Source: an uncultured Nitrospiraceae bacterium | Lineage (GTDB): Bacteria; Nitrospirota; Thermodesulfovibrionia; Thermodesulfovibrionales; Dissulfurispiraceae | Reading direction: 5' to 3' | Length of the DNA: 64,000 bases | Assembly: GCA_903822005.1 (NCBI GenBank) | Contig: CAIJNL010000014.1 | Span: forward strand, 124,001-188,000 | Part shown: positions 1-64,000 of the stretch, piece by piece | Position numbering within the stretch: the first letter of the stretch is position 1 | Layout: every line of letters begins with the position of its first letter | Program-made: the position numbers and the translations under genes | Notes under the pieces: generated by a model | Databases searched by the model: none | What the model was told of the DNA's origin: nothing | What the model saw: only the letters and a program-made list of their open reading frames with translations

Positions 1-201
1 ACCGGGGCCTATCGAGATGCCAAACACATCAATCCCTGAAATGTCAAGGCCTGCTCCCTGGAGTACTCGGTCAATCTCTTTCATTATGCGTTCCGAATGG
101 GTGACGCGAACATTCAACCGCGACTCGGCAACGAGCTTATCATCATCCATAACAGCGATCCCGCCCATCATTGTAGATGTCTCAACAGCAAGAAGTTTCA
201 T
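1..201 (-). CDS. tsaB: TsaB, tRNA t6A biosynthesis protein (N-terminal part)
   Basis: Reading the minus strand from 201 to the window edge gives 67 codons beginning MKLLAVETSTMMGGIAV, with a later GISIGPG. This is the N-terminal ASKHA-fold signature of TsaB (YeaZ), the partner that activates TsaD in making N6-threonylcarbamoyladenosine at position 37 of ANN-decoding tRNAs in the cytoplasm. The ATG overlaps the stop of the upstream MFS gene as ATGA, so the two are probably translationally coupled. The gene runs off the left edge, so its C-terminal half is not visible. Its partner tsaD lies at 38722-39744. The family assignment rests on the conserved N-terminal motif pair only. Confidence 0.88.
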   Translation of the reverse strand, partial: MKLLAVETSTMMGGIAVMDDDKLVAESRLNVRVTHSERIMKEIDRVLQGAGLDISGIDVFGISIGPG

Positions 202-1421
202 ACCCCGGCCTCCTCATGATGCCTCGCAAATAACAGAGCAAACAACATGCTGCTTATAATGCATACTGCCGCAAACAGATGCAGTGATTCTAGCGTACCG
301 AACGCATGCGCCGCAAATCCGATCGCAGAGTTGCCGAGCGGCGCGAAACCCAGAAATACCAGGGTATAAAGACTCATCACCCTGCCCCTTAACGCGTCAG
401 ACACCGTATGCTGGATAAAACTGTTGCATACAGCAAGAAAGCTGACTATGCCCAAACCAGCAAAGAAGATAAAGAAAAGCGAGAGATAATAGTTGTGCGA
501 AAAAGAGAGTGCCATTACCGCCATCGCAAAAACATTGGCAGCAGCCGGGATAAACAGGCCCTTTAGCCCGATATCTCCCCTGAAAGCTATAAAAATAGCG
601 CCGATAAAGGAGCCCGTGCCGGCGGTCGAGACTAGCATGCTCAGCCCGGTAACGCCGGAATTCAGCACCTCCTCTGCAATGACCGGCAGCATGGTTACGT
701 AAGGGATGCCGAAGAGGCTGAAGATGGTTATCAGCGACATGATATAGAGCACCCTCTTTTCTCTTAGAACAAACCGCCATCCGTCGCCGATGCCCTCCAG
801 GAAGCCTTTTTCGTTGACTATCGTCTTTTCAACGGCCTTTATCCTGGAAAGCGCAATGACAACAGGCACAAAACTGAGCGCGTTCAGGAAAAAGCAGGCC
901 GGCATGCTCACACCCGCTATAAGAATACCTGCCATGAGAGGCCCAAGAACACGCGCACCGTTGAAGGCGGCCGAATTCAGGGCTATGGCACTGGTGATGT
1001 TCTTTCTGCCGACCAGGTCCGAAAGCAGCGCCTGCCTGGCAGGCACATCAAAAGCATTCAGCATGCCGAATAAAAAAGCGAGCACCGCGACATGCCATAC
1101 TTCGACAATGTCCAGATAAGTAAGAATGCCGAGCGTAAGCGCGGGGACTATCGAAAGAGCCTGGGTTACAAGGACAATGTTGCGCCGTGGATACCTGTCG
1201 GCGAGCGAGCCGCCTAAAAGCGTAAACAGCAGTATAGGCAAAGAGGCGCAGGATGCAACAAGGCCGAGGTAGAGCGGTGACTTGGTCAGCGAATAAACCA
1301 GCCATCCCTGCGCCACGGAATGCATCCATGTGCCAGAAAGCGAGATGACCTGCCCCAGCCAGAAGAGCCGGAAATCCCGGTTATAAAGCGCCGAAAATCT
1401 TTTTAAGTCGTTGTCAGGCAT
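198..1421 (-). CDS. MFS exporter (MFS_3 / enterobactin-exporter-like)
   Basis: A 407-residue inner-membrane protein with about 12 hydrophobic segments. The N-terminus (NRDFRLFWLGQVISLSGTWM) and the cytoplasmic loop motif GGSLADRYPRR after the second segment are typical of the MFS_3 group that includes EntS. The substrate cannot be read from sequence; export of a small molecule by proton antiport is the family expectation. I start at the ATG at 1421 rather than the TTG three bases upstream. No Shine-Dalgarno is visible, and a TATACT box lies 8 nt upstream of the ATG (1430-1435), so the message may be leaderless. It overlaps tsaB by 4 nt. Confidence 0.85.
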   Translation of the reverse strand: MPDNDLKRFSALYNRDFRLFWLGQVISLSGTWMHSVAQGWLVYSLTKSPLYLGLVASCASLPILLFTLLGGSLADRYPRRNIVLVTQALSIVPALTLGILTYLDIVEVWHVAVLAFLFGMLNAFDVPARQALLSDLVGRKNITSAIALNSAAFNGARVLGPLMAGILIAGVSMPACFFLNALSFVPVVIALSRIKAVEKTIVNEKGFLEGIGDGWRFVLREKRVLYIMSLITIFSLFGIPYVTMLPVIAEEVLNSGVTGLSMLVSTAGTGSFIGAIFIAFRGDIGLKGLFIPAAANVFAMAVMALSFSHNYYLSLFFIFFAGLGIVSFLAVCNSFIQHTVSDALRGRVMSLYTLVFLGFAPLGNSAIGFAAHAFGTLESLHLFAAVCIISSMLFALLFARHHEEAGV

Positions 1422-1513
1422 CAATTATGAGTATAACGCATGGTCACGGGAAAAGAGTACGCTGTGATAAGACATATACTGACAGCTCATTTTGGTAAAA
1501 AAAGCCCCCGGAA

Positions 1514-1543
1514 TTGACAAAACCCTGCGAGGTATAGTTTAAT
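1514..1543 (+). promoter_or_regulatory. sigma-70 promoter for the tRNA-Val/tRNA-Asp pair
   Basis: A perfect -35 box TTGACA (1514-1519) is followed after 18 nt by TTTAAT (1538-1543), five of six matches to the -10 consensus. Transcription would begin near 1550, a few bases before tRNA-Val. No other promoter is apparent between the two tRNAs, which are 33 nt apart, so they are probably co-transcribed. Confidence 0.65.
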
Positions 1544-1557
1544 AAATGCTCGTTTTC

Positions 1558-1633
1558 GGGCGGTTAGCTCAGCTGGGAGAGCGCAGCCCTTACAAGGCTG
1601 ATGTCACAGGTTCGATCCCTGTACCGCCTACCA
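1558..1633 (+). tRNA. tRNA-Val (anticodon UAC)
   Basis: A full cloverleaf can be drawn: acceptor GGGCGGT/ACCGCCT (first pair G-U), D stem GCTC/GAGC, anticodon stem CAGCC/GGCTG with loop CTTACAA, and T stem ACAGG/CCTGT with loop TTCGATC. The anticodon TAC reads valine GUA/GUG codons. The CCA end is encoded. Confidence 0.97.
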
Positions 1634-1666
1634 TTTATTTTAGTTTATGAAGTGCAATACCGCTTT

Positions 1667-1743
1667 GGGGCGGTAGTTCAGCTGGTTAGAACGCATGCCT
1701 GTCACGCATGAGGTCGCGGGTTCGAGTCCCGTCCGCCCCGCCA
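1667..1743 (+). tRNA. tRNA-Asp (anticodon GUC)
   Basis: The acceptor GGGGCGG/CCGCCCC, D stem GTTC/GAAC, and anticodon stem CATGC/GCATG with loop CTGTCAC (anticodon GTC) give a clear tRNA-Asp with encoded CCA. Its last bases from 1726 are repeated at 8169-8192, so this gene appears to have served as an integration target. Confidence 0.97.
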
Positions 1744-1749
1744 TTTCTC
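1726..1749 (+). repeat. direct repeat at tRNA-Asp 3' end (attL-like)
   Basis: GTCCCGTCCGCCCCGC (1726-1741) plus the following eight bases recur at 8169-8192 with 22 of 24 positions identical. The repeat starts inside the T arm and runs past CCA, the usual crossover segment of tyrosine-integrase elements that target tRNA 3' ends. The intact tRNA lies on this side. Confidence 0.65.
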
Positions 1750-1870
1750 ACATCCCCCTTTATTATCCCATTGTGAATCTGAGTGTGGTAGAATGTCTTG
1801 GGCAGTTTTCTATCCTCATCAATGCCCGACATTCGATCCACAATAGATAACTTGACATTGGTTATAGCAC

Positions 1871-1904
1871 TTGATCAATCATATATAATATATAAGATAA
1901 GGAG
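1871..1904 (+). promoter_or_regulatory. AT-rich leader with TATAAT, TTGATCAA palindrome and SD
   Basis: Upstream of the catabolic operon are an 8-bp palindrome TTGATCAA (1871-1878), a TATAAT box (1884-1889) and an AAGGAG Shine-Dalgarno (1899-1904), 9 nt before the ATG. A TTGACA at 1852-1857 is 26 nt from the TATAAT, too far for a standard promoter. This suggests an activator-dependent or operator-controlled promoter; no regulator gene is nearby. Confidence 0.35.
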
Positions 1905-1913
1905 ATCAGAATA

Positions 1914-2777
1914 ATGACGAGTCATGCAGCCGAATTGGAGCAGTTGTTATCGCAGGCAATTGAGTTTCACGTTCACACAGGTCCCGACGGCAAAACGCCC
2001 AGGAAAGCTGATGTATTTGAAGTCCTTCGCGACGCCAGACAAGCGGGTATGCGTGCCGTGGTACTAAAAAATAAAAGTTGCGGCACTGGTGCCATTGCTC
2101 AACTGGCGAATAAATATGCGGATGGAGCACTCGCAATTGGAAGCATAACCCTGGATGTGAGCGTGGGTGGATTTAATCCTGAAGCAGTCGAAATTGAGGC
2201 CGCCATGGGTTCCAAAGTAGTCTGGATGCCGACTTATTCAGCGCTCAACGCCCCTAAAAAGAGCGCTATTGATTCCTTGCGACATCGCCTCACAGTCATG
2301 GACGAAAAAGGCAATCTTCTTCCTGAAGTACTGAATGTTCTGGAGGTTGTCAAAAAATATGATATGGTCCTGGCAACAGGTCATCTGTCCCGGGAAGAAA
2401 TCTTTAAACTGATTGAGACTGCTGTCGGCCTCGGTCACAAGAAAGTTGTTCTTACACATCCTCTTACAAGAAATGTAAATACGCGCATGGAAATTGCCGA
2501 CCAGCTTACCTTATCAAACATGGGGGCTTTTATTGAACATACATGGGTTGCGACAATGCCTAAACATGACCAGATCCCGGCAGGCGATTTCACCCGGGCC
2601 ATTAGGGCGGTCGGAGTGGATAAGTGCGTTATCGGATCGGACTTTGGACAGGTCCATAACCCCCTGCCCATTGAGGGATTTCGCATGATGCTTGCAACAC
2701 TGCTTGACGAAGGGTTCAGCGTCGCGGAACTTGAACAGATGATCAAGAAAAACCCGGCATATCTGCTGGGCTTATAG
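1914..2777 (+). CDS. DUF6282-type amidohydrolase-superfamily protein
   Basis: A 287-residue cytoplasmic protein with the HVH motif of the metal-dependent hydrolase superfamily at His19/His21 (EFHVHTGPDGK). Other likely ligands are Lys52, His157 (ATGH), His182 (THP) and Asp243 (GSDFG). The fold and spacing fit a TIM-barrel amidohydrolase, and I recognise the DUF6282 pattern. No reaction is established for that family. It is the first gene of a plus-strand operon with two aconitase-family dehydratases and an MFS carrier, which suggests hydrolysis of an amide, lactone or C-C bond in a carboxylic-acid catabolic route. The start is supported by an AAGGAG box 9 nt upstream. Confidence 0.75.
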   Translation: MTSHAAELEQLLSQAIEFHVHTGPDGKTPRKADVFEVLRDARQAGMRAVVLKNKSCGTGAIAQLANKYADGALAIGSITLDVSVGGFNPEAVEIEAAMGSKVVWMPTYSALNAPKKSAIDSLRHRLTVMDEKGNLLPEVLNVLEVVKKYDMVLATGHLSREEIFKLIETAVGLGHKKVVLTHPLTRNVNTRMEIADQLTLSNMGAFIEHTWVATMPKHDQIPAGDFTRAIRAVGVDKCVIGSDFGQVHNPLPIEGFRMMLATLLDEGFSVAELEQMIKKNPAYLLGL

Positions 2778-2824
2778 AGCACTTGTCCCTGATAGACATG
2801 TGAGAAAAGAGAGGTGGAACAGCT

Positions 2825-4084
2825 TTGGGATTGACTCTTACTGAAAAGATATTGGCGAAAGCTGCGGGCACAGACAGGGTAGAACCAGGGGAAATCATCA
2901 ACGCGAGAGTCGATGCGGTTATCGGCCATGATATTTCAACCGCAGCCTTTCGGGAATTGGTGAAAATGAAAGTAACCAAGGTCTTTGACCGCAACAAAGT
3001 ATTCTTTACCGTTGACCATTTTGCGCCCAGCCCTTCATTGGATGCCGCGGCCCAGCTGAAGGATTTGTATGCTTTCATCGACCAATATGAAATAAAAAAT
3101 TGGTTCGAACTCGGGCGGGGAGGCATTTGCCATGCCATTTTCCCTGAGCAAGGCCTGATCACGCCAAGTACAGTGGTCCTGGGTGCCGATTCTCATACAT
3201 GCACCTATGGCGCATTGGGGACATTCGCAACAGGAATGGGTGTTACCGACATTGCCTCCGCCATGGCCCTGGGAGAAGTTTGGCTGAAAGTCCCGGCTTC
3301 AATGAAAATCGAATTTGACGGCGTTGTGGGAGACATGATAACCGGCAAAGACCTGATTCTGCATGTCATTGGAAACATAGGGGTGGATGGAGCGCTTTAC
3401 CAGGCCATGGAGTTTTGCGGCAGCGCAATCCGCGGCCTGCCCATCGATGACCGTTTTACAATCTGTAACATGGCCATCGAAGCCGGAGCAAAAAATGGAA
3501 TCATAGCAGTCGATCATGTGACCACCGATTATCTCTTGAATAGGGCCAAGGAGTCGTATCAGTCTTTAGCAAGTGACGATACTGCCCAGTACGATAGAAA
3601 TTTTAGATGGGATGCGTCTGCAATCACGCCGCTTGTCGCCCAGCCGGATTCTCCGGCTAATGTTGCGCCTGCCGCCGATTTGCAGAAAATCAGGGTAAAC
3701 CAGGTTGTTATCGGATCATGCACCAACGGCAGGATTACAGATATGAGGGCCGCAGCCAGGATTCTGAAAGGACAAAAGGTGGCCCGGGGAGTAAGGCTGC
3801 TGATATTTCCGGCAACTCAGGAAATCTATCTGCAGGCCATGAGAGAAGGCCTGATCGAAACGTTTGTTGAGGCCGGAGCAGTGATATCTCCTCCCATATG
3901 CGGACCATGTCTTGGTGCTCATATGGGACTATTGGCAGCTGGTGAAGTGGCGATTTCTACTACTAACCGCAACTTTGTCGGGCGGATGGGGCATAGAGAC
4001 AGCCGCGTTTATCTGTCATCTCCGTTTACCGCAGCCGCCTCTGCCGTCGCAGGATACATTGTAAGCCCAAGGGAGGTGTGCTAA
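2825..4084 (+). CDS. aconitase-family dehydratase, large subunit (LeuC-like)
   Basis: A 419-residue iron-sulfur hydro-lyase large subunit. The 4Fe-4S cluster cysteines are Cys299 (GSCTNG), Cys359 and Cys362 (CGPC), and the ADSHTCTYGA motif near residue 121 is conserved across the family. The length matches bacterial LeuC-2, homoaconitase and 2,3-dimethylmalate dehydratase large subunits. These share the reaction of shifting a hydroxyl via a dehydrated intermediate. The start is TTG at 2825 with AGGTGG seven bases upstream. The small subunit follows after one base. There is no leuA or leuB beside it, and the neighbours are hydrolases and a carrier, so a catabolic 2-alkylmalate or tricarboxylate substrate is more likely than leucine synthesis; isopropylmalate cannot be excluded. 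Confidence 0.85.
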   Translation: MGLTLTEKILAKAAGTDRVEPGEIINARVDAVIGHDISTAAFRELVKMKVTKVFDRNKVFFTVDHFAPSPSLDAAAQLKDLYAFIDQYEIKNWFELGRGGICHAIFPEQGLITPSTVVLGADSHTCTYGALGTFATGMGVTDIASAMALGEVWLKVPASMKIEFDGVVGDMITGKDLILHVIGNIGVDGALYQAMEFCGSAIRGLPIDDRFTICNMAIEAGAKNGIIAVDHVTTDYLLNRAKESYQSLASDDTAQYDRNFRWDASAITPLVAQPDSPANVAPAADLQKIRVNQVVIGSCTNGRITDMRAAARILKGQKVARGVRLLIFPATQEIYLQAMREGLIETFVEAGAVISPPICGPCLGAHMGLLAAGEVAISTTNRNFVGRMGHRDSRVYLSSPFTAAASAVAGYIVSPREVC

Positions 4085-4085
4085 T

Positions 4086-4583
4086 ATGCAGGGGAAAGCC
4101 TGGAGATTTGAGAATGATGTGAATACAGATGCCATTATCCCCGGCAGATTCCTTGCTGACTGGAACAAGAATCCGGGAAAGTTGAAAGATCATTGCTTTA
4201 TCGATCTGCTTCCGGATTTCTCCAGGTCTGTTGAGAAGGGAGACTATATAGTCGCCGGAACAAACTTTGGCTGCGGTTCTTCCCGGGAGGCGGCACCTAT
4301 TGCCATCAAGATGTCCGGTGTCAATGTCATCATTGCCGGATCTTTCGCCCGTATTTTCTACCGCAACTGCATTAATGTCGGAGTGCTTGCACTGGAATCC
4401 GCCGAAGCTTCCGCAAAAGTGCGCCAGGGGGATATTTTGAACGTGGATATAATGACAGGGGTGATCAACAATGTCACTACTGGTCAGGCTTATTCATTTA
4501 AGCCTGTGCCGCCATTTCTCAAGGAAATACTTGATCTTGGCGGACTGGCGCCGTATGTTCAAAATAAACTGAACATTAGTTAA
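4086..4583 (+). CDS. aconitase-family dehydratase, small subunit (LeuD-like)
   Basis: A 165-residue swivel-domain subunit that completes the active site of the large subunit encoded one base upstream. The N-terminal DVNTDAIIPGRF and the NFGCGSSRE motif (about residues 60-68) bind the substrate carboxylates in LeuD and DmdB proteins. Length is normal for the 160-170-residue subfamily found in archaea and anaerobes. Coupled translation with the large subunit is expected from the spacing. Substrate specificity is undetermined. Confidence 0.85.
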   Translation: MQGKAWRFENDVNTDAIIPGRFLADWNKNPGKLKDHCFIDLLPDFSRSVEKGDYIVAGTNFGCGSSREAAPIAIKMSGVNVIIAGSFARIFYRNCINVGVLALESAEASAKVRQGDILNVDIMTGVINNVTTGQAYSFKPVPPFLKEILDLGGLAPYVQNKLNIS

Positions 4584-4684
4584 GCAGACCGGTTTAATGC
4601 TGTATTGATGCTTTTCGAACGAGGGTCGGCTTCCAGAAGGGGTGCCCGATTCGATGAGTATGCAGTGGAGAGGGGAATACAGGC

Positions 4685-6616
4685 ATGGGTGATCATCTTT
4701 TCGCCAAAATAACAAAATCACATCTGGTATCCGGTGAGATGAAGCCTGGCTCCGAAGTGGGCATTTCGATAGACCAGACGCTGACCCAGGATGCCCTTGG
4801 GACAATGGCCTATCTCCAATTCGAGGCCATGGGGATACCGAAAGTAAAAACAAAATTGTCAGTCTCATATGTAGACCACTTAATGCTTCAGGAAGGCTTT
4901 GAAAATGCCGATGATCATAAATATCTTCAAACAGTCGCCGCCAAATATGGGGTCTATTTTTCAAAACCGGGTAACGGAATTTGTCATCAGGTACATCTGG
5001 AGCGATTCAGCCGTCCCGGCTGGACTCTCATTGGCAGTGACAGCCATACACCCACCGCTGGCGCCCTTGGCATGCTTGCCATTGGGGCTGGAGGCCTGGA
5101 TGTAGCTGTTGCCATGGGAGGCGGCGCGTTCCATTTTATATACCCGAAAGTGGTGCGCGTTAACCTTTCAGGACATCTCAGGCCCTGGTCAACAGCCAAA
5201 GATATCATTTTGGCAGTATTAAAAAAACTTACTACCAAAGGCAACACAGGCGTAGTACTGGAATATGGCGGGTCGGGGATAAAGACGCTCACCATACCGG
5301 AAAGGGCAACAATCGCAAATATGGGCGCCGAAACCGGGGTTACCACCTCTATCTTTCCGAGTGATGAGATCTCGCGAAACTTTTTGATTGCCCAGGGGCG
5401 TGAAGCTGACTGGATTGATTTGTCTCCGGATGCTGATGCCATATATGACAATATTCTTGAGTTCAATCTGGATGATATTGAGCCTAATGTCGCCCTGCCT
5501 CATTCGCCGGAAAACGTTACCCGTGTAAGAGACGCTGGAGAAATAAAGGTTGACCAGGTCATGATCGGCAGCTGCACTAACGCATCGTACCGCGATCTGA
5601 TGATTGTGGCACATATGCTGAAAGGGCGCCGGGTTGACCCGGGAGTCAGCTGCGGCATCGTTGCAGGCACCAGGCAGGTATTGCGGATGATCAACGATGA
5701 CGGAGCGCTGGGAGATATTATTGACTCCGGAGCACGGATTCTTGAATCATCCTGCGGGTTCTGTGTCGGCTATGGACAATCGCCGCAGTCGGCTGCTGTC
5801 TCGGTCAGGACCAATAACAGGAACTTTGAAGGCAGGAGTGGCACGAAAAACGCGAAGGTGTATTTAGTCAGTCCCGAGGTTGCTGCCGCAACCGCCCTGA
5901 CCGGAAAATTAACCGACCCCCGCGACCTTGGCATCGAATATCCGGAAATCGCTGTACCCAGTGCCTATCATGTCAATGATGATATGATCATTAAGCCTCC
6001 TGATAATCCGGGGCCTGTGTTCCGGGGACCGAACATTGGAGACCCGCCCCGCAACTCGCCAATGCCTGATAATCTCCTGGCGCGTGTGGCCATCAAAGTT
6101 GGGGACAAAATTACAACTGACCATATAATACCTGCCGGAGCAGCCGGAAGATACCGCTCCAATATACCTCAATCCAGTAATTTCGTGTTTCGCGATGTTG
6201 ATCCGGCATTTGTTCAGCGCTGCAAGGATAATCAGAACAGCAATGTAGGATCGGCCATTATTGCCGGAGCAAGCTACGGGCAGGGTTCTTCCCGTGAACA
6301 TGCCGCAATATGCCCGATGTATCTCGGCGTAAAGTTGATTATTGCCAAAAGCTATGAACGGATACATATGGCCAATCTGGTAAATTTCGGCATCCTGCCT
6401 CTCCTGTTCTGTGATGAAACTGATTATGACAGGCTCAATATTCCGGATGAGTTGACGGGATTCAATCTCAGCGAGGCCTTGTCACTGCCTGTTTCTGTCA
6501 TTGAAAATGCCACTCAAGGTTACCGGTTCTCGGTCAGGCACACTTTGACAGGCCGGCAGATTTCGATCATATTGAAAGGCGGACTTTTAAACTGGGTTGG
6601 GGGAGAGGCAAAATAA
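4685..6616 (+). CDS. aconitate hydratase, Aquifex-type single-chain
   Basis: A 643-residue protein in which the cluster-binding domains (Cys297 in GSCTNAS, Cys357 and Cys360 in SCGFC) are fused to a C-terminal swivel domain (GQGSSREH near residue 535). The length matches the compact Aquifex-type putative aconitase family rather than the roughly 900-residue AcnA or AcnB. The family converts citrate to isocitrate through cis-aconitate, but here the gene sits with a separate LeuCD-like dehydratase, so it may act on a related tricarboxylate. The ATG is preceded by GAGAGGGG at a somewhat long spacing. The gap of about 100 bases from the LeuD-like gene carries no other feature I can see. Confidence 0.82.
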   Translation: MGDHLFAKITKSHLVSGEMKPGSEVGISIDQTLTQDALGTMAYLQFEAMGIPKVKTKLSVSYVDHLMLQEGFENADDHKYLQTVAAKYGVYFSKPGNGICHQVHLERFSRPGWTLIGSDSHTPTAGALGMLAIGAGGLDVAVAMGGGAFHFIYPKVVRVNLSGHLRPWSTAKDIILAVLKKLTTKGNTGVVLEYGGSGIKTLTIPERATIANMGAETGVTTSIFPSDEISRNFLIAQGREADWIDLSPDADAIYDNILEFNLDDIEPNVALPHSPENVTRVRDAGEIKVDQVMIGSCTNASYRDLMIVAHMLKGRRVDPGVSCGIVAGTRQVLRMINDDGALGDIIDSGARILESSCGFCVGYGQSPQSAAVSVRTNNRNFEGRSGTKNAKVYLVSPEVAAATALTGKLTDPRDLGIEYPEIAVPSAYHVNDDMIIKPPDNPGPVFRGPNIGDPPRNSPMPDNLLARVAIKVGDKITTDHIIPAGAAGRYRSNIPQSSNFVFRDVDPAFVQRCKDNQNSNVGSAIIAGASYGQGSSREHAAICPMYLGVKLIIAKSYERIHMANLVNFGILPLLFCDETDYDRLNIPDELTGFNLSEALSLPVSVIENATQGYRFSVRHTLTGRQISIILKGGLLNWVGGEAK

Positions 6617-6661
6617 GCCATACCAGTTCAAAGATATAAACACACAGGGGGGAACATTATT

Positions 6662-7957
6662 ATGGATCGCACTGCTTCGTTGCCTGAAGACACTTCTCAA
6701 AAACCGACCAGAATTCGCGTCGGGCTGGTAGTAATCCTGTTATTCACATTGCTGGTTGCATATCTCGACAGGGTGAATATCGCGGTGATCATGGCTGATT
6801 CACATTTTCTGCAGGAACTGGGCCTGGTCAACAATCCTGTGGGACAGGGTTTTTTGATGACCTTTTTTCTGATCGCCTATGGACTTGGAAATGTGTTGCT
6901 CAGCCCGCTGGGAGACAAACTCGGTCCGCGCAAAGCGATGAGTATCGCACTAATCTCCTGGACCATTCCGGTAATGATGGGAGGCCTGGCAAGGTCGCTG
7001 CCGGTGCTATATGCTTCGCGTTTCATCCTTGGGGCCGGAGAGGCGATGCACTACCCGATGCAGATCAAATTCGTGAAGAACTGGTTCCCATTGCAGGAGC
7101 GTGGAAAAGCCAATTCAGTCTGGGTAATGGGCACAATGATAGGCCCGGCCATCGCAATGCCTGTCTTTGCCTTTATTGTTGCGGCCTACGACTGGAGGGC
7201 AACTTTCTGGGTATGCGCCGCATTGGGTATAATCATTCTTCCGATAATATGGTTTTGCACAACTGACCGGCCAAGTCAGCACAAATGGGTTAACAAAAAA
7301 GAGCTGGAACACATTGAGTCCGGCCAGCAGGCTGAAAGCCAGCGTCAGGAACAGGATGTCAAAACAGGGAATGTCTGGCAAAACTACCTGCTGCTTGCGA
7401 CGAACCTCGATTTCATCTGCTCCACTGTGGCTTATTGGTCATCTGTCAGTATGTGGTGGGGCATAATGTCGTGGCTTCCCCAGTACCTGAAAGTTGCCCG
7501 CGGCTTTTCCTGGGCCGAGATGGGCTTCTTCTCTTCCCTGCCCTATCTGCTGGGAATTTTCGGGATAATGTTCGCAGGATATTCTGCCGACCGGATTAAA
7601 AGATCGGCCCCGATAAACTGCCTTGGGCTTGGCGGGTGCGCATTTTTCATATTACTCGGGGCCACAGCCAGTGACAGTTATATGAGTGCTATCTTCCTCG
7701 CCATCAGCATGTTCTTTAAAGGCGTATCACAACCAATGGCATGGACTGTTCTTCAGGCATTTATGCCCTCGAAGATCATAGGGCAGGCCGCCGGATTGCA
7801 AAACGGCTCATCGCAGCTTATCGGCTCACTTTCGCCGATTGTCATTGGCTATTTGATATCGATTACCGGCACTTATACTGCAGGGTTGATGTATCTGGTT
7901 GTTTTCGGCTTTATAGGAGCTACCAGCGGTTTATATCTGGTATGGAGAAAGTACTAG
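6662..7957 (+). CDS. MFS carrier, anion:cation symporter (ACS) type
   Basis: A 431-residue inner-membrane protein with about 12 predicted segments. The first segment ends in AYLDRVNIAV, a hallmark of the ACS group that takes up hexuronates, galactonate, phthalate and other organic anions by proton symport. LGDKLGPRKA after segment 2 is the MFS loop motif. It is the last gene of the catabolic operon, 45 nt after the aconitase gene, with a GGGGGG Shine-Dalgarno. The position suggests that it imports the carboxylate processed by the upstream enzymes. Specificity cannot be read. Confidence 0.85.
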   Translation: MDRTASLPEDTSQKPTRIRVGLVVILLFTLLVAYLDRVNIAVIMADSHFLQELGLVNNPVGQGFLMTFFLIAYGLGNVLLSPLGDKLGPRKAMSIALISWTIPVMMGGLARSLPVLYASRFILGAGEAMHYPMQIKFVKNWFPLQERGKANSVWVMGTMIGPAIAMPVFAFIVAAYDWRATFWVCAALGIIILPIIWFCTTDRPSQHKWVNKKELEHIESGQQAESQRQEQDVKTGNVWQNYLLLATNLDFICSTVAYWSSVSMWWGIMSWLPQYLKVARGFSWAEMGFFSSLPYLLGIFGIMFAGYSADRIKRSAPINCLGLGGCAFFILLGATASDSYMSAIFLAISMFFKGVSQPMAWTVLQAFMPSKIIGQAAGLQNGSSQLIGSLSPIVIGYLISITGTYTAGLMYLVVFGFIGATSGLYLVWRKY

Positions 7958-8050
7958 GCAACATGAAAGTAATGGGACAGGAAAATTTTTTATACCTTAA
8001 AACTGCTGCGTTGACAGGGCAACTTCTGAAAAATTGATTATTCGACCATG

Positions 8051-8093
8051 CTGAGTTAACCTTCTCTGCTATCGACAGAGAAGGTTAACTCAG
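8051..8093. terminator. 18-bp perfect hairpin, probably a bidirectional terminator
   Basis: CTGAGTTAACCTTCTCTG (8051-8068), loop CTATCGA, then the exact reverse complement (8076-8093). It lies between the convergent MFS carrier and amidohydrolase genes, where a two-way terminator is expected. No U-tract follows on the plus strand; on the minus strand an AT-rich stretch containing TTTTT lies about 15-20 bases beyond. It could also be a recombination or protein-binding palindrome near the right end of the island. Confidence 0.55.
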
Positions 8094-8168
8094 GCTCTCC
8101 GGGGTTGCCCTTTACGGCACCGTCAAAACAAAGCAGCCCAATCTGAATAATGCCGCTGACAATCCAGC

Positions 8169-8192
8169 GTCCCGTCCGCCCCGCAATTTTTC
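8169..8192 (+). repeat. second copy of tRNA-Asp 3' end (attR-like)
   Basis: GTCCCGTCCGCCCCGC at 8169-8184 is identical to the tRNA-Asp 3' end, and the next eight bases match at six positions. The bases upstream do not form the rest of a tRNA, so this is an isolated 3' fragment as left by site-specific integration. Confidence 0.65.
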
Positions 8193-8250
8193 CCCTGATG
8201 ATAATGGCCGATGATTTACATTTGTTTGCGGCCTGTCTCTTTTCAAGTGT

Positions 8251-9675
8251 TTATCTCGGAGCCTCCAGTTCCAGCCGCTTATAAAATCCGCTGCAGGCAA
8301 CATCCATGATAACCGGTTCCAAGCCATATGAAAGTACATGCTCCTTGCCCTGTGCCGTTGTTATTATCCGGCAGCCGCTGCCGCATACCACACCCTCATG
8401 CATGATAATACGCCCGTTCGCAATTGTGCTAATGGGTCTCTGCCGCTCAAAATCAATAATTGTTATATCTGCGTCTGCACCAGGCGCCAGGCGGCCTTTA
8501 TTGTGAAGGCCAAGGATATAAGCGGGTCGAATACTTGTCTTGTGCACAAATTCTGCCATAGTCAATGCATTAAGTTTTACAAGAGAGAGTCCAACTTTGA
8601 TGGCCACATTGCGCGGAATTCCGCCGCCATCAGTACTGATGCCGTCAACAACGAATGCCCCGTCCTTGCGTTTTGCCGTGGCAAAGCGCAATCTTGGCTC
8701 CGGCGGATTTATCGGAAAACTTACAACAGCTGCCGTATTCATCTGACGCCAGAACTCTACGGCCTTTTCCCCGGTTATCAGGGTCATAATGCCGCCTTCA
8801 GGCATATTCGCAAAGGCCCAGCCGGACCTTAAGGCCGCTTCCATACCATCCTGCGTGGCCGGGAATCCCCGTGTGGTCAGACATCTTCTTGTGACCTGAC
8901 TTTCCGGTCGGCCATCAGAACACTTGGCAGTAGTACCGTTAAATTCAGAAACATATGACTCACAAGTTATATTGGGATTAGCCAGCAGGGAATTTACCAG
9001 GTCTTCTGTCTCCTCGATCACACAGCGCGAAGCGCCGCGACAGTAGCTGTTCACATGGGCCAGGTGAAGGGCCTGCCCGTCCGCCAATTCTATTGCTTCC
9101 AGCGCGCCTTCCACTACTGAACCGTGGCGAATGCTCCCGGCATGATAGGCCACATAAGCCTTATGTTCATTGGCCGCTCGGATGGCCCGGCCTGTCGCCT
9201 CCGGCGACATCGGATAATGCCCGCCCCGCAATTTTATACCGATCGCCCCGTTACATAACGACCCTTCAATCAGTTGGTCCAGTTCAGCCCTGGCAGGATC
9301 TTCGTCTTTCACGTTGTGTCCGGGACGAAGACCATCCAATACGGCAACTGATATTCCGGTACCGGCCTGCCGTGCAAGAGCCAAAACCTCATCGGCCGGA
9401 CCTGCCATGTCCAGGGCAGTGGTTACACCGGCCAGGGCCAGCATCTTTTGACCATACTGTCCATGGTAAACTTTTGAAAGATGGACATGCATATCGATCA
9501 ATCCCGGGATTACCAGCATTCCGCCAGCGTTTAAAGTTTCCGATGCGTTCGAACGATCAAGTCCTGCCGAGACTTCCTGTATTGTCCCGTCCCGGATACC
9601 TATGTCACAGCGTTGCTCCCGGTTCATAGCTGGGTCAATTATCGTCCCACCGTATACGATTAGATCATATTTCAT
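8251..9675 (-). CDS. amidohydrolase (dihydroorotase/hydantoinase-like, binuclear metal)
   Basis: A 474-residue cytoplasmic metal hydrolase of the urease/dihydroorotase superfamily. Visible metal ligands are His63 and His65 (DMHVHL), a candidate bridging Lys148 (GIKLRGGH), His178, His207 (LAHVNS) and Asp349 (STDGGG). The C-terminus (GRLAPGADADITIID) is the usual beta-sandwich closure. D-aminoacylase, enamidase and dihydropyrimidinase are family relatives; substrate is unknown. The ATG at 9675 is preceded by AAAGGGG, and a TTG two codons upstream is less likely. It converges on the catabolic operon and probably belongs to the same pathway although it lies outside the tRNA-Asp repeats. Confidence 0.8.
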   Translation of the reverse strand: MKYDLIVYGGTIIDPAMNREQRCDIGIRDGTIQEVSAGLDRSNASETLNAGGMLVIPGLIDMHVHLSKVYHGQYGQKMLALAGVTTALDMAGPADEVLALARQAGTGISVAVLDGLRPGHNVKDEDPARAELDQLIEGSLCNGAIGIKLRGGHYPMSPEATGRAIRAANEHKAYVAYHAGSIRHGSVVEGALEAIELADGQALHLAHVNSYCRGASRCVIEETEDLVNSLLANPNITCESYVSEFNGTTAKCSDGRPESQVTRRCLTTRGFPATQDGMEAALRSGWAFANMPEGGIMTLITGEKAVEFWRQMNTAAVVSFPINPPEPRLRFATAKRKDGAFVVDGISTDGGGIPRNVAIKVGLSLVKLNALTMAEFVHKTSIRPAYILGLHNKGRLAPGADADITIIDFERQRPISTIANGRIIMHEGVVCGSGCRIITTAQGKEHVLSYGLEPVIMDVACSGFYKRLELEAPR

Positions 9676-10044
9676 TATCAAAGGCCCCTTTAATTAGTTT
9701 TTATACGACGGCTGGTGCTTTTCTTTGGTCAACCTTGTTTCTTCTTAAAAAGTACAGCCGTTTAAAACACTTCTTATTTTATCGAAAAGATTTTTTTTGA
9801 AAAATCGGCCAGGGTCACTCCAGTCTTGAGCGATCGCAAATGAAAGATATTAAATTTCACAATCTCGGCCTTCCGCCGCACGATAGCATGCCCCGGAGAT
9901 AACTCCAAATGCCATTATACTTAATAGGCCGCATAATATCCAATTTCGAAGCGGGCTGAATTAAGGTAGCCTTCGCTGCCTGTTATAATGATAGATAGCA
10001 TGAGATACACAGGAGATATGAATCAATACTCTGGAGGTAAAAAT
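9676..10044. other. intergenic region with one promoter-like site
   Basis: A 369-base gap between divergent genes. A TATAAT box at 9984-9989, with a weak TTAAGG 17 nt upstream, could drive the exported-peptide gene; GGAGGT at 10033-10038 is that gene's ribosome-binding site. I see no ORF or strong hairpin in the rest. Confidence 0.4.
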
Positions 10045-10326
10045 ATGAACAAACTGTTGGCCGCACTTTTGGCAAGCTCAGTGCTTTTTGGGTCAAGTAT
10101 GAATGTCTATGCTGCCGACGCGGCCCAGCCCATGACAGCGTCAGGCGAGAGAACGGGGACGGTCCGGCAGGCAGTAGAACCCTCCCATACCCGGAACTAT
10201 GTCTGTCCCTCAAAGCAATACATCAACTGTATGCCACCGATAGAAAAGTCGCGTCGGGACCAGTGCAATCCTGAATTCCTGCAATGGGTCAAAGGTCACT
10301 GCCCCGGAGTCAAGGTTGTCTATTAA
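10045..10326 (+). CDS. small exported four-cysteine protein, unknown function
   Basis: A 93-residue protein with a clear Sec signal peptide (MNKLLAALLASSVLFGSS, cleavage probably after NVYA). The mature part has four cysteines in a Pro-rich C-terminal half (VCPSK, INCMPP, DQCNPE, GHCPG), consistent with two disulfides in the periplasm. I chose the ATG at 10045 because TGGAGGT precedes it and the signal peptide starts there; 19 further in-frame upstream codons look like leader sequence. I do not recognise a family. It stands alone between the amidohydrolase and LUD genes. Confidence 0.7.
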   Translation: MNKLLAALLASSVLFGSSMNVYAADAAQPMTASGERTGTVRQAVEPSHTRNYVCPSKQYINCMPPIEKSRRDQCNPEFLQWVKGHCPGVKVVY

Positions 10327-10492
10327 TGTCAGCTGCCAAACCGTTTTATTACTTTTTTCATGTCCCGGACTTCTGCATTCAGTTCCGCCGGCAACGCTTG
10401 AAATGGGCGGTACCAATAGTCAACTAATGCTTCCTGATGCTATAATTTAAAACGTATGGTTAATCCATAAAACAACAAGAGGGAGGGATTGT

Positions 10493-11134
10493 ATGAACGA
10501 ATTCACATCTTGGCACAATGATGTCCTCGGCGAAAGAACGGTTGCGGCATTGGTCAAAAACAGATTTAAAGCCACTTATTGCAAAACGTCTGCTGAAGCG
10601 GCTGGCAAGATTCTCGAACAGATACCTGAAAAGGCATCGGTCGGAATAGGCGGTTCCTGGACGGTGATGCAGATGGGATTGCTGGACAAGCTGGCAGCCC
10701 GCGGCAACGAGGTCTTGAATCACGGCAAACCCGGTCTGCCTCCGGAAGAGGCAATGGCGATCCGCCGCAGGCAGCTGACCTGCGACGTTTTTCTGACAGG
10801 CACCAATGCGGTGACCCTTGACGGCAAACTTGTCAACGTGGATGGCGTGGGAAACCGTGTTGCCGCCATGATTTTTGGCCCTAAGAAAGTAATCCTGGTC
10901 GTAGGAGTGAATAAAATTGTCAAAGACGTCGAAGCCGCGGAAGAACGGATCAATATGTATGCAGCGCCCATCAACAATAAGCGCCTGAACCGCGCCAACC
11001 CCTGCACCACGACTGGTGAATGCATGGATTGTCAGGGTGACACCCGGATATGCAATGTTACGACCATTTTGAGAAAAAAACCGTCGTTGACGGATGTCCA
11101 TGTCTACGTCGTAGGCGAAGATCTTGGTTTCTGA
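10493..11134 (+). CDS. LUD-domain protein (LutC/YkgG-like)
   Basis: A 213-residue cytoplasmic protein with the LUD (DUF162) fold: VGIGGSWTVMQMG, DVFLTGTNAVTLDG and the GPKKVILVVGVNKI core. LUD proteins occur as LutC or the N-terminal half of LutB in lactate utilisation, but this stand-alone version has no LutA/LutB neighbours, so its redox role is open. A Cys-rich segment near the C-terminus (CTTTGECMDCQ, then a later Cys) is typical of this stand-alone subgroup and may bind metal. The ATG follows GGGAGGG. A tautomerase gene starts 58 nt downstream, probably in the same transcript. Confidence 0.85.
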   Translation: MNEFTSWHNDVLGERTVAALVKNRFKATYCKTSAEAAGKILEQIPEKASVGIGGSWTVMQMGLLDKLAARGNEVLNHGKPGLPPEEAMAIRRRQLTCDVFLTGTNAVTLDGKLVNVDGVGNRVAAMIFGPKKVILVVGVNKIVKDVEAAEERINMYAAPINNKRLNRANPCTTTGECMDCQGDTRICNVTTILRKKPSLTDVHVYVVGEDLGF

Positions 11135-11192
11135 TCAGAAAGCAGGAAGAGATCACGGATACAAGACAATAAAGATTTGAGGAGAAGAGAAT

Positions 11193-11378
11193 ATGCCTAT
11201 AGTCCAGATTGATTTCGTGGAAGGCCGTACCGTTGACCAAAAGCGGGATATAGCCAAAAAAGTGACCCAGGCCATCTGTGAGAGTGCGAATTGCCCGCCA
11301 GAGGCTGTTACGATAATTTTGCGGGATTTACCGGCAACAAACTTTGCCAGGGCCGGCGTCCTAAGAATCGACAGGTAA
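11193..11378 (+). CDS. 4-oxalocrotonate tautomerase-family protein
   Basis: A 61-residue protein, the normal length for the 4-OT family. It begins MPIVQIDFVEGRT; after Met removal Pro1 is the catalytic base. The later IILRDLPATNFARAG matches the family's second half. It would form hexamers and interconvert enol and keto forms of small organic acids; the specific substrate is unknown. GGAG lies just upstream of the ATG, and a strong hairpin follows the stop. Confidence 0.85.
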   Translation: MPIVQIDFVEGRTVDQKRDIAKKVTQAICESANCPPEAVTIILRDLPATNFARAGVLRIDR

Positions 11379-11382
11379 TGAG

Positions 11383-11414
11383 AAGAGGCCCATTCCCACC
11401 GGAATGGGCCTCTT
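11383..11414. terminator. bidirectional rho-independent terminator
   Basis: A perfect 14-bp stem AAGAGGCCCATTCC / GGAATGGGCCTCTT with loop CACC, between the converging tautomerase (+) and Sel1 (-) genes. Short T-containing stretches on both sides make it usable in both directions. Confidence 0.8.
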
Positions 11415-11427
11415 AAGTTTAGCAGCG

Positions 11428-12180
11428 CTATTTGACAGGGGCCAGATTATGCTTGGCCAGCACAAAGCGGCAGAGTTCCTCCCCTGAATCAAAACCCTCC
11501 CTGGCAAGCTGCTTGGCCTTTGACAGGTCCTTTGATATACCAAGGCCTGTTGCATACATCTCGGCAAGGCAGCATTTTGATGCTGCATGTCCCTGGGCAG
11601 CGGCCAGGCTGAACCATCTGAAGGCCTCTTTTTCATTCTGCAGAACGCCAAGCCCATCCGCGTATATCAATCCCAGATTGTACTGCGCCGGCGCAAAGCC
11701 CTTCTGGGCCGCCTTAGTGAACCATTTGACTGACTCTTTTTCGTCGATTGCAACGCCCCGCCCTTCGGAATAGATGATTGCAAGATTATACATACTCGGC
11801 ATATGTCCTTTTTCAGCAGCAGTCCGGAACAACCTGAAGGCTTCTTTGTCATCCTGATTCACACCGCGGCCGTCAGCATACATCTCAGCAAGATTGAACA
11901 TAGCGGGCTCGTGCCCCTGCTCTGCGGCGAGCCTGTACCACTTTGCAGCAGTATCGTACTTGCGGGACACCCCATCTCCGTTTTCATACATATATCCGAT
12001 TTTGTACTGGGCGCGCGCACTGCCGGCCTCAGCCTCTTTGAAAAAAAGCTTGTAGGCGGTTTCATAATCCCTGCCGAGAAACGCCTCAATCCCGTCTTCA
12101 TATTCACCCGCAAAGGACAATGAAACGAAACACGCTGCAACTGCGAATATGATGGTTAACAAACAGATTTTAGTTTTCAC
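11428..12180 (-). CDS. exported Sel1-repeat protein
   Basis: A 250-residue protein with a Sec signal peptide (first ~24 residues, cleavage near SFAGEY) followed by about five Sel1-like repeats of 36 residues, each with the A..YNLG.MY..G.GV..D..A..W...AA..G pattern. Such alpha/alpha solenoids mediate protein-protein contacts, often in the periplasm or at the envelope. No partner is evident; the gene is on its own between two terminators. Specific function cannot be read. Confidence 0.88.
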   Translation of the reverse strand: MKTKICLLTIIFAVAACFVSLSFAGEYEDGIEAFLGRDYETAYKLFFKEAEAGSARAQYKIGYMYENGDGVSRKYDTAAKWYRLAAEQGHEPAMFNLAEMYADGRGVNQDDKEAFRLFRTAAEKGHMPSMYNLAIIYSEGRGVAIDEKESVKWFTKAAQKGFAPAQYNLGLIYADGLGVLQNEKEAFRWFSLAAAQGHAASKCCLAEMYATGLGISKDLSKAKQLAREGFDSGEELCRFVLAKHNLAPVK

Positions 12181-12259
12181 GCAGGTCCCCGATTAAATTT
12201 AGCTGCAGATGGAATATACCGCTCTTTTCTTTCCGGTCGACTTCCGATGAAGTCCAAAA

Positions 12260-12287
12260 AATAGAGAGCAGGCTTGCTCTATTTAAA
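12260..12287 (-). terminator. rho-independent terminator of cysE
   Basis: Read on the minus strand, AAATAGAGCA, loop AGCC, TGCTCTCTATTT (two-base bulge), followed by a run of six T. The left arm overlaps the cysE stop codon. Confidence 0.6.
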
Positions 12288-13220
12288 TATCAGTTCCGGT
12301 TTTTTTGTGAATACCTTTGAGTCGGGAGGCACCGATGTCGTGACCCAGACGCTGCCTCCTATAACCGAACGTGCCCCGATAACGGTATCTCCTCCAAGTA
12401 TCGTTGCGCCGGAATAGACGATTACATCATCCTCAAGTGTCGGGTGGCGCTTTTCCGTCCTCAACTTCGAGACTTCATCCTTAGACAGAGACAGCGCTCC
12501 GAGAGTAACCCCCTGATATATCCGGACCCGTTTCCCGATCCTGGTTGTCTCTCCAATAACGACTCCCGTGCCATGGTCAATGAAGAAACTTTCCCCAATG
12601 GTCGCTCCGGGATGGATATCAATGCCGGTCACACTATGGGCAAATTCGGACATTATCCTCGAAATCAGCGGCACCTTCTGCGCATAGAGCTTGTTGGCGA
12701 GACGATGCACAGTAATGGCAAAGAGCCCGGGATAGCTGAATATTATCTCGTCATAGCTCTTGGCAGCCGGATCTCCATCATACGCAGCGCGCACATCAGC
12801 AGCCAGCTGCTCCCTGAGGTTCGGCAGTTCCCTGATCAGATTTATGGCAATCTCCTTGCCCTGTTCCTCGCAAGTAACGCAAGACAGACTGCGACGGCGG
12901 CATTCATGCCGTATCGCAAAGGTAACCTGCTCGGAGAGCACCTCGAAAAAGGTAGTCATGGCCTGGCCGAAATAATATCCGAGATTTACCCTGTCTATAC
13001 GGGTGCGTGAAAAGTAGCCGGGATAGAGCATCCGGCAGGCCATTTGCGTCATCTCAATTACCGCATCTTTTGAGGGCAGCGGTTCGAGTCCTACATGGTC
13101 AAAGCTGTTCGGCGTATTGCAGGACCTGACAAGGGCATCTACTACATCAGGAATTTCATCACGGAAGGCCCTCGTCTTTTCTATAATATTATCGCACTGT
13201 TCAGCTTTTTGATCATCCAT
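12279..13220 (-). CDS. cysE: serine O-acetyltransferase
   Basis: A 313-residue acyltransferase: an N-terminal helical domain, then a left-handed beta-helix of hexapeptide repeats (GIDIHPGATIG onward). The DHGTGVVIGETTRIG segment contains the catalytic His/Asp. It makes O-acetylserine from serine and acetyl-CoA, the committed step to cysteine. The long N-terminal region, with an ECRRRSLSCVTCEEQ insert, resembles the EpsC-like group in anaerobes. I start at the ATG at 13220, which has GAGGTGAT upstream, rather than 15 codons earlier. No cysK is adjacent. Confidence 0.9.
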   Translation of the reverse strand: MDDQKAEQCDNIIEKTRAFRDEIPDVVDALVRSCNTPNSFDHVGLEPLPSKDAVIEMTQMACRMLYPGYFSRTRIDRVNLGYYFGQAMTTFFEVLSEQVTFAIRHECRRRSLSCVTCEEQGKEIAINLIRELPNLREQLAADVRAAYDGDPAAKSYDEIIFSYPGLFAITVHRLANKLYAQKVPLISRIMSEFAHSVTGIDIHPGATIGESFFIDHGTGVVIGETTRIGKRVRIYQGVTLGALSLSKDEVSKLRTEKRHPTLEDDVIVYSGATILGGDTVIGARSVIGGSVWVTTSVPPDSKVFTKKPELIFK

Positions 13221-13326
13221 CGCAACTATCACCTCTCGGATTATTAAAATACCTTTCCCCTGCATTGCCTTAAAAAAGCCTCTCAGGTTTTATTGTATCC
13301 TTATTGGCCTTTTCTGCACAAGGACT

Positions 13327-13366
13327 ATAAAGGACCCCTTAATCCTGCGATAAAGGGGTCCTTTAT
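13327..13366 (-). terminator. rho-independent terminator of the 13388-13867 gene
   Basis: A 14-bp perfect stem ATAAAGGACCCCTT / AAGGGGTCCTTTAT with a 12-nt loop, just downstream of the exported-protein gene on the minus strand. Confidence 0.7.
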
Positions 13367-13387
13367 ATAGCATGCTGTCTTATGCTC

Positions 13388-13867
13388 TTACTTGCCTTTT
13401 TTACTAAGCGGTGATATGCGGAAGTTGCCGAAAGATACCCCCAGATCAACACCGCTTCCGGTTGAGGAAAGTGCGAGGGAAACTTTGCCCTTGGTCACTA
13501 TCTGCGCATTTGCCGATCCCCCAGCTCCTGCATGGGCTCCGCCCCTTGCATAGGCCCCATAAAGTTCTTTTATGGAATAAACTTCGGAAAATTCACCTTT
13601 CCCCTGCAGCTTCTCGACCCCGGCGGTTAAACCGCCACCCTTTACGCTTAATTTGACTTTTGCTTTCTGGCCGTTGTCGCAGGTAATCGTGCCGGTGCCT
13701 GACATCGTCTCATAAATGGCCGACCATCCCTTGAGCTGAAACTTCATCTCGCATTTTGTTGGTTGGTCATTTCCGGCACTCTCGCCTATATTGATTCCAA
13801 ATGCGAAAATCATCGCGATTACTACCGTTGCCGCCACACACATCTTGTACATTCCGATCCTTATCAT
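13388..13867 (-). CDS. exported glycine-rich protein, unknown function
   Basis: A 159-residue protein with a signal peptide (hydrophobic stretch VAATVVIAMIFAFGINI), two cysteines that could pair (KCEMKF and ITCDNG), and a Gly-rich beta-type C-terminal half (GGAHAGAGGSANAQ). The alternating pattern suggests a periplasmic or outer-membrane-associated beta domain. I cannot assign a family. GGAGGA precedes the ATG. It is a single gene with its own terminator. Confidence 0.7.
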   Translation of the reverse strand: MIRIGMYKMCVAATVVIAMIFAFGINIGESAGNDQPTKCEMKFQLKGWSAIYETMSGTGTITCDNGQKAKVKLSVKGGGLTAGVEKLQGKGEFSEVYSIKELYGAYARGGAHAGAGGSANAQIVTKGKVSLALSSTGSGVDLGVSFGNFRISPLSKKGK

Positions 13868-13964
13868 CTTGTCCTCCGCCTCAACACTTTTTTTCAGAAA
13901 TCGATTTCACGGTCCCTGTATAATTAAAGGATACCCTGTACTCAGACCGGGTACAAGCGACCGG

Positions 13965-15797
13965 CTATTTCTCTTTCCACCTTTCAGGGAATATAATATT
14001 GAATTTAGTCCCCTTTCCCTCTTCGCTCTCAACGCTTATTTCTCCCATATGCTCAGTAACAATCTGTTTCACCAGTGGGAGTCCCATTCCGAAACTCTGA
14101 CCTTTTGTAGTGAAGAAGGGATCGAATATTCTGCCGATGATTTCGTCTGGTATGCCGGCCCCGGTATCGGCTACGGAAAGAAATATACGCCCGCCTTCGG
14201 CGTATGTTGCGACAAGTACGCTGCCTGCCTCAGGTGTTGCCTCTATCGCATTTTTGATCAGGTGGAATATGGCGACCCTTAGAAGATTGAGCTGTGCGTT
14301 GATCATCAATGTCCCGGCAGCCAGGTTGACCGACAGCCGTACGCCTTTATCATCTGCCTTGCGGGCTATTACATTTACAGCGCCCTCGACCACTTTGTTC
14401 AGGTCCTCATACGCAAACTTCGACTGCCTGCTCTTCAGAAGTGACTGGAAATCGGTAACGATCTTCTCAAGGTCTTTCGAACTGTCCGTTATGATCTCAA
14501 AACTGTCCTTCATTCTTTCGGGAATATCTCCTTTTTCGGACAGCCTTTTACAGACGCCTGATATCAGCGCGGCAGGATTCCGCACCCTGTCGGCAACAGT
14601 AAGGGCCATCAGACTCATCGTTCTTTCATTAAGCATGGTCTCCATTTCCTGGTTGAATTCCCCAACCTCGCAGACAAGTTTTTCGACCTCATCATTTTTT
14701 TCCTCTATCTCGGTCTGACGCCTGTCCAGGTCAGTGACCATTGAGTTGAAAGCACTGGTGAGTTTGCCGATTTCATCAGAAGATGCAACATGGAAAAGCC
14801 GGTCTTCTCCCTGCTTCGCCTTCATGGATTCCACATGCCTCGTGAATGTCAGAAGCGGTCTGGTCAACAGGTTCATCAGATACCATACTATCACCGGCAC
14901 TATGAGGATCACTACCGACATGAAAAGAAGCATGACATCCCGCGCCTGATATAAGGGCCTGTAGGCCTCGTCCACCGGATAGTTGGCCGCAACAATCCAG
15001 TCCTTTGCAGCAAGGCTTTTGAATGACGTTATCGCGTGCAGACCGCGTGAGTTAACAGTCTCGTCAGTGCCCTCAAACCCATGTATGGCCCTTTCGAGCA
15101 GTTTATTGGCCCCCATCGGAACGTCCTGCTTCAGGACCCGGCTTCGGTCGGGGTGCAATATAATCCTGCGGTCCCTTGTTATCACATAGAAATATCCGGT
15201 CTTTCCTACCGGGGTGCTGATCAGTCGGCTGATTATGTTTTCCTTGAGCAGATCGATGCCGCCGCCGAGAACGCCAATCAGTCTCCCGTCCGGACCGAAT
15301 ACCGGGGCAGTAAGCATCAACGAAGGATGGTTGCCCGGCATGCTCGAAAAATAAGGATCGCTGATAAAGGGCGTTTTATTAGCTATGGTGTCGGAAATGT
15401 GTTTCCGGTGCAAAAAGCTCCTGCCTGCCCTGCCCGTCACCTGGGGCGCTTCCGCGACAAGTTTGCCCGTTTCATCAAACAGATAAAGCCCGTTATCAAA
15501 AAGCTTGTGCAGCTCCACATGCTGATTCAGAAAAGCGCGGGCCTGTGTAGGGTTCCTGAAAAGGTCCGGCGGCACTTCTTTGGCCAGGACTATCACAAGC
15601 TCATGCATGTTATTCAGCTTGTCGTCTATTTCACCTGCAAACAGCGAAACTTTCGCGAACTGTTCTACGCCGATCAGCTCTTTTGTTGTGGATTCGAAAT
15701 AGGCCAGCGAAAAATAGGATATGGCCATGATAATGGCTGTCATCAGGGCAGAAACGGCACCGATCAGCCTTGTCTTTATGCTTAAATTGGTCATCAT
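13965..15797 (-). CDS. dCache-HAMP sensor kinase with degenerate H-box
   Basis: A 610-residue membrane sensor: TM1 (about 12-34), a periplasmic double-Cache region (about 50-280, with the HPSLMLTAPV and GYFYVITRD motifs), TM2 (about 288-310), HAMP, a coiled coil, then a DHp-like region and a HATPase domain. The ATPase motifs are intact: N box KNAIEATP, G1 DTGAGI, F box FDPFFTTK, G2 GMGLPLV. The H-box reads TVADRVRNPAALISG, so the phospho-acceptor His is replaced by Asp403. It should therefore not autophosphorylate in the normal way. No response regulator is adjacent. It may act as an ATP-dependent regulator or as a partner in a heterodimeric kinase. Confidence 0.85.
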   Translation of the reverse strand: MMTNLSIKTRLIGAVSALMTAIIMAISYFSLAYFESTTKELIGVEQFAKVSLFAGEIDDKLNNMHELVIVLAKEVPPDLFRNPTQARAFLNQHVELHKLFDNGLYLFDETGKLVAEAPQVTGRAGRSFLHRKHISDTIANKTPFISDPYFSSMPGNHPSLMLTAPVFGPDGRLIGVLGGGIDLLKENIISRLISTPVGKTGYFYVITRDRRIILHPDRSRVLKQDVPMGANKLLERAIHGFEGTDETVNSRGLHAITSFKSLAAKDWIVAANYPVDEAYRPLYQARDVMLLFMSVVILIVPVIVWYLMNLLTRPLLTFTRHVESMKAKQGEDRLFHVASSDEIGKLTSAFNSMVTDLDRRQTEIEEKNDEVEKLVCEVGEFNQEMETMLNERTMSLMALTVADRVRNPAALISGVCKRLSEKGDIPERMKDSFEIITDSSKDLEKIVTDFQSLLKSRQSKFAYEDLNKVVEGAVNVIARKADDKGVRLSVNLAAGTLMINAQLNLLRVAIFHLIKNAIEATPEAGSVLVATYAEGGRIFLSVADTGAGIPDEIIGRIFDPFFTTKGQSFGMGLPLVKQIVTEHMGEISVESEEGKGTKFNIIFPERWKEK

Positions 15798-15860
15798 TTA
15801 GAGTGGGGTCTCAGTTAAATAATATCACAATTCAGGCCGCCGCAATACTCACCGGGCGGT

Positions 15861-17090
15861 CTACAGGGTGTCCGCCGCAATATACCTGGCGCAATAAAAA
15901 GAAAAGCCGGCAGCGATGAGTATGGCAAACGGCGTAATCATCAACGCGCTCCTGAGACCTGAAATATCGGACAGTGCCCCGATGATGACGGGTGAAATCG
16001 CATCCCCAAGAGCGTGGATCACAAATATGTTCAGGGCAAAGGCCATGGCCCTCATTGACGGGGCGGTCACATTTATGATTATGGTGTTCAACGGCCCGGT
16101 GCTGAGAAAAAGGAAAAATTCAGCCGCGAATGTCGCTGCAAGGCATGCTGGTGCGGAATCAGTGGTCAGGGCAAAAAAAGCCACCGGCACCGCTATTAAA
16201 AAGCCCCAACCCGAAACGAACAGATAACCCCTGACGTTTGTTTTCTGGAAATGATCGCCGATCCATCCGCCCGCAAGCGTGCCGGAGATACCGGCAACTA
16301 TCGTAACAAGACCGAACATTACGTTTCCGCTCGCCACATCAAGGCCGTGAAGACGGTAAAGGAATGTCGGGAACCACTGCGCGAGCCCTCCAAGCGCAAA
16401 AGTCATGGCTGTCATGGAAAGGGTATTGATGATAAATGAACGGTTCGAGAGAAACTGCCTGTAGCCTTTGGCTCCTGAAACTATTCGGGATTCAGCAGGT
16501 CCGTCGCTCAGTCCCCTTCGCGGCTCTTTCAAAAGCCATAAGGGAATTGCAATTAAAAGTCCTGGCAGGCCGACAACCAGAAATGCTGCATGCCATCCAA
16601 AGTGCTGCCCCAGCAGGCCTCCTGCCAGATACCCGAGGGCGCTGCCTACCGGTATGGCAAGGTAAAACAGCGAGAGTATCTTGCCCCGCGAAGCCCGCGA
16701 AAAATAATCGGCCAGAACACCCGGCGATACCGTACCGAAGCTTGCCTCTCCCAGGCCCACCATGGTCCGCGCAGCAAGGAGGGACCAGTAGCCGTTGGAA
16801 AAACCGGCGGCCCCGGTTGCAACGCTCCATAATAACAGACCGGAAGCCGCAAGCCGTAATCGCCTCATGCGGTCACCCAGCCAACCGAATAAAGGGGCCG
16901 ACACCATATAACAGACCATGAATACGCTGCCAAGGGTGCCGAGCGCCGTGTCAGTAAGCTGCAGGTCGTCCCTGATGAGGGGAAATACGGCATATATAAC
17001 CTGCCTGTCAATATAATTCAGAAGGTTTGCCGAGAAAAGGACGGTCAATACGTAGTAGCTGTACCGCAGAGAGACCGGTCTGTTATTCAT
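15861..17090 (-). CDS. MFS carrier, Spinster-like
   Basis: A 409-residue, roughly 12-segment inner-membrane protein. The first segment carries NLLNYIDRQVIYAV and the loop FGWLGDRMRRLRL, both typical of the bacterial Spinster-type MFS group. Substrate is unknown; sugars, lipids and organic anions are known for relatives. The gene begins 15 nt after the rnc stop on the same strand, so it may be read through from the fatty-acid operon, although no functional link is evident. Confidence 0.82.
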   Translation of the reverse strand: MNNRPVSLRYSYYVLTVLFSANLLNYIDRQVIYAVFPLIRDDLQLTDTALGTLGSVFMVCYMVSAPLFGWLGDRMRRLRLAASGLLLWSVATGAAGFSNGYWSLLAARTMVGLGEASFGTVSPGVLADYFSRASRGKILSLFYLAIPVGSALGYLAGGLLGQHFGWHAAFLVVGLPGLLIAIPLWLLKEPRRGLSDGPAESRIVSGAKGYRQFLSNRSFIINTLSMTAMTFALGGLAQWFPTFLYRLHGLDVASGNVMFGLVTIVAGISGTLAGGWIGDHFQKTNVRGYLFVSGWGFLIAVPVAFFALTTDSAPACLAATFAAEFFLFLSTGPLNTIIINVTAPSMRAMAFALNIFVIHALGDAISPVIIGALSDISGLRSALMITPFAILIAAGFSFYCARYIAADTL

Positions 17091-17105
17091 TCGTTATCGC
17101 CGCTT

Positions 17106-17816
17106 TCAGTCTGATGCAGGCATCTTTTCGAGTGCCTCTTTGGCCGCATTGATCTCGGCCTCTTTCTTGCTCTTGCCGGAGCCTGTCCCTCGGCTCTTTT
17201 CATTTATATATACTTCCGCCGTGAAAATCTTCCTGTGCTCCTCACCCTCCTGCCTGACGATCCTGTACTCCGGCAGGGTGCCAAAAGCAGCCTGTGAGCG
17301 CTCCTGGAGTTCGCTTTTGAAGTCATAGCCCTCCTTGTTCGCTATGGCTTCAGCGATCTTGCCGGCATACAGCCTCAGGATGAGTTCATTGACCGTTTTA
17401 TAATCGCTGTCCAGATAGACCGCTCCGAACAGGGCCTCGACCGCATCTGACAGGATAGATCGCTTATGCCTGCCCCCGGTGGACTCTTCACCGCGTCCAA
17501 GCCTGACAAAACTGCCAAGTGAGAGGCCAGTGGCGATTTCATATAAGACAGATTTATTTACGAGATAAGATTTGATCTTGGACATGCCTGCCTCGCTGAG
17601 GCGGCTGTCCCTTACAAAGAGGGCTTCTGCCATGACAAGACCGAGTATGGAATCGCCGAGGAACTCCAGCCGCTCATTGTGAGCGGTCTGGGCCCCCGAA
17701 TTTTCGTACTGGAAAGATGTATGTGTCAGGGCTTCGGCAAGAAGCCCTTCATTCCTGAACCTGTATCCCAGGAGATTCTCAAGCTCAGCGGTATTTGTTG
17801 AAAATGAGGCAGGCAT
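17106..17816 (-). CDS. rnc: ribonuclease III
   Basis: A 236-residue endonuclease that cleaves double-stranded RNA in rRNA and mRNA processing. The catalytic motif [18 protein letters not shown] and the downstream acidic cluster [14 protein letters not shown] are present, followed by a C-terminal dsRNA-binding domain ([18 protein letters not shown] to the end). I chose the ATG at 17816, leaving a 32-nt overlap with fabF; an upstream ATG at 17852 would overlap by 68 nt. It lies at the distal end of fabG-acpP-fabF, a common arrangement. Confidence 0.93.
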
Positions 17817-19029
17817 TCGTACCACCAAATCCGAAGGAGTTGGACATCGCATACTCTACATTGCGCTGTCTCGCCCTGTGAGGCACATAGTCCAGATCGC
17901 ACTCAGGGTCAGGGTTGTCCAGGTTGACAGTAGGCAGAACGGTGCCGTTCACTATGCTGAGGATACTGAAGATGGACTCAACACCTCCTGCGGCGCCCAG
18001 CAAGTGACCTGTCATGGATTTTGTCGAGCTTACGCATAATTTGTATGCATGCTCACCGAATACCTTTTTTATCGCCATTGTTTCAAGTTCGTCGCCGTAC
18101 TTGGTGGATGTTCCGTGAGCATTAATATAGTCGATCGTTTCTGGTGCGATACCGGCGTCCTTAAGCGCCAATGCCATACAGCGCCCCGCCCCCTCGCCCT
18201 CAGGCGCGGGAGAGGATATGTGGAAGGCGTCGCCGGACATTCCGTAACCCGAAATCTCGGCATATATCCTCGCATTTCTGGCAAGGGCCGAATCGAGGCT
18301 CTCAAGCACAAGTATCCCTGTGCCTTCACCCATAACGAACCCGTCACGATCCACGTCAAAAGGCCTGCTCGATTTCAGAGGTTCATCGTTGCGCGTTGAC
18401 AATGCCTTCATCGCTGAAAAGCCTGCCACTGCAAGAGGACAGATAACCGATTCCGCGCCGCCGGCGATCATTACGTCAGCGTCGCCCCTCTGGATTATCT
18501 TGAAAGCCTCTCCTATGGAATGGCTGCTTGTAGCGCATGCGGTAACTACTGCAGAATTGGGTCCTTTCGCGCCAAGGCGGATAGATACATTGCCTGATGC
18601 GAGATTGATGCATACCATTGGAATGAAAAAAGGCGAAACCCTGCGCGGTCCCTTTTCGAGCAGCATTTTGTGATAATGTTCAATGCTGTTAAGTCCGCCG
18701 ATGCCAGAACCGATAATTACTCCGATTCTCTCGGCGTTTTCAGGCGTCACCTGCAGCCCGGCATCTTCCGCAGCCATGATCGAAGCCCCCATAGCCAGGT
18801 GGATAAAGCGGTCCATCTTCTTTATCTCCTTGGCCTCAATATATACCGAGGGGTCGAAGTCTTTCACCTCGCCCGCGATCTGCACAGAATAGGCCGATGT
18901 ATCAAACTGGGTTATCGGACCAATCCCGACCTTCCCGGCAACGGCCGCCTCCCATGTATCCCGGACATTAAGACCGAGAGGAGTGACAGCACCAAGGCCT
19001 GTGACAACTACTCTCTTTTTTCCGATCAT
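17785..19029 (-). CDS. fabF: 3-oxoacyl-[ACP] synthase II
   Basis: A 414-residue KAS II that condenses malonyl-ACP with acyl-ACP during fatty-acid elongation. The catalytic Cys is in VTACATSS, with His residues in [11 protein letters not shown] and [10 protein letters not shown]; the C-terminal [14 protein letters not shown] is diagnostic. The start codon overlaps the acpP stop (TAATG), indicating coupled translation with its carrier protein. Confidence 0.97.
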
Positions 19030-19259
19030 TAGACCTTCGCGGAAATATAATCAATAGCGTCTTTGACCTTTGATATTTTCTCGGCATCTTCATCGGGAAT
19101 CTCGATGTTGAAAGCCTCTTCAAAGGCCATTACCAGCTCGACGGTATCGAGTGAATCTGCTCCAAGGTCCTCTACAAAAGATGCTTCCGGAGTGACCTCA
19201 GACTGATCCACCCCAAGCTGCTTGGCAATAATCTCTTTTACCTTCTCATCAACTGCCAT
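19029..19259 (-). CDS. acpP: acyl carrier protein
   Basis: A 76-residue acidic protein with the phosphopantetheine attachment serine in [12 protein letters not shown]. It carries acyl intermediates during fatty-acid synthesis. It sits between fabG and fabF in the operon, with a GGAGG-type site upstream (plus-strand TTCCTCCC). Confidence 0.97.
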
Positions 19260-19331
19260 TATGTTCCTCCCCTATTTTTGGTTTGCTCATCCGGCATCCC
19301 GGTCCGCCGCCGGGCCGCCAATTCAGCGGAG

Positions 19332-20066
19332 CTACATATACATCCCGCCGTTTACATGAATTACCTGTCCGGTAATATATCCGGCATCCGGCGATGCGAA
19401 AAAGGCTGCCGCAGCGGCAACGTCATCCACAGTCCCGAACCGTCCTAATGGAATTACTTTCATCATCTCACTCTTTATATTCTCTGGCAGCGCGTCGGTC
19501 ATTGCAGTCGTGATGAACCCCGGCGCCACGGCATTTGCGGTAATACCCCGGCTGGCATATTCCCTTGCTATCGTCTTGGTGAGACCCATCACTCCAGCCT
19601 TGGTGGCCGTATAGTTGGCCTGACCAGCGTTGCCCATAAAACCCACAACGGAGGATATATTAATGATCCTGCCGTACCTCTGCTTTGCCATCACCCGTAT
19701 GGCTTCCTTGGAACAGAGGAAAGTGCCCTTCAGGTTTATATTCATTACGGCATCCCAGTCTTCTTCACTCATTCTCATTATAAGGCCGTCGCGTGTGATA
19801 CCCGCGTTATTGACCAGTATCTCTACCTTCTGGAACTCTTTTACAGCGCTCTCAAAGATTGCGCTCACATCAGCCGACTTCGAAACATCAGCCTTTACAG
19901 CCAGGCTCTTCACTCCAAGCGCTGCTATCTGCCCGGCTGTTTCCGTGGCTATATCCAGGTTTACGTCAACAATAACAATATTAACTCCCCGGCGCGCGAA
20001 ATATTCGGCAATGGCCTTTCCTATCCCTCTGCCGCCTCCGGTTATTACAGCTGTCTGGCCTTTCAT
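19332..20066 (-). CDS. fabG: 3-oxoacyl-[ACP] reductase
   Basis: A 244-residue short-chain dehydrogenase that reduces 3-oxoacyl-ACP with NADPH. Visible motifs are the cofactor site TGGGRGIGKA, NNAGITRDG, catalytic Ser in ISSVVG, and Tyr/Lys in YTATKAG. The ATG at 20066 has CCGGAGG upstream; a TTG one codon earlier is not used in this call. It is the first gene of fabG-acpP-fabF-rnc. fabD and fabH are not in the window. Confidence 0.96.
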   Translation of the reverse strand: MKGQTAVITGGGRGIGKAIAEYFARRGVNIVIVDVNLDIATETAGQIAALGVKSLAVKADVSKSADVSAIFESAVKEFQKVEILVNNAGITRDGLIMRMSEEDWDAVMNINLKGTFLCSKEAIRVMAKQRYGRIINISSVVGFMGNAGQANYTATKAGVMGLTKTIAREYASRGITANAVAPGFITTAMTDALPENIKSEMMKVIPLGRFGTVDDVAAAAAFFASPDAGYITGQVIHVNGGMYM

Positions 20067-20098
20067 CAAAAAAAACCTCCGGTTAAAAATCGGCTTTA

Positions 20099-20127
20099 AG
20101 TTTAACAGAGTGGCTCCCCTATTTCAA
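20099..20127 (-). promoter_or_regulatory. sigma-70 promoter of the fabG operon
   Basis: On the minus strand, TTGAAA (20122-20127) and TAAACT (20099-20104) are separated by 17 nt. The start point would be near 20092, giving a leader of about 25 nt that contains the fabG Shine-Dalgarno. Confidence 0.55.
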
Positions 20128-20277
20128 GTTTAAAATAAGGCCCACCCGCCAGCCACAGCAAAAATGTACAGTCTATTTCTTAGCATATCGATTTTTAATA
20201 AGTCAACCAAGTCGTTAAGGAAATGAACCATAAGACAGGAAACCGACGCTGCAAATATTCCGTCCGGGTGTCCGGAA

Positions 20278-20660
20278 GCGGCAACCGCCTCTTGTCGTCA
20301 TATCCCCCCACTTCGGCAATATGAGCTCATTACTGTATTCAGTGGCTCCGAATCTCCCCTCGCCAAATAAGCTCAGCGTACTCTCAACCATAAAGTTTCA
20401 AAAAGAAATAGTGCCGATTTTCTGATTAGCAACTCAACGACCGCGGCGAGTCTTCGATTCTATCGCCACCGAATACAGACTGTTATTACACACGCGTTTA
20501 GCCTGAAAGTAAGACGGCCAGGGCGACTGGCTCGACGTCTCGGTGTGACCTTCCTTGCGAGCCTGAACGGTAGATAGTAACCTGCGCCTTTCAGATAATG
20601 CGGCTGTTAATTTGAAGTGATCTTATTCAGCGAGACAAGAGGCAGTTGCCCTTGCCGCCC
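20278..20660 (+). repeat. dispersed intergenic element, copy A (core 20513-20659)
   Basis: The 614-base gap between fabG and panC holds no gene but carries this element. The core (147 bp) starts GACGGCCAGGGCGACTGG and ends TTGCCCTTGCCGCC; its ends are imperfect inverted repeats of about 30 bases. About 215 bp upstream of the core is also shared with copy B (AAATAAGCTCAG, CTTCGATTCTATCGCCAC). A further inverted end copy, GCGGCAACCGCCTCTTGTCG, lies at 20278-20297 and bounds the left side. The right end is 21 nt beyond the panC stop. Confidence 0.8.
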
Positions 20661-20680
20661 TTCGGAATTTAGGGCTCCTG

Positions 20681-21526
20681 TCAGACTTCAATGACAATAT
20701 TGTCTATCAGCCTAGTATTCTCGATAATGGCCGCAATGGCAAGAAGGCTCGACCCACCTGAAGCCTTTTTTTCGTCGAGGGTAAGCGGATCGTAAACCCC
20801 GGCATACTGGACCACCTCAACCAGTGGCTCTGCCCTGAGCGCTTCATTCATATGCTCTGTGATTTCCGGCGGCGGCACCCCGGCCTTTACCTGCTCAGCC
20901 GCCGAAGATAACGTTTTGTATATGGTAGTGGCAGCAGCCCTGCCCTCCGGTGAAAGAAAGCGGTTGCGCGAACTCATCGCAAGGCCGTCACTTTCGCGCA
21001 CAGTCGCGCACCTTATGAATTCAACGTTCATATTGAGGTCTGCTATCATGGTCTCGATGACCCTGGTCTGCTGAAAGTCCTTTTGCCCGAAATATGCCCT
21101 GTTGGGAGTGACCATATTGAAAAGCTTGTTTACAATAGTGGCAACTCCGCTGAAATGGACCGGGCGGAACAACCCGCAGAGTTTCTTCGTTATGCCGCCA
21201 ACCTCGATCGAGGTGGAGAAACCTTCAGGGTATACGGACTGCACGTCAGGTGCGAAGAGGATGTCCGCGCCGGCCTTTATCAGTTTTTCGATATCGTTGT
21301 CGGTTTCCCTCGGATATTTCTCGTAATCCTCATTCGGCCCGAACTGGGTTGGATTCACAAAAATGCTGACCACGACGATGTCATTGTCCATCCTGGCGCG
21401 CTTTACAAGAAAGAGATGGCCTTCGTGCAGCGCTCCCATGGTAGGCACCAGTCCGACTGAGCGGCCCTGCATCTGCAGCCGCCGGGAAGTCTGCTTCATT
21501 ATGCTCGGTGTGCGTATCGTCTCCAT
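20681..21526 (-). CDS. panC: pantothenate synthetase
   Basis: A 281-residue enzyme that joins pantoate and beta-alanine using ATP, in coenzyme A synthesis. Nucleotidyltransferase motif PTMGALHEGHL is at residues 29-39; FVNPTQFGPNEDYEKYPR, YFGQKDFQQ and the MSSRN motif are all conserved. No panB or panD is next to it. There is no Shine-Dalgarno, and a promoter lies directly on the start codon. Confidence 0.97.
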   Translation of the reverse strand: METIRTPSIMKQTSRRLQMQGRSVGLVPTMGALHEGHLFLVKRARMDNDIVVVSIFVNPTQFGPNEDYEKYPRETDNDIEKLIKAGADILFAPDVQSVYPEGFSTSIEVGGITKKLCGLFRPVHFSGVATIVNKLFNMVTPNRAYFGQKDFQQTRVIETMIADLNMNVEFIRCATVRESDGLAMSSRNRFLSPEGRAAATTIYKTLSSAAEQVKAGVPPPEITEHMNEALRAEPLVEVVQYAGVYDPLTLDEKKASGGSSLLAIAAIIENTRLIDNIVIEV

Positions 21527-21533
21527 AAAATAG

Positions 21534-21561
21534 ACTATACAACTTTTTTGTCTTTAATCAA
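21534..21561 (-). promoter_or_regulatory. promoter of panC, leaderless arrangement
   Basis: TTGATT (21556-21561), a 16-nt spacer and TATAGT (21534-21539) on the minus strand. The panC ATG begins only 7 nt after the -10 box, where transcription should start, and no ribosome-binding site is present. Confidence 0.55.
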
Positions 21562-21617
21562 GTGATCTTTATAAAGACGGCTATCATGAGGATCGCAGGT
21601 GCGCTTCCCGCCTCACA

Positions 21618-21647
21618 TTTACCCATACACGCCTTAACTGTTATACT
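21618..21647 (+). promoter_or_regulatory. possible promoter of argG
   Basis: TTTACC (21618-21623) and TATACT (21642-21647) with an 18-nt spacer precede argG. The -10 is good, the -35 moderate. CCGGAGG just before the ATG is the ribosome-binding site. Confidence 0.4.
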
Positions 21648-21695
21648 CATACACCAATTTGCTCATTTAACAATCAACTTTACCGGAGGTTTTCC

Positions 21696-22892
21696 ATGGC
21701 AAAAAAAATAGTCCTGGCATATTCGGGTGGTCTCGACACATCCGTTATAATCAAATGGCTGAAAGAGACATACAAGGCGGATGTCATAGCTTACTGTGCT
21801 GACCTCGGACAGGGTGAAGACCTCAAGGCCGTAAAAAAGAAGGCCCTTGCGACCGGCGCGTGCAAGGCATATGTCGAAGACCTCAGAGAGGAATTTGTCA
21901 AAGACTACATCTTCCCTATGCTTAGGGCAAATGCCGTATATGAGGGGGTATACCTTCTCGGCACTTCGATTGCAAGACCTCTGATCGCAAAGAAACAGAT
22001 CGAGATCGCGATTAAAGAGAAGGCTGACGCTGTTGCCCACGGCGCTACAGGCAAAGGAAATGACCAGGTGCGTTTCGAGCTTACCTACTACGCGCTGAAA
22101 CCTGATATAAAGGTTATAAGCCCATGGCGCGAATGGACCTTTGATTCGAGACAATCGCTTATAGACTATGCCGCAAAACATGGCATACCGGTTGACGTGA
22201 CAAAGAAGAAGCCTTACAGCACGGACATGAACATACTGCACATCAGCTATGAAGGCGGCATACTTGAAGACCCCTGGGCCGAGCCCCCGGGAGACATGTA
22301 CACAATGCTCGTCCCGCCCGAAAAAGCGCCGGACAAGCCGACATATATCGAAATCGAATACCTGAACGGTGACCCGGTGAAACTGAATGGAAAGGCCCTG
22401 TCGCCCTTCAAGCTCTTTACTGAACTTAACAGGATAGCAGGCGCAAACGGCATAGGCAGGGTTGACCTTGTCGAGAACCGCTTCGTAGGCATGAAATCCA
22501 GGGGCGTATACGAGACCCCTGCCGGCACTGTCCTCCATCATGCTCACAGGGCAGTCGAATCACTCGCCCTCGACAGGGAAGTGCTTCACCTGCGGGATTC
22601 GCTTATCCCCAAATATTCCGAGCTCGTCTATTACGGCTTCTGGTTTGCGCCCGAAAGAGAAATACTCCAGTCGACCATGGATAACATCCAGAAAGATGTC
22701 ACTGGCACTGCGAGACTGAAACTCTACAAGGGCAACTGCTTTGTTGTTGGCCGGAAGTCGCCGAAATCGCTCTACTCCCAGGAACTGGCCACCTTTGAGG
22801 CCGAAAAGATATATAACCAGAAAGATGCCGAAGGTTTTATCAAGCTGAATGCCCTGCGGCTCAGGATGAAGAAAATTCTGAGAGACAAATAG
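21696..22892 (+). CDS. argG: argininosuccinate synthase
   Basis: A 398-residue ATP-dependent ligase joining citrulline and aspartate in arginine synthesis. The N-terminal PP-loop is [36 protein letters not shown] and EGGILEDPW are typical of the bacterial type. Length is normal. The gene is divergent from panC; argH is not adjacent. Confidence 0.97.
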
Positions 22893-22908
22893 CAGCCTAA
22901 CCGGACCC

Positions 22909-22928
22909 GCCCGGGAAGACACCCGGGC
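22909..22928 (+). terminator. hairpin after argG
   Basis: GCCCGGG, loop AAGACA, CCCGGGC, directly downstream of the argG stop. Only a weak T-containing stretch follows, so termination may be incomplete. Confidence 0.45.
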
Positions 22929-22960
22929 TGCCCGGTCTCATTTGCAGCATACCTATTTAT

Positions 22961-24100
22961 ATGGACAGGCAGACCCCAAATAACAGCAACGCACTGAGGT
23001 ACTGGCTCGCCCTGGCCTTTGCGGAGAGTATTGGCCCCATTACCGCAAAGAAACTTCTCGCTGCCTTCCGGACACCAGAAAATATCTTTAAAGCCCCTTC
23101 AAAAGAGTTGCAGGCAGTGGGAGATATCAAGGAGTCCCGGGCACGGGCCATCACCAAATTTGATTCGTGGGATCTGGTCGACCTTGAACTCGATAAGATG
23201 GAGCAATCGGGAGTAATCGCCCTCACCTTTGCTGACAGCGAATATCCGGAGTCCCTGAGGCAGATCGATGACGCGCCGGTGCTCTTATATATGAAGGGCC
23301 GTATCATTAATGAAGACAGATTTTCGATAGGGATCGTGGGGTCCCGCAAGATGAGCATGTACGGAAAGATGATGGCCGAGACCTTTGCCTCGGAACTCGC
23401 CGCAAAGGGCCTGACCATTATCAGCGGCCTGGCCCGCGGCATAGATACGACCGCGCATAAAGGCGCCTTGCAGGCCGGAGGAAGAAGCATAGCCGTGCTG
23501 GGCTGCGGCATAGATACCGTGTATCCCCCTGAAAATGAACAGCTTATTGAGGAACTTGCCCAAAACGGGGCCGTAATCAGCGAGTTCCCGCTAGGCACTC
23601 CTCCGAACCGGGAAAATTTCCCAAGGAGAAACAGGCTCATAAGCGGACTTTCACTCGGGGTGCTGATAGTCGAGGCTGCGGCAGGAAGCGGTTCCCTGAT
23701 TACCGCCAGCTATGCCCTGGAACAGGGAAAGGACATATTCGCTGTGCCCGGCGGCATCACCTCTATGAATTCGGTGGGTACAAATGCCCTCATAAAAAAG
23801 GGGGCAAAGCTGGTCCAGACCGTAGACGACATACTCCTTGAGTTGACTCCAGTCCTGAAAGGTCTTCTGCGGGCCGGCCAGCAGAAAAAAGGGGCCGGAA
23901 TGATTACCGACCTGTCAGGACTTGAAATTAGTAATGAAGAAAAGGCAATATGTAATGCGCTTGGAAGCGAGCCACGCCATATAGACATGATCTCCAGGGA
24001 GACCGGAATGGCCCCTCAGAAATTATTGGGGATTATGCTCGGCCTTGAACTCAAGGGCGTGGTCAGACAGGCGGAAGGAAAGAGATTCTATATATTGTAG
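22961..24100 (+). CDS. dprA: DNA-processing protein DprA
   Basis: A 379-residue protein that loads RecA on incoming single-stranded DNA during transformation. N-terminal SAM-like helices (about 1-70) precede the Rossmann-type DprA core: GIVGSRKMSMYG, ISGLARGIDTTAHKGAL, AVLGCGIDTVYPPEN, SEFPLGTPPNRENFPRRNR. The C-terminus has a winged-helix DML1-like domain (EKAICNALGSEPRHIDMI). The order dprA - short gene - topA matches the common dprA-smg-topA arrangement. Confidence 0.95.
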   Translation: MDRQTPNNSNALRYWLALAFAESIGPITAKKLLAAFRTPENIFKAPSKELQAVGDIKESRARAITKFDSWDLVDLELDKMEQSGVIALTFADSEYPESLRQIDDAPVLLYMKGRIINEDRFSIGIVGSRKMSMYGKMMAETFASELAAKGLTIISGLARGIDTTAHKGALQAGGRSIAVLGCGIDTVYPPENEQLIEELAQNGAVISEFPLGTPPNRENFPRRNRLISGLSLGVLIVEAAAGSGSLITASYALEQGKDIFAVPGGITSMNSVGTNALIKKGAKLVQTVDDILLELTPVLKGLLRAGQQKKGAGMITDLSGLEISNEEKAICNALGSEPRHIDMISRETGMAPQKLLGIMLGLELKGVVRQAEGKRFYIL

Positions 24101-24279
24101 AGAACAGGCCAATTTGCTGCCACACTCGTGTACACGGCCATCAGTAAGCAGTCTATCATAAGACAACCCTGCTTGTGGTTTGATCCCGAAGGTGGAACCG
24201 TATGTTGCTGCCGCAGGCTTGCGTGCGCGGCGCTAAAGCATTATAATTTGCAATATTGGCTTTCTTGTAAGGGGAGGCT

Positions 24280-24564
24280 ATGGCGAGAAGACTTATGGGA
24301 CTGCTCAGGGTCCTGGCTAAAGAGATAATAGAAAAAGGTTATGATGCAGATGAGACTCTTACAAAAATAAACTCGATCGATATCGACTTTATTACGGTCA
24401 AAGAGGAGCTGCGCAACCTCGAACTGTCGAGACATATGGATGAATCGGAAATCGACACGGTAAAGGCGCTGCTCGTTTATATACTCATGAGAGATTCTGA
24501 CCTCGACGTCGAAGACATCTATGCATTCATCTTCGGCAGGGGCAGACAGATCACCTGGAATTAG
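24280..24564 (+). CDS. short Smg/DUF494-like protein
   Basis: A 94-residue acidic helical protein between dprA and topA, the position of smg (DUF494) in many bacteria. The N-terminus LLRVLAKEIIEKGYDADETL and the last helix resemble the DUF494 pattern, but typical members have about 150 residues, so this is a short form or a different small family. GGGGAGG lies just before the ATG. Function of Smg is not established. The assignment leans on context as much as sequence. Confidence 0.55.
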   Translation: MARRLMGLLRVLAKEIIEKGYDADETLTKINSIDIDFITVKEELRNLELSRHMDESEIDTVKALLVYILMRDSDLDVEDIYAFIFGRGRQITWN

Positions 24565-24574
24565 GAGGCATCAT

Positions 24575-26875
24575 TTGAAATCGCTGGTCATAGTCGAATC
24601 GCCTGCCAAGGCGAAGACCATCAATAAAATACTCGGCAGCGGCTTTGATGTAAAGGCGTCTGTCGGACATGTGAAAGACCTGCCTGCCGATGAGATCGGC
24701 GTAAACGTCAAGAAAGACTTCGCTCCAACCTACATCATAATCCCCGGCAAGGAAAAGGTGATCAAGGAGCTGAAAAAAGACGCGAAAAAAGCAGACAAGA
24801 TATATATAGCGACAGACCCTGACCGTGAAGGGGAGGCCATTGCGGCCCATATCGCGGAAGAGATACGCGAGCCGAAGAACCCGGACAAGATATTCAGGGT
24901 CGCCTTTCATGAGATCACCGAAAAGTCGGTACTGGAAGCTATAAAAAATCCGGGCGCTATCAACACAGACCTGGTGAACGCCCAGCAGGCCAGAAGAATC
25001 CTTGACAGGCTGGTAGGATACAATCTCAGCCCGTTCCTCTGGAGAAAGGTCCGCAGGGGACTCAGCGCCGGCAGGGTGCAGTCGGTTGCGGTGCGTCTCG
25101 TTGTAGAGCGTGAACGGGAAATAGAGGCCTTTATCAAGGAAGAGTACTGGACCATCGAGGCGCTGCTGCTTTCGCCCGAAAATCAGGGCTCTCCGTTTAT
25201 ATCACGTCTCTTCAAATACCAGGATTCTCTGGTTGTAGACCGCGACAGCGCTGAAGGCAACAAATTCCTGATCACCAACTCGGAGAAGGCCGCCGAGGTA
25301 ATAGCGGACATAGAAGGCAAGGAATATTTTCTTGCAAAGATAGACAAAAAGCTGAAGAAGAGATCTCCAGCCCCTCCTTTCATCACAAGCACCATCCAGC
25401 AGGAGGCGGCGCGCAGACTGCGCTTCCCTGCAAAGAAAACGATGATGATAGCACAGCAGCTTTACGAAGGGATCGAACTCGGCAGCGAAGGCTCGGTCGG
25501 ACTTATCAGCTATATGAGGACCGATTCCTTCAGGACCGCGCCCGAGGCCCAGGAATGGGCAAGGAGATTCATAGACGGAAAATTCGGCAAAGACTATCTG
25601 CCCGAGAAGCCGCCCATTTACAAGAGCAAACGCTCAGCGCAGGATGCACATGAGGCCATAAGACCTACTTACGAAGACAAGACGCCCGAATCCGTGAAAT
25701 CTTTCCTGAGCAAGGACCAGTATAATTTATACTCGCTGATCTGGAACCGTTTTATCGCAAGCCAGATGAGTCCGGCACAGCTCGAACAGACCACCTTCAT
25801 CATCGGCCTGAAAGATAACGGCACGGAAATGCAGGGCATCGAATTCAGGACATCCGGAACAGTCATAAAATTCCCGGGCTTTACCGCGCTGTATACAGAA
25901 AGCAGGGAAGACATAGAAGAAGAGGAAGGCGGTCTGCTGCCCGCGCTTTCCGAGGGTACCCCACTGGAGAAAAAAGAGATCAAACCTCTCCAGCATTTTA
26001 CCCAGCCGCCGCCGCGCTACAGTGAGGCGACGCTTGTGAAGACCCTTGAAGAAAAGGGAATAGGCCGTCCAAGCACATACGCCTCGATACTCTCCACCAT
26101 ACAGGACCGCAAGTATGTGCATAAAATTGAGACCCGTTTTGCGCCGACAGAACTCGGGGTTGTGGTCAACGACCTACTTGTCGAGAAATTCCCGGAGTTG
26201 ATAGACTTCAATTTTACGGCCACCATGGAAAATGAGCTCGACGAGATCGAGCAGGCAAAAATGAACTGGGTAACCGTCCTGAAGGATTTCTACATCCCCT
26301 TTGACATGGACCTTAAAGCAGCAGCCAAGGACAAGGAAAGGGTCAAGCCTCTGGACATCCCTACGGATATAGTTTGCGAAAAATGCGGCGAGCCCATGAT
26401 CATCAAATGGGGCAGGCACGGCAGGTTCCTGGCCTGCGCCGGATATCCCCAATGCAAGAATACGCGCCCTCTCGGCGATGACATGAAGCCGCAGACCGTA
26501 GAGGAGACACTCACGGGTGAGAACTGCGACAAGTGCGGAGCACCCATGATAATGAAAACCGGACGCTTCGGCAAGTTCATTGCCTGCTCCAAATACCCTG
26601 AGTGCAAAAACACCAAACCGCTCTCCACAGGGGTCAAATGCCCCCTCGATGACGGCGATATAGTAGAAAGAAAGTCCAAGCGCGGCAAACCCTTCTGGAG
26701 CTGCAATAATTATCCGGACTGCACCTTTGCGCTATGGTACAAGCCGGTGCCAAAGGAATGCCCTGACTGCAAGGCGTCCTTCCTGGTCGAAAAGAGGAAC
26801 AAGGCGGGAAGCGTGTTCCATGCCTGTACTCACAAGGAGTGCGGTTTCAAGGAAGAGATAAAACAGCCCGAGTAG
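24575..26875 (+). CDS. topA: DNA topoisomerase I
   Basis: A 766-residue type IA topoisomerase that relaxes negative supercoils. It has an N-terminal TOPRIM domain (VIVESPAKAKT; acidic DPDREGE at 81-87), the catalytic Tyr313 in GLISYMRTDS, and a C-terminal chain of four zinc-ribbon modules. The first, second and fourth have four Cys; the third (CPLDDGD) lacks one. I start at the TTG at 24575, six bases after AGGAGG, because the protein then begins exactly at the family N-terminus; an upstream ATG at 24521 would overlap the previous gene. Confidence 0.96.
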   Translation: MKSLVIVESPAKAKTINKILGSGFDVKASVGHVKDLPADEIGVNVKKDFAPTYIIIPGKEKVIKELKKDAKKADKIYIATDPDREGEAIAAHIAEEIREPKNPDKIFRVAFHEITEKSVLEAIKNPGAINTDLVNAQQARRILDRLVGYNLSPFLWRKVRRGLSAGRVQSVAVRLVVEREREIEAFIKEEYWTIEALLLSPENQGSPFISRLFKYQDSLVVDRDSAEGNKFLITNSEKAAEVIADIEGKEYFLAKIDKKLKKRSPAPPFITSTIQQEAARRLRFPAKKTMMIAQQLYEGIELGSEGSVGLISYMRTDSFRTAPEAQEWARRFIDGKFGKDYLPEKPPIYKSKRSAQDAHEAIRPTYEDKTPESVKSFLSKDQYNLYSLIWNRFIASQMSPAQLEQTTFIIGLKDNGTEMQGIEFRTSGTVIKFPGFTALYTESREDIEEEEGGLLPALSEGTPLEKKEIKPLQHFTQPPPRYSEATLVKTLEEKGIGRPSTYASILSTIQDRKYVHKIETRFAPTELGVVVNDLLVEKFPELIDFNFTATMENELDEIEQAKMNWVTVLKDFYIPFDMDLKAAAKDKERVKPLDIPTDIVCEKCGEPMIIKWGRHGRFLACAGYPQCKNTRPLGDDMKPQTVEETLTGENCDKCGAPMIMKTGRFGKFIACSKYPECKNTKPLSTGVKCPLDDGDIVERKSKRGKPFWSCNNYPDCTFALWYKPVPKECPDCKASFLVEKRNKAGSVFHACTHKECGFKEEIKQPE

Positions 26876-26936
26876 CCCCTCTGTTCCTGCCGGACAGCCT
26901 GCTGCGGACAAGCAGTCCGGAGACCCGGACCTTGTT

Positions 26937-27683
26937 ATGAAAATAAAAAGACCTTTTACGATAGGCATAGGCGGGTCGCACAGTTCCATCGGCAAGACGA
27001 CGCTTGCCGCGGCCCTTATCCGCTATCTTTCATCAGGCCATACCAGCAGACTTTTCGGCCCAAAACCGCGTATCGGTGCAATCAAATATACCAAAGAGGC
27101 CATATATGCCTCATTGATCGACGATGCGGAAATACTAAAAAAAAAGGGTAAAGACACGGCAAGGCTCGGCGAGGCCGGCGCGAAACAGGTGCTCTGGATA
27201 AAATCTGTGGCTGAAGACCTCGGGGAAGTCATGCCTCTCGCACTGCAGCGCTTGACTGAACTCGATGCGGTCATCATAGAGGGCAACAGCGCGATTGAGT
27301 TTGCGAAACCCGATATTGTAATATTCATTACCGGAGGACCGGATGCTGACACAAAGCCTTCGGCTGAAAGACTTAAGGGACTTGCCGATATTATCATAAC
27401 TGCGGGCGCCGAAGCCGGGAATCACGCGGGAACCTGCATCATTAAGGAATTGCCTGAAAAAGTGCAGGACGAAGAACTGGAGGTTATAATTAAGGTTATG
27501 GAAGAAACCGCAAAGAAAAAGGAGATAATCAGCCTCCTTAACCAGAGGGCAGTGGACGGAAAGATAACCTGCGGCGCGGCAAGAAAGATAGCTGAAGAAC
27601 TCAATGTGTCCTATAATGAAGTAGGAACAGCCGCCACTGATCTGAAGATCAAGATCAGGAACTGCGAGCTCGGCTGCTTCTGA
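26937..27683 (+). CDS. MobB-like P-loop GTPase with C-terminal helical domain
   Basis: A 248-residue protein. The first ~170 residues form a MobB-type P-loop domain (GSHSSIGKTTLA near residue 13, LDAVIIEGNSA, FITGGPDADTKP). The last ~70 residues form a helical, possibly winged-helix segment ending in RNCELGCF. MobB proteins assist molybdopterin guanine dinucleotide formation, relevant to the molybdoenzyme at 45738. The domain pairing is less usual. It overlaps the start of the next (ccsA-like) gene by one base, so it is probably co-transcribed with the haem operon. Confidence 0.75.
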   Translation: MKIKRPFTIGIGGSHSSIGKTTLAAALIRYLSSGHTSRLFGPKPRIGAIKYTKEAIYASLIDDAEILKKKGKDTARLGEAGAKQVLWIKSVAEDLGEVMPLALQRLTELDAVIIEGNSAIEFAKPDIVIFITGGPDADTKPSAERLKGLADIIITAGAEAGNHAGTCIIKELPEKVQDEELEVIIKVMEETAKKKEIISLLNQRAVDGKITCGAARKIAEELNVSYNEVGTAATDLKIKIRNCELGCF

Positions 27684-28498
27684 TGGGCACAATACTGTTT
27701 GAGCTGGCGCTGACAGGGTATTTTGTCGCCGCAATCCTGAGCGCCATAGACCTGTTCCGCAACAGGAGCGAAACGGCAAAACTGACGATATGGTGCATGT
27801 CTGCCGGCTTTGTGCTGCATACGGCAGCAATCGCCTTCAGGTACGCTGCCGGAGGCCACCCGCCCATAACCAGCATGCACGAAGCGGCCTCCTTTTTTGC
27901 ATGGTGCATATCCGTCATCTTTTTTCTGCTGATCTTCAGGTACAGGATCGGAACACTCGTCTCATTTGTAGTACCGATTGTATTTGCCGTCATGCTGGCC
28001 GCGGCTTTTCTTCCGCGGGCTGTTGCGCCCCTGAGCCCTGCCCTTCAAAGCCCCTGGCTCTGGATTCATGCGCTCTGCGCTTTTATGGGTATCGCCGCTT
28101 TTGCGGTGGCCTTCGGGGCCGGAATCATGTACCTCATACAGCAATACGCACTTAAATCCAAACGGCTTGGCGGACTCTCCCGCAGCCTTCCGGGCCTGCA
28201 GGAAATAGACGAGGTCAATCACAGGATGGTCAACCTGGGGTTTCCTCTCTTCACCATGGCCATCATCACAGGCGCACTCTGGGCCGACAGCACCTGGGGC
28301 GGCTTCTGGCGCTGGGACCCGAAAGAGGTCTGGTCGCTTGTCACATGGCTCGTTTACGCCCTCTGCTTTCATCTGCGATATGTATCCGGCTGGAAGCAGA
28401 AACGCGCGGCTATTCTCTCGATCATCGGATTCTCGGTCGTGCTCTTCACCTTTTTTGGTGTTAATCTGCTGCTAAAGAGCCTGCACACATTCCAATGA
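27683..28498 (+). CDS. CcsA/HemX-like cytochrome c assembly membrane protein
   Basis: A 271-residue, about eight-segment inner-membrane protein of the CcsA/CcmC/HemX superfamily. The haem-handling WWD motif is WGGFWRWDPKEVWSL, with conserved His residues on either side (GHPPITSMHE; WIHALCAFMG). A copy directly before hemA is usually called HemX, which modulates HemA or handles haem. The true ccsB is at 39772, so this is the second paralogue in the window. Its stop overlaps the hemA start as ATGA. Confidence 0.85.
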   Translation: MGTILFELALTGYFVAAILSAIDLFRNRSETAKLTIWCMSAGFVLHTAAIAFRYAAGGHPPITSMHEAASFFAWCISVIFFLLIFRYRIGTLVSFVVPIVFAVMLAAAFLPRAVAPLSPALQSPWLWIHALCAFMGIAAFAVAFGAGIMYLIQQYALKSKRLGGLSRSLPGLQEIDEVNHRMVNLGFPLFTMAIITGALWADSTWGGFWRWDPKEVWSLVTWLVYALCFHLRYVSGWKQKRAAILSIIGFSVVLFTFFGVNLLLKSLHTFQ

Positions 28499-29766
28499 GC
28501 ATAATTGTTGTCGGACTAAACCATAGGACTGCGCCCCTCCATATAAGGGAAAAACTTGCGTTCGAAGGTACCAAACAGCAGGACGGATTAATTGCGCTCA
28601 AACAGCTTTCCTCTGTCAGTGAGGCCGCCCTGCTCTCGACCTGCAACCGGGTCGAGATCTTTGCCTCTGTCAGGGACGGAGAGAATGCCCTGGATGAGAT
28701 AAAAAGCTTCATCGCCGGATTCCAAAATGTGCCCGTGAACGAATTTGCCGACGCGCTCTACTTTCATCACGGTGAGGATGCGGTGCGCCACCTTCTGCGT
28801 GTAGCTTCAAGCCTCGATTCTATGGTGTTGGGAGAACCGCAGATCCTCGGCCAGTTGAAAGATGCCTTTGATCTTGCACTTTCGAACAGGACGACCGGTT
28901 TCATCCTCAACCGCCTCATGAAAAAAGCGATCTCAACGGCGAAAAGGGTTCGGACAGAGACCCGTATAGCGGAGAATGCTGTCTCGATCAGCTACGCTGC
29001 AGTCGAACTGGCCAAAAAAATATTCAGCGGACTTGCTGACAAATCGGTCATGCTGCTCGGCGCTGGTGAGATGGCAGAACTGGCGGCACGCCACCTTGTC
29101 AGCAACGGGGTGAAGGACGTCAGGGTGGCAAACAGGACCTACGAACGCGGCTGCGAAATGGCGCGCGAATTCTGCGGCACGGCAATTCGCTTCGAGGACC
29201 TCTCAAGGGAACTGGTAGGCACGGACATACTGATCTGCTCAACAAACGCGCCCTCATATGTTATCACGAAGGGACTGATGGAACAGGTGATGAAAGGGCG
29301 TAAGTTCAGGCCTGTTTTTCTCATAGACATCTCTGTCCCGCGTAACATCGATCCGGACGCGAACGGGGTTGACAACGTCTACCTTTACAACATCGATGAC
29401 CTGCAGCAGGTTGTCGGTTCCAATCTTCTCGAAAGGCAGAAAGAGGCGGAAAAGGCCGAAGACATTGTGGCCGAAGAGGTCGATAAATTCAGCCGCTGGC
29501 TCTCCTCGCTCGAAGCGGTCCCTGTTGTCATTGCGATGAGACAAAAGGCTGATGACATAAAAAGGGATGAACTCGATAAATTCAAAAGAAGCTTTCCGGA
29601 CCTTGACGGAGATGTGATGTCGGCTGTCGAGCGTCTGGCCGGCGGCATAACAAACAAACTTATGCATTCTCCCACAGTTGCGATGAAAGAGAGCGATGAA
29701 GACAGAGAGTTGATGAACTATGCCGCGAAGAAATTATACGGGCTGGATGATAATGACGAAGAATAG
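28495..29766 (+). CDS. hemA: glutamyl-tRNA reductase
   Basis: A 423-residue enzyme that reduces glutamyl-tRNA to glutamate-1-semialdehyde, the entry step of the C5 route to tetrapyrroles. Motifs: GLNHRTAPLHIREKLAF, catalytic Cys in LLSTCNRVEI, GEPQILGQLK, and the NADPH site MLLGAGEMAEL. Translation is coupled to the upstream hemX-like gene, and hemC begins inside its 3' end. Confidence 0.97.
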   Translation: MSIIVVGLNHRTAPLHIREKLAFEGTKQQDGLIALKQLSSVSEAALLSTCNRVEIFASVRDGENALDEIKSFIAGFQNVPVNEFADALYFHHGEDAVRHLLRVASSLDSMVLGEPQILGQLKDAFDLALSNRTTGFILNRLMKKAISTAKRVRTETRIAENAVSISYAAVELAKKIFSGLADKSVMLLGAGEMAELAARHLVSNGVKDVRVANRTYERGCEMAREFCGTAIRFEDLSRELVGTDILICSTNAPSYVITKGLMEQVMKGRKFRPVFLIDISVPRNIDPDANGVDNVYLYNIDDLQQVVGSNLLERQKEAEKAEDIVAEEVDKFSRWLSSLEAVPVVIAMRQKADDIKRDELDKFKRSFPDLDGDVMSAVERLAGGITNKLMHSPTVAMKESDEDRELMNYAAKKLYGLDDNDEE

Positions 29767-30760
29767 GAAGATCATAATAGGCACAAGAGGCAGCAAACTG
29801 GCCATTTGGCAGGCCGTATGGGTGAAGTCCGAACTCGAGCGGCTGCATCCCGGGCTTGAGGTCGAACTAAACCTTATAAAGACAACCGGGGACAGGATAC
29901 TCGATGTCCCGCTCTCACAAGTCGGCGGCAAGGGCCTGTTTGTGAAAGAGATAGAAGAATCTCTGCTCAACGGCGAATCGCATCTTGCAGTGCACAGCAT
30001 GAAGGATGTGCCGACCGAACTGCCGGGCGGCCTTCACATATCCGTCATATGCAAGAGGGAGAACCCGAGGGATGCGTTGGTTACCAGGCTGGACTCAGCA
30101 AACAAAAACGGGCCCTCCGCAAAGCTCACATTCAAAGGTCTTCGTCAAGGCGCGGTAATAGGCACCAGCAGCCTCAGGCGTTCGTGCCAGCTACTCAACG
30201 TCAGGCCGGACCTTAAAATAGAACAACTCCGGGGCAACCTCGACACACGCCTCAGAAAACTCGATGAAGGACTGTTTGACGCGATCGTCCTTGCCTCTGC
30301 CGGGCTCAAAAGACTTGGCCTGGCGGACAGGATCACAGAACTGCTGGCACCTGAATTATGTCTGCCCGCCATAGCACAGGGCGCCATAGGCATTGAGTGC
30401 ATGATTAACAGTGAAATTAATGAACTTGTGGGACCGCTCAACGATCCGGAAACATCTGTCTGCGTCAGGGCCGAGAGGGCCTTTCTAAAAAAACTTGAAG
30501 GTGGCTGCCAGGTGCCTATTGCCGCGCATGCAAGGCTGCGTCGCGGTCCCGGGGAGCCGGAATTGCTGATCATGGACGGGCTTGTAGGTAATTTATCAGG
30601 AGATATATTGATCAGAGACCACATTGAGGGCAGTCCGTCCGATGCGAAATCACTCGGCATTGAGCTTGCTGAGAGACTGCTGAAGCGCGGCGCAAATAAA
30701 ATTCTGGATGAGGTATACAGGCAGAACATGCCGCAAATAGACGGAGAGGTGGCAAATTAG
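29753..30760 (+). CDS. hemC: porphobilinogen deaminase (hydroxymethylbilane synthase)
   Basis: A 335-residue enzyme polymerising four porphobilinogens. GTRGSKLAIWQ, the HSMKDVPTELP motif, GTSSLRR, LRGNLDTRL and the dipyrromethane cofactor Cys in LEGGCQVPIA are all present. The start is ATG at 29753 (or 29747), 14-20 nt inside hemA. hemD follows without a gap. Confidence 0.96.
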   Translation: MTKNRKIIIGTRGSKLAIWQAVWVKSELERLHPGLEVELNLIKTTGDRILDVPLSQVGGKGLFVKEIEESLLNGESHLAVHSMKDVPTELPGGLHISVICKRENPRDALVTRLDSANKNGPSAKLTFKGLRQGAVIGTSSLRRSCQLLNVRPDLKIEQLRGNLDTRLRKLDEGLFDAIVLASAGLKRLGLADRITELLAPELCLPAIAQGAIGIECMINSEINELVGPLNDPETSVCVRAERAFLKKLEGGCQVPIAAHARLRRGPGEPELLIMDGLVGNLSGDILIRDHIEGSPSDAKSLGIELAERLLKRGANKILDEVYRQNMPQIDGEVAN

Positions 30761-31579
30761 ATGAACAAAACCATGACCGGTCATACCGTGCTCATTACTC
30801 GTGAATATAATGCAGACTACAAACGTCTCGAAGAACTTGGGGCCGAAATTTACGAGTTCCAGACGATCAGGACTGTTCCTCCGGACGATTTTTCTGAGCT
30901 CGATGCGGCAATCGATCTGCTGGATACTTATCACTGGCTTGTCTTTACCAGCGCCAACGGCCCCAAATACTTCATGCCGCGCCTTCTCGAAAGAGGGAAA
31001 AGCATTGCTGACCTGAAAGGCGTCAAGGTCTGCGCTATCGGCACAAAGACAGCAGAAGCGGTCAGTAATTACGGCCTCACCGTGGACCTGGTCCCTGAAG
31101 AGTTCAATGCAGAAGGGCTGATAACTGCTTTTATTAAAGATGCCAAGACCAGGCAGGACTCAAGATATAAAACCTCAAATCTTCTCGGCCTGCGCGTGCT
31201 GCTGCCGCGCGCAGAAGCTGCGAGAGATACCTTCCCGGAGAGGATAAGAGAACTTGAGGGAGAGATAGACTGTCCGGTGGCCTATCGCACTGAGAACCCC
31301 TCAAAATATGACGCCAGGCTCCATGACCTTATAAAATCGGGCGGCATTACTGTGGCAACCTTTACGAGTGCGGCCACCTTCACCAACTTTATCGAGAGTA
31401 TGGGCAACGAGGCTTTGGATTTATTGCAGGGAGTTGCCATCGCGGCCATAGGACCGGTAACCGCAAAAGCTATAGAAGCGAAAGGTCTTAAAGTCGCAAT
31501 CACGCCGAAAAAAGCCACTATAGAAGCGATGGTGGAAGAGATAATACGCTGGGCCTCAGGCGGAGACGAACGCAGTTAG
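30761..31579 (+). CDS. hemD: uroporphyrinogen-III synthase
   Basis: A 272-residue two-lobed HemD that cyclises hydroxymethylbilane with inversion of ring D. Typical weak signatures are present: VLITREYNADYKRL, WLVFTSANGPKYF, VCAIGTKTAEAV and TFTSAATFTNFIE. It starts at the base after the hemC stop. The haem route ends here in the window; siroheme or haem genes further down the path are not visible. This copy is not fused to a methyltransferase. Confidence 0.92.
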   Translation: MNKTMTGHTVLITREYNADYKRLEELGAEIYEFQTIRTVPPDDFSELDAAIDLLDTYHWLVFTSANGPKYFMPRLLERGKSIADLKGVKVCAIGTKTAEAVSNYGLTVDLVPEEFNAEGLITAFIKDAKTRQDSRYKTSNLLGLRVLLPRAEAARDTFPERIRELEGEIDCPVAYRTENPSKYDARLHDLIKSGGITVATFTSAATFTNFIESMGNEALDLLQGVAIAAIGPVTAKAIEAKGLKVAITPKKATIEAMVEEIIRWASGGDERS

Positions 31580-31590
31580 TTTCGCGCCGG

Positions 31591-32016
31591 TCAGCGCCCA
31601 AGCACTGGGAATACTTTCCTCAAAAATGCGCCGAGTCCTTTATCGATATGCTGTATATGCATGATATACCAGTTGATCATCCATTTGGCAAACTCGGTTA
31701 CAAATTGCTGACTCGGGGGGGCAGCCTCAAGATCGGCCCTGAACTCGCCAATAGAACTTATAAAAGACGCGTGCTCAGACTTGTGTCTTGCCGCATCGCT
31801 ATAGCCGTACATTTCATACTGGTCCATATACCGCTGCTCATCGCCAAAGTGCTTAACGACATACGTCTCAAGAAACTTGAAGAGCGTCCGGATCTCATCC
31901 GCAGCCGCGTTCTCATCAATAGCTTTCAGCAGCCGGTTTATACGGCCAAAAAGCTCACGATGCTGATCATCTATCTCAACCACACCCACCGAAAGGTCTT
32001 TTGTCCATACGAGCAT
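31591..32016 (-). CDS. bacteriohemerythrin
   Basis: A 141-residue di-iron O2-binding protein. The ligand pattern is complete: His in DDQHRELF, HFGDEQ (His and Glu), HKSEHASF, and the C-terminal HIQHIDKGL. In anaerobes such proteins carry or scavenge oxygen. The gene has its own consensus promoter and seems leaderless. It lies downstream of an NtrC-type two-component pair on the same strand but with a separate promoter. Confidence 0.95.
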   Translation of the reverse strand: MLVWTKDLSVGVVEIDDQHRELFGRINRLLKAIDENAAADEIRTLFKFLETYVVKHFGDEQRYMDQYEMYGYSDAARHKSEHASFISSIGEFRADLEAAPPSQQFVTEFAKWMINWYIMHIQHIDKGLGAFLRKVFPVLGR

Positions 32017-32022
32017 ATTCTT

Positions 32023-32050
32023 ATTATACGTGCCGCTCGCCTTTTGTCAA
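32023..32050 (-). promoter_or_regulatory. consensus sigma-70 promoter of bacteriohemerythrin
   Basis: TTGACA (32045-32050), a 16-nt spacer and TATAAT (32023-32028), both perfect. Only six bases separate the -10 box from the ATG, so transcription should start on the start codon; no Shine-Dalgarno is present. Confidence 0.75.
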
Positions 32051-32078
32051 AAGCGCCGTCACAGCCATTCTTGCCTGC

Positions 32079-33425
32079 CTATTCCAGCTCATAAAGTTTT
32101 ATCTTTTCGAGCAGGGTCTTGTAGCTGATCTGGAGCATTTCGCCCGCCCTGGTCTTGTTGCCGCCGCACCGCTGCAGGGCCTGCCCGATCTTGAGTCTCT
32201 CGATCTCGCGGACAGCGTCTTTCAGGGAATACGAGACCGGCCCGTCCGCGCTGTCCTGCGCCTGGTCTTTGAGTATCCTTGAAACTACATGCCTGTCTAT
32301 AAAACCGTCGGGGGTTGTCAGCGCGGCCTTCCTCATCACGTTTCTAAGCTCCCTGATATTTCCGGGCCATTTATACTCCATCAGCTGCCTTACGGCTTCA
32401 TCCGGTATGTCCCAAATCTGTCTGCCCATCTCCATACCAGCTTCTTTTGCGAACTTGCGCGAGAAGAAGGGGATATCTTCAACCCGCTCGCACAGGGGCG
32501 GCACCGTGATAATAAACTCGCCGAGCCTGTAAAAAAGGTCTTCCCGGAATTCTTTTTTCCTTACACACTGCCTTATGTCCTTGTTGGTTGCGGCAATTAT
32601 CCTGACATCAATATCAACCGGCGCAGTGCTGCCGAGCGGGTAAACGCGCCTTTCATCGAGCGCGCTCAACAGCTTTCCCTGTATGTGGAGGGGAATATTC
32701 TCGATCTCGTCGAGAAATATCGTGCCCCAATTGGAACTTTCAAAATATCCGATCTTGTTTTTCTCTGCCCCGGTAAAAGCGCCCCGCCTGTAGCCGAACA
32801 ATTCACTCTCAAACAGACTGTCGGGTATGAGTCCCATATCAACCCGCACAAAAGGCTCTTTTGCCCTGTTGCTGACACTCTGAATGGCCGCTGCTATATA
32901 GGACTTTCCTGTCCCTGTTTCGCCCTGTATTATTACCGACATATTCGTGCCCGCCACCTGTGTGACACTGTTTATGACATTTTTCATTGCCGGACTCCTG
33001 CCGAGCCGCTCCTCAAGCGAGGCCTCAAAAGCAATACTGTAGCGGTCAACCTCGACCTCGAGCTGACGCCGTTCTACCGCGCGTTTCAGCGTAATCAGCA
33101 GCTTGTTATAATCGGGCGGTTTGAGAATAAAGTCATATGCGCCTTTTTTTATTGCATTTACGTCCGTAGGTACATCCCCGTATCCGGTCATGATTACAAC
33201 AGGCAGGTGAGGATCGGCCTTGACGATCTGCTCCAGCACCTCAATGCCCCCGATCCCCGGCATCTTCAGATCGAGAAGCACGGCATCAGGCAGGTTTTTA
33301 TTGATAGAGCTTATAGCGCTCTCTCCGTCACTCTCCTCAATCACATCAAAACCTTCATCGGTCAGCACGCCGCCCACAATGGCCCTTATGTCCGCCTCAT
33401 CATCTATTAACAGTATCCTCTGCAT
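32079..33425 (-). CDS. NtrC-family sigma-54-dependent response regulator
   Basis: A 448-residue activator. The receiver domain (about 1-120) has phospho-acceptor Asp in AVLLDLKMPG. The AAA+ domain (about 145-375) has Walker A GETGTGKS, the sigma-54 contact loop GAFTGA, and Walker B IFLDEI. A Fis-type helix-turn-helix is at the C-terminus (GNKTRAGEMLQISYKTLLEKI). The cognate kinase is encoded just upstream, with GGGAG before this ATG. Targets are unknown. Confidence 0.95.
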   Translation of the reverse strand: MQRILLIDDEADIRAIVGGVLTDEGFDVIEESDGESAISSINKNLPDAVLLDLKMPGIGGIEVLEQIVKADPHLPVVIMTGYGDVPTDVNAIKKGAYDFILKPPDYNKLLITLKRAVERRQLEVEVDRYSIAFEASLEERLGRSPAMKNVINSVTQVAGTNMSVIIQGETGTGKSYIAAAIQSVSNRAKEPFVRVDMGLIPDSLFESELFGYRRGAFTGAEKNKIGYFESSNWGTIFLDEIENIPLHIQGKLLSALDERRVYPLGSTAPVDIDVRIIAATNKDIRQCVRKKEFREDLFYRLGEFIITVPPLCERVEDIPFFSRKFAKEAGMEMGRQIWDIPDEAVRQLMEYKWPGNIRELRNVMRKAALTTPDGFIDRHVVSRILKDQAQDSADGPVSYSLKDAVREIERLKIGQALQRCGGNKTRAGEMLQISYKTLLEKIKLYELE

Positions 33426-33461
33426 TTAAACTCCCTTCTCCGGGTTATATTCTCTCGCCAG

Positions 33462-35024
33462 TCAATCTTTTTCAAATAGAGGCAGATATATCCTGAACTC
33501 CGCGCCCCTGCCCTCTTCCGAGAATATTGATATGCTGCCCTTATGCTCTTCAACAATTCCGTAAACGATCGAAAGTCCCAGCCCCGTGCCTTTTCCGACT
33601 TCCTTTGTCGTATAAAACGGCTCAAATATCCTCTCCTTGATATCTTCACTTATTCCCCTGCCTGTGTCCTTCACTGATATGAGCGCATAACTTCCGGGCG
33701 TCAGTAATTCAGCCCCGGCTGCAGCCTGCTCTTCAAGCAGGACCTGATCGGTACGGATCTCCAGGCTGCCCCCATTTGCCATGGCATCACGCGCATTGAT
33801 TGCAAGGTTCAGTAACACCTGCTCCAGCTGAAACGGGTCTCCCTTGACTATCAAAGGACTTTTGCAGAGCAGAGGCACACATTCTATTTCATCTCCAGTT
33901 ACACTCGATATCATCGGGAGCAACTCCACTATTGCCGAATTGATCTCCACCGGTACATGCCGGGGTGACTTCCCCTGACTGAATACAAGAAGGCCATGTA
34001 TGAGTATTCTCGCCCTGGATACCGAATTCCCCATATGGTAAAGATATTTGTGTTGGGGATGCTCCCTGCCTATGTTCTTCTTGAGAGCGAATACAGAACC
34101 CTCTACCGCTGTCAGTATGTTATTGAAATCGTGGGCAATACCTCTTGCGAGTGTGCCGACAGCCTCCATCTTCTCAGCATGCCTCAGGCGCTGTTCAAGC
34201 TCTTTTGATTCATGCTCGCGTCTCTTGAGGTTATCGGCCATCTCATTGAAGGCTGTAGCAAGCCGCCCAATCTCGTCTTCAGACTTCAAAGATATCTTTT
34301 CTATCTCCAGTCCGGCCCCGAGCATCCGCACCTCGTCAGTCAGCTGCCTGAGCGGACTCAATGCCCGTTTGAGCACATAAAATATCATCATCGCCCCCGT
34401 CACCAGCATTATCAGGGCGACAGCCACGTTCTGAAGAATAATGGATATGCTGCTTGTCGCCAGTGATGAGGTGTCGAACAGGATCCTTACGCTCCCGATT
34501 ACCTTTTTTTCGGCTCCGGCCACAGATTCCGAAATATATATCGACTCATCGCGACCGGGCGCACTTTCAAGTATTACCGGCTCGACCATTTCAATTACAT
34601 CTCGCAAGGAGAGCAGAGAACTTGATGGTCTCTCCGCCGATGCCCTGTCGTACGAAACGGCAAGCGCGGATGCATACTCCGGCTTTATCTTTTTGAAAAG
34701 TTCCCTCCCGTCAGCGGAAAATACAGATATGGACAGTACTTCCCTGTGGCTCATAATGCTGCTTATTGAATAATTAAGCTGTTCGCGGTTCTCCGCAAAC
34801 ACTCCTATGCGTACATTGTCCGCAACCAGTTTCGTCAGGGTCAGGTTCTCGGCCATCAGGGCGTCACGAGCACGGATCGTCTGATAATAGACAGAGAGCA
34901 TCGTAAAGATGACCGTACCCGCAACTGTGAAGGCAAAAAATATCCGGAACATCCTGAACGAGACAGACCCGCCACCGGTCCATTCCCTGAATAAACTTTT
35001 AACCCTTATCGCTATTCCGTCCAT
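33462..35024 (-). CDS. membrane sensor histidine kinase
   Basis: A 520-residue kinase: TM1 (about 24-45), a periplasmic sensor of about 150 residues, TM2 (about 195-215), HAMP (SPLRQLTDEV), DHp with H-box GIAHDFNNILTAVEG, and HATPase (N box NLAINARDAM, G1 DTGRGI, F box FEPFYTT, G2 GTGLGLSIV). It is the partner of the NtrC-type regulator 36 nt downstream. The signal is not evident from sequence. Downstream of the pair is bacteriohemerythrin, which hints at an oxygen or redox signal, but that gene has its own promoter. Confidence 0.93.
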   Translation of the reverse strand: MDGIAIRVKSLFREWTGGGSVSFRMFRIFFAFTVAGTVIFTMLSVYYQTIRARDALMAENLTLTKLVADNVRIGVFAENREQLNYSISSIMSHREVLSISVFSADGRELFKKIKPEYASALAVSYDRASAERPSSSLLSLRDVIEMVEPVILESAPGRDESIYISESVAGAEKKVIGSVRILFDTSSLATSSISIILQNVAVALIMLVTGAMMIFYVLKRALSPLRQLTDEVRMLGAGLEIEKISLKSEDEIGRLATAFNEMADNLKRREHESKELEQRLRHAEKMEAVGTLARGIAHDFNNILTAVEGSVFALKKNIGREHPQHKYLYHMGNSVSRARILIHGLLVFSQGKSPRHVPVEINSAIVELLPMISSVTGDEIECVPLLCKSPLIVKGDPFQLEQVLLNLAINARDAMANGGSLEIRTDQVLLEEQAAAGAELLTPGSYALISVKDTGRGISEDIKERIFEPFYTTKEVGKGTGLGLSIVYGIVEEHKGSISIFSEEGRGAEFRIYLPLFEKD

Positions 35025-35389
35025 TATTCCACCATTATGCTTTTTGTGAACACTGCCTCTTTGATGAGTATCGCAAGCTTCCCTGCTATTTTCGTGTTAA
35101 TAATCAACAGGTTTATTGCAGCGCAAAGTTTTGCCTGAAAAGAGATGACAGTTACTGCCTCGTGAATCTACAACAAAAGTTTGTAAATAGCAGACTCGAG
35201 AGTTGTGACTAAGGTGATGCCCTGCAAACAACATGTTTAATAATACTACAAGTGCAACTATATATACCCACAATAATTTATAACATTTTGCACGCGATTT
35301 GTCACCTGTTATTTTGCAATTCAGAACACCCATGCCCAACAATATCCAAAAATCGCCTGTGGAAGTCAGGGAGCAACCTGACCTTGCGG
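35025..35389. other. AT-rich intergenic stretch, no gene seen
   Basis: The left half of the 776-base gap between the kinase and TIGR02757 genes. Short ORFs exist but lack start signals and family resemblance. I see no strong hairpin or promoter. The right half is repeat copy B. Confidence 0.5.
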
Positions 35390-35750
35390 CATATCCCGAT
35401 ATTTCCGGCAATATGCGGGCTAAGCTGCCTTCTATGGCTCCGAATCTTGCCTCGCCAAATAAGCTCAGTACACTCTGTGTAATACAGTCTCAAAAAGAAA
35501 CAGTGCCACATATCTGATTAGCACCTCAACGGCCGCGGCGTGTCTTCGATTCTATCGCCACAGAATACAGCCTGCTATTACACGCACATCAAGTATGAGA
35601 TTGAGACGGCAATGGCGGCTGACTCGATGTCTCGGTGTGACCTTCCTTGCGATTCTAAACGGTAGATAGTATGTGCGTCTTTAAGATCATGCGGTTGTTT
35701 CGATGAACTGATCTTATTCAGCGAGACAAGAGGCAGCTGTCCTTGCCGTC
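35390..35750 (+). repeat. dispersed intergenic element, copy B (core 35605-35750)
   Basis: Homologous to copy A over its whole length. Shared blocks include CTCGCCAAATAAGCTCAG, CTTCGATTCTATCGCCAC, GTCTCGGTGTGACCTTCC and CAGCGAGACAAGAGGCAG. The core begins GACGGCAATGGCGGCTGA and ends CTGTCCTTGCCGTC. Pairing of the two ends is kept through base changes relative to copies A and C. Confidence 0.8.
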
Positions 35751-35768
35751 TTCATGATATTGTTTCTT

Positions 35769-35797
35769 TTGACTTCAGCCAAAATGTTTTATACTAT
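35769..35797 (+). promoter_or_regulatory. promoter lying on the TIGR02757 start codon
   Basis: TTGACT (35769-35774) and TACTAT (35792-35797), 17 nt apart, immediately before the GTG at 35801. An alternative -10, TATACT at 35790-35795, has a 15-nt spacer. Either would give a message with almost no leader, and no Shine-Dalgarno is present. Confidence 0.4.
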
Positions 35798-35800
35798 CTG

Positions 35801-36643
35801 GTGGCAAAAATTCAACATGATGAGCTGAAGCGCATCCTCGATCAATTCTATGCTGACTTCGATTTCGAGGGGACTATTGCCCGCGACCCGATAGAATTCC
35901 CGCACTCATATTCAAGACCCGAAGATAAAGAAATAGCAGGACTCATTTCAGCCTCATTCGCTTATGGCAACGTGAAACTCTTCAAGGCGGTTTTGCGAGA
36001 GCTTTTCTCAAAGATGGGCAGCAGCCCGTATGAATTCCTCCTGAACTTCAACTACAAAAAAGACGGGATACTATTCAGCGGCCTCAAATACCGCTTTAAT
36101 GAAAATGCCGACATAATCGCTTTTTTTCATATACTCCACGGGACCCTTGTAAAACACGGCTCCATACAGCAGACCTTCAAACTGCATTACAGCCATGACG
36201 ACCCTGATATCAGCAGGGGGCTTGCTGGACTTGTTGATACCATGCTGCAGGTCGATACCTCGCCCGTCTATGGCAGCAATGCGCGGCCAGCAGGGCTTCT
36301 GCAGCTTTTGACATCTCCGGAAAAGGGCAGCGCCTGCAAAAGGATGAATCTCTTCCTACGCTGGATGATAAGGGACAAAGACATCGATTTCGGCATATGG
36401 AAGGGGATTCCAAAAGGCAAGCTGATGATTCCACTAGACACTCACATAGCCCGAATCGGGAAGTGCCTCGGCCTGACATCCCGTGCGTCAGCTGACTGGA
36501 AAATGGCAGTCGAAATTACCGACTCGCTTAAAAGGCTCGATCCGGATGACCCGATAAAATATGACTTCGCTCTCTGCCATCAGGGGATATCAGGTGTATG
36601 TAGCGCAAAAAACTGCTCTGATTGCAGCCTTTTTGTTAAATAG
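35801..36643 (+). CDS. TIGR02757-family (DUF2400) protein
   Basis: A 280-residue soluble protein matching TIGR02757: the early DPIEFPHSY, IAGLISASFAYGNV, FLRWMIRDKD and IPLDTHIARIG. A C-terminal CHQGISGVCSAKNCSDC gives four Cys with the look of an HhH-GPD-type 4Fe-4S loop. DNA repair has been suggested for the family because of that resemblance, but function is not established. The start is GTG at 35801, chosen because the family N-terminus begins there. Confidence 0.85.
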   Translation: MAKIQHDELKRILDQFYADFDFEGTIARDPIEFPHSYSRPEDKEIAGLISASFAYGNVKLFKAVLRELFSKMGSSPYEFLLNFNYKKDGILFSGLKYRFNENADIIAFFHILHGTLVKHGSIQQTFKLHYSHDDPDISRGLAGLVDTMLQVDTSPVYGSNARPAGLLQLLTSPEKGSACKRMNLFLRWMIRDKDIDFGIWKGIPKGKLMIPLDTHIARIGKCLGLTSRASADWKMAVEITDSLKRLDPDDPIKYDFALCHQGISGVCSAKNCSDCSLFVK

Positions 36644-36766
36644 TCGCATTTTACACTGCTTTAGCTGTTTTAGTATTATTAGTCATGTTTTCATCCCGGC
36701 AGAATACAGGGTTGCTATTGAATCAGCCCGCAAAGCCGGGTTAATAAGGATAGACGGAGATGACGG

Positions 36767-38149
36767 ATGAAGATCAGATTTGACGGCGCGGCCCGCATGG
36801 TAACAGGCTCATGCTTTCACCTTACCCTTAACAACCGGCAGTTCCTTGTAGACTGCGGAATGCGGCAGGGTAAAGACAGCAAGGAAATGAACAGGGCGCC
36901 CTTCCCTTTTGATCCTAAGGAGATCGAAACGCTTTTCCTGACACACGCGCATATAGACCACTCCGGCTTGATACCCCGCCTTGTTGAAAAGGGTTTCAGC
37001 GGCAGTATAATTACAACCGCCGCTACTGCCGATCTCGCGTCGGTAATGCTGCTCGATTCCGCGCATATACAGGAAAATGATGCCAAGTGGCTCACAAAAA
37101 AATCGTTCCGGACAGGCGAAGATATTACTTATGAACCTCTCTATACAGTACAGGACGCTCAGTCAGCTGCGCGGCTCTTTGATAGAAAAAGCTATGGAAA
37201 GATGGAGCAGCACGGCAAGGGACTTAAGTACAGGTTTGTCGACGCCGGACATATACTCGGCTCCGGTTCGCTCGAATTGTTTTATCAGGACAGCGCCAAT
37301 GAAAAAAAGATCGTATTTTCGGGCGATATCGGGAAAAAAGACAACCCGATAATCAGAGACCCGCAGTCATCGGAAACAGCGGATTATGTTGTGATGGAAT
37401 CGACTTACGGCAACCGCCTGCACAAAAGCATGAAGGAAAGCATCGACGAGCTGGCTGACGCAATAAAGTCGACGTTCGCGCGCGGAGGCAATGTCATCAT
37501 TCCTTCATTCGCCATAGGAAGGACACAGGACGTTCTATATATCCTGAACAAACTGGTAAATGAAGGCCGCCTGAACAAGCTCGAAATCTATGTGGACAGC
37601 CCGCTTGCTGAAGCTGCCACAAAGATCTACCTGGCGCACCCCGAAGTATACGATGAAGACGCGCGTAAGGTGCTCAGAGAACGTCAGACCTCTGGCCTCA
37701 AGCTCTATTTTACCGAATCCGTCCTTGAATCGCAGAAAATAAACAGCATACGCTCGGGCATAATCATCATTGCAGGCAGCGGCATGTGCGAAGGCGGCAG
37801 GATACAGCACCATCTGAAGCATAATCTCTGGCGGCCTGAAAGCAGCATTATATTTGTCGGCTACCAGGCCGAAGGCACACTTGGCAGGGAGATCGTCGAG
37901 GGTGCCAAACATGTTTATGTGCTTGGGGAAAATATTGCAGTACGCGCCCATATCTATACCATCAACGGTTTTTCGGCCCACGCCGACAAAAAAGAGCTGC
38001 TCGAATGGCTCGGATCGATCTCGAACAAACCGGAAGTTTTCATTGTTCATGGCGAAGAATCAGCTGCCCTCGATTTTGCGGAAAGCGTGAGGCAGACACT
38101 GCAGCTGACCGTACATGTGCCCTCAGCAGGCGAGGAATTCGATATCTGA
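36767..38149 (+). CDS. beta-CASP metallo-beta-lactamase-fold protein (RNase-like)
   Basis: A 460-residue protein with the metallo-beta-lactamase core: THAHIDHSGLIPRL, His in DAGHILGSGS, Asp in FSGDIGKKDNP. A beta-CASP insert follows (about 175-385), with the conserved PSFAIGRTQ and GSGMCEGGRI; the final metal His is in GFSAHADKKELL. This is the CPSF73/YSH1-like family of RNA or DNA nucleases, acting in the cytoplasm on RNA ends. No KH domain is present. It is preceded by a weak GGAG and followed by repeat copy C. Confidence 0.92.
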   Translation: MKIRFDGAARMVTGSCFHLTLNNRQFLVDCGMRQGKDSKEMNRAPFPFDPKEIETLFLTHAHIDHSGLIPRLVEKGFSGSIITTAATADLASVMLLDSAHIQENDAKWLTKKSFRTGEDITYEPLYTVQDAQSAARLFDRKSYGKMEQHGKGLKYRFVDAGHILGSGSLELFYQDSANEKKIVFSGDIGKKDNPIIRDPQSSETADYVVMESTYGNRLHKSMKESIDELADAIKSTFARGGNVIIPSFAIGRTQDVLYILNKLVNEGRLNKLEIYVDSPLAEAATKIYLAHPEVYDEDARKVLRERQTSGLKLYFTESVLESQKINSIRSGIIIIAGSGMCEGGRIQHHLKHNLWRPESSIIFVGYQAEGTLGREIVEGAKHVYVLGENIAVRAHIYTINGFSAHADKKELLEWLGSISNKPEVFIVHGEESAALDFAESVRQTLQLTVHVPSAGEEFDI

Positions 38150-38171
38150 CGCCGCCGTTCAGCCGTATGAA

Positions 38172-38655
38172 GACAGCAAGGTCAACTGCACTTGTCTTCA
38201 CTGACAAGCAAATCAGCACTCCTGTATCTTTACGCCGTCAGCGGCTGCCGAAAAGAATCCATGCCCATTATGGGACGGCAAGGACAACCGCCTCTTGTCT
38301 CGCTGAATAAGACCACTTTATCTTAACAACCGCATTATCTGAAAAACGCATAATACTGTCTTCTGTATAGAATCGCAAGGAAGGTCACACCGAGACATCG
38401 AGTCGGCTGCCCTCGCCGTCCCTATCCGCACACCATGGATTCTATTTGATAGCCGACGGCGGTGGCCGGATCGAGAGCGCAGCGTCGCCGTTGGGGCCTC
38501 ACATATGGAAATAAATTTGAGCGTTTTGCCGAAGCCGGCGTTTATTGTGGTTACCTACAGTGATTCAGCAAGCCGAGATACGGTTACCGTTGACGGCATA
38601 AAAGCACTAACTTATAGGCCAGATATTGAGACACGCTGCTGTTGCCCTTGCCGTC
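38172..38655 (-). repeat. dispersed intergenic element, copy C (core 38274-38420)
   Basis: The 572-base gap between the MBL and tsaD genes holds a 147-bp core in inverse orientation relative to copies A and B: GGACGGCAAGGACAACCGCC on the left and CCCTCGCCGTCC on the right. Outer partial ends also occur at 38172-38199 (GACAGCAAGGTCAACTGC) and 38628-38655 (CTGTTGCCCTTGCCGTC), facing each other like the ends of a larger element. The rest of the gap has no gene I can support. Confidence 0.75.
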
Positions 38656-38683
38656 TGTCTTGCTTCCGATCTTTCTGTAATAC

Positions 38684-38713
38684 TTGAATACTATGTCCAA
38701 TACGCTTTATTCT
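38684..38713 (+). promoter_or_regulatory. promoter lying on the tsaD start codon
   Basis: TTGAAT (38684-38689) and TATTCT (38708-38713) with an 18-nt spacer. The tsaD ATG begins 9 nt after the -10 box, and there is no Shine-Dalgarno, so tsaD is probably leaderless. Confidence 0.4.
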
Positions 38714-38721
38714 AATAATCT

Positions 38722-39744
38722 ATGTATATCCTCGGAATAGATACTTCGTGCGATGATACCTCTGCCGCTGTTCTACGGGACGGCAGCGAGATGCTGTCCA
38801 ATATAGTCTCGTCCCAGACTGCCATACACCAGAAATACGGCGGCATCGTCCCTGAACTTGCGTCCCGCCGCCATATCGAGATGATCTGGCCGGTTGTTGA
38901 CGAGGCCCTTGCTGCTGCCGGCATTACTCTTGACAATGTGGACGCTATCGCCGTATGCAACGGCCCGGGCCTGATAGGCTCCCTGCTGGTTGGCTGCGGA
39001 TTTGCCAAGGCAGCCGCTTACGCGAAAAAAATTCCTCTCATTGCCGTAAACCACCTCGAAGGCCATATCCTTTCTACCTTCCTTGAAGATAAGCGTCCCG
39101 AGTTTCCTTTTCTCTCGCTTGTAGTATCAGGCGGGCACACGAGCATCTACCTTGCCGAAGGCTTCGGCAGATACATTGAACTCGGCAGGACAAGAGACGA
39201 CGCTGCAGGCGAGGCTTTTGACAAGGTCTCGAAACTTCTTGGGCTTGGCTATCCGGGTGGACCTGTGATCGACAGGCTCGCGTCCCTGGGGAATCCGAAG
39301 GCCTTCAGCTTGCCGAGGGCTTATCTGCCTGATTCATACGATTTCAGTTTCAGCGGTATGAAAACGGCCGTAAGAAATCTGATACAAAAGGACGGCAGCC
39401 ACGAAAAAGAGGCGGAGACAACTGAATTCGCAAAAAATGTTGCTGCGTCGTTTCAGGCATCCATGGTTGATGTGCTGGTGCGCAAGATGGAGTGGGCCAT
39501 TGAGGGAAAGGGCATCACGCGGATGACAGTCTCCGGCGGCGTGGCTGCAAACAATGAGCTGCGCAGCAGGATGGCCGAAATGGCAGCCCAAAAAAATATT
39601 GAGCTTTATCTGCCATCGCGCGGGCTCTGCACTGACAACGCGGCCATGATAGCCGCGGCAGGCTATCCGAGGTTCATGGCCGGAGAGTTATCGGGCATGG
39701 AGTTGAACCCCAAGGCTTATCTGCCACTCGGGGTCCAGGGGTAG
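38722..39744 (+). CDS. tsaD: tRNA N6-threonylcarbamoyltransferase TsaD
   Basis: A 340-residue ASKHA-fold enzyme transferring threonylcarbamoyl to A37 of ANN-decoding tRNAs. ILGIDTSCDDTS, the metal-binding HLEGH, SGGHTSIYL, GEAFDKVSKLLGLGYPGGP and the C-terminal SGGVAANNELR are diagnostic. It works with TsaB, whose gene enters the window at its left edge. It converges with ccsB, with 27 nt between stops. Confidence 0.97.
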   Translation: MYILGIDTSCDDTSAAVLRDGSEMLSNIVSSQTAIHQKYGGIVPELASRRHIEMIWPVVDEALAAAGITLDNVDAIAVCNGPGLIGSLLVGCGFAKAAAYAKKIPLIAVNHLEGHILSTFLEDKRPEFPFLSLVVSGGHTSIYLAEGFGRYIELGRTRDDAAGEAFDKVSKLLGLGYPGGPVIDRLASLGNPKAFSLPRAYLPDSYDFSFSGMKTAVRNLIQKDGSHEKEAETTEFAKNVAASFQASMVDVLVRKMEWAIEGKGITRMTVSGGVAANNELRSRMAEMAAQKNIELYLPSRGLCTDNAAMIAAAGYPRFMAGELSGMELNPKAYLPLGVQG

Positions 39745-39771
39745 CCCCACTCTCTTGACTTCTGCCGTTAC

Positions 39772-40857
39772 TTATGCGCCGCCGTAGGAATGCAGCCCGC
39801 TCAAAAGCAGATTGACCCCGAGATACGTAAACATGGTCACCGCAAAACCGATTACCGCCAGAACCGCTATCTTGTTCCCGCGCCAGCCGCGCATCTGCCT
39901 TGCATGCAGATAGAAGGCATAAACGAACCATATTATCAGCGACCAGGTCTCCTTGGGGTCCCAACTCCAATACTTTCCCCATGCCTGGTCAGCCCATACA
40001 GCGCCGAAAATCAGCCCTCCGATGGTGAATATCGGAAAGCCTATCGCTATGAGCCTGTAAGTGATGTCTTCAAGCATGTCAGGAGTAACAGAGAATGAGA
40101 GTATCAGCTTCCTGAGGGCATCACCGTATCTCCAGGCAAGAAAGACAAAACCTCCCAGTGAAGCGAAGCTTGCGGCCGTTACAGCGGCATATTCACTCCT
40201 GAATGTCGCCTTGAAGAGATAATTCTGTATGAATGCCTGCGAAGATCTCGCAGCTATTTTCAGGGTTATGAAATCAATGCTCATGGCCACAAGCGCCCCC
40301 GCGAAAAGCCCGATCGTGGCTGTCCAGAAGATATAAGGAAAGCTCCTGCGGTCTTCAGTGTTAACAGCCAGGTACATGAGGGCCGTAGCAAACGATATCG
40401 CAAAAGCCGCATAAGCAATAAAGCTCATTGTCACATGGGCCAGCAGCCAGTTGCTCTGAAGCGCGGGCACAAGAGGCTGTATCTCTGCCGATACTCCGCC
40501 TATACTGATAAAAGCGAGCGTAATGCCTGCTATAGGAGTTACAAACGCGCCAAAGGAACGGGTCTTGTATATCCATTCAATTATGAGATAACCCAGTATT
40601 ATGCACCAGACAAAAAATACAAGGGACTCGTAAAGGTTTGTCAGAGGCACTGATCTCAATAGTCCCATCCCGCCTATTGCGCTGAACTCTTTCCAGCGCA
40701 GGCCGAAACCTATGGTCTGGGAGACAAAACCGATTATGGTCACGGTAGTGGCCGCAACCCCTACCATGCCGCCCCTGAAGGCAAGGTACGCAATGTAGGC
40801 CACCATGGCAAGTATGTAAGCAATAGTTGCTACGCCGAAAAAGACTGAACTGTCCAT
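39772..40857 (-). CDS. ccsB: cytochrome c biogenesis protein CcsB (ResC/CcsA type)
   Basis: A 361-residue inner-membrane protein with about eight to ten segments. The haem-presenting motif is WGKYWSWDPKETWSL. It pairs with ResB, encoded immediately upstream, as the System II haem lyase that attaches haem to CXXCH motifs outside the membrane. That activity is needed for the multiheme cytochromes of this window. The ATG follows GGGGAG. It starts 21 nt after the resB stop. Confidence 0.92.
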   Translation of the reverse strand: MDSSVFFGVATIAYILAMVAYIAYLAFRGGMVGVAATTVTIIGFVSQTIGFGLRWKEFSAIGGMGLLRSVPLTNLYESLVFFVWCIILGYLIIEWIYKTRSFGAFVTPIAGITLAFISIGGVSAEIQPLVPALQSNWLLAHVTMSFIAYAAFAISFATALMYLAVNTEDRRSFPYIFWTATIGLFAGALVAMSIDFITLKIAARSSQAFIQNYLFKATFRSEYAAVTAASFASLGGFVFLAWRYGDALRKLILSFSVTPDMLEDITYRLIAIGFPIFTIGGLIFGAVWADQAWGKYWSWDPKETWSLIIWFVYAFYLHARQMRGWRGNKIAVLAVIGFAVTMFTYLGVNLLLSGLHSYGGA

Positions 40858-40878
40858 AATATATCTCCCCGGTCCTTT

Positions 40879-42303
40879 CTAACTCTTGGTCTTTTCAAGC
40901 TCTGCTGCCAGCCTGTCAAGCCTGTGGTCAAAAGCGATCCTGTTTTTATTGATCGATGCGGCGATGGTAAGCCTCGTCTTGTCCTTCTCTTCCTTTACTC
41001 GTATCCATATGCGGGCATGGCTCATGAAAAAAGCTATATAAAGACCTATGGCCATCACCAGGCACCCGAGATAGACGATCCATACACCTGGGTCCTTCCT
41101 CACCTGAAGCCCCGTATACTGCGCCCCCCAGAGGTCCTTGAACTCTATGACCCCGGCTGGTGTACGCCAGGTGTCGGAATAATTCTTCAATATCCATTGT
41201 CTCGATTTGACCTTGCCGCCCTCGGATATCTCCACAAACACTGCCGGGTTTATCATCGATTCCGCAAATGTGAAGAGGTCTCCCTTTGAGTTGACAGCCA
41301 GCGCCGGACTGAAATCAGCAACCTTGACCGACATGTTTGTGCCGGGGACCTTGAATGATCCCTCGAATTTAAGGCTCACATCTTCCCTGGGACTGTTCAT
41401 GGGCATAACGCTGAATTTAAAAAGGGCCTCCCTGTTCGGGAAAAAACCATAGGTCGACTGGTAAAAGGTCACACCTTTATATGTCAGCGGATTGTTGACG
41501 CCGATCTCCTGCGTCAGCACCTCGCGCCCATTCTCGATAACAGTAAGAATACTCTTGTAGTCTTTCGGCCTTTCGGATTCTGGATAGAAGGAGACCTCGA
41601 AATCATCGCATCTTAGTTCGAAACCGAGCGGAAAATCTTTTCCGTTATTGGCACGGGCCGTTGATGAAGATGTGCCCTCAAGCAGTTTCAGTGACCCGCC
41701 AACCCCGTACTTGAGACCGATTACAGCGCCGATGAGTATTAGGAGTATGCTCAGATGGGTCACATATACGCCAAGCCGGCTGTAGCGGCCTTTTTCTGCC
41801 AGGACCTGCACAAGCCCCTCTGACTTTACGACCTCGCCTTTGAAGCCTATCTTCTTCAATGCCTCAACTGCCTTGTTCCCCGCATTCTCCGCATTTGCCT
41901 TTATCACAACCTCGCGTCCGGGTGAACCCGCCCCAAAACCCTCAGCGCCGAGCGGCTTCTGGGGCTGTCTCACCAGCTTCCATGTTACCGGCAGTCTTTC
42001 GATAGAGCATATGACAAGGTTCATTGCAAACAGGAACAGCAGGGCGATAAACCACCATGAATTGAACATGTCGGTGAAGCCCAGATAATCGAGCACCCCG
42101 TACACCGTATGCGCAGACGATATGCCGAATATCTTTGCGAGCAGCTTTATGTTGTTCTCGGACGCCGCCTGCTGTTCAATAATAGTACCCACTATTGAAG
42201 TGAGCGAGATGCATGAAAAGACTATCACCGCCAGCTTTACAGACGCGAAAAAGCTCCAGATTCTGTCGATGATGCTGTTTTTACCGGTATCTGTTTTATC
42301 CAA
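40879..42303 (-). CDS. resB: cytochrome c biogenesis protein ResB
   Basis: A 474-residue membrane protein: three N-terminal segments (SFFASVKLAVIVFSCISL; WWFIALLFLFAMNLVICSIE; VTHLSILLILIGAVIGLKYG), a large extracytoplasmic domain (about 200-420), and a last segment near VWIVYLGCLVMAIGLYIAFF. It forms the System II haem-handling complex with CcsB. I start at the TTG at 42303, seven bases after AAGGAG; a GTG ten codons upstream (42333) is possible. The GTIIEQQ motif is typical of ResB. Confidence 0.9.
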   Translation of the reverse strand: MDKTDTGKNSIIDRIWSFFASVKLAVIVFSCISLTSIVGTIIEQQAASENNIKLLAKIFGISSAHTVYGVLDYLGFTDMFNSWWFIALLFLFAMNLVICSIERLPVTWKLVRQPQKPLGAEGFGAGSPGREVVIKANAENAGNKAVEALKKIGFKGEVVKSEGLVQVLAEKGRYSRLGVYVTHLSILLILIGAVIGLKYGVGGSLKLLEGTSSSTARANNGKDFPLGFELRCDDFEVSFYPESERPKDYKSILTVIENGREVLTQEIGVNNPLTYKGVTFYQSTYGFFPNREALFKFSVMPMNSPREDVSLKFEGSFKVPGTNMSVKVADFSPALAVNSKGDLFTFAESMINPAVFVEISEGGKVKSRQWILKNYSDTWRTPAGVIEFKDLWGAQYTGLQVRKDPGVWIVYLGCLVMAIGLYIAFFMSHARIWIRVKEEKDKTRLTIAASINKNRIAFDHRLDRLAAELEKTKS

Positions 42304-42450
42304 TTCATCTCTCCTTGAAATATAATCCTGCACATTCTGAATTGCCTGTTTCAGCAGACAGGCTACAGTAAACTTAAGCCAATATTATACCCGATTCACA
42401 TGAGGAACAAAAATGCCGGGGCCGCACCTTTGCATTCGGAAAAGATCGGT

Positions 42451-43506
42451 CTATTTGCCGAAAGGGCAGACCGGATATGCGCAGGTCTTGCACTGCAGGC
42501 AGAGACCGCCATGCCCGAGCCCTGCAAGTTCCGCCCTGCCAACGCGTTCGCCCGCGAGTACCCGCGGAAGGACGAGGTCAAATATCGTGTTTTTGTGATA
42601 CATCCCGCATGCGGGTATACCGAGAATGGGTATGTTGTGATAGTACGCCACAAGGAACATGGCGCCGGGCAGTACGGCCGAGCCGTAAGTTATGTCCGAA
42701 GCGCCGAGGTTTCGGATGGCAAAACGGGTAACATCATCAGGATCGACCGACATCCCTCCAGTCGTTATAAGAAGGTTAGCCCCGCGGCCAATCAGTTCAC
42801 GCAAGGATGTCTCTATGACGGCCTCCGAGTCGGGCGCGTATGCAACACCCACGACCTCTCCGCCGAACGCCGCGATCTTCTCGCGGATAATGGGCGCAAA
42901 TGCGTCCGTAATACGGCCCGAACAGATCTCGTTGCCTGTGATTACAACACCCACGAGCGGACGCTGCATGGTCAGCACGGAGAGCACGCCCCCATCCGTC
43001 GCCGCAATCCTGACCGCGGAGTCTACAAGTTCTTTCTTTATCATCAGGGGAATCGCCCGCGTACCGGCGACCACGCGGCCTGACCTGACAACCGTGTTTG
43101 AATGGAGTGTTGCGCACATCACCTCGCCGAGCATGTTGAATTCGCGGAGCCTATCGGCATTTACCTTCAGGAGTCCGTCATGTTCAGCTATAAGATTGAT
43201 CTTGCCTTCACAAGGCACGCCCTGCATTGCAACGCCTTTGCCGCATAGGGCCGCGGCCATCAGGTATGCGGCCTCATCCTCATGCAGATCGTCGTCGGAC
43301 ATCTCCAGGACAAATATATGCTCCTTTCCCAGTCTCCTGAGATGGTCGATGTCTTCCTTCTTTATTATGTGGCCTTTCCTGAATGCGGAGCCCTTGGACC
43401 CGTCTTTTATTATCTCGGTGATGTCGTGACTCAGCACCATGCCGATCGCCTCGTTCACCGGTATCATGGCTGCGCCCTTGCTGACCCGCGTCGACGATTC
43501 ACACAT
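42451..43506 (-). CDS. molybdopterin-binding (MoCF) protein with C-terminal Cys cluster
   Basis: A 351-residue cytoplasmic protein. It has an N-terminal region with a MoeA-like IPVNEAIGMVLSHDITEII start and a central/C-terminal MoCF_biosynth domain (GVVITGNEICSGRITDAF, LLITTGGMSVDPDDVT, GIPACGMYH). The end is unusual: CLQCKTCAYPVCPFGK, a C-x2-C-x2-C-x4-C cluster that could hold a metal or Fe-S cluster. I start at the ATG at 43506, eight bases inside the FmdE-ModE gene. As the last gene of the molybdoenzyme operon it probably helps metal insertion or senses cofactor. Family resemblance to MoeA/CinA is clear, exact role is not. Confidence 0.82.
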   Translation of the reverse strand: MCESSTRVSKGAAMIPVNEAIGMVLSHDITEIIKDGSKGSAFRKGHIIKKEDIDHLRRLGKEHIFVLEMSDDDLHEDEAAYLMAAALCGKGVAMQGVPCEGKINLIAEHDGLLKVNADRLREFNMLGEVMCATLHSNTVVRSGRVVAGTRAIPLMIKKELVDSAVRIAATDGGVLSVLTMQRPLVGVVITGNEICSGRITDAFAPIIREKIAAFGGEVVGVAYAPDSEAVIETSLRELIGRGANLLITTGGMSVDPDDVTRFAIRNLGASDITYGSAVLPGAMFLVAYYHNIPILGIPACGMYHKNTIFDLVLPRVLAGERVGRAELAGLGHGGLCLQCKTCAYPVCPFGK

Positions 43507-44509
43507 TGAAAGCCCCCTTGTCTTTTTTTTCAAAGACCAGGGAAAAGCGTTTGTCGACCATTTCCCTGATCCCTGCATCAAGCTGTTCATACTTGTCGAG
43601 GAATGACCTTGCCTCGTCGGTCAGTAAAGCCCCGCCCCCGTCTTTGCCGCCCGTGCGCCTTTCGACGAGCTGAATACCGAGTCTCTCTTCCATGGCCTTG
43701 ATATAACTCCAGGCACGGCGGTAGGAGATCCTGACTTCCTGTGCCGCATGGTTAATCGAGCCGGTCGAACCTATAGCCTTCAACAGCAGCATCCTGCCCC
43801 TGCCGAAAACAGGCTCTCCGTCTATGTCGATCCATAGCTTGGACCGTATCTGCATTTCGTTATGACTATTCTGCATAGCGGTCGGCAAAGAAAAAGAATT
43901 CTCCTTCGGAATGGAAACCGCGCTGTAATATGTTCCCGACGCGCATGAATTGCATAACAATTTCCCGTCAATCAGCTTCTCGCGGTGGTCCTGCACATAT
44001 TCAGCGCACTCTTCGCACTGCACCCTGCTAAGCGGCCTTCCGGGCATGTCCTCGGGCCGTACCGTTATCGAGACCTCCATTACATCGAACAGCTCTTCAT
44101 CGCGCATTACTTTATATGCTTCCATCTGCGCAGCATACTTGTCAGTGATATGCGGCTTATACTCCCTGGCCTTGTCACGCGCATCTTCGCGGGCAACTAT
44201 GCGCACCGCCCTGCCTGTCTTGAGATTAAGATACGATACGGCCATCTTGCCGTAGTCAAGGAATTTCATGGTACGGTGGCCGAGTGTACATCCGGTAACA
44301 GACCGCACCGCGTCGGTCGCGCATCGGTCCATTTCAACAAAGACGATCAGCGACTTCCTGTCGTTGCCTGTCGGGTCGAAGATGCCTATCTCAGAGAGTC
44401 CCCTGATGGACATCCTTACTCCCAATACCTGCCCAGGACATAGATGCCCATGGGTCTGGGCTGACCCCTCAAGCAGAGTCTCAAAATCGAATTGCTTTTC
44501 TTTATTCAT
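43499..44509 (-). CDS. FmdE-domain / ModE-type HTH fusion protein
   Basis: A 336-residue fusion. Residues 1-150 form an FmdE-type domain (HGHLCPGQVLGVRM with His20, His22 and Cys24 as likely metal ligands; Cys in MDRCATDAV and VTGCTLGHRT). Residues 165-195 form a zinc ribbon (CEEC and CNSC). The C-terminal ~110 residues are a ModE-type winged helix (GRGRMLLLKAIGSTGSINHAAQ, SYRRAWSYIKAMEERLG). No TOBE molybdate domain is present. It lies between the reductase genes and a molybdopterin-binding protein, so a sensor of molybdenum, or of its delivery, that controls transcription is a reasonable inference. Confidence 0.85.
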   Translation of the reverse strand: MNKEKQFDFETLLEGSAQTHGHLCPGQVLGVRMSIRGLSEIGIFDPTGNDRKSLIVFVEMDRCATDAVRSVTGCTLGHRTMKFLDYGKMAVSYLNLKTGRAVRIVAREDARDKAREYKPHITDKYAAQMEAYKVMRDEELFDVMEVSITVRPEDMPGRPLSRVQCEECAEYVQDHREKLIDGKLLCNSCASGTYYSAVSIPKENSFSLPTAMQNSHNEMQIRSKLWIDIDGEPVFGRGRMLLLKAIGSTGSINHAAQEVRISYRRAWSYIKAMEERLGIQLVERRTGGKDGGGALLTDEARSFLDKYEQLDAGIREMVDKRFSLVFEKKDKGAFNV

Positions 44510-44557
44510 AATTCCGGATTATCAATAAACCATGTGCATTCAAAGTTAATTTATCCC

Positions 44558-45586
44558 CTATTTTTTCTTCTCCTCTATATGGCACTTTACGCATTCGGTT
44601 GAAGCGAAGGCCTTCTTGTCATTGTGGCAGGTGCCGCACGATTTGCCCGCATACATAGTATCCATCTTCATCTTCACGCTGCTCTTTTTCATCTTCCAGA
44701 TACCGTCGTGGCAGTCGCTGCATTTAGCTCTTGCCGTATGACTCTGATGGCTGAAGGTCACGGGGTCCGAGTCTCCCGACTTATACACTATAGACACTTT
44801 CGGGTAAAGGTCTGGCGCGTCGCGGTGGCACGCGGTGCAGTCATTGTCCTTGGGCGGGTTTTTCCCTTCCTTGCGTTTTACGTCATGACAAGAAAAACAG
44901 ATCGGCATGCTCGACCTGTAGCCAGTTATGCCGTTATGCGCGATCTTTGCATGGCAATCTACGCAGTTGAAGCCCATTTCGCAATGTTTTTTATGGTTGG
45001 GATCAATTTTAGTTTCCGGCCTGATCCCTTCCGCGAGGATGTCCCTGAGCCCGTGTTTTTTTCTGAATTCAGGATTAACAACGCCGTCGATGGTCCTGAA
45101 TGAGACGCCGACCGTCATAAGCCTCTCTTCACGGATCTTTTTGTTCTGGGCATCGGTATGGCAGAAGAGGCAGATGTCATTCTTTACCAGCTTTGCCGCG
45201 TAGACCGGATCATCAGCTTTCTTCAGGACATGCATTATATGTTCCTTGCTGTGTGTTGCCTGCGCCCAGACGTCCGCCAGGCCGCCTATCTTGGCCCGCA
45301 TGTACCCTGTAAATCCGGGCTCCGCGTGGCAGTCCACGCAGGCGACCTTTGCCGCAGCATGTTTGGATTTTTCCCAGCTCGCCACTTCTCCAAAAGGACC
45401 GGGCTGGTCGGAAGGATGACACTTTTTGCAGAACTGGGGGTCTGTAGTATAATGAAGCACCTCGACGCTCGCGAAGACAAATATTCCGAATGCAGCAATA
45501 ATAACCAGCACTGTCAGTTTAGGGTGCTTTTTAATAGTGCCAGTTACCTTTTTAATACCTGCTTTCAGACCACTTATCAGCGACAT
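44558..45586 (-). CDS. nonaheme membrane cytochrome c (NapC/NirT-like plus c7-like)
   Basis: A 342-residue protein with one N-terminal membrane anchor (about 23-43) and nine CXXCH motifs, starting at residues 53, 83, 139, 208, 230, 250, 289, 317 and 332. The first part resembles the NapC/NirT quinol-oxidising family (four hemes); the last three or four CXXCH with HQSHTA resemble a cytochrome c7/c3 module. I infer that it takes electrons from menaquinol and passes them along its own heme chain to the reductase. GGGAGG precedes the ATG. There is a 151-nt gap with a hairpin after the molybdoenzyme gene. Confidence 0.88.
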   Translation of the reverse strand: MSLISGLKAGIKKVTGTIKKHPKLTVLVIIAAFGIFVFASVEVLHYTTDPQFCKKCHPSDQPGPFGEVASWEKSKHAAAKVACVDCHAEPGFTGYMRAKIGGLADVWAQATHSKEHIMHVLKKADDPVYAAKLVKNDICLFCHTDAQNKKIREERLMTVGVSFRTIDGVVNPEFRKKHGLRDILAEGIRPETKIDPNHKKHCEMGFNCVDCHAKIAHNGITGYRSSMPICFSCHDVKRKEGKNPPKDNDCTACHRDAPDLYPKVSIVYKSGDSDPVTFSHQSHTARAKCSDCHDGIWKMKKSSVKMKMDTMYAGKSCGTCHNDKKAFASTECVKCHIEEKKK

Positions 45587-45699
45587 CGCGATGTGCCTCC
45601 CAATATTATTAATATGCTATGTACTTGAATAATACCCCTATTCCAATCTAATATCAACCCTCACATCAAAAGGAATTATCAGAAATACAGGTATATCTT

Positions 45700-45728
45700 C
45701 CGAGGCAGGGCCTGATGCCCCGCCCCGG
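45700..45728 (-). terminator. GC-rich hairpin between molybdoenzyme and nonaheme genes
   Basis: Two 12-base arms, CCGAGGCAGGGC (45700-45711) and GCCCCGCCCCGG (45717-45728), pair with two G-U pairs around a 5-nt loop. No U-tract follows. It could be a partial terminator or a processing/stability element that sets the ratio of reductase to cytochrome mRNA. Confidence 0.45.
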
Positions 45729-45737
45729 AGTATCGCC

Positions 45738-48700
45738 TCAGATTTTGACCAGTTTTATCTTTGTGTCATAAAACGACACGCTGCCGCCAACCGGATCGAG
45801 CATGCATGTGTTCTTCAGATAAGGGTCAACCCACATGGCGGCATTGGCATGAATGCCGGTGGCACGGCGGGCATCGCCCTTTACGACCTTGTTGTCGATT
45901 GTTACATCCGCAGACCCTGTGGCCCAGTGCCCATGGCCAAGCGTAAATGAAATAACACCAGGCTTCATTATCTCGGTCACCTTGACCTTGCCTGCAACGT
46001 CCTTCTTGGTCCCGTTCCTGAGGTCCCAGACGCCCTCCTTGTTCGTAGCAGAGACCACCTTCACGAGATCGCCGTCCTTCAGCTTCAGCGCCTTGGCGTC
46101 CTTGCCGTTCAGCAAGACATAATTCTCAGGCTGGACAGCCAGTATCCAGTAATTGGTAACCGTCCGCGACTTGGTGTGGAGTATGTCCTTGTGCGTAAGC
46201 AGATGGAGGGGATAGCCATCCTCGAGCCCACTCTCCTTTGGCGTTTTGCCCATTGTCGTGGTAACCGGAACATAGGAGGCATAACCCGTATTCTGCTTAC
46301 CTGTAAATGCATTCTTTGTGCCGGCGGTTTTCTCCTGATAAAGGTTGATGAGTTTGCCGTACTTGTTGCTTACCTGATCGCCCTTGTACATGTCCTTGTA
46401 ATCCTGGAAGCGGCCTCCGCGGTTCAGCACATATACGACCTTGCGCCAGTTCGCCCCGGCTATCTTCTGCCAGCGTTCGGGATCAAAGATCGTTTTCGGA
46501 AGATGCTTGCGCGAATCCATGAAGAGTTGCAGCTCTTTATCATCGGCATCAGGAACCGGAGACCCGTCTGTAGCAACGTTCGCCACCATCCTGATGTAGA
46601 AATCGTCAGGCCTCGCCAATGGCTGGCCCGGACCGAAGCCGTCTGCGCCGTAACCCTTTATCCCGAGCTGTTCGGCAATAGCAAGCATTACAGATTCGTA
46701 ACAGCAGGGCTGCTCTTCGCCGAAGACCTTTACGGTCTCGGTCATCGGGGCGATCACAGGCTGGCGGATCGGCTGCACCTTTGCCGGCATATTCGGATGC
46801 GACCCCTGCATCTCCCAGCGTTCGAGATAGCTGAAGTCAGGGAATATATAGTCGGCATACATGGTGGTCGTGCCTATCAGTATATCGGTCGTGAAATAGA
46901 GAGGCACCTTGTTAACATCTGCCAGTATCTCAATGTTGGTCTGACCGGCCGGCAGAGAATACCCTGGAGTACCCATGTAACTGAATACCGCCTTTATGGG
47001 GTACGGATAAGCGTCGCCCATTGATGGAATGATCTCCTCATAGACATCACTCGCAATCGGCCACCAGTTGCGCTTTGCAGGATAACCCGCAAACAGGGTC
47101 GTATCCTCATATTTCACGTCGTGGCGGATCGAACTGATGCCGAAACGGTTCGTCTTACCGGGCTTGAGCTTGTTAAGATCAAAAGGCTGTCCCTCTTTGC
47201 CGCCCATCGTATTATACGTTGAGGCCGAAATCATGCCGCCTTTCCAGTCGAAGTTGCCGAGCAGCAGGTTGACTGTCATGGCGGAGGTCACATTATAGAA
47301 ACCGTTTGTATGCTGGGCAATCCCGCGATGCACATCAACCACAGCCTTTTTGCCGTATTTCGAAAGCTCCATTGCGGTCTGCTCAATGTCCTTCACACTG
47401 ATACCGCTGATCTTGGACCACTCGGCCATCGTCTTGGAGTTTGCAGACTCTGCCACGATCTGGAGTGCGCTTTTTATCTTGATACCTTTTATCTCAGTAT
47501 TGACAAGCAGATCTCCGGTTACCGCATTCTTGTCGTCATTCGGATCAACAGCAACAGGCTTGCCGTCTTTCATCACAATGAGGTACTCGAAGTCATGCTC
47601 CCTTCCGTCTTTGTCTTTGCGCTTCTCGGCCTTTGCTATGCCGATCTCCTGCCCACGCAGGAATTTACCCGGCTTGCCATCTTTGTCCAATCTGACCAGC
47701 AGAGGCGCATTGGACCAGGTCGCCTCTCCCGCGGCCTTGGCAGCTGCCTTGTTCGCGGCGGCAAGATATTTGGCGTCATATTTTTTGTTTTTTATCAGCC
47801 ACTGTATCAGTCCCGCGAAGAACGCCGCGTCGGTGCCTGGATTGATAGGCAAGTAGCGGTTGGCCTTTGAGGCCGATTTATTCAGTATCGGATCAACCAC
47901 TGTCAGCTTTGTCTTTCCGCTTACGAGATTGGGCATAAGACGCGCGTTCCGGTTCGAAGGGCCGTAGTTCGCATCGAACAGATTGGAGCCTACCGAAAGG
48001 ATATACTCCGCGTTCTCTGTGTCTGCCTGCCAGTAGAATTTCTGGCCGCCGCCAAACTTGTTGTATTCGTACTGTTCGCTAAGCGCTTTGCAGGTAAAAT
48101 AGAGCGAACCCTGGCAGACAGTCGTATGGCCATGCGTATTGACCGTGCCGAGGTAGTCGTTGAAGAAGCGCAGGGAGAAGTCGCTCCTGCCTCCCTTTTT
48201 CCTTCCCCAGAAATATAGCATCTGGTTGTTCTTGGGACCAAGGTCAGGATGGTCGGGGTCTATCATGTACTGCATATAGTCCGCGTATTTCGTCTTGAAT
48301 TCGGCTATCGCGGCCTTCCTGTCCTTTGCCTTCATCACAGCATTCGTTCCGTCAGAAAGCTCTTTGGCTATCTTCGCGTCGCGCAGTACATAGATGTCCT
48401 TTAGGCCGGTCACCATGCGGTTCTCTTCTCCCGGCACACTGGCAAACAGCGTTCCGCCGTTTACGATCTCATTGATCGCAGTGTCAAAAGGAACAGTCGC
48501 CCATTTGTTTTCGCCGCGCTTTCCGGCGCGTTTCAGCACCTTTGTTATGCGGTACGGATCGTATACAGTCTGTATGCCTGACTGTCCCTTGGGGCAGATC
48601 GCCATGTCAACGGTGTTCAGATCAAACGGCGAAGACTTGTAAGGCATATGAGGCACTGCCACAAAAGGATTGTAGGCGTTGCCGTCCACCTTCAACGCAA

Positions 48701-48959
48701 CCGCCTTGCCGTTGTTCCGGAAGAACTTTACCTTTATGCCGCAGCCGGTATTGCACTGCAGGCAGACAGTATAAAGCGTATTCTCGGCCTTTATAAGTTC
48801 GTATTCTTCTTCAGGCGTCAGCATGCCGGCCTCGGCCCTCTTCATAAGATCGGTCGCCCACTCAAACTGCGAGGCGAGCATTGCTCCGCCGAGCACAGCA
48901 GAACACTTCATGAAATCTCTGCGGTTGAGACCTTTTTCTTCTTTATCTTTGTTTTGCAT
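45738..48959 (-). CDS. Tat-exported molybdopterin oxidoreductase, tetrathionate-reductase-A-like
   Basis: A 1073-residue DMSO-reductase-family catalytic subunit. A twin-arginine signal (NRRDFMKCSAVLGGAML) sends it folded to the periplasm. The 4Fe-4S site is Cys66, Cys69, Cys73 and Cys122 (CLQCNTGC ... ICPKG). The likely Mo-ligating residue is Cys282 (HTTVCQGS). Length and the long inserts match TtrA and related sulfur/selenium/arsenic oxyanion reductases more than NarG, NapA or PsrA. Partners in the operon are a TtrB-like ferredoxin and two multiheme cytochromes; no TtrC is present. The substrate (tetrathionate, thiosulfate, selenate, arsenate or other) is not determined. Confidence 0.88.
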   Translation of the reverse strand: MQNKDKEEKGLNRRDFMKCSAVLGGAMLASQFEWATDLMKRAEAGMLTPEEEYELIKAENTLYTVCLQCNTGCGIKVKFFRNNGKAVALKVDGNAYNPFVAVPHMPYKSSPFDLNTVDMAICPKGQSGIQTVYDPYRITKVLKRAGKRGENKWATVPFDTAINEIVNGGTLFASVPGEENRMVTGLKDIYVLRDAKIAKELSDGTNAVMKAKDRKAAIAEFKTKYADYMQYMIDPDHPDLGPKNNQMLYFWGRKKGGRSDFSLRFFNDYLGTVNTHGHTTVCQGSLYFTCKALSEQYEYNKFGGGQKFYWQADTENAEYILSVGSNLFDANYGPSNRNARLMPNLVSGKTKLTVVDPILNKSASKANRYLPINPGTDAAFFAGLIQWLIKNKKYDAKYLAAANKAAAKAAGEATWSNAPLLVRLDKDGKPGKFLRGQEIGIAKAEKRKDKDGREHDFEYLIVMKDGKPVAVDPNDDKNAVTGDLLVNTEIKGIKIKSALQIVAESANSKTMAEWSKISGISVKDIEQTAMELSKYGKKAVVDVHRGIAQHTNGFYNVTSAMTVNLLLGNFDWKGGMISASTYNTMGGKEGQPFDLNKLKPGKTNRFGISSIRHDVKYEDTTLFAGYPAKRNWWPIASDVYEEIIPSMGDAYPYPIKAVFSYMGTPGYSLPAGQTNIEILADVNKVPLYFTTDILIGTTTMYADYIFPDFSYLERWEMQGSHPNMPAKVQPIRQPVIAPMTETVKVFGEEQPCCYESVMLAIAEQLGIKGYGADGFGPGQPLARPDDFYIRMVANVATDGSPVPDADDKELQLFMDSRKHLPKTIFDPERWQKIAGANWRKVVYVLNRGGRFQDYKDMYKGDQVSNKYGKLINLYQEKTAGTKNAFTGKQNTGYASYVPVTTTMGKTPKESGLEDGYPLHLLTHKDILHTKSRTVTNYWILAVQPENYVLLNGKDAKALKLKDGDLVKVVSATNKEGVWDLRNGTKKDVAGKVKVTEIMKPGVISFTLGHGHWATGSADVTIDNKVVKGDARRATGIHANAAMWVDPYLKNTCMLDPVGGSVSFYDTKIKLVKI

Positions 48960-48973
48960 TTCTCTCGCCTCCT

Positions 48974-49801
48974 TTATGACAGAATATAATAGACCCGCGG
49001 TTTGGTCGGTGCGGATTCGCCGAACACCGGCAGTTTGCCCGGATAGCCTACTCGGGCCGAAAGCGCTTCAGGACTCGCGGCTGACTTGCCTTTCTTGGCG
49101 CCGCCCTTAACTGATGACATCAGCCTTGTCCTGTTCTGCTTCATGACCTTCGCTATCAGACTTTCAGGGTCGCTGGTATCGCCAAAATAATTTGCGCGGC
49201 ATACGCAGGTGCTTACACACATCGGCACCATGCCCTGTTTGAGCCTGTGTAAACAGAAGTGACATTTACGGGCAGTACCTATCGGAAGTTCTGGTTTGTT
49301 TCGCGGCCATTTTGTGCCGTATTCCAGGTTCGGGGTCTTTTCGTATTCCTGTACCGCTGGGGTGTTGTCCGTATAAAACGCACCTGAATCGAGACCGCGC
49401 GCCTTATACGGGCAAGCAGTAACGCATTTTCCGCAGCCTATGCATTCCGTGTAATTGATCATGACGATACTGTTCGATAATCCTTTAGTGCTTTTCCAGG
49501 TCGCCTTGCCCTCGCCCTTATTCGGGCAGACTGCCACGCAGGGCGGGTTGTCGCACTGTTGGCACGGCCTCGGAGTAAAGCGGCGCTTAACCTTCGGGAA
49601 TGTCCCGCTTTCTTCGTCGTAAACCGGGCGGTAGATTATGCCCGGAGGGCTCTTCTGTTCAGCAATGCAGCCTGCTGTGCAGGCCTTGCACGAAGTGCAG
49701 CGCCTGAGGTCTATAAGCATCGCCCATTTCGGCGTCTTGTTTTTGATGGCACGCCTTATGTCCTCCTGGATGACAGTTAATTCGTCCTTGCCGTTATACA
49801 T
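48974..49801 (-). CDS. 4Fe-4S electron-transfer subunit (TtrB/DmsB-like)
   Basis: A 275-residue protein with the four-cluster Cys pattern of DmsB/TtrB subunits: CTSCKACTAGC, CQQCDNPPCVAVC, CIGCGKCVTACPYKA and CHFCLHRL with a later CVSTC. It should link the cytochromes to the molybdoenzyme's own cluster. It has no Tat signal of its own, so it probably crosses the membrane bound to the Tat-tagged catalytic subunit. The start is ATG at 49801 with GAGGAGGA upstream. It begins 15 nt after the triheme cytochrome stop and ends 14 nt before the catalytic gene. Confidence 0.93.
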   Translation of the reverse strand: MYNGKDELTVIQEDIRRAIKNKTPKWAMLIDLRRCTSCKACTAGCIAEQKSPPGIIYRPVYDEESGTFPKVKRRFTPRPCQQCDNPPCVAVCPNKGEGKATWKSTKGLSNSIVMINYTECIGCGKCVTACPYKARGLDSGAFYTDNTPAVQEYEKTPNLEYGTKWPRNKPELPIGTARKCHFCLHRLKQGMVPMCVSTCVCRANYFGDTSDPESLIAKVMKQNRTRLMSSVKGGAKKGKSAASPEALSARVGYPGKLPVFGESAPTKPRVYYILS

Positions 49802-49816
49802 CAAATGTCCTCCTCA

Positions 49817-50122
49817 TTAGTTCTTGTGGCAGGTTTTGCAATTTCCTTTTACGGTAAATGCCTGCTTGCCGTTATGGCATACGCCGCAGGACTGCCCCTT
49901 TCCCATTTCTGCCATCGATACTTTATTGTGTTTTGTTTTTGTCACATAGATCGAATCATGACAATCCATGCACTGCTTCCCCATTCCGACATGAGTGTCA
50001 TGGCTGAACGTGACCTTGCCGGCAGACTTTGGCTCGAATTGAACATCGCCCCCGCCGACCACTGCATAAACGAAAGACGCGGTCATCAGTAACGCCAATA
50101 ATACGGATAAGGCTTTCTTCAT
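49817..50122 (-). CDS. periplasmic triheme cytochrome c7-family protein
   Basis: A 101-residue protein with a Sec signal peptide (about 1-20, cleavage near VYAVVG) and three CXXCH motifs at 51, 79 and 95. The VTFSHDTH segment supplies distal His ligands, as in class III (c3/c7) cytochromes. It is the first gene of the molybdoenzyme operon and probably shuttles electrons in the periplasm. I start at MKKALSV (50122), about 7 nt after AAGGGG; an upstream GTG or similar codon would add 29 residues without signal-peptide character. Confidence 0.92.
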   Translation of the reverse strand: MKKALSVLLALLMTASFVYAVVGGGDVQFEPKSAGKVTFSHDTHVGMGKQCMDCHDSIYVTKTKHNKVSMAEMGKGQSCGVCHNGKQAFTVKGNCKTCHKN

Positions 50123-50263
50123 ATCCCGACCCCTTCCTCTTAAAATGATTTTGATGCCGTTTGTTCCATCTACACGAATGCACCTACCGGCCCCCGCCAG
50201 CAGATGCATTCATAAATCCCGGCCATAGGCCGAACAAAAGCTACTCCCTCCGCTAAAACTTAT

Positions 50264-50280
50264 TACAACTTCCATGCCAG
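50264..50280 (-). promoter_or_regulatory. sigma-54 promoter of the molybdoenzyme operon
   Basis: On the minus strand, CTGGCATGGAAGTTGTA matches the sigma-54 consensus: TGGCA at -24, TTG at -12 at exactly the right spacing, with the final C replaced by T. Transcription would start near 50253, giving a leader of about 130 nt. An NtrC-family activator gene lies directly upstream. Confidence 0.65.
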
Positions 50281-50318
50281 ATTCAATTCATTGATTTTGA
50301 TGGATTTTAGAGGAGTAG

Positions 50319-50340
50319 AGTGTTACCACGCAGTAACACT
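50319..50340. promoter_or_regulatory. palindromic activator site 1 (GTGTTAC-N6-GTAACAC)
   Basis: AGTGTTAC, six-base spacer, GTAACACT: an 8-bp perfect inverted repeat centred about 76 bp upstream of the expected sigma-54 start. It shares the GTTAC core with site 2 at 50409. The placement is typical of enhancer sites for NtrC-type activators. Confidence 0.65.
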
Positions 50341-50408
50341 CATATGCATGGGCTAGTTAACAAATTGATAATTCAGGATTTAAAACGAGGGGGGCAAATA
50401 TCCGACTT

Positions 50409-50424
50409 GTTACCGAATGGTAAC
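50409..50424. promoter_or_regulatory. palindromic activator site 2 (GTTACC-N4-GGTAAC)
   Basis: GTTACC, GAAT, GGTAAC, centred about 163 bp upstream of the expected start and 87 bp (roughly eight helical turns) from site 1. It sits 20 bases from the end of the activator gene. Confidence 0.6.
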
Positions 50425-50443
50425 GATTTAGCCTTATAAGAAC

Positions 50444-51781
50444 CTATTCAATGCCGTAAGAATTGATCTTTTCCCATAGATTCTTTCTGCTTATGCCAAG
50501 CAATTCCGCAGCCTTTGTCTTGTTCCCACCGGCTGTCCTCAGAACATTCAGGATATGTGCCTTTTCGGCATCAGCCGCCACATCAGAAAGAGATAGGCTT
50601 TTTGCGGCACCCGCAGCCGTTGATATAAATGGAGGGAGCCCGTCCCTGTCTATCACCTCTGTCGTTGAGAGGGTTACCGAGCGTTCTATGATGTTTTCGA
50701 GTTCTCTTATGTTCCCGGGATATTTATATGCCAGCAGGTCGTCTGCGGCCTCTATCGAAAAACGAACATTCTTCGCGCTCTTTTTCCTGTATTTATCCAT
50801 GAAGTATTCAATAAGGCAGGGAATGTCTTCTCTCCTTTCGCGCAAGGGCGGAAGAGTAATAGGAATTACGTTGAGCCGGTAATAGAGATCTTCCCTGAAC
50901 CTGCCGGCCTTCATCTCCTCTTCAAGGTCCCTGTTGGTAGCCGCTATGATCCGCACATCCGTACTCAGCGTCGCAGTGCCGCCGATCCTCTCGAACTGTC
51001 TCTCCTGAATTACCCTGAGGATCTTGGACTGGGTCGATAGCGGCAGATCACCTATCTCATCGAGAAAGATGGTCCCACCGCCCGCAAGTTCAAATCTGCC
51101 GGGCTTTCTCTTTATGGCCCCTGTAAACGCGCCCTTCTCATGTCCGAAAAGTTCACTCTCTATCAACCCCTCCGGCAGGGCCGCGCAGTTGACCTTGATT
51201 AACGGCCTGTCCCTGCGGCTGCTCAGGTAATGGATGGTCGCGGCCGCGAGCTCTTTGCCTGTACCGCTCTCACCCAGAATAAGTACGGTTGAATCCGACG
51301 CGGAGACCATTTCAATAAGCGAGAGCACCTTTTTGATCTCGGCGCTCTCACCGATGATATTGGAAGGACTGTAATACCTGTTCAGGTCTTTCTTCAGCCT
51401 GATATTTTCTTCCTTCAACTTCCTGATCTCGAGTGCCCTCTCGACCAGCAGCAGGAACTCATCCATGGCAAACGGCTTGGTTATATAATCAAAGGCACCG
51501 AGTTTCATTGCTTCAACGGCATCCTTGATAGTGCCGTAGGCCGTCATCATGATAACCGGAACATCCCGCCGTTTAGTTATCTCCCTGACAATATCAAATC
51601 CGTCCATGTCAGGCAGTCTTACGTCCGTTATGGCCATGTCAAAAGAACCGTATTTAATATCATTCATGGCTCCTTCGCCGGTTTCGTGGGACATGACCTC
51701 ATACCCAGCCTCTTTTAACGCGTCTTCAATGGTAACTCGCATTATCTTCTCATCTTCTATAAGCAGGATGTTTTCTTTCAT
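50444..51781 (-). CDS. NtrC-family sigma-54-dependent response regulator
   Basis: A 445-residue activator: receiver domain with Asp in AITDVRLPDMDG, AAA+ domain with Walker A GESGTGKE, GAFTGA loop and Walker B IFLDEIGD, and C-terminal Fis-type helix-turn-helix (GNKTKAAELLGISRKNLWEKI). It overlaps the kinase gene by 4 nt. Given its place just upstream of a sigma-54 promoter with two palindromes, it is the likely activator of the molybdoenzyme operon. Confidence 0.95.
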   Translation of the reverse strand: MKENILLIEDEKIMRVTIEDALKEAGYEVMSHETGEGAMNDIKYGSFDMAITDVRLPDMDGFDIVREITKRRDVPVIMMTAYGTIKDAVEAMKLGAFDYITKPFAMDEFLLLVERALEIRKLKEENIRLKKDLNRYYSPSNIIGESAEIKKVLSLIEMVSASDSTVLILGESGTGKELAAATIHYLSSRRDRPLIKVNCAALPEGLIESELFGHEKGAFTGAIKRKPGRFELAGGGTIFLDEIGDLPLSTQSKILRVIQERQFERIGGTATLSTDVRIIAATNRDLEEEMKAGRFREDLYYRLNVIPITLPPLRERREDIPCLIEYFMDKYRKKSAKNVRFSIEAADDLLAYKYPGNIRELENIIERSVTLSTTEVIDRDGLPPFISTAAGAAKSLSLSDVAADAEKAHILNVLRTAGGNKTKAAELLGISRKNLWEKINSYGIE

Positions 51782-53250
51782 GTATTCCTTACGTCCGGAA
51801 AACGCATGCCGAATCTGCTGCCCTTGCCGACCTCGCTCTCCACAGATATTTCACCATTGTAGTTTCTGACAATCTCATAGGTCAACCAGAGCCCGAGTCC
51901 GGTGCCTTCGCCAGTGGGCCGCGTTGTAAAGAAAGGGTCGAACACCTTTCCGATATTTTCCTCTTCAATGCCGCACCCGTTGTCGATGACCTCGATCAAA
52001 GTCGCGGAACCCTCTCTGCTGCCCCTGACCTCGAGGGTGCCTCCATTCTTCATTGCATGGATCGCGTTTATAAACAGATTCAGCAGCAGCTGCTGAAAAT
52101 CATGCAGATCAAAGACAAAACGCAGGCCATCCGGAATCTCATTCCTGAAGATGATCTTTCCGGTTTTGACCTTGTGTTCCACGAACAGGTAGACACTGTC
52201 GACCGCGCTCCTTATATTAACATCAACCGGCTCGTGTTCCTCTTTCCGCGACATCCAGAGCAGCTTGCTGACAGTATTTTCGATCCGCTCCAATCCCTCA
52301 TGCACCAGCTCCAGATATTTCCCCCGTAACTGCTGATTGCCGCCCTTTTGCCTGAGTATACCGATGCAGTTGAATATGCCTCCAAGCGGATTGTTGATCT
52401 CATGGGCAACGCCCGCCGCAAGTATACCTATGGTTGCAAGTTTTTCAGACCGGACAAGGTTATCGTGTGTTTTTTTCAGCTCCTCATTTGCCTGCCTTAT
52501 CCTCTCGATCATGCTGTTGAATCTTTCTCCAAGGACAGCAAGCTCATCATTGCCGTTCACTTCCACCTTGATATCCAGATAGTCTCCTCGCGCCTTCTCC
52601 ATGGTATTCGCAAGGTTGGTAATGGGGCTTATGAAGCGCCGGCTCAAAAGCAGTATCAGCCCGAAACCGACGCAGACAAAAGTTATTGTCAGCCCGATGA
52701 TGGTCGCAATGGTCGCAAAGATTTCATTTTCGGCCTTTTCGAGGGATATCCCGAATTTCAGGGTCCCCCATCTTTTCTTGCCGATCAGCAGCGGTATTCC
52801 GAAATCCAGCGCCCCGTGCCCCCTGTCCTGAATCTGCTGAACAATAGTGCCCTCCGCACCAAGGGCCTTTTGGGTCAGTGGATCGTCGTATATTTTGCCG
52901 TATTCAGTAATATTATTGTGTGAAATGACCTTTCCCCTGTCGTCCAGTATGGCGATATAGAGAAGGCCCGTGTCCTGCCTGTTGAAGATCTCTACGATAT
53001 AGTTGTCGAGAAGACCGCCTTCTTCCACCAGGCCGAGCCTCTCGTAAATGAGATCATTTATTATCGGGATGGCGAGGGTCTCCCCGAAAAGGCGGCCCTG
53101 CTTTTCGACTTCAGCATAAAGTATCTTCTTTTCTCTCTCGACCGCGAGGTATCCGACCATGCCCATGATCGCAACGATCCCGCAGGTGGTGATCAGTATG
53201 AATTTATACCGCAGGTTAAGCTTAGAAAAAAATCTGCCGGTCCAGTTCAT
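51778..53250 (-). CDS. membrane sensor histidine kinase of the PhnD-HK-NtrC operon
   Basis: A 490-residue kinase: TM1 (about 15-33), a periplasmic single-Cache-like domain (about 35-170), TM2 (about 185-205), HAMP, a DHp with GVAHEINNPLGGIFN, and HATPase (NLFINAIHAMKN, DNGCGI, FDPFFTT, GTGLGLWLTY). Both ends overlap neighbouring genes by 4 nt (ATGA), so binding protein, kinase and regulator are made together. It could receive the signal from the periplasmic PhnD-like protein encoded upstream. Confidence 0.94.
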   Translation of the reverse strand: MNWTGRFFSKLNLRYKFILITTCGIVAIMGMVGYLAVEREKKILYAEVEKQGRLFGETLAIPIINDLIYERLGLVEEGGLLDNYIVEIFNRQDTGLLYIAILDDRGKVISHNNITEYGKIYDDPLTQKALGAEGTIVQQIQDRGHGALDFGIPLLIGKKRWGTLKFGISLEKAENEIFATIATIIGLTITFVCVGFGLILLLSRRFISPITNLANTMEKARGDYLDIKVEVNGNDELAVLGERFNSMIERIRQANEELKKTHDNLVRSEKLATIGILAAGVAHEINNPLGGIFNCIGILRQKGGNQQLRGKYLELVHEGLERIENTVSKLLWMSRKEEHEPVDVNIRSAVDSVYLFVEHKVKTGKIIFRNEIPDGLRFVFDLHDFQQLLLNLFINAIHAMKNGGTLEVRGSREGSATLIEVIDNGCGIEEENIGKVFDPFFTTRPTGEGTGLGLWLTYEIVRNYNGEISVESEVGKGSRFGMRFPDVRNT

Positions 53251-54959
53251 AATTTTATCTTTGGGTGGCAGCCCCGACCGCAGGTCTGCGGCACTGCATT
53301 GATCTTTGCTCTTATGTCCTCATAATCTTTGTCACCCGCCTCGACAAAACCGTTTTTATAGTCTTCATCAAGACGCCTCAGAATGTTCCGGCTCTCTTCG
53401 GAACGCGGGTCGAGTTCGAGAAGCGCCTTTTTTATGTTCTGAACGAGGGAAGCCGGAGTGCCTTTACCCGCAACCAGAGGCCCGTTCGGAACAGGGCCTG
53501 ATTCGGCTACTATCTCTATGCCAAGCTTCACATATTTTCTCGCAACCGAATCTCTTACCGCCCCGGCCGCGTATTGTCCCTTCAAAACGGCCTTTACAAC
53601 CGAATCGTGATAACTGAAATTATTGAAACTGCTGAGGTCACTGAGATGTATCCCTGCATTCGCAAGAAGATACCGCGGTATAAGGTTCCCTGACGTGGAC
53701 TGCGTTGAGGAAAAGGCGACACTCTTACCTTTCAGGTCTGCGAGGGTCCTGACCGGCGAGTCTTTCTTTTTTATGATCACGCTTTTGTATGACGCGCTTC
53801 CGTCAGCTCCTTTAGGCTTCAGTATGCCTTTCACGCCGTATCTCTTATGGGCTTCGAGGTATGTCAATGGGCCGAGCAGCGCCATGTCCATTTCGCCGCT
53901 TCCGACCGCGCTGACCGTCTCCTTGTAATTCTTTTTCAGGACAAGTTCGTACTTGTACGGCGTCTTTGTCGCAAGATAGTCGAGCAGAGGCTGATAGCGT
54001 TCGTACATGATCCTCGGGTTGTCGCGAGGGATGACCCCGAAATATACGGTATTGCCTTCTTTGGCTTTCTTTGTGATCTTTGCACTTGCAGTGATAGAGC
54101 GTTCCATCGCCCTGATGGCGTCATAATTACTGTCCGGAACCTCTGTAAAGCCGTCGATCATCATTGCACTAAGGATCGCCTTGCCCCTTTCCGTTTTATG
54201 CATATTGAGAAAGGCTTCCCTCGTTTTTTTCCTGATGATCGGATCGATATCAGTCGTGACAACAACAGGAGGGATTCCATACGGCGGTGAACGCTTGATG
54301 ATCTTTGTCTGCACCGCGTAAGGAGACCCTGTCTTCAGCATATGGTCGTAAACGATACTGTCAACCGCGGCCCCGTCCGCTATTTTCTTGGCCACCATTT
54401 CTACCGATTTGTTATGACTATAACTGTAAAAAAAGCTCTGAAAAAAACGTTCCGGAGTGTATCCCATGGTCTTCAGCAGATAGTCGGGATAGAGCTTGCC
54501 GGTGTTTGACCTGGGATCCATAAATGCAAACACCTTCCCCTTCAGTTCGGGGAAAGATTTGGTCTGGTTGTCTTTATGGACGATTATATAGGAATGATAA
54601 TGCGTGCTCCCAAGGACAACAGGGGCGACGAGAAGTTCATTGCCGAACTGCTCACGGTTCTTGACATACTGCCCCGAACAGACAAAGGCTATCTTTACTT
54701 CTCCTTTCTCGAGCAGAGAGTCCATTTCTTCATACGTCCTTCTATGGACCATCTGCACCGGCATGCCAATCTGTACCCCGATATAATCAATAAAATCCTG
54801 GTAATATTTGACCGAATCAACCGGGGTGATCATCGAGGAGACGCCGATCTTGACCACGCTCCCCGTTTCGGAATAGACTTCACCCGGAAAGCATGCGGGG
54901 AAAACAGCAGGGAAAAACAGTAATGCCGCAACCAGCAGAGATTTTATCCTTATAGACAT
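53247..54959 (-). CDS. tandem PhnD-type periplasmic binding protein (likely signal receptor)
   Basis: A 570-residue exported protein with two successive PhnD-type oxyanion-binding modules (about 35-290 and 310-540). Each has the GVSSM/GVIPR start and the DLKGK(V)AF plus S.TSGNL or SNTGKL anion-loop motifs. A signal peptide occupies the first ~30 residues; a Cys at FPACFPG might be a weak lipobox. The C-terminus ends TCGRGCHPKIKL, a CX3CH motif (Cys560, Cys564, His565). No ABC permease or ATPase is nearby; instead the gene overlaps a histidine kinase. TtrS carries a PhnD-like domain fused to its kinase, so this looks like a split version. Confidence 0.85.
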   Translation of the reverse strand: MSIRIKSLLVAALLFFPAVFPACFPGEVYSETGSVVKIGVSSMITPVDSVKYYQDFIDYIGVQIGMPVQMVHRRTYEEMDSLLEKGEVKIAFVCSGQYVKNREQFGNELLVAPVVLGSTHYHSYIIVHKDNQTKSFPELKGKVFAFMDPRSNTGKLYPDYLLKTMGYTPERFFQSFFYSYSHNKSVEMVAKKIADGAAVDSIVYDHMLKTGSPYAVQTKIIKRSPPYGIPPVVVTTDIDPIIRKKTREAFLNMHKTERGKAILSAMMIDGFTEVPDSNYDAIRAMERSITASAKITKKAKEGNTVYFGVIPRDNPRIMYERYQPLLDYLATKTPYKYELVLKKNYKETVSAVGSGEMDMALLGPLTYLEAHKRYGVKGILKPKGADGSASYKSVIIKKKDSPVRTLADLKGKSVAFSSTQSTSGNLIPRYLLANAGIHLSDLSSFNNFSYHDSVVKAVLKGQYAAGAVRDSVARKYVKLGIEIVAESGPVPNGPLVAGKGTPASLVQNIKKALLELDPRSEESRNILRRLDEDYKNGFVEAGDKDYEDIRAKINAVPQTCGRGCHPKIKL

Positions 54960-55061
54960 GGCACCCTGTTCTTATTATAAACCGACCGGCACAATATACA
55001 TCAAGGAACCTTCGGGCGCATTTCACATTGATCCGAACGCCGCCGATGATTTAGGCAATAG

Positions 55062-55086
55062 AGGGGCGGTGCAACGCACCGCCCCT
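55062..55086 (-). terminator. hairpin after the octaheme cytochrome gene
   Basis: AGGGGCGGTGC / GCACCGCCCCT, an 11-bp perfect stem with a 3-base loop, nine bases after the stop of the octaheme gene. The T-tract is weak, but the stem is very GC-rich. Confidence 0.6.
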
Positions 55087-55094
55087 GTGGCAGC

Positions 55095-56735
55095 CTATTT
55101 GGCCGCAGTGGCCGGAGTCATGGCATCATTAAGCAGCTTGATGCCTTTTTGGGATGCGTCAATAGAGCGCGCAAGCGCCTCTCTCGCAGCATCCGGATTG
55201 TGGAATCCGTCAGAGTTTTCGGCGGTCCACCATTCCCAGTAAGTATGGGCAACATCGTGGAGCTTCCTTGCCTCGTTAAGGGTCACTTCAGAAACTCCCC
55301 TGGACTTCGCCTTTGCAAACGCGTCGATGAACTGCCCGAGCCAGAATTCGGCCTTGGTCATCTTGCCCTTGATATAATTCTGGATCGCGTCGACCTGGTA
55401 TTCGGCTTCCTTGGCCGTCCAGTACGGATGGCACTTCACGCAGGTGTCTTTCAGCATATACCTTGCGCTCTTCTGGCCATGCCAGGTGTAGGACTTGGAG
55501 CCCTTCTTGACCCTGGGCATATGACAATCTTTGCACTCTACGCCGGCCTTCTCGTGCTTGCTTCCCCAGAAAGATTCGGTATCGGGGTGCTGGAGCTTTG
55601 AGAGCGCCGCACCTGTGGTTGCATGCCTGAAGTCCTTGTACTTCTGGTCAGCCATTTTTTTGTTGTAATCGAATACATTGACCCACGAAAAGAAATTCGT
55701 TACCTGGTTGTCCATGCCTACCGGCTTTCCGGTTTCGGTGTTGATGCCCGGATTGCAGGTGTACTCGACATGGCACTGGGCGCAGAGCAATACAGAGTCG
55801 GGTTTATTAAGCACACCGATTGCCCTGAAACCGTCCCGGAACGTCACCTTCTTCATGGTTATCTTCTTCGACTTTTCCTTATCGTACGGGTAGGTGCCCT
55901 CTCCGCGGTCCACTACTGCCTGAATAAGGGCATCCCTGACCACCCTGGGCTGGGTCGAGTGCGGGTCATGGCAGGTGAAACAGTTCATAGGATGGGACAT
56001 CTTTCTGGCAAATTCAACTACCTTTGATGTGCGGTCCCATTTGGCCCTCGGGTCCTTGTCACCCATGTATTTCCAGTCGAGTATCATGTCCTGGGTCTTG
56101 CACTGGAAGCAGACGGGGTTGGCAGCGGTAGCGGTCTGTGGTAAAAAAGCCTTCTGGTCAGAAGAGGCCGGATCTTTGTCTATCAATGTTGACCAGAGAT
56201 TCTTTTCAGCGCCCTTGGCATCTCCTATTTCTTTCCAATCCTTTAGCTGGAAGCGTCCGCCGTAAGCCCTGTCGACTATGAGATGGTCCATCAGCATAAA
56301 GACGTGGCTCCTAGGTTCGGCATGCTCCTTGGTAAACCCGTGCGGCATCAACAGCTTGTCGAATAGCGGTGACCTGCTCTTGAAAGTCGCCTTTTCCACC
56401 TTGGCCCTCGAATCGATGTCAACAGATACGAGCGATTCATATTCTTCCTTGTGGCATTTGCCGCAGGTGGCAAGGTCCATCTTTGTTACGGGTTTGCTCG
56501 AAACATCCTTGAGATGATTATTAAGACCTTCGTGGCAGGTACTGCAGTTGACCTTTGCATGCTTGCCGCTGCTGTGGAACTCCTTGATATCAGAGTGGCA
56601 GTCGTAGCATTGGCCGACCTTTACCGGCTTGTCAGCCGGCGCCCCTTTCTGGGCATCGGCAGGGGAAAAATAGAGCCCTCCTGCTATGACCATAATGAAG
56701 GCCGCTGCAAACGACAGAAACAGCTTTTTGCTCAT
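55095..56735 (-). CDS. onr: octaheme cytochrome c nitrite reductase
   Basis: A 546-residue periplasmic protein with a signal peptide (about 1-28) and eight c-heme motifs at residues 43, 64, 91, 209, 252, 318, 401 and 432. The fourth is CFQCK, placing Lys213 as proximal ligand of the catalytic heme. CAQCHVEYTC gives the active-site Tyr325 two residues before Cys327, the pair that is cross-linked in the Thioalkalivibrio octaheme enzyme (TvNiR), and LQHP supplies Gln/His. The family reduces nitrite to ammonia and can also reduce sulfite. The ATG at 56735 follows GGGAGG; a GTG two codons upstream is less likely. It is a single gene, upstream of the regulatory operon on the same strand. Confidence 0.9.
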   Translation of the reverse strand: MSKKLFLSFAAAFIMVIAGGLYFSPADAQKGAPADKPVKVGQCYDCHSDIKEFHSSGKHAKVNCSTCHEGLNNHLKDVSSKPVTKMDLATCGKCHKEEYESLVSVDIDSRAKVEKATFKSRSPLFDKLLMPHGFTKEHAEPRSHVFMLMDHLIVDRAYGGRFQLKDWKEIGDAKGAEKNLWSTLIDKDPASSDQKAFLPQTATAANPVCFQCKTQDMILDWKYMGDKDPRAKWDRTSKVVEFARKMSHPMNCFTCHDPHSTQPRVVRDALIQAVVDRGEGTYPYDKEKSKKITMKKVTFRDGFRAIGVLNKPDSVLLCAQCHVEYTCNPGINTETGKPVGMDNQVTNFFSWVNVFDYNKKMADQKYKDFRHATTGAALSKLQHPDTESFWGSKHEKAGVECKDCHMPRVKKGSKSYTWHGQKSARYMLKDTCVKCHPYWTAKEAEYQVDAIQNYIKGKMTKAEFWLGQFIDAFAKAKSRGVSEVTLNEARKLHDVAHTYWEWWTAENSDGFHNPDAAREALARSIDASQKGIKLLNDAMTPATAAK

Positions 56736-56900
56736 ATACACCTCCCTTCAAAGAATAAGTAAACTTAAGAATTCCGAGAGTATACTGAACCTTCTCCTCC
56801 TCCCGTATTTCTAAAATATTCATACTATAACATGACTCAATATGCTTATAAAATCGTCCTGTTTCAGGGAAAGTCTTACTGAAATGGCATGTATAATTTG

Positions 56901-57029
56901 CCCTATGTCCAGGCGTGTCTTTCCCTAAGACTGTGTACGTTTGATTGTGCCGTGCGGCTTTTTGATAATGCGGTTGTTAAGGCGATATGTTCTTATTCGG
57001 AGAGACAAGAGGCAGATGTCCTTGTCGGC
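56901..57029 (+). repeat. dispersed intergenic element, copy D (diverged, 5' end lost)
   Basis: GATAATGCGGTTGTTAAGG and GAGACAAGAGGCAGATGTCC match the distal part of copies A-C; CCTATGTCCAGGCGTGTCTT is a decayed version of their left part. The first ~15 bases of the core are missing. The right end is 4 nt from the stop of the SRPBCC gene. Confidence 0.7.
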
Positions 57030-57033
57030 ATAG

Positions 57034-57441
57034 CTAAGCCTTCTTTCTTTCCTCCGTAAAATAGTCCTTCATGGGAATAAAATAATAATCTTTCCATCCG
57101 GTTTTATATTGTTCCACCTGATCTTTGGGCAGGTTGGTATGCAGGAGGGTCAATCTCGCCCCTTTTTCGGCTTTTGTTATCAGCACTTCAAGCAACGAAT
57201 CTGGAGCATCCTCCGGAAATTCCTTTGTCCGCCATGACTGAAGCAGGCGGCTGCCTGGCCCAAGTTCGAGTGTCTTACCGGTTATGTAATCATCAAATGC
57301 CTGAAATGAACCGCCGACTTTAGGGTCGATCTTTGCCGGGTTTCCTGTGAAAGCTGAATGCTGTCTGCTGTCGAGCCACGCGGCATAAAGCTGCTTTGGG
57401 CTCACGGGCAAAGTAACTGATACTTTGAATCTGTTTGCCAC
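57034..57441 (-). CDS. SRPBCC (AHSA1/START-like) protein
   Basis: A 135-residue cytoplasmic protein with the Bet v1-like fold of the AHSA1 group: FKVSVTLPVSPKQLYAAWLDSR, GGSFQAFDDYITGK, and a final long helix (GWKDYYFIPMKDYFTEE). Such proteins bind hydrophobic ligands or Hsp90-type partners; the role here is unknown. The start is GTG with AGGAGA upstream. Repeat copy D lies directly downstream. Confidence 0.85.
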   Translation of the reverse strand: MANRFKVSVTLPVSPKQLYAAWLDSRQHSAFTGNPAKIDPKVGGSFQAFDDYITGKTLELGPGSRLLQSWRTKEFPEDAPDSLLEVLITKAEKGARLTLLHTNLPKDQVEQYKTGWKDYYFIPMKDYFTEERKKA

Positions 57442-57550
57442 GATTTTCTCCTTTGACTACGGACAGATTTCTGACTTAATTAGATAATATCAATAGCAGA
57501 AGGCAGAAACAAGAAAAGCAGATGCTGTCAAAGCAGCTTGCTATGTCAGT

Positions 57551-58015
57551 CTACACGGCACCAAAGCTATCGCTGTTACCGCTTTTTCTGACTCCCAAAG
57601 ATTCCTCGTCCAGTGCTGCTGCTAATTTCTGTTTCAAATCAGCCGGCAATCGCACAAGGGTAATTTTTATGTCTAACGGCAACCTGCCTGCGGTCTGTTC
57701 CCTTAATGCCAAATCATGCATGCTCGTTTCAGTGAGGATCAAAAGTTTCTTTTCTGCAGAGGCAAGGGCAAGCATTAGGCAATCCGCGCGCAATTTTGTC
57801 TTCTTTCCCGATGCCATAATTCTCCGCCCGGCAACAGCCGTCTCCGCAGATATCTTGCATATGATCTGTTTGTCAGTGCTAACGGCCTCAAATTCGAATA
57901 TCCCCCGGCCCTGCATAGTCAGCTTCTGCTTTTTGAACGACATGCCGTATTTCTTGGGAAGCCATGATTCGATAATCCACTTTTTGCATTCTATCAGGAC
58001 AAGAGTTGATGACAT
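57551..58015 (-). CDS. hypothetical protein, possible nuclease-like fold
   Basis: A 154-residue soluble protein of unknown family. MSSTLVLIECKKWIIES starts after a good AGGAGA site at 58015. The alternating FEFEAVSTDKQIICKIS strand pair and following basic segment vaguely recall PD-(D/E)XK folds, but no catalytic motif can be assigned. Two Lys/Arg-rich stretches suggest nucleic-acid contact. No neighbour gives a hint. Confidence 0.55.
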   Translation of the reverse strand: MSSTLVLIECKKWIIESWLPKKYGMSFKKQKLTMQGRGIFEFEAVSTDKQIICKISAETAVAGRRIMASGKKTKLRADCLMLALASAEKKLLILTETSMHDLALREQTAGRLPLDIKITLVRLPADLKQKLAAALDEESLGVRKSGNSDSFGAV

Positions 58016-58166
58016 TATATTTTCTCCTAATACGGTTAACCTGAGGACAGCCTGTTCTATCTGACTAGATAGTATCATGATAGACCGGCGGGGTCAAGAG
58101 AAAAGCGGAATTAACACTGGCGTACTTCCCGGATTTAAATATCAAAGTAAATAGAGTGCTATACCC

Positions 58167-58748
58167 CTATATGTGTTCGGTGCTTTTGTGGACTGGTCGC
58201 AATTTGCGACCAGTCATCCACCTTGCAAAGAGGAACGTGATCGGAGGCAGCAGCGTCATTTGGAGCAGCGGCCACAGGCCTGCACCAAGCACTGGCACCA
58301 CAGGCATGCTTCCCGTATAAGACCAGCGTCCGGTAGCCAGCGCCGCTTGTTCGACAAGCGCGGCATAAGCCAGTCCAAGAACGGCTGTAAGGATGTATAT
58401 TTTCCATCGTCCCCTCAAACCCCAGCCCGGGTCTGCCGCTACCAGCGCTCCCGCCACATAAATGCCCAGGATGATTCCTACATCACCCAGCGCCGCCATC
58501 GTGCACATACCAAGAGTACTCGCCCAGGAATGTCCGGCCGTTTCTACATAGGCTGACATCTGTGCCATTTCCCATATTTCGTTCAAAATAAAACCTGTAA
58601 TAATCACAGCCGTAAAAAAACGCCACAAAGGCCGCCAGGGAATAACGGCGTTTGCGCGGCATATAGAGCCCGGGGACAAATCCATTTTCTTGTCATCTTC
58701 CGTTGTCACAGCAAGTCCATCCCTTACTGAAGCATCCACTCTTCTCAT
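58167..58748 (-). CDS. multi-pass membrane protein, unknown function
   Basis: A 193-residue protein with about four to five hydrophobic segments (WRFFTAVIITGFILNEIWEM, LGDVGIILGIYVAGALVAA, IYILTAVLGLAYAALVEQAA, LGAGLWPLLQMTLLPPITFL). The conserved-looking NEIWEMAQ and EQAALATGRWSY could form a polar site within the membrane. I do not recognise a named family. It is followed on the same strand by nothing related. Confidence 0.65.
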   Translation of the reverse strand: MRRVDASVRDGLAVTTEDDKKMDLSPGSICRANAVIPWRPLWRFFTAVIITGFILNEIWEMAQMSAYVETAGHSWASTLGMCTMAALGDVGIILGIYVAGALVAADPGWGLRGRWKIYILTAVLGLAYAALVEQAALATGRWSYTGSMPVVPVLGAGLWPLLQMTLLPPITFLFARWMTGRKLRPVHKSTEHI

Positions 58749-58797
58749 CCCAAATATTTAATATTCGGGATTTATAGCCATGTCATTATCTTATCAT

Positions 58798-60012
58798 TTA
58801 TTTACTGCAGACGCCGTCTTCATCAATATCAGCTCTCCCAAAGGACAATGCCCGTTTCCCCATGAAAAAGAGGAAACAGAGGGCAATTGCCGCGACAAGT
58901 CCTCCTGCCGCCATAAAAGCATAGCTGAACCCGAAATAGCCAGCGACGATGCCTGCTGCCAGCGGACCGGTTGAGTGGCCGATATCCATTATTGATCCGA
59001 GCACTCCCATTGCAGCACCCCGGTCCTCGCAGCGGCTTGCATCCGCAATAAGGGCTGATGTCGCAGAGGTCACAATGGAGAGACAGAGGCCGAGCAGAAT
59101 GCTTGCTGCAAAGAGCGCTTCGAACGAGGATGACAGCCCGAATGCACACATGCAGAGCGCGCACATCGCCCCACCATAAAATATCTGCGCCTTGCGTCCG
59201 TGCCTGTCAGAAAAGCGGCCCATGACCGGCTTTGTCAGCGCCAGAGTTAGAACCTGCGCCGAGATCATTATTCCAATAGCTGTTGTGCTGATGCCTGCCT
59301 TCTGTGCGAAAAGCGGCACAAAGGTTTCGAAGGTCCCGTACGCAAAAAGGATTGCCGCCTCTACCATACTCGTTACAATGATTACGCGGGATGAAATTAC
59401 GGCCAGAAATCCCAGGCGGATTCCTTTCCAGGTCCTGCGTTCCGTGTGGTGTTCTTCAACAGCCGGCATGCGGAGAGTCATGAACAGTGCAATCAGGCCC
59501 ATTGCGCCGCAAAAAACATAAACTGCTCCAAAGCGCATATCGCCAAAAAGAGTTACGGCACTTAAGATAGCGCCTCCTGCAACCGGGGCGCAGAATCTGC
59601 CGAGCAGGGTTGCGGTCGAAAACCAGCCCATCTTCTCTCCGCGTTCTGCCCGATAGAGATCCGATACATAGGCCATGCCTACCGGCAGGAATGCCGGGGT
59701 CGCAAAGCCATGCAGAAAACGCACCAACGCGAGCTGCCAGATATTGTCTATTATCAGATACAGAAACGGGATAGTCGCAAACAATACTGAGGAGAATATC
59801 AGAATCCGCCTGCGACCGTACCGGTCAGCCAGCAGGCCCGCTGGTATGCTGAAGATAACGCCTGAAAAGGCGGATATCCCGGCAACCATGCCAATCTCTG
59901 CCGGGTCAGCCCCTAGATGGGCAGCAAAGAGCGGCAGCACCGGACTCTTCGAGATCGTCGAACTTAAAATAGCGAAGAAACCTGTTATGCAAAGAAACCT
60001 GAACGGAGACAT
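58798..60012 (-). CDS. MFS transporter, drug-efflux-like
   Basis: A 404-residue, 12-segment protein with AGLLADRYGRRRILIF after segment 2 and a matching MGRFSDRHGRKAQIFYGG half-repeat in the second domain, as in DHA1-type efflux pumps. Substrate unknown. I use the ATG at 60012; a TTG at 60021 is also possible. It starts 21 nt after the DapA-family gene and may be co-transcribed with it. Confidence 0.82.
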   Translation of the reverse strand: MSPFRFLCITGFFAILSSTISKSPVLPLFAAHLGADPAEIGMVAGISAFSGVIFSIPAGLLADRYGRRRILIFSSVLFATIPFLYLIIDNIWQLALVRFLHGFATPAFLPVGMAYVSDLYRAERGEKMGWFSTATLLGRFCAPVAGGAILSAVTLFGDMRFGAVYVFCGAMGLIALFMTLRMPAVEEHHTERRTWKGIRLGFLAVISSRVIIVTSMVEAAILFAYGTFETFVPLFAQKAGISTTAIGIMISAQVLTLALTKPVMGRFSDRHGRKAQIFYGGAMCALCMCAFGLSSSFEALFAASILLGLCLSIVTSATSALIADASRCEDRGAAMGVLGSIMDIGHSTGPLAAGIVAGYFGFSYAFMAAGGLVAAIALCFLFFMGKRALSFGRADIDEDGVCSK

Positions 60013-60033
60013 ACGGCTCAATATATGCAGTAT

Positions 60034-61059
60034 TTACAGAGCGCCGAGGTCGGTAAGAATCGCTTTGACCTCCGCGCGGCCCGCCTCGGAAAGCGGTGTC
60101 TGCGGCCGCAATGGAGCGCCAACCTCATAACCCTGAAGCTCCAAGCCGCCCTTTATGCAGGCTGCCAGGTTGTATTTGGCAAAGACCCTGTTAATCCGCC
60201 AAAGGCTGCGCTGCAGGACCATTGCCTCATCCCATTTGCCCGCGCGGCACAAGTCGTACAAAAGGACGCTTTGTCTTGGCACCACGCATGCAGGCCCTGC
60301 CATCCAGCCGACCCCTCCAAGCAGCATTACGCAGGCGGGGATGTGGGCTGAGGCGCTGAATACACTTATACGGCTGCCCACAGCATTAATGATGCTGAGC
60401 AGACGGCCGGTATCTGATGATGCGTCCTTTATGTAACGGATGTTGTCTACCTTGCTGAGGCGTTCAATAGCAGGCAGCGTAAGGTCGCTGCGCTGAAATG
60501 ACGGATTCGTATACAGCGCGACCGGCAATTTAGTTGCGTTTGCTATCGCTGTAAAATAGGAAACCACACCATCCTCATTCAGCGGGAAGTAGGCTTCGAG
60601 AATCGCAAGGATGCCGTCAACGCCAAGCGCCTCATAGGCCCTGACCTGTTCGACTGCGTCGGTAATTGTGGTCGCCGCAACCCCGGCCACTACCGGCACT
60701 CTGCGGCGCGCTGCCTGCACCACGACCTCCACGACACGATGACGCTGTTCCCGGTTCAGGTAGGCAAACTCACCCGTTGATCCGAGCGCCGTCAGACCAT
60801 GTACTCCTGAGCTGATCAGGTCGTTCGAGAGGCGTGTCAGCACAGCATCCTTGACACTGCCGCGCTCGTCAATCGGTGACACCAGATAAGGAAATACGCC
60901 GCGAAATCCATTTGAATTCAAAATAGACCCTCCTGTTTTTTCATCGCTTGCCAATGCCTGCAGAGAGCCAAGAGCAACTGCTCCCGCTGTCCCGGCTGAT
61001 ACGCGCAGGAAGTCTCTCCTGGTAAATCCTCTCTTTGACTCTTCTTCCTGTTTATTCAT
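60034..61059 (-). CDS. Tat-exported DapA-family (dihydrodipicolinate synthase/NAL) protein
   Basis: A 341-residue protein whose core (about 50-340) is a class I aldolase barrel of the DapA family. Visible are [10 protein letters not shown], Tyr in ALYTNPS and the Schiff-base Lys in [10 protein letters not shown]. It is preceded by a typical twin-arginine signal, [19 protein letters not shown], with ALA cleavage. Exported members are unusual, since lysine synthesis is cytoplasmic; the substrate is probably another 2-oxo acid aldol. GGAGGG precedes the ATG. Confidence 0.85.
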
Positions 61060-61234
61060 ATCACTATCCCTCCATGCAATGTTTTTTCCATGATGACTGA
61101 ACCTATGGGCAGGCCTTGCAAGAGCATATCAGATATCACCTTACAGCATTTTACTCAAAAACACAAAGGCACGGCCAGCACTTGCTTTATCTTTCCTCGC
61201 ACTTGCCGCCAGGCATAACTACTTCCGAGATATT

Positions 61235-62107
61235 CTAATATGTCTGATACCTGACCTTCATGTTGAAGTTCGAGCTTCCTATAAACGCATGCCAGTCGCG
61301 TTCAAGGGCGGCAATGCCTCCGGGGTACCTGCGATTTATCGCGTCGAAGGTTGAATGTTTTGACCCTTTATTGAGATCACGCAGGATGTTTACCAGGTCA
61401 TGCCTCTGCCTTGACTGCTTGTCCACCATCAGGAAATATATAAGACTCCAGCATTCTGCGTAATATTTAAAATTATTGGCCTTGAACTGGCTGTCCCAGC
61501 CTTTGTCCGAAAGATTGACCAATGTGCGGATTGGCGTCAATTTATTCCGTTCGAGCAGTTTCTTCACTCTTTTTGCCTGGCCCGCGTCCGCCTTTACAAA
61601 GACAGTGCCGCTCTCTTCATAAGACTGCGCAAAGAATTCGGACAATCCCTCATTTAGCCATTTTGGAGCCTTGGTCCCTGTTACCCGGAATATGGCATGC
61701 TGCGACTCATGCAAAAGTACCTGGAAATACTCTTTTTTTGTTTTGTTGACGACTATCTCTTGTTTTTTGGAAGAATACCAGCCGGTGTTTGATTTTGAAC
61801 CCGGATTTTTGTCCCGATAAGCCAGAAATTCCTTGTTAGTAGTAAAGAGGCGGATATTCAGGACAACTGGTTCCCTGAACATATAATGAGTGCGGTGAAA
61901 CCGGATCTGTTTGTCGACCAGATTCATCAAGGTCGCTTTTTCAGACCTGGAAAGGGTTTTATTTATGTCATTTATGACTACATCACTGCAAGCTGCAGCG
62001 GCAATTGCGAGCAGCATCACCAACGCAAGGGTCAAAAGCAGTGTTGCCCTCAATATGGCATCTAATGCATTACCCCTGACGTCCGTTCCTCTGAGCCAAT
62101 AGCGCAT
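61235..62107 (-). CDS. exported HExxH metallopeptidase-like protein
   Basis: A 290-residue protein with an N-terminal hydrophobic segment (about 17-40, ending AAAACSD, possibly a lipobox Cys). It carries the gluzincin-type motif LLHESQHAIF, with a third ligand Glu in WLNEGLSEFFAQS, the pattern of peptidase MA-like/DUF1570 proteins. It should act at the cell envelope. Substrate is unknown. It stands alone on the minus strand, with the DcuC gene 141 nt upstream. Confidence 0.78.
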   Translation of the reverse strand: MRYWLRGTDVRGNALDAILRATLLLTLALVMLLAIAAAACSDVVINDINKTLSRSEKATLMNLVDKQIRFHRTHYMFREPVVLNIRLFTTNKEFLAYRDKNPGSKSNTGWYSSKKQEIVVNKTKKEYFQVLLHESQHAIFRVTGTKAPKWLNEGLSEFFAQSYEESGTVFVKADAGQAKRVKKLLERNKLTPIRTLVNLSDKGWDSQFKANNFKYYAECWSLIYFLMVDKQSRQRHDLVNILRDLNKGSKHSTFDAINRRYPGGIAALERDWHAFIGSSNFNMKVRYQTY

Positions 62108-62248
62108 AAAGCCCCCATGTCTCCTGCCTTCATCATCCGGCCGTCTACAAGTGCATATTAACTTCCGCTCCCTATACCCTTGAAGGTACCATATATGTTT
62201 TTAACTGTCAACGAACGGGGCAGACATATAAGAGACAATAACCCGGCA

Positions 62249-63517
62249 TCACATATATACAAGCATCAGCATTGTCACAATAACTGCAATGATCGACCCC
62301 AGCGCGTTACGCTTCAGCAATTCCATAGGGTTGACACCCGCAAGCGCGCAGCATATGATAGCACCGCCCGCGATAGGTGACATGGAACGCCCCAGGGCTC
62401 CGGCAATGACTGCGAGGCTGCCCATATCAGCAGGCAGCATTCCAAACTGGTCTGCGTGTATTGTGACGGCCTTATTGAAAGCAACTGCAGCGGCATCGCC
62501 CGATCCGCTCATCAACCCGAGAAGAAAAGGCCCGACTGTTGCGCTGATCTTCGCTATCTCAGGATAATCTGTCATCGCTCCTATCATCGACTTGATGAGT
62601 CCGATGGTCTTCATTCCTTCCACAAAGACCAGCGCCGACGTAATGAGTCCGAATACATGACCGAACGCATCACCGGCCCCGTGCCAGAATTCCTTGGAGA
62701 TTTTCCCGGGATTCACGCGGGTCACGATAAAGGCGGCAAAAACGCCTATGATCATGGCATGTGAAATGGCCACCTGTTTTAACGCGGGCACATACCCCTT
62801 AGCCCCGAGGATGAGAATGATAAGCGGGATAATGGGCACTATCGCCTTGAGATAGCTGACTTTAAATTCCTCAGGCACGACGCTTACTTCTGAAACGTAT
62901 CCCTTGTGCTCTTTTCTCATCCAGGCCACGAGCAGCAGGCTAAACGCTCCGATGATGCCGGAGAAAAGCAGCGGATAAAAATGGTTGGACACTACATCCA
63001 TCGGGCTCACCTTTGCCACATCCGCAACGATAAGGACCTGGGGATAGCCCGGGTTAAAATTAGCGCCATAGGTCCCCGCGAACACGGCTGCCGCGGCTAT
63101 TGCCGGATGCACACCCGCAGCCATCAAAAACGGGATAAGGATGGCCCCGACCGCGGCGGAACATCCGGCCGCGCTGGTGATTGAGGTATTGATGAAAAAG
63201 GTGACCAAGGTCGCTGCAGGGATCAATAATGGGCCTGCCTTCTTCAGGGCTTTTACAAGCAGGTGAATCAGGTGCTTGTCGCACTCGGTCAGTTTCAAGA
63301 CCAGGGCAAATCCCATGACCGAAATGATCGCCTCAAATATTCGCGATTCGGTCATTGCATGAGAAAAACCCTTGAATGCGGCCATCGGATCGCCGGCCAG
63401 AATCGTCATGAGCAGGCCGGAACAAAACAGCACCATTTTTACTTCATACTGCTTTACCATCAAATAGATGGTCGCCGCTACAATAATGCCGCCCAACACT
63501 AACAAAACAATACTCAT
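62249..63517 (-). CDS. DcuC-family C4-dicarboxylate carrier
   Basis: A 422-residue, about 12-segment inner-membrane protein. FINTSITSAAGCSAAVGAIL and GLMSGSGDAAAVAFNKAV are the paired re-entrant motifs of the DcuC family, which exchanges fumarate and succinate or takes up other dicarboxylates anaerobically. The ATG follows AAGGGGGGG. It is 107 nt downstream of the dehydrogenase gene and probably in its operon, so an isocitrate- or malate-like substrate is conceivable. Confidence 0.88.
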   Translation of the reverse strand: MSIVLLVLGGIIVAATIYLMVKQYEVKMVLFCSGLLMTILAGDPMAAFKGFSHAMTESRIFEAIISVMGFALVLKLTECDKHLIHLLVKALKKAGPLLIPAATLVTFFINTSITSAAGCSAAVGAILIPFLMAAGVHPAIAAAAVFAGTYGANFNPGYPQVLIVADVAKVSPMDVVSNHFYPLLFSGIIGAFSLLLVAWMRKEHKGYVSEVSVVPEEFKVSYLKAIVPIIPLIILILGAKGYVPALKQVAISHAMIIGVFAAFIVTRVNPGKISKEFWHGAGDAFGHVFGLITSALVFVEGMKTIGLIKSMIGAMTDYPEIAKISATVGPFLLGLMSGSGDAAAVAFNKAVTIHADQFGMLPADMGSLAVIAGALGRSMSPIAGGAIICCALAGVNPMELLKRNALGSIIAVIVTMLMLVYM

Positions 63518-63624
63518 AGCCCCCCCTTATTGAATGCGTCTTGCAAAAAAATGTCTGCTGTACAAACTTCAATCCGTTTTTCTATCTCTCGAATACCGGC
63601 AGCTGCCGCAGTAAATATGACCGG

Positions 63625-64000
63625 TTATCCGGCTACTCTTTTAGCAATGGCGTCTGCCATCTGCATTGTCGAAGCAGTGCCCCCAAGGTCGGCAGTCAGC
63701 ACTCTGCCCTCGGACAATACGGCATGGATGCTCTCTTCGATGCTGAAGGCCTCCTTATTAAAGCCAACATGCCTCAGCATGGACGCGCCGGAGAGGATGA
63801 GAGAAACAGGATTGGCTATTCCCTTGCCCGCGATATCCGGAGCCGATCCGTGGGTAGCTTCAAAGACCGACGCATCCACGCCGATATTAGCGCCGGGCGC
63901 AAGGCCCAGACTCCCTGCAAGGCCGCCAGCCAAGTCAGAAAGAATATCGCCATACTGATTGGATGTGACTACAACATCAAACTTGGTGTGATGCCTGACC
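63625..64000 (-). CDS. isocitrate/isopropylmalate dehydrogenase family (C-terminal part)
   Basis: The visible 125 residues include TSNQYGDILSDLAGGLAGSL, APGANIG, EATHGSAPDIAGKGIANP and a closing GGTASTMQMADAI. These are the C-terminal metal- and NAD-binding motifs of the decarboxylating dehydrogenase family. The gene continues past the right edge, so isocitrate, isopropylmalate, homoisocitrate and tartrate dehydrogenase cannot be told apart. The GSAPDIAGKG pattern with Asp favours an NAD-dependent enzyme. Confidence 0.88.
   Translation of the reverse strand, partial: VRHHTKFDVVVTSNQYGDILSDLAGGLAGSLGLAPGANIGVDASVFEATHGSAPDIAGKGIANPVSLILSGASMLRHVGFNKEAFSIEESIHAVLSEGRVLTADLGGTASTMQMADAIAKRVAG

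Follow-up and report, generated by a model that had tools for sequence, protein, structure and literature searches.

An aspartate-for-histidine replacement at the phospho-acceptor site marks a conserved, probably kinase-dead family of histidine kinase-like proteins in Nitrospirota

What does a sensor histidine kinase do once an aspartate stands where its phosphorylated histidine is expected? The question is raised by a gene in a 64,000-nucleotide stretch of DNA from an uncultured Nitrospiraceae bacterium, referred to here in its entirety as the window. The gene (13965-15797, minus strand) encodes a 610-residue protein, P0001, whose translation contains NERTMSLMALTVADRVRNPAALISGVCKRL and which is arranged as transmembrane segment, dCache_1, transmembrane segment, HAMP, Asp-bearing DHp, and HATPase_c. 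The hydropathy segments taken as transmembrane lie at residues 11-29 and 282-300. The extracytoplasmic dCache_1 sensor (14988-15647, minus; residues 51-270; Pfam 62.8 bits, cut-off 45) and the HAMP linker (14727-14879, minus; residues 307-357; 29.8 bits, cut-off 25) both score above their Pfam cut-offs, confirming the view of the initial annotation that sensor and linker are kept. The HisKA-like DHp helical hairpin (14373-14657, minus; residues 381-475) is sub-threshold in Pfam, as residues 396-453 reach 21.9 bits, and 26.3 bits in a search of the own genome, against the PF00512 gathering score of 26.9. It is followed by the HATPase_c (CA) domain (13983-14285, minus; residues 505-605; 85 bits) and a C-terminal FPxRW signature (13977-13991, minus).

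The H-box, TVADRVRNPAALISG, spans 14556-14600; the interval originally proposed for it, 14565-14620, overlaps this site but is off by 9-20 bases. Within the box, the phospho-acceptor position is occupied by Asp403 (GAC, 14589-14591, minus), as had been claimed, the +1 position, which is Glu or Asp in kinases, by Arg404 (14586-14588, minus), and the +4 position, that of the HisKA phosphatase residue, by Asn407 (14577-14579, minus). The CA domain retains N516, D544/G546/G548, the F residue, and the G2 glycines, and the N, G1, F, and G2 boxes are therefore intact, again as first described. Among the features of a competent HisKA kinase, P0001 thus lacks the acceptor His and the +1 acid and possesses the CA boxes. 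When all 53 regions matched by HisKA in the own genome at E 0.01 were read, 52 displayed His followed by Glu or Asp, the sole exception being P0001, so that the change at Asp403 is both real and unusual in this genome. The second-best protein match to P0001 there (L002; G000:C29:14391-16208; 32% over residues 6-599) lies in a 1054-aa frame with a canonical SHEIRTP box.

Whether the replacement is a peculiarity of one gene was addressed by searches of increasing breadth. A protein search of 60 genomes, the own one included, at E 1e-60 returned matches in 28 genomes, some to the sensor half only, and all proteins with more than 40% core identity over the H-box (24 besides P0001) carry Asp at the site. 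A profile of the DHp region (A2), applied to 295 genomes of the window's phylum, Nitrospirota, separated the family (at least 102 bits, plus a truncated 102-aa frame in G010 at 70.8 bits, its H-box unread) from the background (at most 51 bits). All family members recovered in this way belong to the window's taxonomic class, and every match above 51 bits whose box was read is Asp-type. Among 50 named genomes, family matches occur in 'Nitrospirae bacterium' (L116, from the window's own taxonomic family, and L077, from its class), a Thermodesulfovibrionia MAG (L056), and 'Bacterium BMS3Abin06' (L071), and the other 46 gave no family-level match. Outside this phylum, 26 of 297 genomes were matched at E 1e-14 in the phylum of Geobacter sp. 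OR-1 (G310), which we take to be Desulfobacterota. With the query A3 at the same threshold, the phyla represented by G305 (0/95 genomes), G325 (3/199), and G314 (1/146) yielded at best 60.9 bits, below family level; the score classes of A3 are at least 77.9 bits for the family and at most 61.1 bits for the lower class, the four matches being classed by score with their H-boxes unread, and A3 matched 26 of 26 genomes in the Desulfobacterota set, while the three other phylum searches held no positive genome. A contig scan with A1 selected peptides common to ATPases and led to general kinases sharing 26-39% identity with the query (80 retained out of 589), which supplied 33 alignment rows for the fold model described below.

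The resulting residue set consists of 100 loci plus the window, that is, 101 members at one per locus (93 tabulated and 8 added); outside it stand the fragment in G010, a pair of copies from G027, of which L024 has Asp, and L155, L157, and L160 (Asp). In all 64 Nitrospirota members, the window's included, the site is Asp, encoded by GAC in 53 and by GAT in 11, which answers the search for orthologues with an Asp box that the initial annotation had called for. Because the homologues carry the same Asp, Asp403 is not a sequencing error, and a pseudogene or an assembly fault is likewise ruled out. That P0001 might be a dying kinase gene or the product of an assembly error, to which its sub-threshold HisKA score could point, has a practically negligible probability and is refuted by the homologues, which combine a fixed Asp written in two synonymous codons with intact ATP sites and open frames.

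The 37 Desulfobacterota members compared divide into 15 with Asp and 22 with His, so that the site is Asp in 79 of the 101 members and His in 22, with no other residue. In none of the 79 Asp-type members is the +1 residue acidic (R 43, K 24, G 7, N 2, S 2, Q 1). The +4 Asn is found in 78 of them, the exception being L202 with Gly, and in 22 of 22 His-type members. For the ATP site, a table of 72 Asp-type members, which leaves out seven added later, records the N-box Asn in 72/72, DxGxG in 72/72, the F residue in 70/72, and the G2 glycines in 70/72. At a mean pairwise core identity of 48%, the 64 Nitrospirota members share 14 invariant positions (E391, R392, A402, D403, R406, P408, D465, N516, D544, G546, G548, H583, G585, and W607). 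The last of these, the Trp of the FPxRW signature, is also present in 8 of the 15 other Asp-type members and in 3 of the 22 His-type members.

Another His close by could in principle have taken over as acceptor. This candidate is ruled out, as the DHp of the 64 Nitrospirota members holds no conserved His; their only His-rich columns, His512 (56/64) and His583 (64/64), both lie within the ATPase domain. Judged from the sequences, the acceptor His and the adjacent acidic base have been replaced, the ATP site remains intact, and the module is strongly conserved and coupled to many sensors. We therefore infer that P0001 is unable to autophosphorylate by the His route, and consider the family, with a probability of about 0.9, to be a conserved kinase-dead signalling module. 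To this extent, the original interpretation stands, since loss of the acceptor with an intact ATP site is a conserved family trait. P0001 would qualify as a pseudo-histidine kinase in the broad sense of PMC12632262, which covers proteins of the histidine kinase fold that are short of at least one kinase function but are retained for signalling, and where HisKA domains without His are given as ~0.9% of the sample (722/76,471).

The restriction of the site to Asp or His in all 101 members also raises the idea that Asp403 is itself a phospho-acceptor, on which the CA domain would form an acyl phosphate, counter-charged by Arg or Lys404, to be passed on to a receiver. The intact ATP site and the Arg or Lys at +1 in 67 of the 79 Asp-type members fit this idea, and a carboxylate would need no general base. 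If true, such aspartyl autokinases would make the two-component system Asp-to-Asp instead of His-to-Asp. However, we know of no precedent for an Asp-accepting autokinase, seven Asp-type members have Gly at +1, and an acid and an amide at i and i+4 are already explained by phosphatase chemistry, making this proposal very improbable.

Given that the +1 acid is lost from every Asp-type member, that the +4 Asn is kept in all but one, and that the nucleotide site persists, a different reading is favoured: the family would be a signal-gated response-regulator phosphatase or a docking sink/switch, with a phosphatase mechanism that we infer from these residues and hold tentatively, at somewhat under even odds. 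The pattern suggests that Asp-type proteins no longer add phosphate and more likely remove that of a partner. According to PMC3510030, the +1 acid of CrdS, HK853, HK4262, and HK1190 is needed for the kinase but not the phosphatase activity and the +4 Thr/Asn for the reverse, and CrdS mutants with E changed to A, D, G, or Q are kinase-dead and phosphatase-competent; the same source describes acid-amide pairs (ExxN, DxxxQ) in CheX, CheZ, and NarX. Phosphatase activity of HK853 and EnvZ is reported to be stimulated by ADP (PMC7005713), which would provide a reason for keeping the ATP site in the absence of kinase activity. In addition, the H188V variant of DesK, a HisKA_3 protein, has been described as trapped in the phosphatase state (PMC5231405), and RetS, a kinase-dead sensor reported to act as a transmitter phosphatase (PMC5992135), sets a precedent. 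In such a scheme, a periplasmic ligand on the dCache domain would shift the HAMP/DHp bundle, ATP or ADP in the CA domain would set the conformation as in EnvZ and HK853, and DHp helix 1 would dock a phosphorylated receiver domain, leaving Asp403 and Asn407, whose acid and amide groups are separated by one turn of the helix, to orient the attacking water. A bifunctional kinase would have given rise to such a dedicated phosphatase by shedding its kinase activity.

Several points count against the phosphatase part of this scheme. The DxxxQ motif of NarX and DesK begins at +1, one residue off the register of Asp403, and has Gln rather than Asn, and the +4 Asn belongs to the common RNP motif, is shared by all His-type members, and may be kept for structural reasons. 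The His itself is reported to take part in HisKA phosphatase catalysis (PMC7005713; PMC12632262), and PMC12632262, weighing how the loss of His is divided over HisKA and HisKA_3 domains, does not see phosphatase activity favoured as what pseudo-kinases do in general. DivL, the pseudo-kinase studied in most detail, is described as devoid of phosphatase activity (PMC4211667). At the receiver-contact positions of the 64 Nitrospirota members, defined as the ones altered in PDB 4jas, a rewired HK853 by its entry title, +8 and +11 are variable and +15 is mostly Arg (51/64), a mixed pattern that, as read from the sequences, would neither prove nor exclude receiver docking.

DivL of Caulobacter is also the model for a non-catalytic alternative, in which the protein binds a phosphorylated receiver or another kinase and alters its partner allosterically with no catalysis of its own. 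With a conserved Tyr at the acceptor site, DivL is reported to bind DivK~P and to act on CckA without kinase or phosphatase activity (PMC4211667). It resembles P0001 in its histidine kinase architecture, its conserved non-His residue at the acceptor site, and its DHp-CA fold, but differs in having Tyr rather than Asp and PAS sensors and in being alphaproteobacterial, whereas in P0001 the four boxes of the CA domain (N, G1, F, and G2) and the +4 Asn are kept. Across the family, the module is joined to many inputs, including dCache-HAMP, receiver, Tll0287-like (L218), PAS (L202 and L196), and membrane domains, as well as an ABC_sub_bind-like domain in L193 (24.2 bits, cut-off 25.9). A receiver domain is N-terminal in 22 of the 64 Nitrospirota members (20 of 59 by profile, and L233 and L272 by eye), and a phospho-signal may therefore feed the module, which speaks for a DivL-like switch. 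So do the neighbourhoods of the 59 Nitrospirota loci examined, where, with gene starts and overlaps taken from simple ORF calling, five Asp-type genes overlap the 3' end of a canonical AHDFNN kinase gene, four of them with a receiver domain (L186, L187, L199, and L271) and one of another kind (L206), one has a kinase gene 16 bp downstream (L178), and one is part of an in-frame fusion, D-module-PAS-HisKA (AHDMKNP)-HATPase (L273). These arrangements fit the original proposal of a modulator of another kinase; the +4 Asn, the strict Asp, and the lost +1 base point more specifically to a response-regulator phosphatase. For P0001 itself, the expected partner genes did not materialise, as neither a receiver nor a kinase ATPase domain is encoded within four genes of it, which weighs against the DivL-like switch for the window copy. 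Moreover, a strict Asp and a complete ATP site exceed the needs of a binding surface, and in the receiver of at least one member (L213) the place of the acceptor Asp is taken by Asn. We regard the non-catalytic switch as unlikely, though second in the order in which the readings are favoured: phosphatase or docking sink, DivL-like switch, split kinase, and aspartyl autokinase.

The third of these holds that an Asp-type protein lends its ATPase domain to phosphorylate, in trans, the His of a His-bearing partner. Of the eight Desulfobacterota genomes in which the second Asp clade (see below) is represented, seven also hold a His-type member, and in three genomes (G644, G559, and G483) the His-type protein is without the N-box Asn that the Asp-type protein keeps. 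The N-box Asn is lost in 5 of the 21 tabulated His-type members; these five (L249, L259, L260, L251, and L267), with His kept and the N-box Asn lost, are the mirror image of the Asp-type proteins. However, G624 and G499 hold an ATPase-defective His-type member with no further family-level match at E 1e-12, and G582 has an Asp-type member alone, assembly gaps being possible in all three, and across the 295 Nitrospirota-phylum genomes the matches above 51 bits with a read box offer no His-bearing partner from the family. A split kinase is accordingly an improbable explanation.

The relationship between the two types was examined in a tree computed without the H/D column. Here the Asp members from Nitrospirota fall into a single clade (support 99/98), eight Asp members of Desulfobacterota form a second (100/99), and a third clade of 15 mixes seven ADG with eight AHG members, so that the tree requires at least four H/D changes, although long branches among the His members and a weak outgroup join (89/10) limit the reading of direction. 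The +1 acid is kept in 7 of the 22 His-type members and lost in 15, eight of which read AHGIRNP, as is expected if the loss of kinase activity preceded that of His. The sequences thus suggest an order in which the general base went first and His followed.

An AlphaFold2 model of P0001 residues 370-610 (pLDDT 89.6, pTM 0.73) shows a helical hairpin plus the CA fold, in which the helices of the hairpin span model residues 2-53 and 58-85, counted from residue 370 as 1, and Asp403 and Asn407 share one helix. Its alignment contained 34 sequences, 33 of them general kinases in which His is nearly invariant, so the model shows only that the P0001 sequence fits the fold. ZraS (9jfj) ranks first in both sequence and structure, the fold search places HK853-RR468 complexes next, and DivL (4q20) is among the PDB matches.

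HK853, CrdS, and ZraS are like P0001 in fold, domain order, and the Asn/Thr at +4; P0001 differs from them in missing both the acceptor His and the +1 acid. RetS of Pseudomonas aeruginosa keeps its His. It is a kinase-dead sensor whose transmitter phosphatase is directed at another kinase system, an activity that would be shared by P0001 under the favoured reading, yet it is reported to have lost the ATP site (PMC5992135), whereas in P0001 this site is intact and the His is lost. Leptospira LvrB has the REC-DHp-CA order of the 22 receiver-bearing Nitrospirota members, in place of which P0001 has dCache-HAMP; LvrB is described as an active receiver-controlled kinase (PMC13269768), unlike those family members, which have Asp at the acceptor site. 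The DxxxQ of CheZ and NarX resembles the DxxxN of 78 of the 79 Asp-type members in that the docking helix carries an acid followed by an amide at a spacing of four residues (PMC3510030), but the family has Asn for Gln and its acid in the register of the His instead of +1. Pseudo-histidine kinases are already known; a family that combines a fixed Asp with a lost base and a retained ATP site is apparently undescribed, no account of one having been found in the open-licence literature searched. With the same swap in 79 members, the base lost, the ATP site and the phosphatase residue kept, and His relatives extant, the family constitutes a natural experiment that bears on the general role of pseudo-histidine kinases. 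Similarity-based annotation would label the Asp-type proteins sensor kinases.

The genes surrounding family members are varied. P0001 is preceded on the same strand by ketoacyl-synthase (fabF-like), rnc-like (an ORF read by eye), and MFS genes, the MFS transporter gene (15861-17090, minus) lying 63 bp upstream; its cluster, c141, is outside the 40 commonest neighbour clusters. At 22 loci, some with a His-type and some with an Asp-type member, the gene directly upstream encodes a small histidine-rich membrane protein (cluster c1); where the junction was measured (21 loci), the two genes share 4 bp in 13. This protein (L223:6675-7121, minus, and 21 other loci) carries the His motifs VHQxAHxxF and WNxxxFxGH, and in L174 (5587-7122, minus) and L273 the N-terminal part of the Asp-type protein resembles it by eye, so that the two appear to be fused there. 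The c1 protein of L223 and a protein of the similar cluster c107 from L226 had no match in Pfam or NCBIfam; the c1 protein is possibly a heme or metal sensor subunit.

Stressosome-like neighbours occur in six of the eight loci of the second Asp clade (L242, L252, L253, L256, L258, and L263), not every gene being present in each. Five of the eight loci have a PAS-STAS and STAS pair, five HATPase_c_2-SpoIIE, and three a small HATPase_c_2 protein, which we label 'RsbT-like'; Pfam was run on one of each, SpoIIE scoring 24.6 bits against a cut-off of 25. The Asp-type proteins at these loci have an N-terminal domain that looks RsbW-like by eye and is uncalled by Pfam. The neighbouring genes suggest that partner switching feeds a pseudo-kinase there.

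Other arrangements recur as well. In the sister group of the window copy (L201, L209, and L213), the Asp-type gene is located upstream of GspD-, GspE-, and GspF-like secretion genes (Pfam on L201 only), and in L174, L190, L195, L221, L223, and others it is found behind a slipin (Band_7) gene, some of these loci adding genes for NfeD or VTT/DedA-like membrane proteins (Pfam on one of each). Elsewhere in the window (50444-54959, minus), genes for a phosphonate-binding-like periplasmic protein, an sCache-HAMP kinase, and a sigma-54 response regulator overlap end to start and likely constitute a three-component system.

Follow-up and report, generated by a model that had tools for sequence, protein, structure and literature searches.

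We demonstrated that the genome of an uncultured Nitrospiraceae bacterium carries a dispersed, strictly intergenic, and lineage-specific element built of three related hairpin units (I, II, and III), and that each unit is under selection as a folded single strand, hence on opposite strands of the DNA for the two partners of a dimer. The element was followed from a window of 64,000 nucleotides (contig C14:124001-188000) through the whole genome analysed (3.23 Mb in 48 contigs). The initial annotation of the window had proposed a selected hairpin, RNA or DNA, rather than simple decay. Copies spread genome-wide and covariation at the level of the helix support the hairpin, and the choice between RNA and DNA narrows to a single strand folded in the unit sense, which RNA and ssDNA both fit.

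Three related units and their sites

From its outer to its inner side, the hairpin of one unit comprises a variable outer stem of about 17 bp; a conserved internal loop accompanied by an A.G-type mismatch, likewise conserved; an inner stem of 6-8 bp that is almost invariant (GUCUCG/CGAGAC in unit I); and an apical part of about 84 nt with conserved short motifs, for which no consensus fold was found (z 0.1, -1.1, 1.0). In unit I, the A.G-type mismatch 18/132 is unpaired in 37 of the 38 copies, and 31/120 in 33 of 38. Pairing ends at the unit border. Indeed, no excess of complementarity was seen in the copy-specific flanks, apart from two additional pairs in unit III (at site A, its stem continues 2 bp further outward), and we thus rejected an insertion into palindromes, in which pairing would extend into these flanks. 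A conserved unpaired foot, GT[AG]G or CGTC, is absent: the ends of the units vary and are paired, and conservation does not extend to the flanks.

Four copies (A to D) had been annotated in the window. Repeat search, BLAST, and the covariance model bear out A, B, and C, at the positions given then, as copies of one unit (Table 1), and D, described as truncated (56901-57029), is such a copy, with a somewhat longer span in the full model. The inverted partner of copy C, a unit II, had been missed. The approximately 215 bp that A and B were said to share further to the left are shared indeed, but they are a second, diverged unit in inverse orientation (unit III), noted before only as extra sequence. 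Likewise, the copy coordinates hold, but the start set at 20278 takes in a remnant of about 25 bp of a further unit I. Outside unit III, sites A and B have another small palindromic stretch in common (window 20300-20325 and 35390-35416; CATATCCC...GGCAATATG). The genes neighboring the window sites, which include those of a short-chain dehydrogenase, a pantoate-beta-alanine ligase, a histidine kinase, a DUF2400 protein, a beta-CASP nuclease, a TsaD/Kae1-family protein, a multihaem cytochrome, and an AHSA1 protein, have nothing in common.

Table 1. Units, spacers, and related elements (positions without prefix are those of the window)
Feature	Location	Strand	Evidence or remark
Site A, remnant of a further unit I, 3' terminal part	20276..20300	-	GACAAGAGGCGGTTG, a 15-base exact match inside a 25-bp alignment to the unit I 3' end
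Site A, inner unit, subfamily III	20334..20476	-	profile search, alignment A3, model R3 152.8 bits
Site A, spacer between head-to-head units	20477..20512	.	36 bp
Site A, unit I (copy A)	20513..20659	+	147-nt hairpin; BLAST, alignment, covariance model 155.2 bits
Site B, unit III	35426..35568	-	profile search, alignment A3, model 148.7 bits
Site B, spacer	35569..35604	.	36 bp
Site B, unit I (copy B)	35605..35750	+	BLAST, alignment, covariance model 156.5 bits
Site C, unit I (copy C)	38274..38420	-	top-scoring copy; BLAST, alignment, covariance model 169 bits
Site C, spacer	38421..38451	.	31 bp
Site C, inverted partner, unit II	38452..38597	+	profile search, alignment A2, model 143.6 bits
Site D, lone degenerate unit I	56883..57029	+	5' arm decayed; repeat search, profile search, model 87 bits
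Triplet I-, II+, I-	C16:95752-96232		mixes head-to-head and tail-to-tail
Triplet I-, III+, I-	C1:35246-35718		mixes head-to-head and tail-to-tail
Unrelated element of genome G002, copies	L114:5524-5696, L119:16944-17122, L121:16936-17135, L123:8826-9002 and 9702-9895, L128:19053-19223		

When 20278-20660 was used as the query, BLAST matched 44 places in the own genome, mostly 70-86% identical, and the covariance model gave 83 genome matches at E<=0.1, a number that includes the opposite-strand scores of the same near-palindromic places. By profile search, the units (about 143-147 nt) fall into three related subfamilies, i.e., unit I, with a 147-bp core and 38 good copies genome-wide (alignment A1); unit II, with 15 copies (A2); and unit III, with 12 (A3). 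The covariance models of the three return the same genome-wide census and a few degenerate relatives. Far from being confined to the window, the units occupy 48 sites genome-wide, with two units at 24 of them, three at 3, and one at 21. The copies are about 75% identical; unit I copies reach 87% at most, and one pair of unit II reaches 91%.

At two-unit sites, unit I is nearly always joined, inverted, to II or III. Most of these sites are head-to-head, with the left ends inside and a spacer of 22-37 bp, and a few are tail-to-tail. The inner spacers of the head-to-head sites are weakly conserved, so that dimers look inherited as dimers. A dimer is made of two independent folded units and not of one long hairpin, because the inverted unit I and its partner have their functional strands on opposite strands of the locus. 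Two miniature forms look as if the middle of a dimer had been deleted: the outer ends of I and II are joined at C15:21410-21493, and the left ends of a I-II dimer at C16:82053-82158.

All 48 clusters lie outside the genes predicted with a simple codon-usage caller made for this analysis, though about 84% of the sequence examined is coding. Flanking genes are convergent at 13 sites, divergent at 10, and in tandem at 25, and no bias of unit orientation relative to gene strand or GC skew was found. Copies separated by less than 20 kb resemble each other more than other copies do (0.78 vs 0.75, permutation p<0.001), which suggests that copying into neighboring sites took place in the past.

Covariation and the strand that folds

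The kept pairing that had been described at pairs 7, 11, 14, and 16 of copies A, B, and C reads in the alignment as stated, and a larger copy set was available to examine covariation. We counted the cells in which both sides of a pair had changed and pairing was retained, and compared them with a tree-based null in which the substitutions of each column were redistributed over the tree (1000 simulations). The 38 copies of unit I contain 61 compensated cells against 20.5 +/- 6.1 simulated, a value reached in 0/1000 simulations; a shuffle control (3'-letter) gave 62 vs 22.9 (0/500), and the covariation exceeds a slid-register control too. Subfamily II shows the same tendency (29 cells vs 7.6 +/- 3.1, 0/1000), as does subfamily III (12 vs 6.0, reached in 15/1000). 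When all column pairs were compared in an R-scape-like search, none individually came out at E<0.05, the best of unit I being the predicted pair 3-147 (E=0.6). The support from covariation, expected by the initial annotation, is thus for the helix as a whole.

Which strand folds can be read from the mispairs that are tolerated. A single folded strand tolerates G-U and not A-C, whereas double-stranded DNA or arm-to-arm correction should give G-U and A-C equally, because a G-T on one strand is an A-C on the other. Parsimony changes from Watson-Crick to G-U outnumber those to A-C by 52:12 in unit I, 18:3 in II, and 8:1 in III, and the equivalent changes at unpaired columns are without strand bias (111:128, 65:52, and 33:47, respectively). 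The share of G-U is 0.84, 0.88, and 0.88, vs 0.76, 0.69, and 0.68 in simulations; since the make-up of the columns already yields a high simulated share, the event counts are the cleaner statistic. The excess of G-U over A-C, without bias at unpaired positions, supports the unit-sense strand as the one that folds, as RNA or ssDNA; cruciforms of double-stranded DNA and template-switch repair fit poorly.

The tree of unit I is star-like, and its tip branches carry 4.98 of the 5.94 substitutions/site. On these terminal branches, changes to G-U number 45.5 vs 11 to A-C, and the bias to compensated changes is found on the tips too, as inferred by parsimony on this star-like, poorly resolved tree, where unsampled source copies could account for some of the tip changes. 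Single units are under the same constraint as the others (GU:AC 21:5), and so are the 17 units whose neighbor genes are both antisense (37:4). The constraint thus belongs to the unit, and not to a partner or to read-through from annotated genes; a dependence on a read-through UTR was rejected on this ground. Taken together, this argues, without being a proof, for selection on the unit as such and not just on ancestral masters, on the dimer, or on sense read-through from annotated genes. Present-day mobility is unsupported, because near-identical copies of unit I are missing (see the maximum identities above), and mobility alone would not explain the constraint on terminal branches, unless copies derive from unsampled sources.

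Distribution and search for a partner enzyme

Model R1 found no match in 30 other genomes of the family, and a model search with stricter filters gave none in 175 other genomes of the order. Viral contigs, plasmids, and phages gave no match, nor did Rfam contain a matching family. When 84,980 species genomes were scanned for exact 18-base matches, six hits were returned; they match over only about 20 bases and are attributed to chance. A 30-bp match in a relative (G020) looks like chance as well, that genome having no model match; it sits just upstream of a sequence that, by reading only, resembles the start of a biotin synthase gene. In a genome of the same genus, the flanking genes are rearranged and about 70% identical, and a comparison with empty sites was uninformative.

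No target-site duplications were detected, flush direct repeats being as frequent as in shuffled flanks (0.96 vs 0.96). The own assembly contains no reverse transcriptase (PF00078), and the six matches to the integron integrase model (TIGR02249) are all below the cut-off. Three matches to Y1 transposases were found, two intact genes (IS200/RAYT-like) and one 83-aa fragment, and none of them has a hairpin unit nearby. We rejected these transposases as the partner: the two intact genes (L111:1183-1869 in C26 and L112:1471-2316 in C42) are flanked by unrelated inverted repeats, each by its own (GGGACAGCGCCCTATTT and a AGGTCTTGCAATA-type 36-mer). As for a parent insertion sequence with matching ends, the model matches of the own genome were listed and the genes inspected at part of the loci, and relatives, plasmids, phages, and viral contigs gave no match.

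Another genome of the same family, G002, has an unrelated dispersed near-palindromic element of its own, of about 170-200 bp, with a stem like GGAGTCRGACGAGGCATAGTATGT and variable inner hairpins, present in at least 6 good copies in the 400 kb sampled (Table 1). Within this bacterial family, palindromic repeat families restricted to single lineages may be common. The same genome also contains arrays of short CGTT/TATAGCG/CATCGCG-type repeats of about 90-120 bp, near-palindromic on both strands (L122, approximately 297-7754, and L114:19644-19761).

Origin and role of the hairpins

REP dimers and BIMEs occur as head-to-head heterodimers, tail-to-tail forms, alternating clusters, and singletons, with GT pairs in their stems (PMC3733652, PMC2817692), and TnpA-REP enzymes act on single-stranded DNA (PMC6006769). 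The element resembles REPs, REPINs, and BIMEs in its dispersed, almost only intergenic hairpins arranged as inverted dimers with short spacers, clusters, and singletons (PMC3733652, PMC2817692, PMC3116915), and in its tolerance of G-T stem pairs and its restriction to one lineage. On the other hand, its units measure 143-147 nt, against 20-40 bp for the imperfect palindrome of a REP; they have an interrupted stem of about 27 bp and a loop of about 84 nt, where REPs have stems of 5-13 bp and loops of 2-20 nt; the base of the outer stem varies and lacks a conserved GTAG/CGTC foot; the two intact RAYT-like genes of the genome carry unrelated ends; and the copies, about 75% identical, include no close pairs. 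Because of this size, loop, and foot, and of the missing RAYT match, we do not file the element as a REP, only as one working like it.

Our best explanation, to which we give about an even chance, is an oversized REP-dimer/BIME-like repeat, lineage-specific and mobile-derived, whose fold would be recognized on its own strand. Past copying would have dispersed the units, in part to sites close by, with no enzyme of their own involved, and a trans-acting protein would recognize each hairpin on the strand in which it folds, most likely in the form of ssDNA exposed in replication or transposition, with transcribed RNA as the alternative. Copying would have been scarce recently and yet the fold would be constrained copy by copy, which suggests that a unit retains some local function or continues to serve as a substrate. 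Against the REP/BIME-like explanation stand the partner enzyme, which was not found, the target-site duplications, which were not seen, and the lack of orientation bias to gene strand or GC skew, unlike some ssDNA elements. More tentatively, the roughly 48 dispersed sites could be hairpin loci using both strands that derive from a mobile element and have become individually functional in this one lineage, in which each unit would be a selected single-strand structure (RNA or ssDNA) recognized by some protein, the inverted I-II/III dimer serving both strands.

It is also possible, although we would not expect it, that the units act as structured RNA in transcripts arising from read-through or pervasive transcription, where a sense unit would fold and influence the stability, processing, or termination of the RNA; an inverted dimer would ensure one sense unit in either direction of transcription. 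The tolerance of G-U on the unit-sense strand and the covariation above the phylogenetic null speak for such an RNA, and about half of the comparable intergenic repeats of Bacillus cereus occur in mRNAs (PMC3446304). However, the 17 units flanked only by antisense genes are equally constrained, the sites lie in all gene arrangements, single copies have no conserved upstream sequence that could hold a promoter, and Rfam gives no match. Unit I of site C contains a promoter-like match (TTGCGA-17-TATTAT), whose conservation is not apparent by eye in the alignment. The repeats bcr1-bcr18 of the Bacillus cereus group are likewise lineage-specific and intergenic, some having been described as MITE-like and others as carrying a conserved RNA structure (PMC3446304); set against them by description and not by sequence, our element differs in its paired I-II/III heterodimer architecture. 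BOX, RUP, and SPRITE of Streptococcus pneumoniae are similarly intergenic, predicted to fold when transcribed, and apparently dormant as mobile elements (PMC3049150), but BOX is modular (A-B-C) in one orientation, and not made of two inverted units that fold independently.

A classical MITE, with the terminal inverted repeats of a DDE-type insertion sequence recognized as double-stranded DNA and the pairing of its ends as a by-product, is unlikely. Correia (CREE), ERIC/RU, and similar MITEs have about 100-170 bp and inverted ends able to pair. This size range and these pairable ends are common to both (for small mobile sequences, see PMC2229807), as would be the intergenic dispersal and the likeness of neighboring copies. 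On the contrary, strand-asymmetric wobble and compensatory changes are unexpected under recognition of double-stranded DNA, target-site duplications are missing, and searches of the 175 other genomes of the order and of plasmids, phages, and viral contigs turned up nothing with matching ends. The strand-specific compensatory evolution and the conserved internal loop also set our element apart from Correia and ERIC/RU.

Very improbable, to our mind, is an absence of any selection, with template switching during replication (quasi-palindrome correction) keeping the arms complementary, a mechanism that exists and makes multi-base compensatory changes (PMC8794818). Such correction would be expected to remove the conserved internal mismatches as well, and yet 18/132 and 31/120 stay unpaired in most copies, and it gives no reason for an excess of G-U over A-C that is at least fourfold. 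Integron attC sites and retron msr/msd are likewise variable paired-end hairpins used as single strands, but copies of folded recombination sites of such a system are hardly conceivable here: no integron integrase passes the cut-off, the reverse transcriptase domain is absent from the assembly, and the attC core site GTTRRRY is not at the variable unit ends, so that, the needed enzymes being absent from a near-complete genome, this origin is largely refuted.

It has long been asked if the palindromic repeats dispersed in genomes are junk, parasites, or structures with a function. In the present genome, compensatory evolution across dozens of copies, together with a strand test that opposes G-U to A-C, shows that a particular folded strand is selected, single copies included, and whatever the orientation of the genes. 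This test could be extended to other palindromic families, in which it would separate a function as RNA or ssDNA from the recognition of double-stranded DNA or the mutational repair of palindromes.

Follow-up and report, generated by a model that had tools for sequence, protein, structure and literature searches.

Paired activator boxes, an IHF-like site and a sigma-54 promoter upstream of a Nitrospirota molybdoenzyme operon, and their probable control by a system of the AioXSR/ArxXSR/ArrXSR type

The AioXSR and ArxXSR three-component systems are already known to act on a sigma-54 promoter through boxes of the AioR type. For AioR itself the box takes the form GTTN10AAC, footprinted as GTTCGGATTTCCGAAC (PMC5335332). 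The pocket of AioX comprises Y88, C106, Y131, S161, S163, H192 and D210, and the regulator ArrR of Chrysiogenes is CitB-like, without an AAA+ domain (PMC5908839). The region described here lies in a stretch of 64,000 nucleotides from an uncultured Nitrospiraceae bacterium, the whole of which is referred to as the window, and very probably controls a respiratory operon with a molybdoenzyme, under a three-component system of the AioXSR/ArxXSR/ArrXSR type. The receptor, kinase and activator genes are located upstream of the target operon and are co-directional with it, and the genes of the locus are as follows:

53247 to 54959, minus strand: two-domain periplasmic binding protein, the proposed signal receptor, with an N-domain of ArrX/AioX type and a PtxB/PhnD-like C-domain
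51778 to 53250, minus strand: membrane sensor histidine kinase (sCache, HAMP, HisKA, HATPase_c)
50444 to 51781, minus strand: NtrC-type sigma-54 activator with a receiver, an AAA+ domain with GAFTGA and a Fis-type HTH (recognition helix ISRKNLWEK)
49817 to 50122, minus strand: triheme cytochrome c7, the first gene of the target operon
48974 to 49804, minus strand: iron-sulphur electron-transfer subunit (TtrB/ArrB/DsrO-like)
45738 to 48959, minus strand: catalytic molybdopterin subunit of 1073 aa, with a TAT signal
44558 to 45586, minus strand: NrfH/NapC-like plus c7-type multiheme cytochrome
43499 to 44509, minus strand: FmdE-domain protein fused to a ModE-type HTH
42451 to 43590, minus strand: MoeA-like molybdenum cofactor protein

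The receiver, GAFTGA-bearing AAA+ and Fis-type HTH domains bear out the original prediction that the gene adjoining the promoter encodes an NtrC-type activator. The MoeA-like gene and the FmdE-ModE fusion gene overlap by 92 bp, and homologues of FmdE, ModE-type proteins and MoeA recur in many operons linked to the same regulatory genes, as separate genes in some genomes. A multiheme cytochrome c552/NrfA-like gene (55095-56741) is situated directly upstream of the receptor gene. The gene order periplasmic binding protein-kinase-NtrC-type regulator (hereafter the module) is kept in about 50 genomes, from which the binding-protein regions were drawn; relatives of the binding protein were sought in 395 genomes of the phylum, and those of the reductase in named genomes.

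The N-domain of the receptor matches solved ArrX chains (E=5e-47) and AioX (E=8e-38), and its C-domain matches PtxB/HtxB/PhnD. All seven pocket positions of AioX are kept in the window, as YCYSTHD with Thr for Ser163, which places the N-domain in the AioX/ArrX subfamily. The pattern Y-C-Y-S-[ST]-H-[DE], with Asp or Glu at 210, is present in the window and in 56 of 61 module-locus matches. The receptor is not a single-domain X protein, having 570 aa and two binding-protein domains, and the system is therefore best filed as a variant, rather than a plain member, of AioXSR/ArxXSR/ArrXSR. The regulator itself is one of 27 AAA+ activators of the NtrC class encoded in the genome. Its full-length identity is 39% to AioR and up to 46% to other activators of its own genome. 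The recognition helix LGI[ST]R[KT]xLWEK unites the module regulators with the AioR of NT-26 and with two regulators encoded at Arx-type plasmid loci; hardly any of the other 26 activators of the window genome has it. In a phylogenetic tree the module regulators formed a single clade (99/99) that excluded the genome's other activators and lay in a polytomy with the AioR/ArxR clade (100/100), a topology that neither joins the regulator to AioR nor separates the two. Taken from sequence comparison, the evidence supports the view that the module probably belongs with oxyanion sensing systems of the AioXSR/ArxXSR/ArrXSR type.

The nearest NCBIfam model to the catalytic subunit is TtrA, at 430 bits against the NF011567 cut-off of 1750, and the match to ArrA (NF041714) is 98 bits against a cut-off of 1600, so that the subunit falls short of both assignments. 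No true ArrA above the cut-off is encoded in the window genome; the ArrA-type proteins of relatives also lie below 1600, at 1016-1140 bits. The subunit belongs to a widespread TtrA-like reductase family, of which about 80 relatives were found. In relatives, the same module and promoter precede at least five molybdoenzyme families (ArrA, PhsA-like, two TtrA-like families and the window's own): the module stands before ArrA at 12 loci, PhsA-like enzymes at eight, one TtrA-like family at six and the window's TtrA-like family at four, the window included, as well as before an L172-type enzyme (three loci) and an L177-type enzyme (one). One sensor, regulator and promoter layout before at least five enzyme families indicates that regulator and enzyme have been mixed and matched in evolution. 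In addition, ArrX/AioX-type receptors with the full pocket are encoded near relatives of the window reductase outside the module, for example in Carboxydocella (L073), Geobacter sp. OR-1 (L087) and Methanoperedens (L099). These associations with the module and with ArrX/AioX-type receptors suggest that the reductase probably handles an oxyanion of the arsenic or antimony type. An antimonate reductase, AnrA, has reportedly been described from Geobacter sp. SVR, and the window reductase may be AnrA or close to it.

The architecture could be right and the signal a different one, a possibility of appreciable, if lower than even, probability. The receptor may sense phosphate, phosphite or a sulphur or selenium oxyanion, and the reductase could then act, for instance, on tetrathionate or selenate. 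The PtxB/PhnD-like C-domain of the receptor is consistent with such a signal, as is the weak binding of phosphate by ArrX (PMC5908839). Conversely, the pocket is kept, including the equivalent of AioX Cys106, the module precedes true ArrA at its 12 loci, and ArrX/AioX-type proteins occur near relatives of the reductase in several other lineages, all of which argues for an arsenic- or antimony-type signal.

The control region lies between the activator gene and the cytochrome c7 gene, with these elements:

50409 to 50424, minus strand: distal activator box GTTACCATTCGGTAAC (read as GTTACCGAATGGTAAC), predicted upstream activating sequence 1
50322 to 50337, minus strand: proximal activator box GTTACTGCGTGGTAAC (read as GTTACCACGCAGTAAC), predicted upstream activating sequence 2
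50284 to 50296, minus strand: IHF-like site AATCAATGAATTG (WATCAANNNNTTR), 17 bp upstream of the T of TGGCA
50264 to 50280, minus strand: sigma-54 -24/-12 promoter CTGGCATGGAAGTTGTA, with its core TGGCATGGAAGTTGTA at 50279-50264
50253, minus strand: predicted transcription start, placed 12 bases past the -12 position

On the minus strand the ntrC stop is followed after 19 bp by GTTACCATTCGGTAAC, with 87 bp to the start of GTTACTGCGTGGTAAC and a further 58 bp to the start of TGGCATGGAAGTTGTA. Both boxes are 16-bp inverted repeats of the form GTTN10AAC upstream of the promoter, as for the AioR box. The original prediction had placed two GTTAC...GTAAC inverted repeats about 76 and 163 bp upstream of the start and 87 bp apart, and had noted the -24/-12 spacing of a sigma-54 promoter; both observations hold, the box centres lying at about -76 and -163 relative to 50253. 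The proximal palindrome is longer than first described, with perfect 9-bp arms GAGTGTTAC and GTAACACTC at 50318-50326 and 50333-50341. The promoter, TGGCA-N6-TTGTA, has GG at -24 and the correct 10-bp spacing, and differs by one mismatch from TGGCAYGN4TTGCW, TTGTA replacing the usual TTGCW; the resulting GT rather than GC at -12 is a variant present in relatives too. A single RpoN is encoded in the genome (TIGR02395, 430 bits, above the cut-off).

A classic arrangement places IHF between the sites of an activator and a sigma-54 promoter, and here WATCAANNNNTTR is located between the proximal box and the promoter. Alignment of promoters on the -24 element revealed added conservation 5-18 bases upstream, and an IHF-like W-W-TCAA-N4-TT-R was present at -17/-18 in 16 of 33 aligned promoters (simulated mean 0.23), with the strict IHF consensus in nine of the 33, the window among them. 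IHF-alpha is encoded in the genome, above the cut-off, and IHF-beta is probable, just under it. Between the predicted start and the cytochrome c7 gene, the predicted 5' leader, which folds at -49 kcal/mol (z = -4.6), contains a 19-bp RNA hairpin (50173-50214, minus strand); this hairpin is present in a single copy in the genome and is without an Rfam family. An Rfam search of the region returned one sub-threshold miRNA match, which was put down to chance.

Neither the promoter nor a box is significant when taken singly. The sigma-54 consensus alone was found at 20 sites with up to two mismatches in the window, against 22.5 expected. A whole-genome pattern search found exact GTTAC-N6-GTAAC twice in the 3,231,892-bp genome, both copies at this site, and the reversed-pattern control gave five matches in the same sequence. 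One box alone is not enriched genome-wide over its control. The looser GTTNC-N6-GNAAC was likewise not above chance, with 32 matches against 35 in the control. As the expected count for one exact box is not small, the pairing weighs more than either box, and significance resides in the joint layout of box, 87 bp, box, 58 bp and promoter, through which the sigma-54 site itself becomes significant. Three genomes of one genus of the order (G134, G150 and G381) carry 12-18 exact GTTAC-N6-GTAAC each, mostly single, against a control of two; this excess possibly represents sites of a different regulator.

The joint layout is conserved in step with the module. In an unbiased scan of all 5-mers with gaps of 0-20, GTTAC-N6-GTAAC was the top palindrome behind ntrC, at 28 of 50 module loci, the next independent palindrome reaching five. 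At least one box with nine or more of ten matches was found behind ntrC at 33 of the 50 loci (simulated mean 0.41, maximum 2, in 100 runs). Two boxes and a promoter occur together at 29 loci; the proximal box is 56-59 bp from the promoter at 23 of them (58 in the window) and the gap between boxes is 86-94 bp at 22 (87 in the window). The locus whose reductase is 75% identical (L036) repeats the spacing of the window, with 87 bp between two exact boxes and a promoter 58 bp on. The GTTAC/GTAAC arms are kept across relatives, the inner six bases vary, and the second box is often GTTTC-N6-GTAAC. Deviant spacings were also seen, of 167/36 bp (L042) and 32/66 bp (L080). No box was present within 600 bp behind ntrC at 17 of the 50 module loci; several of these have one before another operon, and for some none was found before other operons either.

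In 2.15 Mb of collected locus sequence the full layout was found at 37 places, among which are a few overlapping loci and one place entered twice with alternative first boxes; the reversed sequence gave none. Across the whole phylum, the strict layout pattern gave 20 matches in 19 of 395 genomes, with none in the reversed control. The conservation of the palindromes in relatives, on which the original prediction had been staked, is therefore borne out. Eighteen of the 19 genomes carry the module, the exception being an 88% complete assembly (Fisher p ~3e-16, a value that overstates independence because the genomes are related). A stronger argument than the p-value is that the geometry has stayed fixed while the intergenic DNA around it has diverged. 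Nearly all module-linked enzyme loci have boxes and reductase loci without the module mostly lack them, indicating that the boxes follow the regulator and not the enzyme.

The layout is not confined to the region behind ntrC. It is found before molybdoenzyme operons kilobases from ntrC at six loci (L142, L150, L151, L155, L157 and L173) and also at an operon away from ntrC at L141. At L033 about 25 kb separate the module from the reductase operon, yet the layout is located upstream of that operon; a further copy lies at position 1140 of the same locus, about 8.9 kb upstream of the reductase. At L141, L150 and L151 a copy of the layout, the second or the first, precedes operons encoding a methyl-accepting chemotaxis protein and periplasmic binding proteins, which suggests that oxyanion chemotaxis belongs to the same regulon and recalls the control of mcp by AioR in Agrobacterium GW4 (PMC5335332).

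It is quite improbable that the palindromes are operators of another DNA-binding protein, for example of the ArsR, MerR or TetR type, that lie near ntrC by chance. Palindromes of 5-6-5 form do serve many regulator families, and in Thiomonas the ArsR-type AioF acts next to AioR (PMC7533571). Nevertheless, the presence of the XSR module in 18 of the 19 full-layout genomes, the box-to-promoter distance of 56-59 bp at 23 of 29 loci and the match of box and recognition helix to AioR/ArxR systems all favour the module's own regulator. More improbable still, and rejected, is a reading in which the inverted repeats bind no protein and instead terminate ntrC transcription or form hairpins at its 3' end: the perfect 9-bp arms of the proximal repeat and the start of the distal one 19 bp behind the stop would suit it, but no T run follows the repeats, the arms are kept across relatives whose inner six bases differ, and box pairs also precede operons away from ntrC at a fixed distance from a sigma-54 promoter, the distant operons, that of L033 included, excluding a simple 3'-end feature.

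Control by the module's own regulator can be set out as a sequence of events. The receptor (53247-54959) would bind an oxyanion of the arsenate, arsenite or antimonate kind and activate the kinase (51778-53250), which would phosphorylate the NtrC-type activator (50444-51781). Activator dimers would then bind the two GTTAC-N6-GTAAC boxes and IHF would bend the DNA at 50284-50296, allowing the assembled AAA+ ring to contact sigma-54 RNA polymerase at 50264-50280. Transcription would begin near 50253 and proceed through cytochrome c7, the FeS subunit, the TtrA-like catalytic subunit and the cytochrome, and then FmdE-ModE and MoeA. The comparative data support the proposal that the adjacent activator would bind both palindromes and drive the operon from the sigma-54 promoter, and a guess from sequence has thereby been turned into a precise regulatory model. 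A broader and more tentative proposal, with somewhat less than an even chance of holding, is that the reductase represents an arsenate/antimonate respiratory family, neither ArrA nor ArxA, under a conserved oxyanion module whose box-box-IHF-sigma-54 promoter marks oxyanion-respiration operons across Nitrospirota. If that is true, the promoter could be used to find oxyanion reductases without enzyme homology. The occurrence of one layout before at least five enzyme families also allows oxyanion substrates to be assigned from the promoter to molybdoenzymes that are uncharacterised. The substrate of the TtrA-like reductase family is, moreover, made directly testable.

Among described systems, AioXSR-aioBA of Pseudorhizobium NT-26 and Agrobacterium shares with the window the order X-S-R followed by a box, a sigma-54 promoter and a molybdoenzyme operon, together with the 16-bp GTTN10AAC box geometry, the AioX-type pocket, a closely similar recognition helix (ISRTTLWEK in NT-26 AioR) and a MoeA/Glp-type gene within the operon. 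In contrast to the two GTTAC...GTAAC boxes with their fixed 87/58 spacing, the NT-26 box is GTTCG...CGAAC and stands 67 bp from the promoter; the window further differs from AioXSR in its tandem two-domain receptor and in an enzyme that is TtrA-like and not AioA. The plasmid loci of Azoarcus KH32C and Sulfuricella denitrificans, which from their annotation are read as ArxXSR-arx loci, also have X-S-R beside a molybdoenzyme operon, with exact GTTAC-N6-GTAAC boxes (GTTACGCCGACGTAAC and GTTACCTTCCGGTAAC, respectively) and the recognition helices ITRKTLWEK and ITRKNLWEK. They differ in a divergent arrangement, a single-domain X, other spacing and a different molybdoenzyme of 2.6-2.8 kb. For ArrX with ArrA, as in Chrysiogenes arsenatis, the likeness lies in the N-domain of the window receptor, which is closest to the solved ArrX chains, and in the 12 related loci where the module precedes true ArrA, whereas the window genome is without an ArrA above the cut-off and its activator is NtrC-type, unlike the CitB-like ArrR. 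The TtrA system resembles the locus in that TtrA is the NCBIfam model closest to the catalytic subunit and the FeS partner is TtrB-type, but the 430 bits are far from the cut-off of 1750 and the electron partners in the window are c7/NrfH-type cytochromes. Control of the AioR/ArxR type is extended into Nitrospirota and some other lineages. As far as open papers show, what is new is the fixed-spacing layout of two boxes and an IHF-like site, its distribution across the phylum, a receptor with two domains and the replacement of one enzyme by another behind the same switch.
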